This document shows positions 1-34,288 of a DNA stretch of 34,288 bases, in pieces. A program made the position numbers and the translations under genes. Source of the DNA: Gemmatimonadaceae bacterium (lineage in GTDB: Bacteria > Gemmatimonadota > Gemmatimonadetes > Gemmatimonadales > Gemmatimonadaceae); the NCBI GenBank assembly GCA_035533015.1, contig DATLUQ010000023.1:1-34288 (forward strand), given 5' to 3'. The notes beneath the pieces are model-generated. The model had not been told where the DNA came from, did no database searches, and saw only the letters and a list, made by a program, of their open reading frames with translations. Each line of letters opens with the position of its first letter. Positions within the stretch are counted from its first letter, which is position 1.

Positions 1-119
1 CTCACGTACAACGAGAAGTAGAGCGAGATCACGCCCATCGAGAAGATGACGTTGGCGAGATCGTAGAGCATCCAGCTGAGGACGGCGCGCCGCGGGATCA
101 CTCGGGTGGGAGAATTCAT
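1..119 (-). CDS. MFS transporter, UMF1/Atg22-like (5' part only)
   Basis: Only the first 39 codons lie in the window; the gene runs off the left edge on the minus strand. The peptide starts MNSPTRVIPRRAVLSWMLYD and continues LANVIFSMGVISLYFSLYV. A basic N-terminus followed by W-x-L-Y-D-x-A-N and a hydrophobic helix is the usual beginning of UMF1-family major facilitator transporters (WxLYDxANSxF in relatives). The start is the ATG at 119-117. No Shine-Dalgarno sequence precedes it, so a start further upstream is not excluded. The substrate cannot be told from this fragment. Family assignment rests on one motif and is moderately secure. Confidence 0.6.
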   Translation of the reverse strand, partial: MNSPTRVIPRRAVLSWMLYDLANVIFSMGVISLYFSLYV

Positions 120-236
120 GGAGAAGAATGTGCTGGCAGCGCATCCGAACAGCTATGGCCGGCGGCCGTTCCCGGCTGCCCCCCCCGACGACGAACCGCC
201 CGGTGCCCCGGGTAACCACCGCTCTGACCATCGACG

Positions 237-270
237 ACAAACGTGCTCCAAGCGGCTGGAGCACGTTTGT
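237..270 (-). terminator. Perfect 14-bp hairpin downstream of tRNA-Leu
   Basis: Two perfectly complementary 14-base arms (237-250 and 257-270) enclose the 6-base loop agcggc. Each outer end is ACAAACG/CGTTTGT, so the 3' arm ends in TTTGT on either strand. The hairpin begins 34 bases beyond the 3' end of the minus-strand tRNA, where a transcript end is expected. No uninterrupted T-run follows, so it is either an atypical terminator or a 3'-end stabilising stem. Confidence 0.55.
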
Positions 271-304
271 GATCGTCACGTCGAATGGCGCGATGAACGT
301 TGAG

Positions 305-388
305 TGCCCGAGGCGGGACTCGAACCCGCACGCCGTTGCCGGTGGGGGATTTTGAGTCCCCTGCGTCTACCGATTCCGCCACCCGGGC
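305..388 (-). tRNA. tRNA-Leu (anticodon CAA)
   Basis: The minus strand folds as a class II tRNA of 84 nt. The acceptor arm is GCCCGGG paired with CTCGGGC plus discriminator A. The anticodon stem GGGGA/TCCCC encloses the loop CTCAAAA, giving anticodon CAA, which reads UUG. A long variable arm precedes the T-arm GCGGGTTCGAACCCCGC. The long variable arm and A73 identify it as leucine. The 3' CCA is not encoded: CTC follows A73. A sigma-70-type promoter lies just upstream at 398-426. Confidence 0.97.
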
Positions 389-397
389 CGCTAGCGG

Positions 398-426
398 AAC
401 TTAGCAGCGCAGGGGCGACGTCTCAA
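398..426 (-). promoter_or_regulatory. Promoter of tRNA-Leu
   Basis: On the minus strand a -35 box TTGAGA (426-421) and a -10 box TAAGTT (403-398) are separated by exactly 17 bases. Initiation about seven bases downstream would fall near 391, a few bases before the tRNA 5' end at 388. The -35 box matches the consensus at 5 of 6 positions; the -10 box keeps T1, A2 and T6. Confidence 0.6.
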
Positions 427-438
427 CGCCGCCCCTGC
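409..438 (-). terminator. GC-rich hairpin after the Spy-like gene
   Basis: Inverted repeat gcaggggcg (409-417) and cgcccctgc (430-438) with a 12-base loop, 29 bases past the stop of the minus-strand Spy-like gene. There is no T-run, so it is a weak terminator candidate. It overlaps the spacer and -35 box of the tRNA-Leu promoter, so readthrough from the sigma operon would pass through that promoter. Confidence 0.35.
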
Positions 439-466
439 CCCTCGCTGCCTTCACACCGGCCCGCCA

Positions 467-1057
467 CTATGGCTGTCCGCCTCCGCGACGCCCCGAGCCG
501 CGCGCCCCGCTGTCCTGCGGTGGCCCCATTCCCTTGCCACGCATCGCGCGCATCACGTTCAACTGCCGCTGCACGCGCTCCTGCAACGCGCGGTACCTGG
601 CGAGCTGCACCGGCGTCATGATCCCGGCCAGCTCGTTGTCCTCGGCGTCGTTGAGGTCCAGCCGCTTGTGCGGAATCGCCTGCAACTGCGCCGTGTACTG
701 GGCCACCTTGGCCTGGTCCGGCTGGGCCAACGCCAATTCGTCGCGCAATGACATCCGCGCCGCGCGCTCCTCTCGCGCCAGTGCCTGTCGCTCGCGGACG
801 TACTTCTGATTGATGGGCGCGAGCATGCGCATCTGATCGTCCGTGAGCCCCACCTGCGTACGCACGGCGCGCGTGAACGCCTGGCGAATCTGCCCTTGGA
901 GGCGCTGGCGGCGGAGGGAACCTCCCTGTTCAACCGGTCGCTGCGGCGCCTGCTGCGCACCTGTCTCGCGCACCGGAATACCCTGCGCGCGAGACACGGC
1001 AGGAAGCGCCAGCACGACCACTGCCAGCAACAGACGGTTCCATTTCATTGCCGGCAT
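467..1057 (-). CDS. Spy/CpxP-like LTxxQ periplasmic protein
   Basis: A 196-residue protein with a cleavable-looking signal peptide (residues 1-24, cleavage near SRA-QG). The mature part is rich in Arg, Gln and Leu. It carries two copies of the LTxxQ motif, LTDDQ at 71-75 and MTPVQ at 147-151, in a mostly helical region (about 50-170), then a Gly/Arg-rich tail. This is the pattern of Spy/CpxP/ZraP-type periplasmic chaperones and of metal sensors such as CnrX. It is last in a sigma/anti-sigma operon and its start overlaps the anti-sigma stop by one base (TGATG), implying coupled translation. A second ATG at 1048-1046 (MKWNRLL) would also give a good signal peptide. The likely role is an envelope-stress effector or sensor for the sigma factor; ligand unknown. 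Confidence 0.75.
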   Translation of the reverse strand: MPAMKWNRLLLAVVVLALPAVSRAQGIPVRETGAQQAPQRPVEQGGSLRRQRLQGQIRQAFTRAVRTQVGLTDDQMRMLAPINQKYVRERQALAREERAARMSLRDELALAQPDQAKVAQYTAQLQAIPHKRLDLNDAEDNELAGIMTPVQLARYRALQERVQRQLNVMRAMRGKGMGPPQDSGARGSGRRGGGQP

Positions 1058-1602
1058 CAGATGCCTCCGTTGCTGAGCGTCACGTCGGGCACGGAGGTCT
1101 CGGGATCGGCCATCGGCACCGCCTTCAACTGCTCGACATCCTTGAGCAAGGCCTCCAGCTGCGTGTCGGTGAGGTCGCTGTAGCCGTAGCCGACGTTCAG
1201 CTCGACGTTGCTGGTATGCGCGGCCGCCGTTCCTGCGGCCGAATCCTCCAGTGACGCCACCCGCGATGCGGCCGCACTATCGGCCATGTGCAACCGATGC
1301 ACGTACGTGACGAGCGTCGATCCACCGGCCGCCAGAAACACCACCGCCGCGGCGATCTGCCAGACATGCATCCCTCCCCGCCGTGCCCGCCGCGGCGCGG
1401 CCAACGCCGAGACGATCCGGGCCACGTCCACCGGCGGCGCCGGAGACGCCGCCCGCAGCGCGCGCAGCATCTCCAACTCAGCGGCACAATCCGCGCACGT
1501 CCGTAGGTGCGCCTCTACCCGCGCGCGGGCCTCGCCATTCAGGCGGCCGTGCAGCAGGTCGGGCAGTTGATCGCGGATCTCCGCGTTCGGACAATCAGTC
1601 AT
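1057..1602 (-). CDS. Membrane anti-sigma factor with zinc-finger (zf-HC2) domain
   Basis: A 181-residue protein. Residues 1-50 form an anti-sigma zinc-finger domain: Cys4, then H32-x3-C36-x2-C39, the HC2 motif that holds ECF sigma factors. Residues about 80-100 form one membrane helix after a basic stretch RRARRGG. The remaining 80 residues would lie in the periplasm and include a Gly-Tyr-rich segment (NVGYGYSDLTD). The start overlaps the sigma gene by 8 bases and the stop overlaps the Spy-like gene by one base. It probably sequesters the neighbouring sigma factor at the membrane and releases it on an envelope signal. The topology and pairing are inferred from sequence and gene order. Confidence 0.85.
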   Translation of the reverse strand: MTDCPNAEIRDQLPDLLHGRLNGEARARVEAHLRTCADCAAELEMLRALRAASPAPPVDVARIVSALAAPRRARRGGMHVWQIAAAVVFLAAGGSTLVTYVHRLHMADSAAASRVASLEDSAAGTAAAHTSNVELNVGYGYSDLTDTQLEALLKDVEQLKAVPMADPETSVPDVTLSNGGI

Positions 1603-2149
1603 CGAGAAACTCCTTTATTACCCGCACCGCATTGTGGTAGTGCACGCGCGCCGCACCCTCGGTGGTGTCCACCACATCGGCGATTTCCTTGTATGTTAGA
1701 CCTTCGTTCACCCGCAATGTGAAGACCTCGCGTTGTTTGGGGGACAATCGGTCCACTGCCTGCCGCATCCGCGTCCGCGTCTCCGCCGCCAGCATGCCGT
1801 CCAGGGCGTCGAACTCCGTGACCACGTCCCCTTCGGCGATCGGCACCCGGTCCCGTCGTCGGCGGTCCGCCCGGCGCCGGTCGAGCAGCAGACGCCGAGC
1901 GATGGTGAACAGCCACGTCCTGAGCGAACTGTCGGCGCGAAAGCTGTCGAGGGCCCCGAAGGCCCGGACGAACGTGTCCTGGACGACCTCGTCCACCTCC
2001 ACGCGTTCTCCCCGGCTGGCCACGAAGCGCGCCACGGCCGGGGCGTGCCGCACGACGAGCGCTGTTGCCGCCCGGTCGTCGCCCGCCCGCCACGCCTCGA
2101 TGAGCTCGAGATCGTCCCGTCCATCGCCGCTCCCGGCTGTGTCGCTCAT
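1595..2149 (-). CDS. ECF-type RNA polymerase sigma factor
   Basis: The predicted protein has 184 residues. Region 2 covers about 30-98, including DEVVQDTFVRAF at 53-64 and the DNA-melting segment SSLRTWLFTIARR at 74-86. Region 4 covers about 126-182, with the helix-turn-helix LSPKQREVFTLRVNEGLTYK and following residues. Spacing and length are standard for group IV sigma factors. I start at ATG 2149 (MSDTAGSG) because the frame continuing upstream is Arg/Pro-rich, unlike the family, and would overlap the divergent gene. No clear sigma-70 or ECF promoter was found upstream, so autoregulation cannot be shown. It is first in the sigma, anti-sigma, Spy-like operon. Confidence 0.9.
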   Translation of the reverse strand: MSDTAGSGDGRDDLELIEAWRAGDDRAATALVVRHAPAVARFVASRGERVEVDEVVQDTFVRAFGALDSFRADSSLRTWLFTIARRLLLDRRRADRRRRDRVPIAEGDVVTEFDALDGMLAAETRTRMRQAVDRLSPKQREVFTLRVNEGLTYKEIADVVDTTEGAARVHYHNAVRVIKEFLDD

Positions 2150-2194
2150 TCGTTCCCTGATGTCGGACGTTCGCGGGGCCGCGGTGTTAAGATC

Positions 2195-2223
2195 TTGCCA
2201 ATCACTGGGTTGGCCAATATAGA
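2195..2223 (+). promoter_or_regulatory. Promoter of the GDPD gene (leaderless type)
   Basis: A -35 box TTGCCA (2195-2200, 5 of 6 consensus) and a -10 box TATAGA (2218-2223) are 17 bases apart. Only five bases (gtggt) separate the -10 box from the ATG at 2229, so initiation would fall at or next to the start codon. The spacer also holds a short inverted repeat, gccaa (2197-2201) and ttggc (2210-2214), that could be an operator. Confidence 0.65.
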
Positions 2224-2228
2224 GTGGT

Positions 2229-2948
2229 ATGCCGAGTCCTCTCCAGCGTCCCGAGCGCATCGGGCACCGCGGCGCCCCCCGGGAGTTCACCGAAAACACC
2301 CTGCCCGGTTTCCTGCGCGCCGTGGAACGTGGGGCCGACGCGGTGGAATTGGACGTTCACAGGACGCGCGACGGGCGCGTGGTGGTACACCACGATCCCG
2401 AACTGCCGTTGCGCGATGGCACCCGCGCCCCGATCACCGCGCTCTCCGCCGCCGAAGTTGGGGCGTGCGTGCTGCCCGGCGGTGGCGACGTCCCCACTCT
2501 GGCTCAGGTGATGGACGCCCTCGGCGATCGCGCCACCGTGTACGTGGAACTCAAGGGTGAGGGCGTGGGCGAGGGGGCGGTGGCCGTGGCCCGCGGGCAC
2601 GGGCGGCGATACGCCTTTCACAGCTTTGACCACGCGGCCGTGTTGGCATTGAGGTCCGGCCATCCCGATCTGGACTACGGCGTGCTGCTCGACGTCGGGA
2701 CCCCCGATGCCGCGGCGCTCATGGCGCGCGTTCCCGTGCGCGACGTTTGGCCCCACTGGAGTCTGGTGAACCAGGCGCTGGTGGACGCGGCGCGCGAGGC
2801 GCGCAAGCGAGTCATGGTCTGGACGGTGAACGACCCAGCGGAGGCCGCGCGGCTCACGCTCCTGGGCGTGGACGGGTTGTGCACCGACGACCTGCGGCTG
2901 CTGGGGCCGGCGCCATTCGTCTCTGATGGAGGCGGCCGGATTCCATGA
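2229..2948 (+). CDS. Glycerophosphodiester phosphodiesterase
   Basis: A 239-residue single GDPD domain with TIM-barrel layout and no signal peptide, hence cytoplasmic (UgpQ-like). Family landmarks: IGHRGA at 11-16 with catalytic H13 and R14; TENTLPGF at 21-28 with E22; ELDVHRTRDG at 40-49 with metal ligands E40 and D42; VVHHDPEL at 52-59 with the second catalytic His55; VELK at 107-110. It would hydrolyse glycerophosphodiesters to glycerol 3-phosphate and an alcohol. The start is the first ATG after a good promoter and implies an almost leaderless mRNA. The last four bases overlap the start of the flavoprotein gene (ATGA), so the two form an operon. Length is normal for the short bacterial type. 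Confidence 0.92.
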   Translation: MPSPLQRPERIGHRGAPREFTENTLPGFLRAVERGADAVELDVHRTRDGRVVVHHDPELPLRDGTRAPITALSAAEVGACVLPGGGDVPTLAQVMDALGDRATVYVELKGEGVGEGAVAVARGHGRRYAFHSFDHAAVLALRSGHPDLDYGVLLDVGTPDAAALMARVPVRDVWPHWSLVNQALVDAAREARKRVMVWTVNDPAEAARLTLLGVDGLCTDDLRLLGPAPFVSDGGGRIP

Positions 2949-4240
2949 AAGCGGGCGAGCAGCGCGACCTCATCATTGTCGGGGGCGGAATCGGCGGCAT
3001 CATCAGCCTGAAATACGCGAAGGACGCCGGGCTCGACGCCATCCTGCTGGAAGGTGCCGAGGCAGTGGGCGGTCTGTGGCGCGATCTTCCCGCCTGGCAG
3101 GACATCCAGTTCCGCAAGGAGGACTGGACGCTCGGCGACCTGCCGATCGCCGGCGAAGACCAGTCGAGTATCCTGGCCAACATCCACGCGTGGGTGGAGC
3201 GTTTCGGGTTGGCGCCTTCGATTCGACTGGGCGCGCGGGTGAGTTCCGCCCGTCCGAACGACGGGGGCTGGGAGGTCACGGCGGGAGAGTACACGGGCCG
3301 CTCGCGATTTCTCATCGCCGCCACGGGCGGCCACAATCGCCCCGTCGTTCCGCAGATCGAGAGAGTCCGACCGACGGCCATCGAGTATCACTCCTCCGCC
3401 CTGCGCGACCCGTCAGAACTCACACGCAAGGACGTCGTCGTCGTGGGGGGCGGCGCATCGGCCTACGATCTCCTCGATCTCTGCCTGGAATGGCAGGCGC
3501 GCAGCGTCACATGGGTCTATCGCTCGCTCAGGTGGATGCGTCCTACACGGCACCCGAAGTATTTCGGATCGGACCTGCGTCGCCTTGGAAGACTGCAGAT
3601 GCTCGGCATCCCGCTCTCGGAGTTGAACAAGCGGATCAATCGGGAACTGCGCCGGCGTTACCGCAAGGCTGGCCTGGATGAACTGCTGCCCGACAGGGCG
3701 TTCGACTTCGGGAGCCAGCAACTCGTTCCCGGCCGCCGCCGCATGGCCGAGAACCTGGCGCGCATCGCGCGCCACCAAAGCGAGATCGTGGGCATCGAGG
3801 GCAGTTCCGTACGGCTCGCCTCCGGACACTCGTGCAGGGCGGATCTGGTGCTGTGGGGTACCGGGTACGACACGGATCTGGGCTACCTGGAGGTGAGCAA
3901 CCTATCACGACTCACGCGGATGGATGCCATTGGCAGGCGCTGCGGCGCGCACTTTCTCGCGCTGGATGCTCCCAACCTCTTCCTCCTTGCGCCGGGCATC
4001 CTCGATGTGACCACGTCGACCCCTTGGGCGTACGCCCACGCGGCGAAATCCATCATGAGTCACATCCGGGGCAACCCGGTATTCGATTCGGTGCCGGTGT
4101 CCACCAATCCGAACTACTTCGACCTGGCCCGGTTTCTCGCGAAGCGCGACCGCGTCAACTACCCTGCCGTGCTCTGGTATCTGAAGTATCTCAATCTGGC
4201 GTTTCGCCGATCGCGCGATCGGCCGATGCCCATGCCGTGA
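2945..4240 (+). CDS. Flavin-containing monooxygenase-like FAD/NAD(P) oxidoreductase
   Basis: A 431-residue protein with two dinucleotide-binding folds. The FAD site is DLIIVGGGIGG at 8-18, and VGGLWRDL around 41-48 matches the FMO/Baeyer-Villiger pattern GGxW. The NADPH site is VVVVGGGASAYD near 164-175. Between them, EYHSSALRD (147-155) replaces the classical FxGxxxHxxxY motif and keeps its His149. ATGGHNRP and LWGTGYDTD resemble the ATG and GTGY motifs of these enzymes. The likely reaction is oxygenation of a soft nucleophile or ketone; substrate unknown. The start overlaps the GDPD stop by 4 bases. A strong hairpin lies downstream at 4285-4309, though its T-run faces the opposite strand. 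Confidence 0.85.
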   Translation: MKAGEQRDLIIVGGGIGGIISLKYAKDAGLDAILLEGAEAVGGLWRDLPAWQDIQFRKEDWTLGDLPIAGEDQSSILANIHAWVERFGLAPSIRLGARVSSARPNDGGWEVTAGEYTGRSRFLIAATGGHNRPVVPQIERVRPTAIEYHSSALRDPSELTRKDVVVVGGGASAYDLLDLCLEWQARSVTWVYRSLRWMRPTRHPKYFGSDLRRLGRLQMLGIPLSELNKRINRELRRRYRKAGLDELLPDRAFDFGSQQLVPGRRRMAENLARIARHQSEIVGIEGSSVRLASGHSCRADLVLWGTGYDTDLGYLEVSNLSRLTRMDAIGRRCGAHFLALDAPNLFLLAPGILDVTTSTPWAYAHAAKSIMSHIRGNPVFDSVPVSTNPNYFDLARFLAKRDRVNYPAVLWYLKYLNLAFRRSRDRPMPMP

Positions 4241-4284
4241 GGCCAGTGCTGGTGTCCCGACGCCTGCGCACGCAGCCAAACGAA

Positions 4285-4309
4285 AACGCCCCCGCGATGC
4301 GGGGGCGTT
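4285..4309 (-). terminator. Rho-independent terminator of rplU-rpmA
   Basis: An 11-bp stem (4285-4295 with 4299-4309, sequence AACGCCCCCGC) has a 3-base loop. Read on the minus strand it is followed by TTTTCGTTT, a good U-tract, 29 bases past the rpmA stop. It lies between convergent genes and may also stop transcripts from the plus-strand flavoprotein gene, though that side has only a short T-run. Confidence 0.85.
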
Positions 4310-4337
4310 CGGTTGCCGTAGACCAGCCCTTGGCTGG

Positions 4338-4622
4338 CTAGGCCGCGCTGGTGGACCCGGTCTCGCCGGCTGCCGGATACACACTGATGCGGTAGCGGGA
4401 CTTGCTGTGGTGCTCGAACTGCACCACGCCGTCGATGAGCGAGTAGATCGTATAGTCCGTGCCCATGCCGACGTTGCGGCCGGGGTGCCACTTGGTGCCG
4501 CACTGCCGGACGATGATGTTGCCCGCGACCACGGGCTCGCCGCCGTACTTCTTGACGCCGCGATACTTGGGATTGCTGTCGCGGCCGTTGCGAGAGGAGC
4601 CGACGCCCTTCTTGTGTGCCAT
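4338..4622 (-). CDS. rpmA: 50S ribosomal protein L27
   Basis: A 94-residue L27. The N-terminus [20 protein letters not shown] is the conserved flexible tail that reaches the peptidyl transferase centre, and it has no Firmicutes-type cleavable prefix. [15 protein letters not shown] and [15 protein letters not shown] follow as expected. The C-terminal 10-15 residues ([12 protein letters not shown]) are a variable extension. It lies 12 bases after rplU and shares its promoter (4987-5015) and terminator (4285-4309). Confidence 0.98.
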
Positions 4623-4634
4623 GGCGGATATTCC

Positions 4635-4952
4635 TTAGCCGAGCGTGATGTCGTTGATCATGACTTCGGTGAAGCCCTGCCGGTGGCCCTGCTTGCGGGA
4701 GTAGTTCTTCCGGCGCTTCATCTTGAAGACGACGATCTTGTCGCCGAGTCCCTGGCGCAGGATCTCACCGGTGACCTTGGCGCCCGCGAGCTTGGGCACG
4801 CCGGTCATGACGGTCTTGCCGTCGGAGCCGAGGAGGACGTCGTTGAACTCCACCTTGACGCCGGCTTCGCCGGGCAGGGTGGGGATTTTGTAGTATCTGC
4901 CCGGTTCGACCTTGAACTGCTTGCCGCCGGTGCGAATGATTGCGTAGGACAT
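4635..4952 (-). CDS. rplU: 50S ribosomal protein L21
   Basis: A 105-residue L21 of normal length. It opens [20 protein letters not shown] and carries the family end signature [16 protein letters not shown], a basic 23S rRNA-binding segment, followed by FTEVMINDI. It is the first gene of the rplU-rpmA operon. Its promoter is at 5015-4987, leaving an untranslated leader of about 28 bases. RNase G lies immediately upstream in the same direction, a common neighbour of these two genes. Confidence 0.98.
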
Positions 4953-4986
4953 TGTGCGATGTGGTTTTGGGACGCGCTAGCCTCTG

Positions 4987-5015
4987 AAGCTAGACATGGG
5001 CTATGTCGTTGTCAA
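4987..5015 (-). promoter_or_regulatory. Promoter of rplU-rpmA
   Basis: On the minus strand, a perfect -35 box TTGACA (5015-5010) and a -10 box TAGCTT (4992-4987) lie exactly 17 bases apart. The predicted start is near 4980, giving a leader of about 28 nt before the rplU ATG at 4952. The promoter separates the two ribosomal genes from rng. Confidence 0.8.
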
Positions 5016-5046
5016 TGCCTAGCCTATGGGGCCAAGGAGGGCTCCC

Positions 5047-6657
5047 TCAGGCCACCGCGTACTGCTGGGTCACGTCCCGGCCGGCGGTCTTCACCACCAG
5101 CTTGAACTCGTCGGGCCGGAGCAGCGGGTCGTCCCGCAACTCGAGACCGAACCCCACGGCCTTCTCGAGCTTCTTGAGCATGTCCTTTTCCTCCTGCAGC
5201 ACGTGCATCGCCACGTCGGGGTGCAGCTTCACGATGAGCGGATCCTTCTTCCCCTCCACGCCCATCCGTCGCACCGAGCGCTCCATGCGCCGCAGGATGG
5301 TCTCGGCGGTGAACACCCGCCCCGTGCCGGCGCAGGTGGGGCACGCCTCGGTCATGTTCTGCAGGTGGCTCTGCCGCACCCGCTGGCGGGTCATCTCGAT
5401 CAGTCCCAGGTCGCTCACGGCGAACGCCTTGGTGCGGGCGCGGTCGCGGCTCAGATGCGTGCGCAGTTCCTGGAGCACGCGGTCGCGGTTGGCCTTGGTC
5501 TCCATGTCGATGAAGTCGCACACGATGATGCCGCCGATGTCGCGCAGGCGGATCTGCCGCGCGATCTCGCGCGCCGCTTCGACGTTCGTGCGGAGAATGG
5601 TCTTCTCGGGATCCTTCTTGCCGGTGTAGCGGCCCGAGTTCACGTCCACCGACACGAGCGCCTCGGTGGGCTCGATGATCAGGTAGCCGCCGGCCGGCAG
5701 GTCGCAGCGCCGCTTGAACAGATCGCGGATCTCAGGCTCGATGCCCGCCTTGTCGAAGATGCCGGCTTCGTCGGTCCACAGCTTCACGCGGTCCACGAGA
5801 TCGGGCGCCACTCCCTTGAGGTATTCGATGATCTCGTTGTACACCTGCTTGGAGTCTACCGACACCTGCTCCACCTTCTCGCTGAACAGGTCGCGGATGA
5901 GGCCGCGCGTGAGATTCGTCTCGCGATGGATGAGGGCCGGCGCGCGCACGAAGTTCGTCTTGCGCTTGATGCGCTTCCATTGGCCGATGAGCGTGTCGAG
6001 TTCGCGCTTGAACGTCTCCTGCGTGGCGTCCTCGCCCACCGTGCGCGCGATGACGCCGCCCGAATCCTTGGGGAGCACGGCCTGCACCATCTCCCGCAGG
6101 CGGCCGCGCTCGGCGCGGTCGCCGATCTTGCGGCTCACGCCCACGCGCGAGGCGAACGGCATGAACACCAGGAACCGGCCGGCCATCGACACCTGCGCCG
6201 TGACGCGCGGGCCCTTGGTGGAGATGGGCTCCTTGGAGATTTGGACGATGATTTCCTGGCCGCGCTTGAGCACGTCCTGAATGGGCGGCGCCTTGGCCCG
6301 CTGCTGGCGCCGGCCGCGCCCGCCGCCGCCCGACGGCTTCTGCTCGTCGGCGCTCTCGTCGGCGGCGTCGGTTTCTACGTCCTCGTCGTCCGAGTCCGCG
6401 TCGTCGTCGTCCCCCTCTTCCTCGTCTTCGGGATACACGAGGTCGGAGGCGTGGAGGAACGCGCTCTTCTCGGTACCGATGTCGACGAAGGCGGCTTGGA
6501 TGCCAGGGAGGACCGCTTCTACGCGGCCGTAGTAGATGTCGCCGACCATGCGCCGAGCTTCGGGCCGGTCGACGAGGAGTTCAACGAGTTGCTCGTCTTC
6601 CAGGATCGCAACCCGCGTCTCGCGCGGCGTTGCGTTGATCAGAATTTCGCGTTTCAT
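5047..6657 (-). CDS. rng: Ribonuclease G/E family endoribonuclease
   Basis: A 536-residue RNase E/G catalytic protein. An S1-like domain (about 37-155) is interrupted by a very acidic insert (76-106, mainly Asp and Glu) and a Gly/Arg stretch (110-117). The DNase I-like catalytic domain has VSVDVNSG with Asp338 and IIVCDFIDM with Asp381, the Mg-binding pair. The zinc-link CPTC is at 439-442, for tetramer assembly. It has no long C-terminal degradosome scaffold, so it is RNase G-like. It should process rRNA and decay mRNA. I start at ATG 6657 (MKREILINATPRE), the conserved N-terminus; the frame continues upstream for 26 more codons that do not resemble the family. No promoter or Shine-Dalgarno sequence is obvious. 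Confidence 0.95.
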   Translation of the reverse strand: MKREILINATPRETRVAILEDEQLVELLVDRPEARRMVGDIYYGRVEAVLPGIQAAFVDIGTEKSAFLHASDLVYPEDEEEGDDDDADSDDEDVETDAADESADEQKPSGGGGRGRRQQRAKAPPIQDVLKRGQEIIVQISKEPISTKGPRVTAQVSMAGRFLVFMPFASRVGVSRKIGDRAERGRLREMVQAVLPKDSGGVIARTVGEDATQETFKRELDTLIGQWKRIKRKTNFVRAPALIHRETNLTRGLIRDLFSEKVEQVSVDSKQVYNEIIEYLKGVAPDLVDRVKLWTDEAGIFDKAGIEPEIRDLFKRRCDLPAGGYLIIEPTEALVSVDVNSGRYTGKKDPEKTILRTNVEAAREIARQIRLRDIGGIIVCDFIDMETKANRDRVLQELRTHLSRDRARTKAFAVSDLGLIEMTRQRVRQSHLQNMTEACPTCAGTGRVFTAETILRRMERSVRRMGVEGKKDPLIVKLHPDVAMHVLQEEKDMLKKLEKAVGFGLELRDDPLLRPDEFKLVVKTAGRDVTQQYAVA

Positions 6658-7072
6658 CGGGAACCGCCGGCTCGCCTCCGCGTGGCGACTCGGCACGCGG
6701 ACGGGGGCGGTGAGTGAGAGACGGGGTGGCGGCACGCCGGAACGCGAACGCGCGCCCGACGGCCGAAACGTGACTGGGGATCCACCGCTCGAACGTGATC
6801 GACCACGCCGAACCCGGCTGCCGGATCTGACCGAGGATCACACGCACCATCGCGTGGACCCAACGGACCACCGACCGCATCCCACGGGCCAGCGTGCGAT
6901 CGGCTTCAAAGAGGAAGCCGTGCGCCGCGAGGGGGACGTCTGCGCGGACGGCGGCCGATGCTGCTTCGGCCGCCGCTGCGCATGGAGAGCCTCGACCGCG
7001 CCGCGAGTCGCGCAGCGGGAACGAGGCGGGAAATCCAAGAGAGAGTGTCACCGCTGGAATTACTACAGCCAA
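6581..7072 (-). CDS. Doubtful small ORF filling the rng/acyl-CoA dehydrogenase gap
   Basis: The 454 bases between rng and the dehydrogenase contain no recognisable gene. One minus-strand frame, 163 codons from TTG 7072 (or 156 from GTG 7051), spans the gap and overlaps the start of rng by 77 bases in another frame. Third codon positions are GC-rich in its middle (about 6700-6950), as in true genes here. The product has a mildly hydrophobic beginning, then FLFEADRTLARGMRSVVRWV, and an Arg/Pro-rich tail. It matches no family I know. It could be a lineage-specific gene, a decayed one, or chance in GC-rich DNA. A 7-bp hairpin at 6901-6920 lies within it. Function unknown. Confidence 0.3.
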   Translation of the reverse strand: MAVVIPAVTLSLGFPASFPLRDSRRGRGSPCAAAAEAASAAVRADVPLAAHGFLFEADRTLARGMRSVVRWVHAMVRVILGQIRQPGSAWSITFERWIPSHVSAVGRAFAFRRAATPSLTHRPRPRAESPRGGEPAVPDETRNSDQRNAARDAGCDPGRRATR

Positions 7073-7111
7073 CCGTCCGTTTCCGCAAGAGTGGCAATGA
7101 CTTACGGGTGG

Positions 7112-8329
7112 TCAGTCCATCAAGTCCTTGAGCAGGGCCCTGGCGATCACGATGCGCTGGATCTCGGAGGTGCCTTCGCCGATCTCACAAATCTTGGCAT
7201 CGCGCATCATCCGCTCCACCGGGTAGTCCTTGGTGTAGCCGTATCCGCCGTGGAGTTGCACCGCCGTGATCGTACTCCGCATGGCCAACTCGGAGCAGAA
7301 CAACTTGGCCATGGCCGCTTCCTTCGAAAACGGCTTGCCATGCTGCGCCAGCCATGCGGCGTGGTACGTCAGGTGGCGCCCCGCCTCGATCTCGGTGGCC
7401 ATGTCCGATAACTGGAAATGCACACCCTGAAATTTCGCGATCACCTGGCCGAACTGCTTGCGCACCGACGTGTATTTGAGTGCCTCGCCGAACGCACCCT
7501 CGGCAATGCCGAGCGAGAGCGCTGCGATGCCAATGCGCCCGGAGTCGAGGGTGCGCATGAAGTTCTTGAACCCTCGGCCTTCATCACCCAGCCGGTTCTC
7601 CACTGGCACTTCGACGTCTTCCATGATCAACTCGGCAGTGTCGGAGGCACGCCATCCCAGCTTGTCCTCCTTCTTGCCGGCGCGGAAACCCCGCATGGCG
7701 GTGAGCGACGGCTCGTGGCCCACACCCACGGCCGCGGTCGCTTCGGGATCGCTGGTGGGCTTGGTGAGGATGAACGAGCTGATGCCCTTGGTGCCCTGCC
7801 CCGGCGTGGTGACCGCCGTGACGACGAAGATCTCACCTACCGAGCCGTGGGTGATGAATCGCTTCACGCCGTTGATCACGTATCGATCGCCCTTGCGCAC
7901 CGCCATCGTGCGCGTCCCGCCGGCGTCGCTGCCGGCCTCGGGCTCCGTGAGTCCGAATCCGCCCATCACCTTGCCTGAGGCGAGCAGCGGCACGTAGCGG
8001 CGCTTCTGCTCGTCGGTGCCGAAGTGGACGATCGGGGAGGTGCCGAGCGTCGTGTGCGCCGATATCGTGAGCCCGTGCGAGGCATCCACCTTGGCCAGCT
8101 CCTCGATCACGATCATGTAGCTCAAGAGATCGAGACCGGCACCGCCCAACTCCTCGGGCCAAGGCACGCCGAGCAGCCCCAATTCGCCCATCCGCTTGAT
8201 GTTGGCCCAGGGAAACTTGGCCTCGGCATCGAGTCTGGCCGCCACGGGGGCGACTTCGTCGCGCGCGAACTCTCGCACCATCTCGCGGACGGCCAGGTGC
8301 TGCTCGTGGAAATAGAGGGCGTCGTCCAT
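7112..8329 (-). CDS. Acyl-CoA dehydrogenase
   Basis: A 405-residue flavoenzyme of the acyl-CoA dehydrogenase family, introducing the alpha-beta double bond in acyl-CoA. The N-terminal helical domain is 1-120. FAD- and substrate-contact segments are [15 protein letters not shown] (124-138) and FITHGS (158-163). [11 protein letters not shown] follows, then the C-terminal helical domain with SVRKQFG (288-294) and [20 protein letters not shown]. The catalytic base is Glu385 in GEGTSEIQR, the short-chain/butyryl type position. An extra stretch of about 20 residues (194-214) precedes KKEDKLG. I start at ATG 8329 ([11 protein letters not shown]); upstream codons are Arg-rich shadow of recQ. It lies 5 bases after recQ. 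Chain-length preference cannot be read from sequence. Confidence 0.94.
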
Positions 8330-8334
8330 GTCAA

Positions 8335-10182
8335 TCAGGTGGCGTCGGCGTCTCGACGGCGGCGCCGCGCGCGTTTGGGTTCGGGTTCCACTGAGACGGC
8401 CACCAGCACGTCGTCGGTGCTGATGTAGGGCTTCTTGGCGCGCCGAGCCGGCACGCGACGGGATGCCGCCGATCCCTTCGAGCGGCCCAGACAGTTGTCG
8501 CAGGCGCCGCATTCAGGGCGTTCGGCGGGGTCCCCGAAATATCGGAGCACGAACGCCCGGCGGCAACGTCTGGTGTAGGCGTAGCGCTGGATGGCGTCGA
8601 GCTTGTCGAAGTCGGCGCGGCAGCGGCGCTCGAGCGACTCCCAGTCGATGCGAAAGGCGTCGAGCGACGCGGCGGCCCGCGTGGGGGTCGGCCCGGACTC
8701 GACGCGGGTCCATTCCACGAATTGCTCGCGCTGGAGCGCGTCGAGCAGCCGCAACGCGCCCGCCCCGCCGAGGGCCGGCGGCAGCCCGTCGAGGTCGATG
8801 GCGATCCCGTCGTAGAGCCCGTCGCGTCCCAGGCGCCAGAGCGCGCGCAGGAGTCCCAATTCGAGGGCGCGAGCCTCGCCCAGTTCGGCCCGGATGCGGG
8901 CCGGGGCGGCCAGCAACCGCACCTGCACGCGCAGCCCATCGGGCGACCCCGGCGTCCACGCGCCCACCCGCTCGAGCAGGCGCAGGGCGGCCTCGACGTC
9001 CCGGGCGGTGGACTTGTGCCCCAGCTTCTTGGACAGCGCGCCGGCATCGAGGGCGGCCACCCGCGGACCGCCGAGCCGCAGAAGCTCGTACAGCCCCTCC
9101 ACCACCTCGCGCCGCGCGTGCGCGCCTTTTATGAAATACTCATGGGTGAAGCGGTCGCGGAACGCGTGCAGCAGCACGCACTCGGCGGGCTCGCCGTCGC
9201 GGCCCGCGCGGCCCGCCTCCTGGTAGTACGCTTCCAGCGTGCCAGGCATGGCGTGGTGCACCACTAAACGTACGTTCGGCTTGTCGATGCCCATGCCGAA
9301 CGCGTTGGTGGCCACGATCACCCGGGCCTGCTCCTGCATGAAGGCCTCCTGCACCTCGCGCCGGTGGTCGTCGTCCAGGCCGGCGTGGTACGGCAGTGCC
9401 CGGATGCGCTGGCGAGTCAGCATGCCGGCAATGCGCTCCACGGCCTTGCGCGTGGAGGCGTAGACGATGGCCAGGCCATCGCGCGCCGCCAACTCCTCCA
9501 CGAGCCCACGATCCTTGTCGGCGTCGGTACGGCACGACCGCACATGGTACGTGAGGTTGGTGCGGTCGAACCCGGTGACGATGACGGTGGGGCGCCCCAA
9601 GTGGAGCTGCCGCACGATGTCCTCGCGCACATGCGGCGTGGCGGTGGCCGTGAGCGCGATGACGGTGGGGTTGCCCAACTGCTCGCGCACTTCGGCCAGG
9701 CGCAGGTAGCTTGGCCGGAAGTCGTGGCCCCACTCGCTGATGCAGTGCGCCTCATCCACGGCGAACAGCGCGACCCCGATGTCACGCAGGCGATCGAGCG
9801 TGGACCCGGCGCTGAATCGCTCCGGGGCCACGTACAGCAGCTTGAGATCGCCCGAGCGCGCCTGCGCCATCCGGTCGCTCACCTGGCCGGACGAAAGCGA
9901 ACTATTGATGAAGGCCGCCGGGATGCCGCGCCGTTCCAGCGCGTCCACCTGGTCCTTCATGAGCGAGATGAGCGGCGAGACGACCAGCGTGAGGCCCGGC
10001 AGGATGAGCGCCGGCACCTGATAGCACACCGACTTGCCGCCGCCGGTGGGGAGGATGACCAGCGTCTCCCTGCCGGCCAGCACGCTCGCCACTGCTTGTG
10101 CCTGCCCGGCACGGAACGCGGGATACCCGAATCGCGCGCGCAGGGTCGCAAGCGCGACTTCGGATGCCGGTGGCTGGGTCAC
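8335..10182 (-). CDS. recQ: RecQ-family ATP-dependent DNA helicase
   Basis: A 615-residue SF2 3'-5' helicase. Walker A is LPTGGGKS at 44-51 and the DEAH box is at 143-146. The RecQ aromatic-rich loop [12 protein letters not shown] is at 148-159, motif III is ALTATA, and motif VI is [10 protein letters not shown]. After the helicase core (to about 345) comes a region with winged-helix character, and only then the four-cysteine zinc module (C540, C558, C561, C564). In E. coli RecQ the zinc module directly follows the core. A basic tail ends the protein and there is no HRDC domain. The start is GTG 10182, preceded by TAGCGT and six bases, a leaderless-type arrangement. It should act in repair and recombination. 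Confidence 0.93.
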
Positions 10183-10188
10183 ACGCGC

Positions 10189-10194
10189 ACGCTA
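10189..10194 (-). promoter_or_regulatory. Leaderless-type -10 box before recQ
   Basis: TAGCGT on the minus strand, exactly six bases before the GTG start. This matches the TAnnnT-N6-start arrangement at other genes in the window. No -35 box is recognisable 16-18 bases upstream, so the call depends on the recurring pattern. Confidence 0.4.
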
Positions 10195-10226
10195 CGGCCC
10201 CGGCCCCGGAAGGCCATCATCAGATG

Positions 10227-10243
10227 AGGGCGCGGCGCGCCCT
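10227..10243 (-). terminator. Short GC hairpin at the end of the U32 gene
   Basis: A 7-bp stem agggcgc/gcgccct with a 3-base loop touches the U32 stop codon (TAA at 10245-10243). No T-run follows on the minus strand. It may be a weak terminator or a chance GC-rich stem in the 60-base gap before recQ. Confidence 0.3.
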
Positions 10244-12738
10244 TATACCGCACGCGCGAAGTGTCCGCGCGTGAACGCGCTCCCCACGAGATCGCGCACC
10301 GCCGAGCGGCCGGACCCCTGACGGCCGGCCAACGCATCGAGCGACTGGCGGTAGCCCGCCACGAGTCCGGCCACGGGATCGCCGGCCACGTTGAACACGG
10401 CCCGGTACGAGCGGATGCCCGACTCCCAAAGGCGCGGCAGGAACTCCGAACCCTCCACCGGTCGCGAGTGCAACAGCCGGTTGCGGCACGCCGAGTCGGT
10501 CGCCACGGGAAACGCGTACCCGGTAGGGTCGGTGAGTTGCACGTTGGGGTGCTTCTGCACGCACAGGTCGCGACAGGTGGTCGGCTCACGCTCGAAGGCC
10601 GCCGAGAGCACGCAGTGCTCGAGCGTCATGCCCTCCGGACGCCCGTACAGGAACACCTCGAATCCATCACCCCGCCATGGCGCCACGAGGTGGCCGATCT
10701 CGTCGGTGGTCAGTTCCACCGAGGCGGTGACACGCCGTGCCCCCAGGCGGAAGATCTCGGCCGCGGTGTGGCCGTTCATCACGTTCAAGGCGTAGTCGGC
10801 GGTCACGTCGCGGCCGGCGCTCGCGAGTTCGGCCACCAGGCCGAGGTGCCCCGACTGGATCGGCAGTCCCAGGTCCAGCCACTTCTGCAGCCCGCCGCGG
10901 TCTTCCGGGCGCACGACGGTCGGCGTGCGCAGGCGCAGCGCGATCCCGCGCCCGGCGAGCGCATCGCGCAACGCCGCCACCCGGGCCCGCGCCGGCGCGG
11001 GATGCCGGAGGAACGGGTCGAGCACGATCTCGGTGGCCCCGGCGTCCGCCGCCGACTCGGCATCAGTCAAGTCATATAGCTCGGCGACCAGGCGGAAGCC
11101 AGGCTCCGCGTCGGCGGTCGCATCGTGGACGGGACCCGCGGGCCCGGCCACCGCCGAGTCGATGCGCGCCCGACGTTCCGCGTGCGCGGCGTGGCTCGCC
11201 CAGTCGCGCCGCCGCATCAATTCGTCCACCGCGCGCTGGCGCAGGTGGTTCAACTCGCTCACCGGCAGGAACAACCCGGCGGAGAGGCCGGCGTCGTCCA
11301 CCGCGGCGAGGACGAAGGGCGTGTCGCCGAGGCGGCCCAGTTGGTCGCGCAACTGAGGGCGATCGAGGGCGCGCTTGGCCGCCGGCGCGAGCGGGATCTC
11401 GCTCTGCACGGTGACCTCGTTGCCCTCGGTGGAGAAACTGGCCTTGAGCGGCGAGCCGGCCGACCCGAACAGGCGCACGTCGAGCCGCTCCTTGTGGGCG
11501 CGGACGTGCTCGGGAAGCGCCGCGAACGACGCGCGGGCCTTGGCCAGCAGCGTGCCGTCCGAAGTCCGCAGCACCTTCCACCCGGGTTGCACGTCCACGC
11601 GTGCCGCAATCGCCTGTCGGATGGCGCCGCGCGACGAGAGCGTCCGCACGGCGCTCACCGTGCAACCCACCGATGCGCCGCCGAGCCCTTCCGGCGCCTC
11701 GAACCCGATCCCGTCGCCCGCCTGGAGTGGCGCCGACACCTCCACCACGATCTCGCCCCGCCCCACCTCGACCACCGTGCCGAGCGGCGCGCCGCGGTTG
11801 TCGGGTTGGGTGCGCGTCACGTAGTCGCGGCCGGCCCGTCCGCCGTACATGCCCCCCGTGAACCCGCGACTGAAGATCTGTACCAGCGGTTGGACTTCGG
11901 CTTCGGTGGGAAGCACGCGCTCGCCCTGCGCGATGCGATCCAGGAATCCGCGATACGTGCTCGTGACCGTGGCCACGTATTCCGGTTTCTTTTTGCGGCC
12001 CTCGATCTTGAGGCAGCCGATGCCCGCCTCGGCGATCTCGGGCAGGTGGTCGTGCGCAGCAAGGTCACGCGCCGAGATCAGGTACCCGCGGTCCAATTCC
12101 CGGCCGTCGGCGAGGTCGGTGAGGACGTAATCCTTACGGCACGACTGGGCGCACGAGCCGCGATTGGCGCTCCGCTCGGAGATCATCCCCGACATGTAGC
12201 ATTGGCCGGAGTACGAGATGCAGAGCGCGCCGTGCACGAACGACTCGAGGCCGAGCTCGGGCACCGCGTCGCGGATGCTGCGGATGTCGTCCAGGGTGTT
12301 CTCGCGGGCCAGCACCACGCGGTTCACGCCCAACTCGCGCAGCACGGCGGCGCCGCTGGCGTCGTGCACCGTCATCTGCGTGGAGCCGTGGATCTCGAGC
12401 TGCGGATACAGGCGCTGGATGAGGCGGATGGCCCCGATGTCCTGAACGATGGCCGCGTCGATGCCGCGATCGACGGCCTCGCCCAGGAACTCGAGCGCGT
12501 CGGCCAACTCGTGCGGCTTGAATAGGATGTTGAACGTCAGGTAGATGCGCCGGCCACGCTCGTGCGCCAGCCGGCAGGCCTGCTCCACCTCGTCCAGCGT
12601 GAGCTGGGCGCCCTCATCACGCGCGTTCCACCGCTCGGCCCCGAGGTATACGGAGTCGGCGCCGTTGGCCAGCGCGGCGCGGACGGCGTCGAGCGAGCCC
12701 GCGGGGGCGAGCAGTTCGGGAACGGACGGGGCGGGCAT
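10243..12738 (-). CDS. Peptidase U32 family protein (RlhA/YdcP-like)
   Basis: An 831-residue long-form U32 protein. The N-terminus ELLAPAGSLDAVRAALANGA begins the barrel. The family signature spans E165-S183 (ESFVHGALC then SGQCYMS). Together with RGSCAQSC it supplies Cys173, Cys180, Cys196 and Cys200, matching the cysteines that hold an iron-sulfur cluster in RlhA/TrhP relatives. A middle beta-rich domain (about 310-420, DUF3656-type) and a second barrel-like half (about 560-760, ending near CRDLCVQ) follow. Members hydroxylate rRNA or tRNA bases (RlhA at 23S C2501, TrhP at tRNA U34), despite the old peptidase name. Which RNA is modified here is unknown. The start ATG has TAACTT six bases upstream. 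Confidence 0.88.
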   Translation of the reverse strand: MPAPSVPELLAPAGSLDAVRAALANGADSVYLGAERWNARDEGAQLTLDEVEQACRLAHERGRRIYLTFNILFKPHELADALEFLGEAVDRGIDAAIVQDIGAIRLIQRLYPQLEIHGSTQMTVHDASGAAVLRELGVNRVVLARENTLDDIRSIRDAVPELGLESFVHGALCISYSGQCYMSGMISERSANRGSCAQSCRKDYVLTDLADGRELDRGYLISARDLAAHDHLPEIAEAGIGCLKIEGRKKKPEYVATVTSTYRGFLDRIAQGERVLPTEAEVQPLVQIFSRGFTGGMYGGRAGRDYVTRTQPDNRGAPLGTVVEVGRGEIVVEVSAPLQAGDGIGFEAPEGLGGASVGCTVSAVRTLSSRGAIRQAIAARVDVQPGWKVLRTSDGTLLAKARASFAALPEHVRAHKERLDVRLFGSAGSPLKASFSTEGNEVTVQSEIPLAPAAKRALDRPQLRDQLGRLGDTPFVLAAVDDAGLSAGLFLPVSELNHLRQRAVDELMRRRDWASHAAHAERRARIDSAVAGPAGPVHDATADAEPGFRLVAELYDLTDAESAADAGATEIVLDPFLRHPAPARARVAALRDALAGRGIALRLRTPTVVRPEDRGGLQKWLDLGLPIQSGHLGLVAELASAGRDVTADYALNVMNGHTAAEIFRLGARRVTASVELTTDEIGHLVAPWRGDGFEVFLYGRPEGMTLEHCVLSAAFEREPTTCRDLCVQKHPNVQLTDPTGYAFPVATDSACRNRLLHSRPVEGSEFLPRLWESGIRSYRAVFNVAGDPVAGLVAGYRQSLDALAGRQGSGRSAVRDLVGSAFTRGHFARAV

Positions 12739-12744
12739 GGGCGC

Positions 12745-12750
12745 AAGTTA
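12745..12750 (-). promoter_or_regulatory. Leaderless-type -10 box before the U32 gene
   Basis: TAACTT on the minus strand ends six bases before the ATG at 12738, the same spacing as at 29023-29035. No good -35 box was found at 16-18 bases upstream. Confidence 0.4.
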
Positions 12751-12787
12751 GCGGCTCGCGCCCATGGGCTCTACCGGACCCGCGTGG

Positions 12788-12816
12788 GGGAGCCCGGCCA
12801 AGGCGGCCCGGCTCCC
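12788..12816 (-). terminator. Hairpin after the secreted-protein gene
   Basis: The arms gggagcccggcc (12788-12799) and ggcccggctccc (12805-12816) pair with one internal mismatch around a 5-base loop. It lies 10 bases beyond the stop of the minus-strand gene at 12827. There is no T-run, so it would be an atypical intrinsic terminator. Confidence 0.4.
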
Positions 12817-12826
12817 CTGGCCGAGG

Positions 12827-13534
12827 CTACGGCTTGGTGACCGTGAGGTTGGTGACGATACCGTCGGTGTTGTGCGCGAACCGGATACCGTACACGCCGT
12901 CGGTGGACTTGAGCTTGCCGGCGGTCACGAGCTGTGACTTGTCGTAGCTGGCCACCACCGTGCCGTTGATCGCGCAGTCGACCTTGTTGCCCTTGACCGA
13001 CATGGCGATCTCCTGCGTGACCGGCTTGTCCACCCCCGGCGCCTTGTGCACGGCCGCGCTGGCCGCGCCCTCCCGCCCGTTCATCTGGAAGGGGCGCGGC
13101 CCGAATCCGCGGACGATGAACATGCCGTTGCCGTACGCCGCGCAATACAGGTACGTGGCCTGGTCGGTGCCCATGTCGTTGCCGGCGATGACGACGCCGT
13201 ACGGATGCGGGTGGTCGTTGAGGTTCATGAACTTGGGCTCAGTGAAGGTGGCCTTCACCGTGTAGTCCCCGGTTGCCATGTTCGCGGGATTCCAGTACGT
13301 GGTGGCAGGACCGGTGGTGACGTGGTAGGTGTCGCCCTCTTTCGCGAACTTCGCATCGTTGAGCGTGCTGCCGCGACGGGCTTCCTGGGGGTCGATCTTT
13401 CCCATCCATCCGGGCGCACTGATGCCGCCGCCCGCGACCTTGCGGGACGTTTCGCCCATACCCTGTGCGCTTCCGGCACGCGGCAGGATGGCGATGGCCG
13501 TAGCGGCGAGAACACACGTGATGACGCGATTCAT
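12827..13534 (-). CDS. Secreted protein of unknown function
   Basis: A 235-residue protein with a signal peptide at 1-23 (MNRVITCVLAATAIAILPRA, cleavage near GSA-QG). The mature protein is beta-rich, with segments such as YWNPANMATGDYTVKATFTEP and a concluding GIRFAHNTDGIVTNLTVTKP. Alternating short strands, a central LNDHPHPYGVVIAG and the terminal TNLTVT recall concanavalin-A-like jelly-roll domains of DUF1080 type. That resemblance is weak and no catalytic residues are claimed. The start ATG 13534 has the only strong Shine-Dalgarno sequence I found: AGGAG (13544-13540) five bases upstream. Hairpins flank it on both sides, so it may be transcribed alone. It is probably periplasmic or exported. 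Confidence 0.7.
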   Translation of the reverse strand: MNRVITCVLAATAIAILPRAGSAQGMGETSRKVAGGGISAPGWMGKIDPQEARRGSTLNDAKFAKEGDTYHVTTGPATTYWNPANMATGDYTVKATFTEPKFMNLNDHPHPYGVVIAGNDMGTDQATYLYCAAYGNGMFIVRGFGPRPFQMNGREGAASAAVHKAPGVDKPVTQEIAMSVKGNKVDCAINGTVVASYDKSQLVTAGKLKSTDGVYGIRFAHNTDGIVTNLTVTKP

Positions 13535-13599
13535 TGACTCTCCTCTCGATCGAATGTGATGAACTAAGCCCATATTCGGTGCGCGGCGTTCCAACCGTC

Positions 13600-13615
13600 C
13601 CCCTGGGGTCAGGGG
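13600..13615 (-). terminator. Small hairpin overlapping the last stop of the long operon
   Basis: A 6-bp stem cccctg/cagggg with a 4-base loop spans the TGA of the small membrane protein gene (13611-13609). It lacks a T-run. Its position at the end of the 14-gene run suits a 3' end, but the stem is short. Confidence 0.3.
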
Positions 13616-13812
13616 TTGTCTCGCGACGGCTCGGCGCGACGTCCTTCGATGCGGGCCCGGACCCTGGCCGGCAGCAACCGGAGTGCGACGGCCACGGCAA
13701 TCACGATCATGCCGGCAAGCCGCACGCGCTCGTTGTCCAGGCGGGCGCCGTAGCCCCAGGTCATGATCCCGGCCGCGGCCACGAGGAGCTTGATGAGCGC
13801 GAGGCGGTTCAT
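13609..13812 (-). CDS. Small two-helix membrane protein
   Basis: A 67-residue protein with two hydrophobic segments, about 5-20 (ALIKLLVAAAGIMTWG) and 32-47 (LAGMIVIAVAVALRLL), joined by a short charged loop YGARLDNERVR. A strongly basic tail (ARVRARIEGRRAEPSR) follows the second segment. Basic residues at both ends suggest N-in/C-in hairpin topology. The ATG at 13812 overlaps the stop of the AtuA C-terminal-domain gene by 4 bases, so it belongs to the same operon as its last member. I know no family for it. The overlap, start position and clean helices support a real gene; function unknown. Confidence 0.6.
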   Translation of the reverse strand: MNRLALIKLLVAAAGIMTWGYGARLDNERVRLAGMIVIAVAVALRLLPARVRARIEGRRAEPSRDNP

Positions 13813-14162
13813 GCCGCGGGGGGAAGCCCCAAGGCGCGGGCTTGCGCGTCGGGCACGTCGAGCACCAGGCGGAGCAGCGCCGTGGAATACACCTTTCCCT
13901 GGGCGTCGGTCTTGAGTGACAGCGTGCCGCCCCCGTCCAGCGCGCCGTGCAGCAGAAAGTTCAGCGCGCGCAGGTTGGGCAATTCGAACCGTTCCACGGT
14001 CCCGGTGATGATGCCGTGAAAGTGATCGGCCACGCGGTCGCGCGTGAGCTGTTCCACGAGCAACGGGTACCATTCGGGTTTGAGTGCGATGATGCCCACG
14101 TTAGCCGTGTCGCCCTTGTCGCCCGAGCGCGCGTGCGCGATGTCGAGGAGTCTGACCCGCAT
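13809..14162 (-). CDS. AtuA C-terminal-domain (AtuA-related) protein
   Basis: A 117-residue protein beginning [20 protein letters not shown], the highly conserved opening of the AtuA C-terminal domain (AHxRSGDKGDxxN), followed by NVGIIAL and LPNLRALNFLLHGALDGGG. In longer relatives this domain is fused behind the DUF1446 domain. Here it is a separate gene whose ATG overlaps the stop of atuA by one base (TGATG), so both parts are likely made in equal amounts and act together. The AtuA family takes part in citronellol/geraniol breakdown in Pseudomonas, where its reaction is unproven. It ends with a 4-base overlap to a small membrane protein gene. Confidence 0.88.
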   Translation of the reverse strand: MRVRLLDIAHARSGDKGDTANVGIIALKPEWYPLLVEQLTRDRVADHFHGIITGTVERFELPNLRALNFLLHGALDGGGTLSLKTDAQGKVYSTALLRLVLDVPDAQARALGLPPAA

Positions 14163-15523
14163 CAGAGCATCTCCACGCTGGTCTGGACCACGGACTTGTC
14201 GATGAGTGCGGGCCAGAAGGCCACGATCTCCTCGACTTTGGGCCGGCCGGCGGCGAATCCGGTCACGCTCGGCGGCCCGTTGAGCACCAGCGGCACGATC
14301 TCGCGCGTGAACCGGGTCACGGCGGCGCGGCTGTGCGAGCGCACGCCGATGCGGTACTGCACCTCCGGGGCGTCCCTGCCGGCGTCGCCGGCCAGCCGCC
14401 CGTGGGTGGCCGAGGCGCCCACGAACTCGCTCAGCACCTGGTCGAACCGGAGGCCAAGGTTGTCCAGGCGCTCGCGGAGCACCCGATCGGCCAGCTGGGC
14501 CTTCTCGAGCGCGTCGGGCCAGGCATAGACCAGCGAGCCGACGGCCTTGTACCCGTCGCGGTAGGCGATCGAGACCTTGAGCTTGTCCGTGGCGGGCCGG
14601 CCCACGATGCCGAACACTCGCACTCGGTTGTCGCCGGCCTGCTCGAGGTGGATGGAGGAGAAGTCGGCGATCACGTCCGGGGTGATATAGGAGCGCGGGT
14701 CGCCCATCTCGTACACGAGCTGTTCCGACACCGACTGGACGTTGATTCGGCCGCCCGTGTGGGGGTGCTTGCTGACCACGAACGTGCCATCGGCCTGGGC
14801 TTCCACGATCGGGTAGCCGACGTTGGCCAGGTCGGGAATGGACCGCCAGTCGTACAGGCAGTTGCCCCCCGAGCACTGGGCGCCGCACTCGATGATGTGG
14901 CCGGCGATGATGCCGGCCGCCAGCCGGTTCCAGTCGGTATCGGCCCAATCGAACTCGAAGCGCAGCGGCGCCATGGTGAGGGCCGTATCGGTGGATCGTC
15001 CGGTGACGACCACGTTCGCCCCGCGGCGCAGCGCTTCGACGATCGGCACCGAGCCGATATATGCATTCGCTGAAAGCACCCGGTCGCGCACGGTGGACAG
15101 CGGCTCGCCGGTCTCCATGTGGGCGAGGGCGTGCCCCTGGGCCATCAGGGCGTCGAGCCGCGGCAGCAGGTCGTCGCCGGTGACGACGCCCACGCGGACC
15201 TTGTCGGCCACGCCGGCCTGGGCCGCCACGGCGCGAACGGCCGCGGCGCAGGCCGGGGGGTTCACTCCGCCGGCGTTGGCGATCACGCGCACCCCCCGCG
15301 CGGCGACGGCGGGGAGTACGCTCTCCATGGCGCCCACGAAATCGCGGGCGTAGCCCATCTCGGGGTCGCGTTCCTTCTGCTTCTGCAGAATGGACATCGT
15401 GACCTCGGCCAGGTAATCGAGCATCAGGTAATCCACGGGGCCGCCTTCGACCTGCCGGCGCGGGGCCTCCAGCCAGTCGCCCCAGAACCCCTGCCCCGAT
15501 GCTACGCGTACGATGCGAGTCAT
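14162..15523 (-). CDS. atuA: AtuA family protein (acyclic terpene utilisation, DUF1446)
   Basis: A 453-residue cytoplasmic protein. Family features include [17 protein letters not shown] near the N-terminus, [18 protein letters not shown] (30-47), [13 protein letters not shown] (81-93), [16 protein letters not shown] and [10 protein letters not shown]. Length is typical of the stand-alone DUF1446 domain. It overlaps the upstream carboxylase gene by 4 bases (ATGA) and the downstream C-terminal-domain gene by one base. AtuA is needed for growth on acyclic terpenes in Pseudomonas and is found beside geranyl-CoA carboxylase genes; its chemistry is unknown. Here it accompanies a carboxylase beta subunit and a B12-dependent mutase, which suggests branched acyl-CoA conversion. 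That role is inference from context. Confidence 0.88.
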
Positions 15524-17130
15524 GCGTCGTTGAGATGTGCGGGAAGAACGAAGGCGCCCAGGTGCGGGCCCGGATTCTGGGCCGCGGCGCGGAAGGCCAG
15601 GGCGAGGGTGCGGCGGGTGTTCTCGGGGTACACGATGGCATCGACGTAGCCGCGGGCGCCCGCATACTTCGCGTCGAGCTGGTGTTCGTAGTCCTCGCGC
15701 ATCTCGTCCACGGCGCGCGTCACCTCGCCCGACGCCGATTCACCAGCGGTGCGCGCGGCCTCGAGCGCGGGCCCGTGCACCGCCTGCACCGCCGACTCCC
15801 CCTCCATCACGCCCATGCGCCCGGTGGGCCAGCTGAAGATGAAGTCGGGGTCGAACCCCTGGCCGGCCATGGCGTAGTACCCGGCCCCCGAGGCGTGATT
15901 GACGGTGAGCACGATCTTGGGCACGCGGGCCGTGGCCATCGCCTCCACGAACCGGGCGCCGGCGCGGATGATCCCCTCCTGCTCGGCATCGGGCCCCACC
16001 ATGAACCCCGAGACGTCCTGCACGAACAGCAGGGGAATGCGCTGCCGGTCGCAGCGATCGATGAAGTACGCGACCTTGTCGGCGCTCTCGGCGTACACGA
16101 TACCGCCGAACCGCGGCCGTTCGCCGTCGCGGCCCTTGATGAGCCCGCGCTGATTGGCGATCACTCCCACCGGGATGCCCTCGATACACGCATCGCCGCA
16201 GATCATCTCACGCGCCAGGTCACGCTGAAACTCGTCCAGGTGTCCGCCGTCGAGCACGGCGCCCAGCAGCTCGTGCACATCGTACGACATGCGGTGGTCG
16301 CCGGGGAGCAGATCGTACAGCGATTCCGGATCGCGGGCCGGAGCCTCGGGCTCCCGCCACACGGGCAGCACGGGGCGCGGGAGCATGGCCACGAGGTCGC
16401 GCAGCTTGGCCAGGCCGGCGGCGTCGTGGTCCACGGCGTAGTGGGCCACCCCGCTGACGGCGGTGTGGGTGCCGGCGCCGCCCAGCGTCTCGGCGTCGAT
16501 CACCTGGCCCGTGGCGCCCTTGACCAGATTGGGGCCGCCGAGACCCATGAACGACGTGCCCTTGACCATCACGATCACGTCGGACAGTGCCGGCAGGTAG
16601 GCGCCGCCGGCGATGCAGGGGCCCATCACGGCCGCCAGTTGCGGCACGTGCAGGTAGCGCCGCATTATGGAATTGTAATAGAAGATGCGGCTGGCCCCGT
16701 ACTGCCCCGGGAACACGCCGCCCTGGTACGGCAGGTTCACGCCGGCCGAATCCACCAGGTAGACGATGGGAATGCGGCAGCGCATGGCGATTTCCTGGGC
16801 GCGCAGCATCTTGCGGATGGTCTCCGGCCACCAGGAACCGGCCTTGACGGTGGCATCGTTGGCCACGATCACGGTCTCGCGTCCCTGGACAATGCCGATG
16901 CCGGTGACCACGCCGGCTCCCGGCGCCTGGCCGTCGTACTGGTCGTGGGCCACGAGGAGGCCGATCTCGACGAACGCCGTGTCGGGGTCACACAGCTTGG
17001 CCACGCGCTCCCGCGCCGTGAGTTTTCCCTGCTTGTGTTGTCGCGCGATCTTGTCGGGCCCGCCGCCCTGGCGAAGATGCTCTTCCAGCGCGCGCAGTTC
17101 GTCGCTCAGGGCCCGCAGCCGCGACGTCAC
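15520..17130 (-). CDS. Acyl-CoA carboxylase, carboxyltransferase (beta) subunit, MCC/geranyl-CoA type
   Basis: A 536-residue carboxyltransferase with the two crotonase-like halves of biotin-dependent carboxylases. N-half markers are [14 protein letters not shown] (36-49), [15 protein letters not shown] (88-102), [13 protein letters not shown] (124-136) and the oxyanion-hole region [15 protein letters not shown] (170-184). C-half markers are [23 protein letters not shown] and [11 protein letters not shown]. The DATVKxG and GGVFPGQ-type segments resemble methylcrotonyl- and geranyl-CoA carboxylases more than propionyl-CoA carboxylase, but the substrate is not settled. No biotin carboxylase or carrier subunit is in the window, so an alpha subunit must come from elsewhere. 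It starts at GTG 17130, overlapping the mutase small-subunit stop (GTGA), and overlaps atuA by 4 bases. Confidence 0.92.
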
Positions 17131-17546
17131 GCTTCCTGCCGAGACCGCTCGTCGAACCAGGTCCGGATGTACTCGACGAGCGCGGTCGTCGGCGTTCCCG
17201 GACCGAAGAGTTCCCCCACCCCCTGGGCGCGAAGGGTCGCCATGTCTTCCTTGGGAATGATGCCGCCCCCGGTCACCAGGATGTCGTCGCGCCCCTGGGC
17301 GCGCAGCAGTTCCTTGACGCGCGGGAACAGCGTCATGTGGGCGCCGCTCAAAATGGACAGGCCGACCACGTCCACGTCTTCCTGAATGGCGGCGTTGGCG
17401 ATCATCTCGGGGGTCTGGTGCAGACCCGTATAGATCACTTCCATGCCCGCGTCGCGGAGCGCCGCGGCCACCACTTTGGCGCCGCGGTCGTGACCATCCA
17501 GACCGGGTTTGGCTACGAGCACGCGGATGGGGCGCATGGCCTGCAT
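17127..17546 (-). CDS. Acyl-CoA mutase small subunit, B12-binding (IcmB/McmB-like)
   Basis: A 139-residue stand-alone cobalamin-binding domain. The base-off motif D17-x-H19-xx-G22 (GLDGHDRG) supplies the cobalt-ligating His19. [11 protein letters not shown] near the middle and [11 protein letters not shown] after it complete the Rossmann-like fold; [10 protein letters not shown] is the usual late motif. It pairs with the large subunit at 18400-20094 to form adenosylcobalamin-dependent mutase. Heterodimeric large (about 560) plus small (about 137) subunits are typical of isobutyryl-CoA and 2-hydroxyisobutyryl-CoA mutases. ATG 17546 has TACCCT seven bases upstream, which may be an internal leaderless promoter; ATG 17537 (MRPIRVL) is the alternative start. 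It overlaps the carboxylase gene by 4 bases. Confidence 0.93.
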
Positions 17547-17596
17547 GGGTCGAAGGGTAAGACGCGCGCCGTGGAGAACCGGCGCACGCAGTGAAG

Positions 17597-18382
17597 CTAG
17601 CGGGCCCGTCGCCGCCGGGGCAACTCGTGCTTGTGCGCCAGCAGCAGCATCTCCCCCGATCGCCGCGAGAGCGCGCGCGGGCTCCAGCCGTCGAACGCCT
17701 GCTCGACGATCAGTCCCTCCCGAGCCATCAGCGCGGCCAGCGCCGTGGGCGTGTATAGCCGGATGCAGTGCTCGCGCTCTCCGGTGCCGCCCGGGCCGTA
17801 CCAGTGGGTGCCTACGGTGAGCATCCCCGACAACGGGTCGAAGTCCCGCTCCTGCGCCACCAGCGTGCCGTCGCCGGCGCGCCACCAGTCGCGCGACAGG
17901 AAGCGCGCCATCACTCCGTCACGGTTGCCGCCGTGCCAGATCAGCGTGCCCCCAGGCTTGAGCACGCGCGCAAACTCGGCGATCGTGCGCGCGTCGTCCC
18001 GCGGATCGGCAAAGAATCCAAACGACGTGAAGAGATTGACCACGGCGTCGAACCGCGCCGTCCAGCGCGCCGGCAGCACGCGCATGTCGCCGCGGTGATA
18101 GCGAAGCGCGGGGCCGGTGCCGCGCTCGCGGGCCCGGGCGAGCAACTCGCGGGAGTAGTCGAGGCCGTCGACGCGGAAACCCGCCTCGGCCAACAGGTGA
18201 GCGTGCCGCCCCTGCCCGCAGGGCACGTCGAGCACGCGTGCGCCGGCCGGAAGGCCGAGCAGTTCGACCACCCGCGCCACGTCGCGGCGCGCGCGTTCGG
18301 GGGTGAAGATCGGTTCGTATTCGAGCAGGTACTGCGCGTCGAAATAGTCGCGCCACCACTCACCCGATCCGGCGTTGCGCAC
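17597..18382 (-). CDS. Class I SAM-dependent methyltransferase
   Basis: About 261 residues with a Rossmann methyltransferase fold. Motif I is [12 protein letters not shown], the acidic strand-2 end is [17 protein letters not shown] is the motif II/IV region, and [13 protein letters not shown] is the post-motif. The N-terminus contains [21 protein letters not shown], common in ubiquinone/UbiE-like and small-molecule methyltransferases. I start at GTG 18382, the first start codon in frame after the mutase stop (18400); no Shine-Dalgarno sequence is visible, so it is tentative. The gene lies between the two subunits of the acyl-CoA mutase, with gaps of 17 and 50 bases. Substrate unknown. Whether it serves the same pathway is not shown by the sequence. 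Confidence 0.87.
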
Positions 18383-18399
18383 GCGGGAGCCGGCCGCGT

Positions 18400-20094
18400 T
18401 CAGAAGAACACCGGTTCCCGATAGGCCCCGAACACGTCCTCCATCGCGGCGCGGATCTCGTACAGCGTGCAGTACGATCGCGCGCATTCGAGGATGAAGG
18501 GCATCAGGTTGCGCGTGCCGCGGGCGGCGTCGCGGAGGGCGTCGAGCGCCGCAGTGCACCGGGCCTGGTCTCGCTCGGCCCGCACCCTGGCCATCCGCTC
18601 GCCCTGCCGCCGCTCTGCCGCCTCGCCCACCTTGAGCACCGGAATCGTGAGTTCGGGTTCGTCGGTCACGAACTCGTTGACGCCCACCACCACACGCCGG
18701 TGCTGCTCGATCTCCCACTGCTGGCGCGCCGCCGACTCGGCGATCTTCCGCTGGAACCACCCCGTCTCGAGTCCCTGGGCCACCCCGCCCACCCGTTCGA
18801 TCTCGAGGAATAGCGCCTCGGCCTCGCGCTCCAACTGATCGGTCAGCGCTTCCACATAGTAGGAACCGCCCAGCGGGTCCATGACGTTCGGCACGCCGGT
18901 TTCGTAGGCCAGCATCTGCTGCGTGCGGAGCGCCACCTGCACCGCCTCTTCGGTGGGCAGGGCGAGTGTCTCGTCCATGGAATTGGTATGGAGCGACTGC
19001 GTGCCGCCGAGCACGGCGGCCAGCGCCTGGTACGCCACGCGCACCACGTTGTTCATGGGCTGCTGGGCGGTGAGCGTCACGCCGGCGGTTTGCGAATGGA
19101 ACCGCATCATCCACGACCGCGGGTCCTTGGCGCCGTACCGCCCCTTCATGTGGCGGGCCCAGATGCGGCGCGCGGCGCGCAGTTTGGCGATCTCCTCGAA
19201 GAAATCGTTATGGATGTCCCAGAAGAACGACAGCCGGCGGGCGAAATCGTCCACGCCGAGCCCGCGGGCCACGCCACGCTCCACGTATGTGAAGCCGTCG
19301 GCCAGCGTGAATGCCAACTCCTGGGCTGCCGTGGCGCCCGCCTCGCGGATGTGGTAGCCCGAGATCGAGATCGTATTCCATTGCGGCGCGTGCTCGGCTC
19401 CCCACTCGAAGCAGTCGACGATGAGCCGCAGGGCCGGCTCGATGGGAAAGCACCACGCGTGCTGCGCCATGTACTCCTTGAGGATGTCGTTCTGGATCGT
19501 GCCGCGCAGTTTGTCGGAAGAGACGCCCTGCTTCTCCGCGGCGGCGATGTAGAACGCCCACAGGATGATGGCCGGCCCGTTGATCGTCATGGACGTCGAC
19601 ACTTGATCGAGCGGAATGCCGTCGAACAGCACTTCCATGTCGGCCAGGCTCGAGATGGCCACGCCCGTCTTGCCGACCTCGCCCAGCGAACGCGCGTGGT
19701 CGGAGTCGTAGCCCATGAGCGTGGGAAAGTCGAACGCGGTGGACAACCCCGTCTGCCCTTGCTCGAGCAGAAACTTGAAGCGCGTGTTGGTGTCTTCGGC
19801 ACTGCCGAAGCCCGCGAACTGCCGCATCGTCCACAGCCGGCCGCGGTACCCGGTGGGATGGATGCCGCGCGTGAACGGGAACGATCCCGGAACCCCGAGG
19901 TCGCTCTCCCGGTCGCCCGCCACGTCGAGAGGCGTGTAGAGCGGCGCCACCTCCGCCCCCGAATTCCCGAACGCCAACTCGCGCTTCTCGCCGCGCTCGT
20001 ACCGGGCGCGCCACGCCGCCACTTCGGCGCGAAGCCGCTCCAATTCGGCCCGTTGTTCGGCGACCGTTTGCGAAAGCTCCCGGGTGGACGTCAT
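18400..20094 (-). CDS. Adenosylcobalamin-dependent acyl-CoA mutase large subunit, isobutyryl-CoA mutase type
   Basis: A 564-residue catalytic TIM-barrel subunit without a B12 domain; a separate gene at 17127-17546 supplies it. It opens with a helical segment (5-35). [20 protein letters not shown] (74-93) lines the acyl-CoA channel. Aligned by conserved neighbours with Propionibacterium methylmalonyl-CoA mutase at a constant offset of four, residue 89 (Tyr) is Phe93 here, residue 207 (Arg) is Gln211, and His244 is His248. Phe/Gln is the isobutyryl-CoA mutase pair; Arg207 is what binds the methylmalonyl carboxylate. Length also matches IcmA. I therefore infer butyryl/isobutyryl-CoA interconversion or a related uncharged branched acyl-CoA, not methylmalonyl-CoA. 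It overlaps meaB by 4 bases. Databases would probably label it methylmalonyl-CoA mutase. Confidence 0.93.
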
Positions 20095-21173
20095 GGCGTC
20101 ACCTGCGTCAGAAGGGTTCCACTACGCGCCAGCAGCGCGTCGGCGATGGCGAACGGATTGGTGCGGCCGGCCTCGAGCGAGGGCAACTGCTCGTCGAGCC
20201 ACGCGTTGGTCGCGGCATCCTGCCACAGCCGGCCGCGGACGCGCGACTCCACGACGTGCATGACCCGGTCCCGGAGCCGGCGGCGGCGGCGCAGCCGCAA
20301 CTCGCCGCTGACCTCAAGATAATGAAAGTGGCGGTTCAGCGCGTCGAGCAGGTCGCTGGTCCCCTCATCGCGTACGGCCACCGACCGCAAGACGGGGGGC
20401 GTCCACTGCTCGGCGTCCGGCGCACGCGCCGCCTCCCGCGCCAGGCGAGCCGGATTCATGCGCGACAGGTCCACCCCATGGTGCGCCGGCACGTGCTTCA
20501 TCGTGCTGCCGGCACGGAGCCCGAGCATCAACTCCAACTCGTTGCGCAGGCGGTCGGCCCCGGGCCGGTCGGCCTTGTTCACCACGAACACGTCGGCGAT
20601 CTCCATCAGTCCGGCCTTGAGCGTCTGGATCGAATCGCCTGACTCGGGCACGAGCACGACCACACTGGAATCCGCGATGCCCGAGATGTCGAGTTCGCTC
20701 TGCCCCACCCCGACGGTCTCGATGAGAATGCGATCGACGCCGAACGCGTCGAGCACGTCGGCCACTTCGCTGGTCGTGGCGGCGAGCCCACCCAGCGAAC
20801 CGCGTGTGGCCATGGACCGGATGAACACGCCGGCATCGAGCGCCACCGACTCCATGCGAATGCGATCGCCGAGCAGCGCGCCGCCGGTGAACGGCGATGT
20901 GGGGTCCACCGCGATGACGCCCACGGAAAGTCCCTCGGCGCGGTAGGCGCGGACGATCTGCGCGGTGAGCGTGCTCTTTCCGGCGCCCGGTGGGCCGGTG
21001 AGCCCGATGCGGCGGGCCCGACCGAGTCGGGACTGCCACATGGCGAGCAGATGGTCAAAGCCGGCCCGGTGGTTCTCGACGATGCTCACCGCGCGGGCGA
21101 GCGCCGCGGGGCGTCCCTCGACGAAGTCGCGCAGCAGTTGATCGTGAGCGGCCAAGGGTGCAGAAGCGGTCAT
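20091..21173 (-). CDS. meaB: MeaB/ArgK-type G-protein chaperone of B12 mutase
   Basis: A 360-residue P-loop GTPase of the MeaB/MMAA group. Walker A is GPPGAGKS at 60-67, [16 protein letters not shown] (89-104) is the family switch region, [10 protein letters not shown] is at 151-160, and the GTPase NKxD motif is NKAD at 199-202. The C-terminal helical part (280-360) is the dimerisation arm. MeaB loads adenosylcobalamin into its mutase and protects it from inactivation, using GTP. Direct overlap with the mutase large-subunit gene (ATGA) supports that partnership. It also overlaps the CBS membrane protein gene upstream by 4 bases, so it joins the housekeeping part of the operon to the mutase part. 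Confidence 0.95.
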
Positions 21174-22135
21174 GCGGAAGCCGGGGCTGGTTCGTCGTGC
21201 TCGTCGCGAATTTCGCCGACGAGTTCTTCCAACAGATCCTCCAGGGTCACGATGCCGATCGTGTGGTTCTCCTTGTCCTGGACGATGGCAAGGTGCCGAT
21301 GGTCTCGGAGCATTTCAAACAGTAGCGTGCTGCAGAGCGTCCCGGGGGTCGTGCGGGCCACTGGGCGTGGGGCGGCCAGGGCCGCCTCGGCACCGCGCAG
21401 CAGGTCGAACGCGTGCAGCATTCCGGTGACGCGGTCGAGCGATCCATGGTACACCGGGACGCGGCTGTACGCCGTCCGGGCGACCTGCTCCGCCGCCTCG
21501 TGCGCGTCGGCCGCGTCGGACACCGCGAACACCTGGTCGCGCGGCGTCATCACGTCGCGCACGATCTTGTCACCGAACTCCACGACGCTCATGATGATGG
21601 CGGCATCGTCTTTCGCGGTCACTCCCTCGAGTTCGCTTTCTCGCAGCAACTGTTGGATCGCGGCCCGCTCGGCTACCGGCCCGGAGGCCGGGCTGCGCGC
21701 CCGGGCCCCACGCACCACGCGCGACGCCCACAGAATGGGCGCGGCCACCTGCTCCGCCACCCGGAGCACGGGCAGCGTCCATGGGACGAGCCGGGCGGTC
21801 CAGTGGCGCGCCACCGCGCGGGCGAGGAGTTGGGCTAGGAGCACGACTACCGCCGCGCAGCCGGCGAGCGCGAGGGCCACCTGCGACGCCGATTCGGAGA
21901 GGTGCGACGCCAATTCGGCACCGGCCGCGGCGAGCACCAGCCCCACGGCCACCGAGGCGGCGGCGACCAGCCGCTGCGGCCGGTTGATCGACGCGACCAC
22001 GGCCGAGGCGCCCCGCAGTCCGCGCTCTGCCCAGTGCCGCAGCCAGATGCGGCTCAGGAGGCGCACCACGGTGGCGCCGGCCACGAGCCACGCAATGGCG
22101 ACCGCGGCGAGCAGGACCACCAGCCCGTCGGTCAC
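21170..22135 (-). CDS. CorC/HlyC-type membrane protein with CBS pair, no C-terminal domain
   Basis: A 321-residue protein. The N-terminal part has three or so membrane segments (about 4-28, 56-75, 86-108), in the place of the DUF21/CNNM transmembrane domain but poorly conserved. A CBS pair covers about 190-310: VRDVMTPRDQVFAVS, YSRVPVYHGSLDRVTGMLHA and then GIVTLEDLLEELVGEIRDE. The protein ends just after the second CBS domain, so the usual CorC_HlyC C-terminal domain is absent. CNNM/CorC proteins are linked to magnesium or sodium/magnesium exchange. The start is GTG 22135, overlapping the stop of its paralogue (GTGA); the stop overlaps meaB. The transport role is inferred from the family. 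Confidence 0.88.
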   Translation of the reverse strand: MTDGLVVLLAAVAIAWLVAGATVVRLLSRIWLRHWAERGLRGASAVVASINRPQRLVAAASVAVGLVLAAAGAELASHLSESASQVALALAGCAAVVVLLAQLLARAVARHWTARLVPWTLPVLRVAEQVAAPILWASRVVRGARARSPASGPVAERAAIQQLLRESELEGVTAKDDAAIIMSVVEFGDKIVRDVMTPRDQVFAVSDAADAHEAAEQVARTAYSRVPVYHGSLDRVTGMLHAFDLLRGAEAALAAPRPVARTTPGTLCSTLLFEMLRDHRHLAIVQDKENHTIGIVTLEDLLEELVGEIRDEHDEPAPASA

Positions 22136-23352
22136 TCGGCCTCCTCGTGCGCCACCGACGGGTGCGGTCGGCGCTCGAAGTACACACGCTCGATGCGCCG
22201 GTGCCGCACCCGCTCGACGACGACCTTGAACTCGCCGATCGTGGTGGAATCTCCCGCGCGCGGCACGCGCCCGAACGCGTCGTACACCAGCCCGCCGACC
22301 GTCGTCAGGTCCTCGCGCTCGAGCGACGCGCCGAGCGCGTCGGACAGATCGCTCAACGGCACCTTGCCCAACACCCAGAACCGGTCGGCCCCCTCGCGCT
22401 CGATGTCGGGCTCCTCGACATCGCGTTCGTCGCGGATCTCGCCCACGATCTCTTCGAGTACGTCCTCGATGGTCACCAGCCCCGCCGTGCCGCCGAATTC
22501 GTCGACGACGATCGCCATGTGCGTGCCACTCTTGCGAAATTCGCGCAGTTGCCGGTCGATCGATTTGGAGCTGGGAATGAAGGTGGCGGGGCGGACCAGC
22601 GTTTCCCATCCACCCGGCGGCTCACCGTCTTCGAGCGCCCAGAGCAGGAGGTCCTTCGCGTACAGGACACCCGCCACGTTGTCCAGCGTCTCACGGTACA
22701 CCGGAAGCCGCGCGTGCTCTGAGCTGCGCACGCGGTCCAGCACCTCCGACCACGGGGTGCCGGCCTCCACACCCACGATGTCCACGCGCGGCACCATGAT
22801 CTCGTCCACGTCGGTGCGGGCGAGCGCGAAGGCGCGGTTGAGCAGCGTGGCCTCACCCACCGTGACGTCGGCCTCGGCCTCGAGCACTTCGCGCAGGCGC
22901 CCCGCCGATGCTTCGCGCTCCGCCTCGGGATCGCCCGACGCCGGCATCACGCGGCCGAACCCCGCCTCGATGGCCGTGCCCACGCGCACCACCGGGCGCA
23001 GCAGTGCCGACAAGAGCGCGGTTACCGGGCGCATGCGCGCCGCCGTGGCGAGCCCCCTGGTCGAGGCGGCCGCACGGATGGCGGCATCCATCACGAGCAC
23101 GCCGGCGACGAGCGCGAGCACGACCAACCAACTCAGCGCGGGCGCCGCATCGAGCCCGCGCAGCACGCCGCGTCCCACGCCGGCGCCGAGGGCCAGATAG
23201 GCCAGCACCCGCGTCATAGCGAGCGCACGGTGCGCGTCGTCAGCGCCCGGAACGGCTCGGCACTCGGGCGCCGCCAGCGCGCCGTCGGCGGCCGCCGTGA
23301 CGGCGGCGAGCGCGGCCCCGCCTGCCGCGACGACCCAGGCGGCCATGCTCAT
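22132..23352 (-). CDS. CorC/HlyC-type CBS-domain membrane protein, full length
   Basis: A 406-residue protein. Membrane segments are near 4-26, 46-64 and 73-95. The CBS pair spans about 180-308: DEIMVPRVDIVGV, ARLPVYRETLDNVAGVLYAK, IVVDEFGGTAGLVTIEDVLE then EIVGEIRDE. The C-terminal CorC_HlyC domain (about 322-395) has FWVLGKVPLSDL and TVGGLVYDAFGRVPRAGD. In many bacteria a gene of this family follows ybeY. The ATG at 23352 overlaps the ybeY stop (ATGA); ATG 23346 is an alternative start. It is probably a cation (Mg/Co) exporter or its regulator. It may work with the shorter paralogue next to it, for example as a heterodimer; that is inference. Confidence 0.9.
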   Translation of the reverse strand: MSMAAWVVAAGGAALAAVTAAADGALAAPECRAVPGADDAHRALAMTRVLAYLALGAGVGRGVLRGLDAAPALSWLVVLALVAGVLVMDAAIRAAASTRGLATAARMRPVTALLSALLRPVVRVGTAIEAGFGRVMPASGDPEAEREASAGRLREVLEAEADVTVGEATLLNRAFALARTDVDEIMVPRVDIVGVEAGTPWSEVLDRVRSSEHARLPVYRETLDNVAGVLYAKDLLLWALEDGEPPGGWETLVRPATFIPSSKSIDRQLREFRKSGTHMAIVVDEFGGTAGLVTIEDVLEEIVGEIRDERDVEEPDIEREGADRFWVLGKVPLSDLSDALGASLEREDLTTVGGLVYDAFGRVPRAGDSTTIGEFKVVVERVRHRRIERVYFERRPHPSVAHEEAE

Positions 23353-23798
23353 GCGCGGCCAGCTCGGAGCACGCGTTTCACGAGCCGTTCCTGGCGCCGC
23401 CACATATCGGAGGTGACGCGCGACTCGTCCTCGGGGTGGTCGAACCCGAGCACGTGCAGCGTACCGTGCACGACCAACCGCACCAACTCCTCGCGCACGG
23501 GAATGGCCCGCGTCCTGGCCGACCGCCGGGCCGCGTCCACCCCGATGTAGACGTCGCCCATGACGGCGCCGTCCGTGCCTGCCTGTGCAAAGCCGAACGC
23601 GATGACGTCGGTGGCCCCACGGCGGCCCAGGTGCCGCCGGTTGAGGCGGGCGATCGTCCGGTCGTTCACGAACGTCACCGACACGACGGCACGGCGCACG
23701 CGCGCCGAGCGCAGCACGGCACGCACGGCGTTCGCGGCCAGCGACCGCGAGATCGCGAGGCGACCCGATTCCACGGCGACGTCGACTACCGTGTTCAC
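23349..23798 (-). CDS. ybeY: Endoribonuclease YbeY
   Basis: A 149-residue YbeY. The metal-binding motif is HGTLHVLGFDH (H-x3-H-x5-H), followed by PEDE. SVTFVNDRTIARLNRRHLGR and TDVIAFGF are the conserved N-terminal markers; GDVYIGVDAA precedes the active site. YbeY matures the 3' end of 16S rRNA and takes part in ribosome quality control. The start is GTG 23798, overlapping the HD-phosphodiesterase stop (GTGA). The order phoH, pgpH, ybeY is widely conserved and supports the call. Length is normal. Confidence 0.95.
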   Translation of the reverse strand: MNTVVDVAVESGRLAISRSLAANAVRAVLRSARVRRAVVSVTFVNDRTIARLNRRHLGRRGATDVIAFGFAQAGTDGAVMGDVYIGVDAARRSARTRAIPVREELVRLVVHGTLHVLGFDHPEDESRVTSDMWRRQERLVKRVLRAGRA

Positions 23799-25993
23799 GG
23801 CGCGGCGAACCCGGCCCCGATGCCGCCACTGGACACCGGGTAGTCGATGCGGGCATGGTGCACGCCGGAGAGCACACGCGCGAACTCGTCCTTGACGAGC
23901 TCCAACTGCTGCAGGGTGAGCGGCGCGGCACCCAACTGTCCCTGGTCAATCCTCAGGCGCACCATGTGCTCCACCACCTCGCGAATTCGCGGCGGCGTGG
24001 GTTCGTTGAGCACCCGCACGGCCGCTTCCGCGCCGTCGGCCAATAGGACGATCGCCGATTCGGCACTCTGTGGGATGGGGCCTGTGTACCGGAAGTCTTC
24101 GAGTCGAACGGGGCCGCCCTGCGCCCGTGCCCGCTCCAGGAAATACGCGATAGTAGCCGTACCGTGGTGCTCGGCGATGAAGGTCCGCAGCACCTGCGGC
24201 ACGCCGTACTCCTCGGCGAGTTGCAGCCCTTCACGAACGTGGTTGCGGATGATCTGCGCACTCTGCAACGGCGTGAGTTGGTCGTGCGGATTGCGTCCCT
24301 TGGCCTGGTTCTCCACGAAGTACTGCGGCTTGACGAGTTTGCCGATATCGTGGTAATAGGCGCCCACTCGAGCCAGGAGCGCGTGGGCGCCCACGGCGCG
24401 GCACCCCGACTCCGCCAGATTGGCGATCTGTATCGAATGCGCGAACGTGCCCGGGGCCTCCACACTCAGCCGCTGCATGAGCGGCCGGTTGAGGTCGGAC
24501 CATTCCAGCAACGTCAGATCCGTCTCGATGCCGGTGTACCGCTCCGCCAGCGGCAGCAGGAGCAGCGCCGCCACAACGCTGATCACGGCGTTGAGCGTGC
24601 CGAACCCGGATGAGGCCAGGATGCTGGCGCCCGGCAGGTCGCGCGAGAGCCCCACGGCGACGGCAGCCGCACTGTAGGCCGCGGCGATGACCAGGATCCA
24701 CCAGTACGTCTGCTGCCGGGTGCGCACGGCGCGTACGCTGTACGCCGCCGCGGCGCCGCCGATGATGTTGAGATAGAGCGCGTTGGTGCCGCGGAACACG
24801 GCCTGTCCACCCAGCAGCGCGGCGAGGAGGACGGCCACGATCATCGCGATCCGCCGGTCGAACAGCGCGCTGATCACGACGGCCGCGATGCCGACTGGAA
24901 TCATCTCCGGGTTCAACGGGTGCAGGTGCGCGACCAGCGCGCCGCCGCCCAGCACGAGCGCCGTCACGCACGCCATCACGACCAACGCCCGCCATGAGGC
25001 GTACAGTCGCGGCCTGAAGATCAGCACCGTGATGCCAAGCAGGGCGACGATGAGCGCGTCGAACAACAACGCCCCGGCAGCGCGACGCAACCCGGACACC
25101 GTGGCGCGCCGCTCGTCCATCGCCCGGTGGAGCGCCCGTAGCTTCTCATGCTGCTCCGTTCCCACCACTTCATTGGCCCCGACGATCTTCTCCCCCGCCC
25201 GCACATCGAAGTCGCTCACGGGGACCGACCGCCGGAGCTGGTTGCGCCGCATCTCGGTGACGGCCGAATCGCCGACGATTGTCGGGCGAAAGAAGGCGTG
25301 CAGGATCCGGTCGTATGCCGAACGGCCCGCCGCTCCACCCGTCTCCGGCCGCAGTGCCTGAGCCTGCGCCACGAACTCGTCGCGGGTGCGCAGACTGTCC
25401 GACGGCTCGGAGTGTTCCGACGCCCCTCGGCGCACCACCACTTCGCCGCTCACCCCATCGAGGGAGCCGGCGGCGGCCACGCCGGCCGTCAGCCAGCGCC
25501 GGTACGCCTGGGCCACCGCGTCGATCACCCGCCCGCGCCGGTCACGGTCGCCGAGATATGCGACCTCGGCGCGCGTCAGGTTCACGCCGAACGCCCCCGC
25601 CGCGGCCTGCACCGCGGCCGTATCGCGTGCGTGGTGCGCGTACGCCGAGTCGAGGGCGGCGGCAAAGGCACCCAGTTGCTGCTGCGTCGAGTCCAGGGCC
25701 GAGGGAACGAACGCGTACACCGGGTCGACGGTCCGGGCCAGGGCCTCCTGCTGGCGAGACAACTCGGCGCTGTCCTTGAGCACCCGGAACGAGAACGGCG
25801 CGATCACGTTGTCGCTGGCCACCGATCCCACTTCATAGATGGGGAAGTTGGCCGCCGGCACCGCGGGAAAGAGGGCGTAGGTGAGCAGGGTGAGTGCCAC
25901 CGCCAACGCCACGCGCGGCCCCTGCCGCACCACCTCGCCGGTTCGGGGAGATGGCTCGTTGCCGGACCGATCGGGCTCGTCGCGCGCCGTCAC
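23795..25993 (-). CDS. 7TM-HD family phosphodiesterase (PgpH-like, c-di-AMP)
   Basis: A 732-residue membrane enzyme. One N-terminal helix (28-45) is followed by a large extracytoplasmic 7TMR-HDED domain (about 50-300). Six or so membrane helices follow (about 305-485), then a cytoplasmic HD domain (from about 510). HD residues are FAHSIQIANLAE (His519), YYHDIGK (His548-Asp549, 546-552), NPHDQ and AEHHGT (His610). This architecture is that of PgpH, which hydrolyses cyclic di-AMP to pApA. It would control osmotic and potassium balance, though c-di-AMP use in this organism is an inference. The start is GTG 25993, 7 bases after phoH; it overlaps ybeY by 4 bases. Confidence 0.92.
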   Translation of the reverse strand: MTARDEPDRSGNEPSPRTGEVVRQGPRVALAVALTLLTYALFPAVPAANFPIYEVGSVASDNVIAPFSFRVLKDSAELSRQQEALARTVDPVYAFVPSALDSTQQQLGAFAAALDSAYAHHARDTAAVQAAAGAFGVNLTRAEVAYLGDRDRRGRVIDAVAQAYRRWLTAGVAAAGSLDGVSGEVVVRRGASEHSEPSDSLRTRDEFVAQAQALRPETGGAAGRSAYDRILHAFFRPTIVGDSAVTEMRRNQLRRSVPVSDFDVRAGEKIVGANEVVGTEQHEKLRALHRAMDERRATVSGLRRAAGALLFDALIVALLGITVLIFRPRLYASWRALVVMACVTALVLGGGALVAHLHPLNPEMIPVGIAAVVISALFDRRIAMIVAVLLAALLGGQAVFRGTNALYLNIIGGAAAAYSVRAVRTRQQTYWWILVIAAAYSAAAVAVGLSRDLPGASILASSGFGTLNAVISVVAALLLLPLAERYTGIETDLTLLEWSDLNRPLMQRLSVEAPGTFAHSIQIANLAESGCRAVGAHALLARVGAYYHDIGKLVKPQYFVENQAKGRNPHDQLTPLQSAQIIRNHVREGLQLAEEYGVPQVLRTFIAEHHGTATIAYFLERARAQGGPVRLEDFRYTGPIPQSAESAIVLLADGAEAAVRVLNEPTPPRIREVVEHMVRLRIDQGQLGAAPLTLQQLELVKDEFARVLSGVHHARIDYPVSSGGIGAGFAAP

Positions 25994-26000
25994 CGCGGCC

Positions 26001-26984
26001 TCAGCGGGCCACGTCCGACGCGTACGCCCGAATGATCTGCCGCACCAGGCGGTGTCGCACCACGTCGTTCTCGTCGAAGTACTGGAAGGCGATGCCCTCG
26101 ATGCCGGCGAGGATCCGCTCCACCTGCAGCAGGCCGGACTCCTCGCGCTTCGGCAGATCCACCTGCGTCTTATCGCCGGTGATCACGACTTTGGAGTTCA
26201 CGCCCAGCCGGGTCAGAAACATCTTCATCTGCATCGAAGTCGCGTTCTGTGCCTCGTCGAGGATCACGAACGCGTCGGCCAGCGTGCGCCCGCGCATGAA
26301 CGCCAGCGGCGCGATCTCGATGACCCGCGTCTCCAGTGCCTTCTGCACGCGGTCGAACGGCATCATCTCGTCCAGCGCGTCGTACAACGGCCGCAGATAC
26401 GGATCGACCTTGGCCTGCATATCGCCGGGCAGGAACCCGAGCGATTCGCCCGCCTCCACCGCCGGCCGCGCGAGCACGATGCGCCGCACCCGCTTGCGGG
26501 TGAGCGCGTCCACGGCGGCCGCCACCGCAAGGTATGTCTTGCCGGTGCCCGCGGGCCCGATGCCGACCACGATGTCCTGCTCGGCGATCTTGGCCAAGTA
26601 CTCGGCCTGCCCTGGCGTCTTGGCCTGCACGAGCTTGCGGACGCCGGGCAGCGCGATGTGCGGCGCGGACGGCGGAGCGCCGTTCGCCGAGCCTTCCGCC
26701 TGTTCGGCCACGTCCTCGGGCGCCAGTTCCGATAGGCGCAGCACGTCGTCGGCCGACAGGGTGAGCCGCTGCCGTGCCACGTCCACCATGCGCTGGCCCA
26801 CGGGCGCTGCGCGCGCCACCAGCTCCTCCGGTCCGGTGATCGACAGGGCCTCGCCCCGCAGCGCGACGCGAACGCCGAACAGCCGCGACAGCTCCACCAG
26901 GTTCACGTCGTTGACGCCGGCCAGCGTGAGGAGGTCGGCGCCCTCGGTGGAGATGCGGCGGGTGGTGGCCGCGGAATCCGTCAT
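26001..26984 (-). CDS. PhoH-family ATPase
   Basis: A 327-residue PhoH/PhoL protein. An N-terminal KH-like region (about 20-75) precedes the ATPase domain. Walker A is GPAGTGKT at 143-150; ARPAVEAGESLGFLPGDM is the family signature, Walker B is FVILDEAQN (239-247), and ITGDKTQVDLP follows. The family is connected to RNA processing and is regularly beside ybeY. Its ATG overlaps the aspS stop by 4 bases. Length is normal, with a short acidic/Ala-rich linker (about 90-110) between domains. Confidence 0.95.
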   Translation of the reverse strand: MTDSAATTRRISTEGADLLTLAGVNDVNLVELSRLFGVRVALRGEALSITGPEELVARAAPVGQRMVDVARQRLTLSADDVLRLSELAPEDVAEQAEGSANGAPPSAPHIALPGVRKLVQAKTPGQAEYLAKIAEQDIVVGIGPAGTGKTYLAVAAAVDALTRKRVRRIVLARPAVEAGESLGFLPGDMQAKVDPYLRPLYDALDEMMPFDRVQKALETRVIEIAPLAFMRGRTLADAFVILDEAQNATSMQMKMFLTRLGVNSKVVITGDKTQVDLPKREESGLLQVERILAGIEGIAFQYFDENDVVRHRLVRQIIRAYASDVAR

Positions 26985-28783
26985 GGGGTGCGCCCTCCGG
27001 CGCCGCCCCCACCGGTCACCGCGATGTGGAGGTCGCGCAGTTCCTCGGGCGGCACCGGCGCCGGCGCGCCCTCGAACAGCGCACGGGCCGCGGTGGTCTT
27101 CGGAAAGGCGATCACATCACGCAGTGAATTCGCGCCGGCCAGCATCATCGCAATACGGTCCATGCCGAGCGCGATGCCGCCATGCGGCGGCGCGCCGGCG
27201 CGCAGCCCTTCGAGCAGGAACCCGAACCGCGCCTGCGCCGTGGCCTCGTCGATCCCGAGCAGCGAGAACACGCGGCTCTGTAGCGCCGGGTCGGCGATGC
27301 GGATGCTCCCACCGCCCAGTTCCGTGCCGTTGAACACCACGTCGTACGCTGCGGCACGCACGGTTTCGGGCGCCGTGTCGAGCTTGGGCACGTCCTCGGC
27401 GCGCGGCGCGGTGAACGGGTGGTGCACGGATGCCAGCTGCCCGGTGGCGGGGTCGCGATCGAACATCGGGAAGTCCGTCACCCACAGAAACGCGTGCGCG
27501 TCCGCGGGCACGAGCCCGAGCCGGTGGGCAACATTCTGCCGCACGCGGTCGAGCGCCGGATTGGCCACGCGATCGTGCGCCGCCACGTAGAGCCCCAGTG
27601 CGCCCTCGACCAGTTGCAGCCGTTCAGCGGCTCCCTCGGCGAGGAACTTCGCGGCCGGCCCTTCGAGCTTGCCATTGACGCGCTTGAGCCGCAGGAGCCC
27701 CATGGCGCCGGCGGACCTGGCTTCGGCTTCCACCTCGTCGAGCTGCTTGCGCGACAGCGCGGCGCCGCCCGGCACCACGAGCCCCCGTACCCGGCCCCCC
27801 TCGGCGAGCGCCGAACGCGTGATGCCGAATTCCGTGCCGCGGAATACGTCGCTCACGTCGGCGATCTCCAGGCCGTACCGGAGGTCGGGGCGGTCGCAGC
27901 CGTAGCGCTCCATGGCGTCGGTGTAGGTCATGCGCGGGAACGGCGTCGACACGGCGTAGCCGGCTTCGGCCCACAGCGCGGCGACCATCCCCTCGGTGAG
28001 GGCGACGATGTCCTCGACGCCGATGAACGATGCCTCGATGTCGATCTGCGTGAACTCCGGCTGGCGGTCGGCCCGCAGATCCTCGTCGCGGAAGCACCGG
28101 GCCACCTGGAAGTACCGGTCGTATCCCGCGACCATTAGCAATTGTTTATAAATCTGCGGCGACTGCGGCAGCGCGTAGAACTCGCCCTCGTGGATCCGGC
28201 TGGGCACGAGGTAGTCCCGCGCCCCTTCGGGCGTGGGTTTGGTGAGAATCGGCGTCTCGATCTCGAGAAATCCGCGGTCGCTCAGGTACCGGCGAGTGGC
28301 CTGCGTGAGCCGGTGCCGCAGCACCAGATTCTGCTGCAGCTCGGCGCGCCGCAAATCGAGGTACCGGTGGCGAAGGCGGAGATCCTCGGCCGGCAGGTTC
28401 TCACCCTTGGCGCGGGCCACCGGAATGGCGGGCACCGCCGCCGGGCCCACCACGGTGAGTGACGTGACGTGCACCTCCACCTCGCCCGTGGCGAGATCGG
28501 CGTTGTGCATCGTGGCCGGTCGCCGCACCACCTCGCCTTCCATGAGGACCACCGTCTCGTTGCCGAGCCCGGCGGCACGGTCGCACACGTCCTTGGGCGT
28601 GCGCTGTGGGTCGAACGAGGTCTGGACGATGCCGCTCAGATCGCGCAGATCCACGAACACCAGGCCGCCGAGGTTGCGGGCGCGGTGCACCCAGCCGCCC
28701 AGACGGACACGTTGCCCCACGTGGGTCGCCCGCAGGCTCCCGCAGCGGTGGGTCCTCAGAGTTGTCGAGAAGTCGGTTTGCAT
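26981..28783 (-). CDS. aspS: Aspartyl-tRNA synthetase
   Basis: A 600-residue bacterial-type class IIb synthetase. The OB-fold anticodon-binding domain is 15-115 (GWVHRARNLGGLVFVDLRD). Motif 1 is GFLEIETP at 171-178 and motif 2 is FRDEDLRADRQPEFTQIDIE at 231-250. The bacterial insertion (GAD) domain covers about 300-420, and motif 3 is GIALGMDRI near 536-544. At position 38 it has Leu, as in E. coli, where nondiscriminating enzymes often have His; this hints at strict tRNA-Asp charging, but one residue is not proof. It heads the 14-gene run. Its upstream region (28784-28976) carries two strong hairpins with a shared loop sequence, reported separately. No Shine-Dalgarno sequence is evident. Confidence 0.98.
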   Translation of the reverse strand: MQTDFSTTLRTHRCGSLRATHVGQRVRLGGWVHRARNLGGLVFVDLRDLSGIVQTSFDPQRTPKDVCDRAAGLGNETVVLMEGEVVRRPATMHNADLATGEVEVHVTSLTVVGPAAVPAIPVARAKGENLPAEDLRLRHRYLDLRRAELQQNLVLRHRLTQATRRYLSDRGFLEIETPILTKPTPEGARDYLVPSRIHEGEFYALPQSPQIYKQLLMVAGYDRYFQVARCFRDEDLRADRQPEFTQIDIEASFIGVEDIVALTEGMVAALWAEAGYAVSTPFPRMTYTDAMERYGCDRPDLRYGLEIADVSDVFRGTEFGITRSALAEGGRVRGLVVPGGAALSRKQLDEVEAEARSAGAMGLLRLKRVNGKLEGPAAKFLAEGAAERLQLVEGALGLYVAAHDRVANPALDRVRQNVAHRLGLVPADAHAFLWVTDFPMFDRDPATGQLASVHHPFTAPRAEDVPKLDTAPETVRAAAYDVVFNGTELGGGSIRIADPALQSRVFSLLGIDEATAQARFGFLLEGLRAGAPPHGGIALGMDRIAMMLAGANSLRDVIAFPKTTAARALFEGAPAPVPPEELRDLHIAVTGGGGAGGRTP

Positions 28784-28838
28784 TGATGAGTGAGCAATGG
28801 GCGGCCGGTCAACGCGGCCCGAAGCGGCGTGAGACGCT

Positions 28839-28918
28839 GGCGCCGGGCGGCCTCATCGGCTTGCCCGGCGCCGGGGGCAGAACGCGCCAACCGACCCGGA
28901 GATCATCGGCCGGGTCGG
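28839..28918 (-). promoter_or_regulatory. Twin hairpins in the presumed aspS leader
   Basis: Two perfect inverted repeats lie upstream of aspS. Going 5'->3' on the minus strand, the first is CCGACCCGG/CCGGGTCGG (28918-28910 with 28899-28891, 10-base loop). The second is GGCGCCGGGC/GCCCGGCGCC (28872-28863 with 28848-28839, 14-base loop). Both display GCCGATGA at the loop. Divergent genes flank the region, so a terminator is not expected. A possible -10 box TATGAT (28976-28971) would put the hairpins inside a leader of about 180 nt, but no matching -35 box was found. Confidence 0.45.
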
Positions 28919-28998
28919 CGCTGAAAGGCGGCTGCCGGAATTCGTCTCATCCAACCCTGTATCATAATGCCGGAACGCGACTTAGGGTAGTTCATCGC

Positions 28999-29028
28999 TT
29001 GACTCAGCGCGGCGGGCCCGGCTAGGTT
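28999..29028 (+). promoter_or_regulatory. Promoter of the outer-membrane protein/rlmN operon (leaderless type)
   Basis: A -35 box TTGACT (28999-29004) and a -10 box TAGGTT (29023-29028) are 18 bases apart. Six bases separate the -10 box from the ATG at 29035, placing the predicted transcript start on the start codon. Confidence 0.65.
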
Positions 29029-29034
29029 AAGTGC

Positions 29035-29928
29035 ATGCGCCACTTGCTTTTTGCCGCGCTCATCTGCGGCGTCATGGCAACGCCGTCGAGCGCCCAGCAA
29101 GTCCCGGCGCGCGATCTGCTCGACTTCCCAATCGGTTCCATTGCGGAACCGGCCGCAATCTCCTCCTTGCTCTCGAGCGGGGTGTGGAACCCAGCGGCCG
29201 TGCGCCTCCCGACGGGCGAGGCTGTGCAGATCGGCATCCTGGCGCTCAACTCTCCCATCGAACAGGGAGTCTCGGCCCAACTCGCCGTGGCCACGATGAG
29301 GCTCCCGGGTTCCACGCTCCTCACGGCCTCCCTGCTCCGCGCCACGGTAACCGACCTCGTGCGCACGCAGACCGATCCGCAAAGCGTGGGTTCGGAGATT
29401 CCGTACGGCACAACGCTGTTCTCGGCAGGATTGTCACGCCGCGTCGGCCGACTCACCGCGGGATTCGCCACGCGCGTGCGCACGGGTACGGCCGACTACA
29501 TTCAGCGCACTTCGCTCTCGCTCGACGGCGGGGTGCTGCTGGATAGCGCCTTCCACACCCCGATCCGGCTCGCCGCTTCCACGTTCCTGCTCGGTGCCTC
29601 GCCGACGCGGGAGCGAGCGACACTGCTGGGCGCGGTCGAGGTGCCGGTGTACCATCGCGGATCGGCGCTCGAAGTGCGCAGCGGGCTCGCGGTCTCGGCC
29701 ACCGAGTATCGGGGTAACGAGAAGTATCTGTACGCGGCGTTGCGGTATCTCGGGCTCGAGGCGCGCGGTGGACTGGCCCGCACGCGGGCCTTCGGCTTCG
29801 ACTCCGATCATCTGCGCCTGGGACTCGATCTGCACTACGCCCGATACGTCGTGGGAATCGCCCGCGAGGATGAGGGGGCCGGCCTGGGCGCCGTCTATCA
29901 ATTCATGCTGACGTCGGCATTCCCATGA
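29035..29928 (+). CDS. Outer-membrane beta-barrel-like protein
   Basis: A 297-residue protein with a signal peptide (1-21, cleavage near SSA-QQ). The mature region is a series of amphipathic strands with alternating hydrophobic residues (for example QLAVATMRLPG, TAGFATRVRTG, IRLAASTFLLG, LRYLGLEARGGLARTRAFG, LRLGLDLHYARYVVGIARE). The ending GAVYQFMLTSAFP is close to a barrel end strand, though the last residue is Pro, not Phe. No enzymatic motif is visible. The layout resembles PorV/UPF0164-type or other lineage-specific outer-membrane proteins, but the family is not identified. It is preceded by a promoter that leaves no leader, and its last 4 bases overlap rlmN. Confidence 0.7.
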   Translation: MRHLLFAALICGVMATPSSAQQVPARDLLDFPIGSIAEPAAISSLLSSGVWNPAAVRLPTGEAVQIGILALNSPIEQGVSAQLAVATMRLPGSTLLTASLLRATVTDLVRTQTDPQSVGSEIPYGTTLFSAGLSRRVGRLTAGFATRVRTGTADYIQRTSLSLDGGVLLDSAFHTPIRLAASTFLLGASPTRERATLLGAVEVPVYHRGSALEVRSGLAVSATEYRGNEKYLYAALRYLGLEARGGLARTRAFGFDSDHLRLGLDLHYARYVVGIAREDEGAGLGAVYQFMLTSAFP

Positions 29929-31010
29929 GCGATCGCGAAAACCTACTGGATCTCACGCCGGCACAGGCGTTGGAGCGGCTGACGGAGTTCATGCGCCAGG
30001 AAGGGCTGCCGGCGTACCGCGCCAAGCAGGTGGTGCGCCACCTCTGGGTGGCGCCGGCGGCCGATTTCGCCAACATGACGGACCTCCCCGGGGCGCTGCG
30101 CGAGCGCCTGGCCGAACGGTTCGTTCTCCCGCGGCTCACCATTCTGGCGCGTCAGAAGTCGGCCGACGGCACGGAGAAGTTCCTCTTCCAGCTGGCCGAT
30201 GGCGAAGCCATCGAGACGGTCGCCATTCCCGAGGGCCGCCGCCTCACGCTGTGCATCTCGTCGCAGGCGGGGTGCGCGCTGCAGTGCGCCTTCTGCGCCA
30301 CCGGCGCGATGGGGTTCTCCCGCAATCTCGCCCCGCATGAGATCGCCGGTCAGGTGCGCGAGATGCGCCTGCTCGATCCGCCCATCGCGGTGACGAACGT
30401 GGTGTTCATGGGGATGGGGGAGCCACTCATGAACTGGAAGGCGGTGGACTCCGCGCTCACGCTTCTCAACGACCCGCAGGGCCTCGGCATCGGAGCGCGC
30501 CACATCACGGTCTCCACCGTGGGCATCCTGCCCGGCATCGTCGCCCTGGGTAAGCGTCCGGAGCAGTTCAGGCTGGCGATCTCGATCCACGCGCCCAGCG
30601 ATTCGCTGCGGCGCGACCTGATGCCGATCAACACGAAGTATCCGCTGGCCGATGTGATCGAGGCGGCCAAGGTGTTCGACCGGCGCGTCACGTTCGAATA
30701 CGTGATGCTGGGGGGCGTGAACGATGCCGAAGAGCACGCGCTGAACCTCGCGGCCCTGGCCCTCGAATGCCGGGCGTTCGTCAACCTGATTCCCCTGCAC
30801 CCCGGAGGGGCGCGTGGGTTCGTACCCAGTTCGCGCCAACGGATGGCAGCTTTCGAGCGCGAGCTGCGAGCGCAGGGCGTCGAGGTGGCGGTGCGCCGGA
30901 GCCGCGGGGTGGACATCGCCGCGGCGTGCGGTCAGCTACGGACGGAGCGGCTCGGCCGGCGGCCGCCACGTACGCCCAAGCAGCACGGTGACGTCCACAT
31001 AGACGGTTGA
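29925..31010 (+). CDS. rlmN: Dual-specificity 23S rRNA/tRNA adenine-C2 methyltransferase RlmN
   Basis: A 361-residue radical SAM enzyme. The cluster motif is C117-x3-C121-xx-C124 (GCALQCAFC). The two methyl-transfer cysteines are present: Cys110 (seven before the cluster motif, as in E. coli Cys118) and Cys335 in DIAAACGQL (E. coli Cys355). VFMGMGEPLMNW and ISTVG-type segments (HITVSTVGILPG) are standard. RlmN makes m2A2503 in 23S rRNA and m2A37 in some tRNAs. The ATG overlaps the upstream stop by 4 bases. After CGQL the protein has a tail of 23 residues that is not conserved; exactly this tail is overlapped by the convergent gene on the other strand. Confidence 0.96.
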   Translation: MSDRENLLDLTPAQALERLTEFMRQEGLPAYRAKQVVRHLWVAPAADFANMTDLPGALRERLAERFVLPRLTILARQKSADGTEKFLFQLADGEAIETVAIPEGRRLTLCISSQAGCALQCAFCATGAMGFSRNLAPHEIAGQVREMRLLDPPIAVTNVVFMGMGEPLMNWKAVDSALTLLNDPQGLGIGARHITVSTVGILPGIVALGKRPEQFRLAISIHAPSDSLRRDLMPINTKYPLADVIEAAKVFDRRVTFEYVMLGGVNDAEEHALNLAALALECRAFVNLIPLHPGGARGFVPSSRQRMAAFERELRAQGVEVAVRRSRGVDIAAACGQLRTERLGRRPPRTPKQHGDVHIDG

Positions 31011-31361
31011 GTCGGGGCGCGTTTGGACGCGCGCGCCGCCCAGCGCCGCCGCGACGCGGCGCGCCCAATCCGGATGGTTCGATCGGTCGAGCACGAGCGT
31101 GCTGTCGCGCCTGTCGCTCGAGGTGCCGATCAGCACGACGTCGAACCCCTTCGCCCGAAGCGCGAAGGTGGCGCGCCTGGCGAGGCCCCGCCTGGTGGTG
31201 CTGTTGATGACCTCCACCCGCACGCGCTCACGGGCCGGAGCGGTCAGGTCGGGTGGCTCCGTGGTGGCCAGCGTGGCGTGGGCGCGCGCCCACCAGTACC
31301 ATGCGCCGCCGGCCATCAACAGCGCCGCGGCGAGTCCGACGATGAGCGGTCCCCGCTTCAT
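30936..31361 (-). CDS. LytR_C-domain membrane-anchored protein
   Basis: A 141-residue protein with an N-terminal signal anchor (5-24, PLIVGLAAALLMAGGAWYWW) and an extracytoplasmic LytR_C domain (about 46-130): VRVEVINSTTRRGLARRATF, KGFDVVLIGTSS, STLVLDRS and the closing VYVDVTVLLG. LytR_C is found in cell-wall proteins of the LytR-CpsA-Psr group and alone; its role is not established. The ATG at 31361 overlaps the YqeK-like stop by 4 bases. The last 75 bases overlap the 3' end of rlmN in antisense, starting right after the essential rlmN Cys335-Gly-Gln codons. An upstream ATG frame would add residues unlike the family. Confidence 0.85.
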   Translation of the reverse strand: MKRGPLIVGLAAALLMAGGAWYWWARAHATLATTEPPDLTAPARERVRVEVINSTTRRGLARRATFALRAKGFDVVLIGTSSDRRDSTLVLDRSNHPDWARRVAAALGGARVQTRPDSTVYVDVTVLLGRTWRPPAEPLRP

Positions 31362-31906
31362 TGCAGCGAGTTCCAGAGCGCGATGGTGTCCGGGTAGACC
31401 GGATGACCCTCGCGCAACGCCCATTCGATCCGCGCGCGGACAACCTGGCGGAACACGCCGTCGAAATCATGGGCAACCTGGGCGGCCAGAAAGGCGCGGT
31501 CGGTGCGCGCGAATTTGCGGCCGGGTTCGAGGAAGTCAGCCATGTAGAGCGCGCGCCCGGTGCGCGCCCAACCGGCATGTCCGACCGTATGGTAGCGAAT
31601 GGCGTCCAGCAAATCGGTGCGGCGTTCGCCCTCCCGTTCGAGCACGGCGGCCGCCGCGGGGCCGTGCAGCATCGTGGCGCGGCCCGTGGCATCGCCGGTG
31701 AGGGCGCGTAGCGTCGATTCGGCCGCGTCGCGCAGGGCGTCGTGCCACCGGCCGGCGTCGCGCCAGTCGACCGCTTCGGGGGCGGGAACGCCGAGCCCAG
31801 CGGCCCATGCAGCGAGCAACGCCGTGACGCGGGCGATGTGACCCCGTCGGGCCTCACCCACTTCCGCCCATGCGGGCAGCACGAGCCCGGCCTCCGCGTC
31901 AGCCAT
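31358..31906 (-). CDS. YqeK-like HD-domain hydrolase
   Basis: A 182-residue HD-domain protein. Conserved residues: H23 in GHIARV, H55-D56 in GRWHDALRD, H81 in MLHGPAAAAVLE, H106 in AIRYHTVGH and D124 in YMADFLEPGR. The last two motifs are typical of YqeK, a symmetrical Ap4A hydrolase in Firmicutes. I start at ATG 31906, which gives the expected length and overlaps folK by 8 bases. Elsewhere yqeK often lies between nadD and rsfS; here the neighbours are folK and a LytR_C protein. The Ap4A role is inferred from the family. Confidence 0.87.
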   Translation of the reverse strand: MADAEAGLVLPAWAEVGEARRGHIARVTALLAAWAAGLGVPAPEAVDWRDAGRWHDALRDAAESTLRALTGDATGRATMLHGPAAAAVLEREGERRTDLLDAIRYHTVGHAGWARTGRALYMADFLEPGRKFARTDRAFLAAQVAHDFDGVFRQVVRARIEWALREGHPVYPDTIALWNSLQ

Positions 31907-32315
31907 CGACCGCTTGCCGGAGCAGGGCCAGTTCCCGTTGCCAGAATTCACGGTCACGCAACCCTGGGTGAGGCAGTGTGAGTCGTTCGTCGGCGACCGT
32001 GTGGTGGCCGAACGCGACGATGTCGAGGTCGAGCGTCCGCGGCCCCCAGCGAGCCGTGCGCTCGCGGCCGCCGTCGCGCTCGATGCCGTGGAGCGCGTCG
32101 AGCAGTTCGTGCGGCGTGAGGGTGGTGTCGATGGCGAGCATCTGGTTGAGATAGGGGCCCTGGCCCGGCGGTCCGAACGGCGGCGTCTCCTCCACCGGCG
32201 TTTCGGCCGTCACCCGGGTGCCCGGGAGTTTCCGGAGCGCTTGGCGCGCCGCGGCCAACGCGGCGTGGCGGTCTCCCAGGTTCGAGCCGAGCGCGATGAA
32301 CGCCACCTCACCCAT
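31899..32315 (-). CDS. folK: 6-hydroxymethyl-7,8-dihydropterin pyrophosphokinase
   Basis: A 138-residue FolK. It opens with FIALGSNLGDR (6-16), and the signature RWGPRTLDLDIV (89-100) contains the Mg-binding aspartates D96 and D98. ETPPFGPPGQGPYLNQ is the pterin-binding stretch and LPHPGLRDREF (114-124) the closing motif. It transfers pyrophosphate from ATP to 6-hydroxymethyl-dihydropterin in folate synthesis. The start ATG 32315 overlaps folB by 8 bases, placing the two consecutive pathway steps in one operon. Length is slightly short but complete. Confidence 0.96.
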   Translation of the reverse strand: MGEVAFIALGSNLGDRHAALAAARQALRKLPGTRVTAETPVEETPPFGPPGQGPYLNQMLAIDTTLTPHELLDALHGIERDGGRERTARWGPRTLDLDIVAFGHHTVADERLTLPHPGLRDREFWQRELALLRQAVDG

Positions 32316-32667
32316 CGATCGGGCGCGCGATGGCGACTTCGACGTAGTCGAGCGGCGCGCCGAGCGGCACGTGGGGCTTGCGCACGCGGACCTCGACGCG
32401 AGCCACCCCGTCCACGGCGAGCGCTCCGGCCGCCACGCGCTCGGCGATCTGTTCGAGGAACTCGCGCGGCGACTCCGCGACGGCATTTCGGGCGGCATCA
32501 TGCAGCCCGCGGTAGTCCACCACGTCGGCATCACCGGGCGCGACCCACGCGCTGAGGTCCACCTCCAGCGGTTGCGGATGCTGCTGTTCGTGGGGAAGGA
32601 TGCCCACGGTGAGGTGGAAGCGCATCCCGCGCAGCGTGATGCGGTCGTGGCCCGGCAGCTCGTTCAT
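32308..32667 (-). CDS. folB: Dihydroneopterin aldolase
   Basis: A 119-residue FolB. Conserved segments are [20 protein letters not shown] (10-29), with the catalytic-site Glu27 in [16 protein letters not shown] (49-60) and the C-terminal [19 protein letters not shown] containing the active-site Lys. It converts dihydroneopterin to 6-hydroxymethyl-dihydropterin and glycolaldehyde, the substrate of FolK encoded next. The ATG at 32667 overlaps the stop of the receptor gene upstream by 4 bases. folP is not in the window. Confidence 0.95.
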
Positions 32668-34288
32668 GTGACGCTCGTGATGCGGTGGGTGAGTTCGCTC
32701 AGGTAGACGGTTACACCGCGCAGTTCCTGGATGGCGCCTTCCAACTCGCGGAGCGCGACGGCCTGGTCCTTGGCCGACGAGATCACGTTCTCGGCGCCCG
32801 TGCGATTGCGTTGGGAAATGACGGCGATGCGGGCCACGCGCTCGCGCAGCCTGCCGAACTCGAGTTCCTGGTCGCGCGACGTGCGGGCGATGCGCTGGGC
32901 GCCGCCCGCCGCGGCGGCGGTGGCGGTGACGATGAGGTCGAGCGCCGACCGGGCCGACTCGGACAGCGACTCGGCGTCGCTGACGATGGCCTGGCCGCGT
33001 CCCATCTGGAGCGCGACGCGGCGCATCTGTTCCTCGAATCCCATGAGCACGTCACTGGCGTCGTCGGCGGCGCGAGCGCTCTGCTCGGCGAGCTTGTGGA
33101 CCTCGTCGGCGACGACCGCAAACCCCTGGCCGTGTTCGCCGGCCCGGGCCGCCTCGATGGCGGCGTTGAGTGCCAGCAGGTTGGTCTGGTCGGCCAGCGA
33201 TCGGATGACAGATATGAATTCAGTTATACGCCTGGTGGCCTGGGCGAGCACCTCCACCTGGCTCGCGCTCTCGCCCACGAACCCCTTGGCGTTCACCAGA
33301 CGCTCGATGGCGGTGGCGATCGTGAACCGGTGCTCACCGGCGATCTCGGTGGCCCGTTGACTCGCCTCGGCCGCGTCGTTGCCGTCGCGCACCACCCCGG
33401 CCGTGGCTTCGTGGAGCGCCGTCGTCGCGTCGAGGCTGCGGTCGATCTGTTCGTTCTCCTCCACCACGCCCCGACCCATGTCGGCGATCGTCTTGGCCAC
33501 GGTCTCGCCGCCGGCGCGCAGCGCGCGGGCCGACTCGGTAAGCGTGTCGAGCTGGGAACTCACGCGCGTCATCGCGTCAAGCAGCGGCTGCCGGAGGTCG
33601 TGAATGTGCAACGTGGTGGCGAGCTGGTTGGCGAACCGCCGGATGAGCCCGACCTCCTTGAGGGAGTAGGCGTTGCGTTTGTGGTGGGCCAGTTCGAGCA
33701 GCCCGACGTTGTGGTCGCCGAACCGCAGCGGGATCACGGCGATGCTCTCCACGTCGGTCGGCGGCGCATCGAGGCGCGGATCGTGGGGCGCGTCGGCCAC
33801 GATCACGGGCTGCCCGCTGCCCAGGGCGTCGCGGCGCAGCCGCTCCGTGGCCCCCGCCGGCAACGCCCCGCGCCCGTCGACACCGCCGTCGTGGCTCCAT
33901 ACCAACGACAGCTGGCCGTTCTGCAGCCGGAAAATGGTGAACGTCCGCCAGTCCACGAGCCGGTGGGCGAGCGCTTCGATGCGCCGAAACGCGTCGGACA
34001 ACCCCACATCGGAAGAGACGATCTGCTCCATCGCGAGGATCTTGTTCAGCTCCTCGGCCGCCACGGATTCCTCGAGAATGCGCTTGAGGAGGAGGCCCGC
34101 GAGCCCCAGCACGACGCCGATCAGCACCCAGCCCGCGGGCCCGAATTCGCTGACCGTGACGAGGATGACGGCGACGGCGATCGCCCCCGCCCCGAACCCG
34201 ATCACCTCGTACCGCAGGATCAACGACTTCTCTTCCTCGAGCAGCTTGTCGCGGAAGACGAGCGTGAAATAGAGCAGCGCGCGGCTGG
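32664..34288 (-). CDS. GAF-domain methyl-accepting signal receptor (5' end outside window)
   Basis: At least 541 codons, open to the right edge. The visible part begins [20 protein letters not shown], then two close membrane helices (about 27-45 and 50-68) and a GAF domain (about 85-225; [26 protein letters not shown]). A long coiled coil leads to the signalling tip [20 protein letters not shown], the hallmark of methyl-accepting chemotaxis proteins that contact CheA/CheW. No HAMP domain is evident. The TTG at 34223 could be a start, but the reading frame and hydrophobic sequence continue upstream of it, so I treat the gene as partial. Its stop overlaps folB. No che gene is present, so a chemotaxis role is inferred. 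Confidence 0.88.

Follow-up and report, generated by a model that had tools for sequence, protein, structure and literature searches.

A hairpin of invariant stem sequence in the predicted aspS leader of a Gemmatimonadaceae genus, a candidate attenuator

We propose, at somewhat less than an even chance, that a GC-rich hairpin (hairpin A) ahead of aspS, the gene of aspartyl-tRNA synthetase (AspRS), in a Gemmatimonadaceae bacterium is a terminator-like attenuator in the leader of that gene, and perhaps one that is sensitive to the translation of an upstream ORF. The proposal is based on the sequence itself, on the site of the hairpin downstream of a promoter-like motif, on the invariance of its stem within the genus and on its likeness to hairpins that follow stable RNA genes; the start site, the termination, the translation of the upstream ORF and the regulation are all predicted from these.

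The window, by which we mean the whole stretch of 34,288 nucleotides that was analysed, corresponds to contig C23 of a draft genome (G000) that totals 3.03 Mb in 66 contigs, and the features of interest lie between aspS and a divergent gene (Table 1), an arrangement shared by the genus and by several members of the family. The genus comparison comprised four species (G000, G001, G002, and G003), with AspRS of G000 being 83-86% identical to that of the other three. The family comparison used 66 chosen loci in which the start of aspS is covered, representing 64 distinct stretches (PR004 duplicates G014 and nzgw228 duplicates G102), three of which are shorter than 930 nt. This set excludes loci from other phyla, copies of aspS broken by contig ends, L041 (a repeat of G002), L044 (a repeat of G042), and genomes lacking an aspS locus match, a group that takes in almost all of the order's other families.

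Table 1. Positions of features around the start of aspS, in window coordinates.
Feature	Position	Strand	Remarks
aspS, aspartyl-tRNA synthetase	26981..28783	-	Pfam PF00152, PF01336, PF02938
Weak hairpin C, just upstream of aspS	28799..28820	-	z -0.83 in G000
Hairpin B	28839..28872	-	10-bp stem GGCGCCGGGC/GCCCGGCGCC, arms 28839-28848 and 28863-28872; 14-nt loop with second GCCGATGA; in G000 only of the four species
Hairpin A tail	28881..28890	-	TTGGCGCGTT in G000, TTTGTGCGTC or TTTGCGCGTT in relatives; 7 of 10 columns invariant
Hairpin A	28891..28918	-	CCGACCCGG / loop CCGATGATCT / CCGGGTCGG; arms 28891-28899 and 28910-28918, perfect 9 bp, 10-nt loop; stem invariant in four of four species, loop variable
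Possible upstream ORF	28903..28950	-	15 codons, MRRIPAAAFQRRPGR; start codon 10 nt after the -10 box
aspS promoter-like motif	28961..28990	-	CTACC (28990-28986), 19 nt, TATGAT (28966-28961); family motif
Promoter-like motif of divergent gene	28999..29028	+	TTGACT-N18-TAGGTT; read from the sequence, below the scan threshold
Divergent gene	29035..29928	+	297-aa ORF; no Pfam match at E 0.001

The promoter-like motif of aspS is shared across much of the family and its spacing is nearly fixed. Among the 66 upstream stretches the pattern CTACC-N19-TANNNT has 33 matches at a spacing of 19, and the other spacings from 12 to 26 give 0 or 1 each, except for 5 at a spacing of 25. With the spacing allowed to vary from 18 to 20, the motif is present in 34 of the 66 stretches (32 of the 64 distinct ones) versus one of 66 for the reversed pattern, counts that overstate the number of separate cases since related genomes are not independent; G015 is detected solely with the relaxed form CTA[CG]C. 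The motif adjoins aspS in some genomes and elsewhere lies several hundred bases upstream with another reading frame in between. Throughout the G000 genome there are 13 matches versus 32 of the reversed pattern, and hence CTACC-N19-TANNNT is no general promoter in this organism. Of five other sites that were examined in G000, one precedes tRNA-Val and one precedes an ORF with a phosphoribosyltransferase domain (Pfam). From the motif we infer that aspS transcription starts at about 28953-28955, and with a start near 28954 both hairpins A and B would be within a leader of about 170 nt. As far as the sequence tells, then, transcription does not begin downstream of 28839, and the hairpins probably lie in transcribed aspS leader RNA, as the preliminary description of this region had supposed. 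It had also argued that terminators are not expected here as both flanking genes are transcribed away from the region, an argument that fails because attenuators are terminators inside leaders.

What sets hairpin A apart is the conservation of its stem. The arms CCGACCCGG/CCGGGTCGG occur at the corresponding place in G001, G002, and G003, enclosing the loops CCCAGGATCG, CCCAACATCGC, and CCCAGGCTTT, and the spacer between the arms is 10, 10, 10, and 11 nt in the four species. In the four-way alignment both arms are invariant (9/9 and 9/9 columns), while the loop is so in 4 of 11. Invariant columns make up 24 of 30 in the promoter, 10 of 13 from the -10 box to the start of the upstream ORF, 8 of 29 from there to the stem, and 11 of the 101 between the hairpin A tail and aspS. 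The stem (18/18) differs from the last of these regions with a Fisher p of 4e-14 and from the upstream-ORF stretch with a p of 4e-7, both to be read with the caveat that alignment columns are not independent. Recent divergence as the source of the fixed stem is rejected since the adjoining leader has diverged. None of the nine pairs varies among the four species and there is no evidence of covariation, so that the conservation proves a constraint on sequence and not on pairing. The view that a selected element lies ahead of aspS is borne out for this one hairpin, given its strong conservation among the four species.

Each of the four genus genomes has a single exact copy of the stem pattern, in the aspS leader, so it is not a multicopy, REP-like element there. 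It is present in 10 of 149 genomes, the remaining six being G007, G089, G090, G096, G134, and G147, and in the first four of these six it is on a contig other than that of aspS. Near-matches with up to 3 mismatches compared with a reversed control number 19/17 in G000, 19/13 in G002, and 25/19 in G003, and a regulon or dispersed repeat was rejected on these near-control values, with the exception of G001. The latter genome has 50 near-matches versus 22 in the control, more than the other three. A single exact site per genome, together with near-copies in G000 that scarcely outnumber the control, implies that hairpin A acts in cis or by way of a dedicated factor. Elsewhere in G000 the unit TCCTACCC is repeated 4.6 times in a short tandem array (L195 1022-1058; G000:C11 near 124 kb).

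The dedicated factor might be a protein that binds the inverted repeat, either AspRS bound to the RNA for autoregulation or a repressor bound to the DNA immediately after the promoter. In four species the sequence of both arms is fixed beyond what complementarity demands, a lone exact site per genome suits a dedicated regulator, and the excess of near-matches in G001 points the same way, but we regard this as unlikely in view of the variable spacer, which is awkward for a rigid DNA dimer, of near-match counts that barely exceed the control in the other three genomes, and of loops that lack the tRNA-Asp anticodon. Synthetase autoregulation by tRNA mimicry is of the type known for E. coli thrS, and the anticodon of tRNA-Asp is GUC; neither GUC nor GTC is found in the hairpin A loop of any of the four species or in the loop of hairpin B, and anticodon mimicry for AspRS is therefore not seen. 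The reported absence of T-box features holds up in searches of Rfam, which at gathering score gave no family match in the window except a tRNA. A permissive scan restricted to 28760-29040 yielded cow-rumen-1 (E 0.53) as its sole hit, and no T-box up to an E of 1.

How much hairpin A resembles a terminator is best judged against other hairpins of the genus. Its U tract is short and is weakest in G000, with T counts in the 9-nt tail of 3 in G000, 5 in G003, 4 in G002, and 5 in G001, and a strict terminator scan found none. A stable GC-rich hairpin lies between aspS and the start placed by the motif. Directly 3′ of tRNA-Leu (in G000, G002, and G003) and of tmRNA (in G003 and G001) there are GC-rich hairpins (..GAGCACGTTTGGCG, ..CCGTCCGCGTTTGGCC, ..GGCGCCGTCGGCGTTTCGG) with two to three T in the 9 nt past the full stem, and hairpin A has no fewer. 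These hairpins and that of tRNA-Val in G000 combine strong stems with short T tracts, for example GTTTGG, ATCTTTCA, CGTTTGG, and CGTTTCGG, and from their location we take the stable-RNA hairpins of the genus to be probable terminators, a style that hairpin A with its TTTGTGCG matches. The position of the T tract is different, however, being inside the stem in the tRNA-Leu and tRNA-Val hairpins (TTTG pairs with CAAA in that of tRNA-Leu) and outside it in hairpin A. The only hairpin found downstream of tRNA-Thr in G003 is 78 nt away and is not clearly a terminator, and the hairpin behind tRNA-Leu(CAA) (window 237-270, L192, and L189) has T tracts on both strands. Stem sequences differ between species in the tmRNA hairpins (G003 and G001) and in those of the L27 gene (G000 and G003; L27 by Pfam). 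The stem of the tRNA-Leu hairpin is nearly fixed across three species, and a fixed stem in hairpin A is thus compatible with a terminator. A strictly fixed stem does exceed what a bare terminator needs, which suggests that the sequence is also read by something else.

Folding predictions favor a stable hairpin A in isolation. The energies are -19.7 (G000), -19.2 (G003), -19.9 (G002), and -22.3 (G001) kcal/mol with z values of -2.2 to -3.9, and in G003 a shifted register narrowly wins. In minimum-energy folds of the leader together with the start of the gene, hairpin A is present in G000, G001, and G002 and absent in G003, and of two 150-nt folds computed for G000 one has hairpin A and the other pairs the 3′ arm elsewhere. 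These mixed folds count against the attenuator reading, as do the z values of the 100-nt leader, which are 0.09 in G000, -2.03 in G003, -2.46 in G002, and -1.32 in G001. No antiterminator partner appears in the consensus fold of the four sequences, which are too few to exclude one. At the place of hairpin C there are 7-bp perfect stems of unlike sequence in G003 (L002) and G002 (L003), about 36 nt ahead of aspS and each with the TGA stop of the upstream ORF in its loop; as a conserved element hairpin C was rejected, being found in those two sequences alone, weak in G000 and not seen in G001. Outside of the genus, G042 and G015 (g13) as well as G043 and G104 (g14) have predicted leader hairpins at a comparable distance, dissimilar in sequence and with stems that differ from hairpin A; those of G043 and G104 lack a T tract. 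Such hairpins would suit a passive 5′ structure that protects the mRNA or pauses the polymerase without terminating transcription or sensing a signal, a reading we consider rather unlikely as it leaves the fixed stem sequence and mostly fixed tail of the genus unexplained.

The leader also contains the possible upstream ORF. In G000 its TGA stop sits in the loop of hairpin A and in G001, G002, and G003 the frame passes through the hairpin. Across the family, 19 of the 34 promoter rows have an ATG within 14 nt of the -10 box, at a distance of 6-13 nt, where about 0.13 per row would be expected. Of the 21 promoters no more than 340 nt from aspS, 16 have this ATG, and the five that lack it are G121 and four g22 members. 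G016 (L006) is among the 16, and its ATG is the aspS start itself: aspS looks leaderless there, with its ATG 6 nt after the -10 box and with the upstream ORF and hairpins missing. The encoded peptides are not conserved and long frames are expected by chance at such a GC content. Asp codons number 0 in G000, 2 in G003, 3 in G001, and 0 in G002, and 2, 4, and 5 in three g14 members. A conserved leader peptide was rejected because the sequence differs between species and the Asp codons are not conserved, and the genus has no Asp-rich upstream ORF of the kind used in amino-acid leader-peptide attenuators. In g13 the leaders of G042 (L010) and G015 (L029) open with the similar mini-ORFs MRTLRTRE and MRTLHTR, the stops of which, judged by eye, overlap or abut a second ATG whose frame crosses the leader hairpin. 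In g14 (G043, L007; G104, L153; G122, L151) a GAAGC..GCTTC stem with a variable loop, also judged by eye, comes soon after the start of the upstream ORF.

On the attenuator reading, RNA polymerase would start near 28954 and about 35 nt further on would enter the 9-bp GC hairpin A, followed by its short U-rich tail. A fraction of the transcripts would terminate near 28880-28888 as a leader RNA of about 70 nt, and the remainder would read on through aspS and the genes that follow it. By opening hairpin A, a translating ribosome could allow transcription to proceed, which would tie aspS expression to translation capacity; such gating is proposed because in all four species the upstream ORF would begin at the 5′ end or close to it and extends as far as hairpin A. 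In the fullest form of this idea, which we hold to be decidedly doubtful, a 5′-end ORF initiated in leaderless fashion runs into a sequence-fixed terminator, such that aspS would be transcribed only when ribosomes competent for leaderless initiation are available, whatever the peptide, and the family would keep the layout of promoter, 5′-terminal AUG, hairpin, and aspS while freely varying the hairpin and the upstream ORF.

The same ribosome might instead act on initiation. The 3′ arm and tail of hairpin A (GGUCGGUUUG) could have two alternative pairing partners, the 5′ arm and the aspS start (CAAACCGACC), and initiation would be blocked when an upstream-ORF ribosome occupies the 5′ arm. The contiguous Watson-Crick complementarity to the start is 7 nt in G000, 10 in G003, 5 in G002, and 6 in G001, and is equalled among random 20-mers of the window in 0.8%, 0 of 3000, 10%, and 1.9% of cases, respectively. 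By duplex energy against in-phase windows of aspS, however, G003 alone stands out (0/582), with ordinary values in G000 (114/582), G002 (99/582), and G001 (143/582), and the start of G002 has changed without compensation. Sequestration of the start codon by the 3′ arm, striking in G003 alone, was rejected, and we view the switch as a whole as very unlikely.

The preliminary description had a different emphasis, namely two hairpins on unlike stems that present one octamer, GCCGATGA, at their loops as a recognition signal for a protein or an RNA. The 9- and 10-bp stems on the sense strand of aspS are confirmed. Perfect stems of at least 9 bp are common at the 69% GC of the window, which has 14 (with loops of 3-20 nt) versus 4-11 in 10 first-order Markov simulations, and two of them within the 251-nt intergenic stretch are unusual (4 of 2000 simulations). 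The octamer is present at both loops as described but is partly paired in each hairpin: hairpin A uses the G of the octamer as the final base of its stem, and in hairpin B the GCC of the octamer makes three more pairs and leaves GATGA unpaired. An 8-mer common to random 12-nt and 16-nt pieces of the window arises in 1168 of 400000 trials, or about 0.3% per pair of loops, which together with the double occurrence in the leader speaks for recognition of the word. Against it, the window genome contains 241 + 222 copies (463 in total; the reversed control gives 64 + 47), and in the 250 nt upstream of aspS in G001, G002, and G003 there is neither a copy of the octamer nor a matching stem of at least 6 bp in place of hairpin B, with G002 and G003 having other stems of 6-7 bp near that position. 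The relatives therefore display the reverse of a constant loop on unlike stems, as stem A is the same, its loop differs and hairpin B is absent, and of the conservation that the recognition idea predicts only that of stem A is seen. Recognition of a constant loop was rejected for this reason and is, in our estimate, extremely unlikely. The sharing of the octamer is most likely a coincidence, and neither it nor hairpin B plays a conserved part.

Comparable arrangements are known elsewhere. Premature terminators, or attenuators, ahead of genes are described with hisS discussed as a synthetase case (PMC2965389), and the aspS leader shares with them a terminator-like hairpin between promoter and synthetase gene and a short leader ORF; unlike them, no sensing domain, antiterminator or run of cognate codons was found in it, and termination here is a prediction. 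The attenuator passages of PMC2965389 drawn on here make no mention of aspartyl. In Shewanella a motif in the aspS 5′-UTR, termed a 'tRNA synthetase leader' (PMC2659441), is likewise a predicted cis-regulatory RNA ahead of aspS, in a phylum different from Gemmatimonadota. The ilvBNC operon of Corynebacterium has an upstream-ORF attenuator (PMC10272879) and so also a short ORF ahead of the gene, but in the aspS leader the peptide is not conserved and contains no Asp codon in G000. For leaderless genes, TANNNT is reported to precede the start codon by about 12 bp (PMC3160421), and the aspS upstream ORF resembles that layout in starting 9-13 nt after TANNNT, with 6 nt for aspS of G016; the PMC3160421 text drawn on here does not contain 'Gemmatimona'. 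At the level of search results, literature searches returned nothing on an aspS leader in Gemmatimonadota, and the phylum name was in no result of a search for its regulatory signals.

If the attenuator reading is true, Gemmatimonadota would have cis-acting control of a synthetase gene that operates without a T-box. The aspS promoter motif, with its fixed spacing of 19 nt, is of use on its own for locating transcription starts in the Gemmatimonadaceae.
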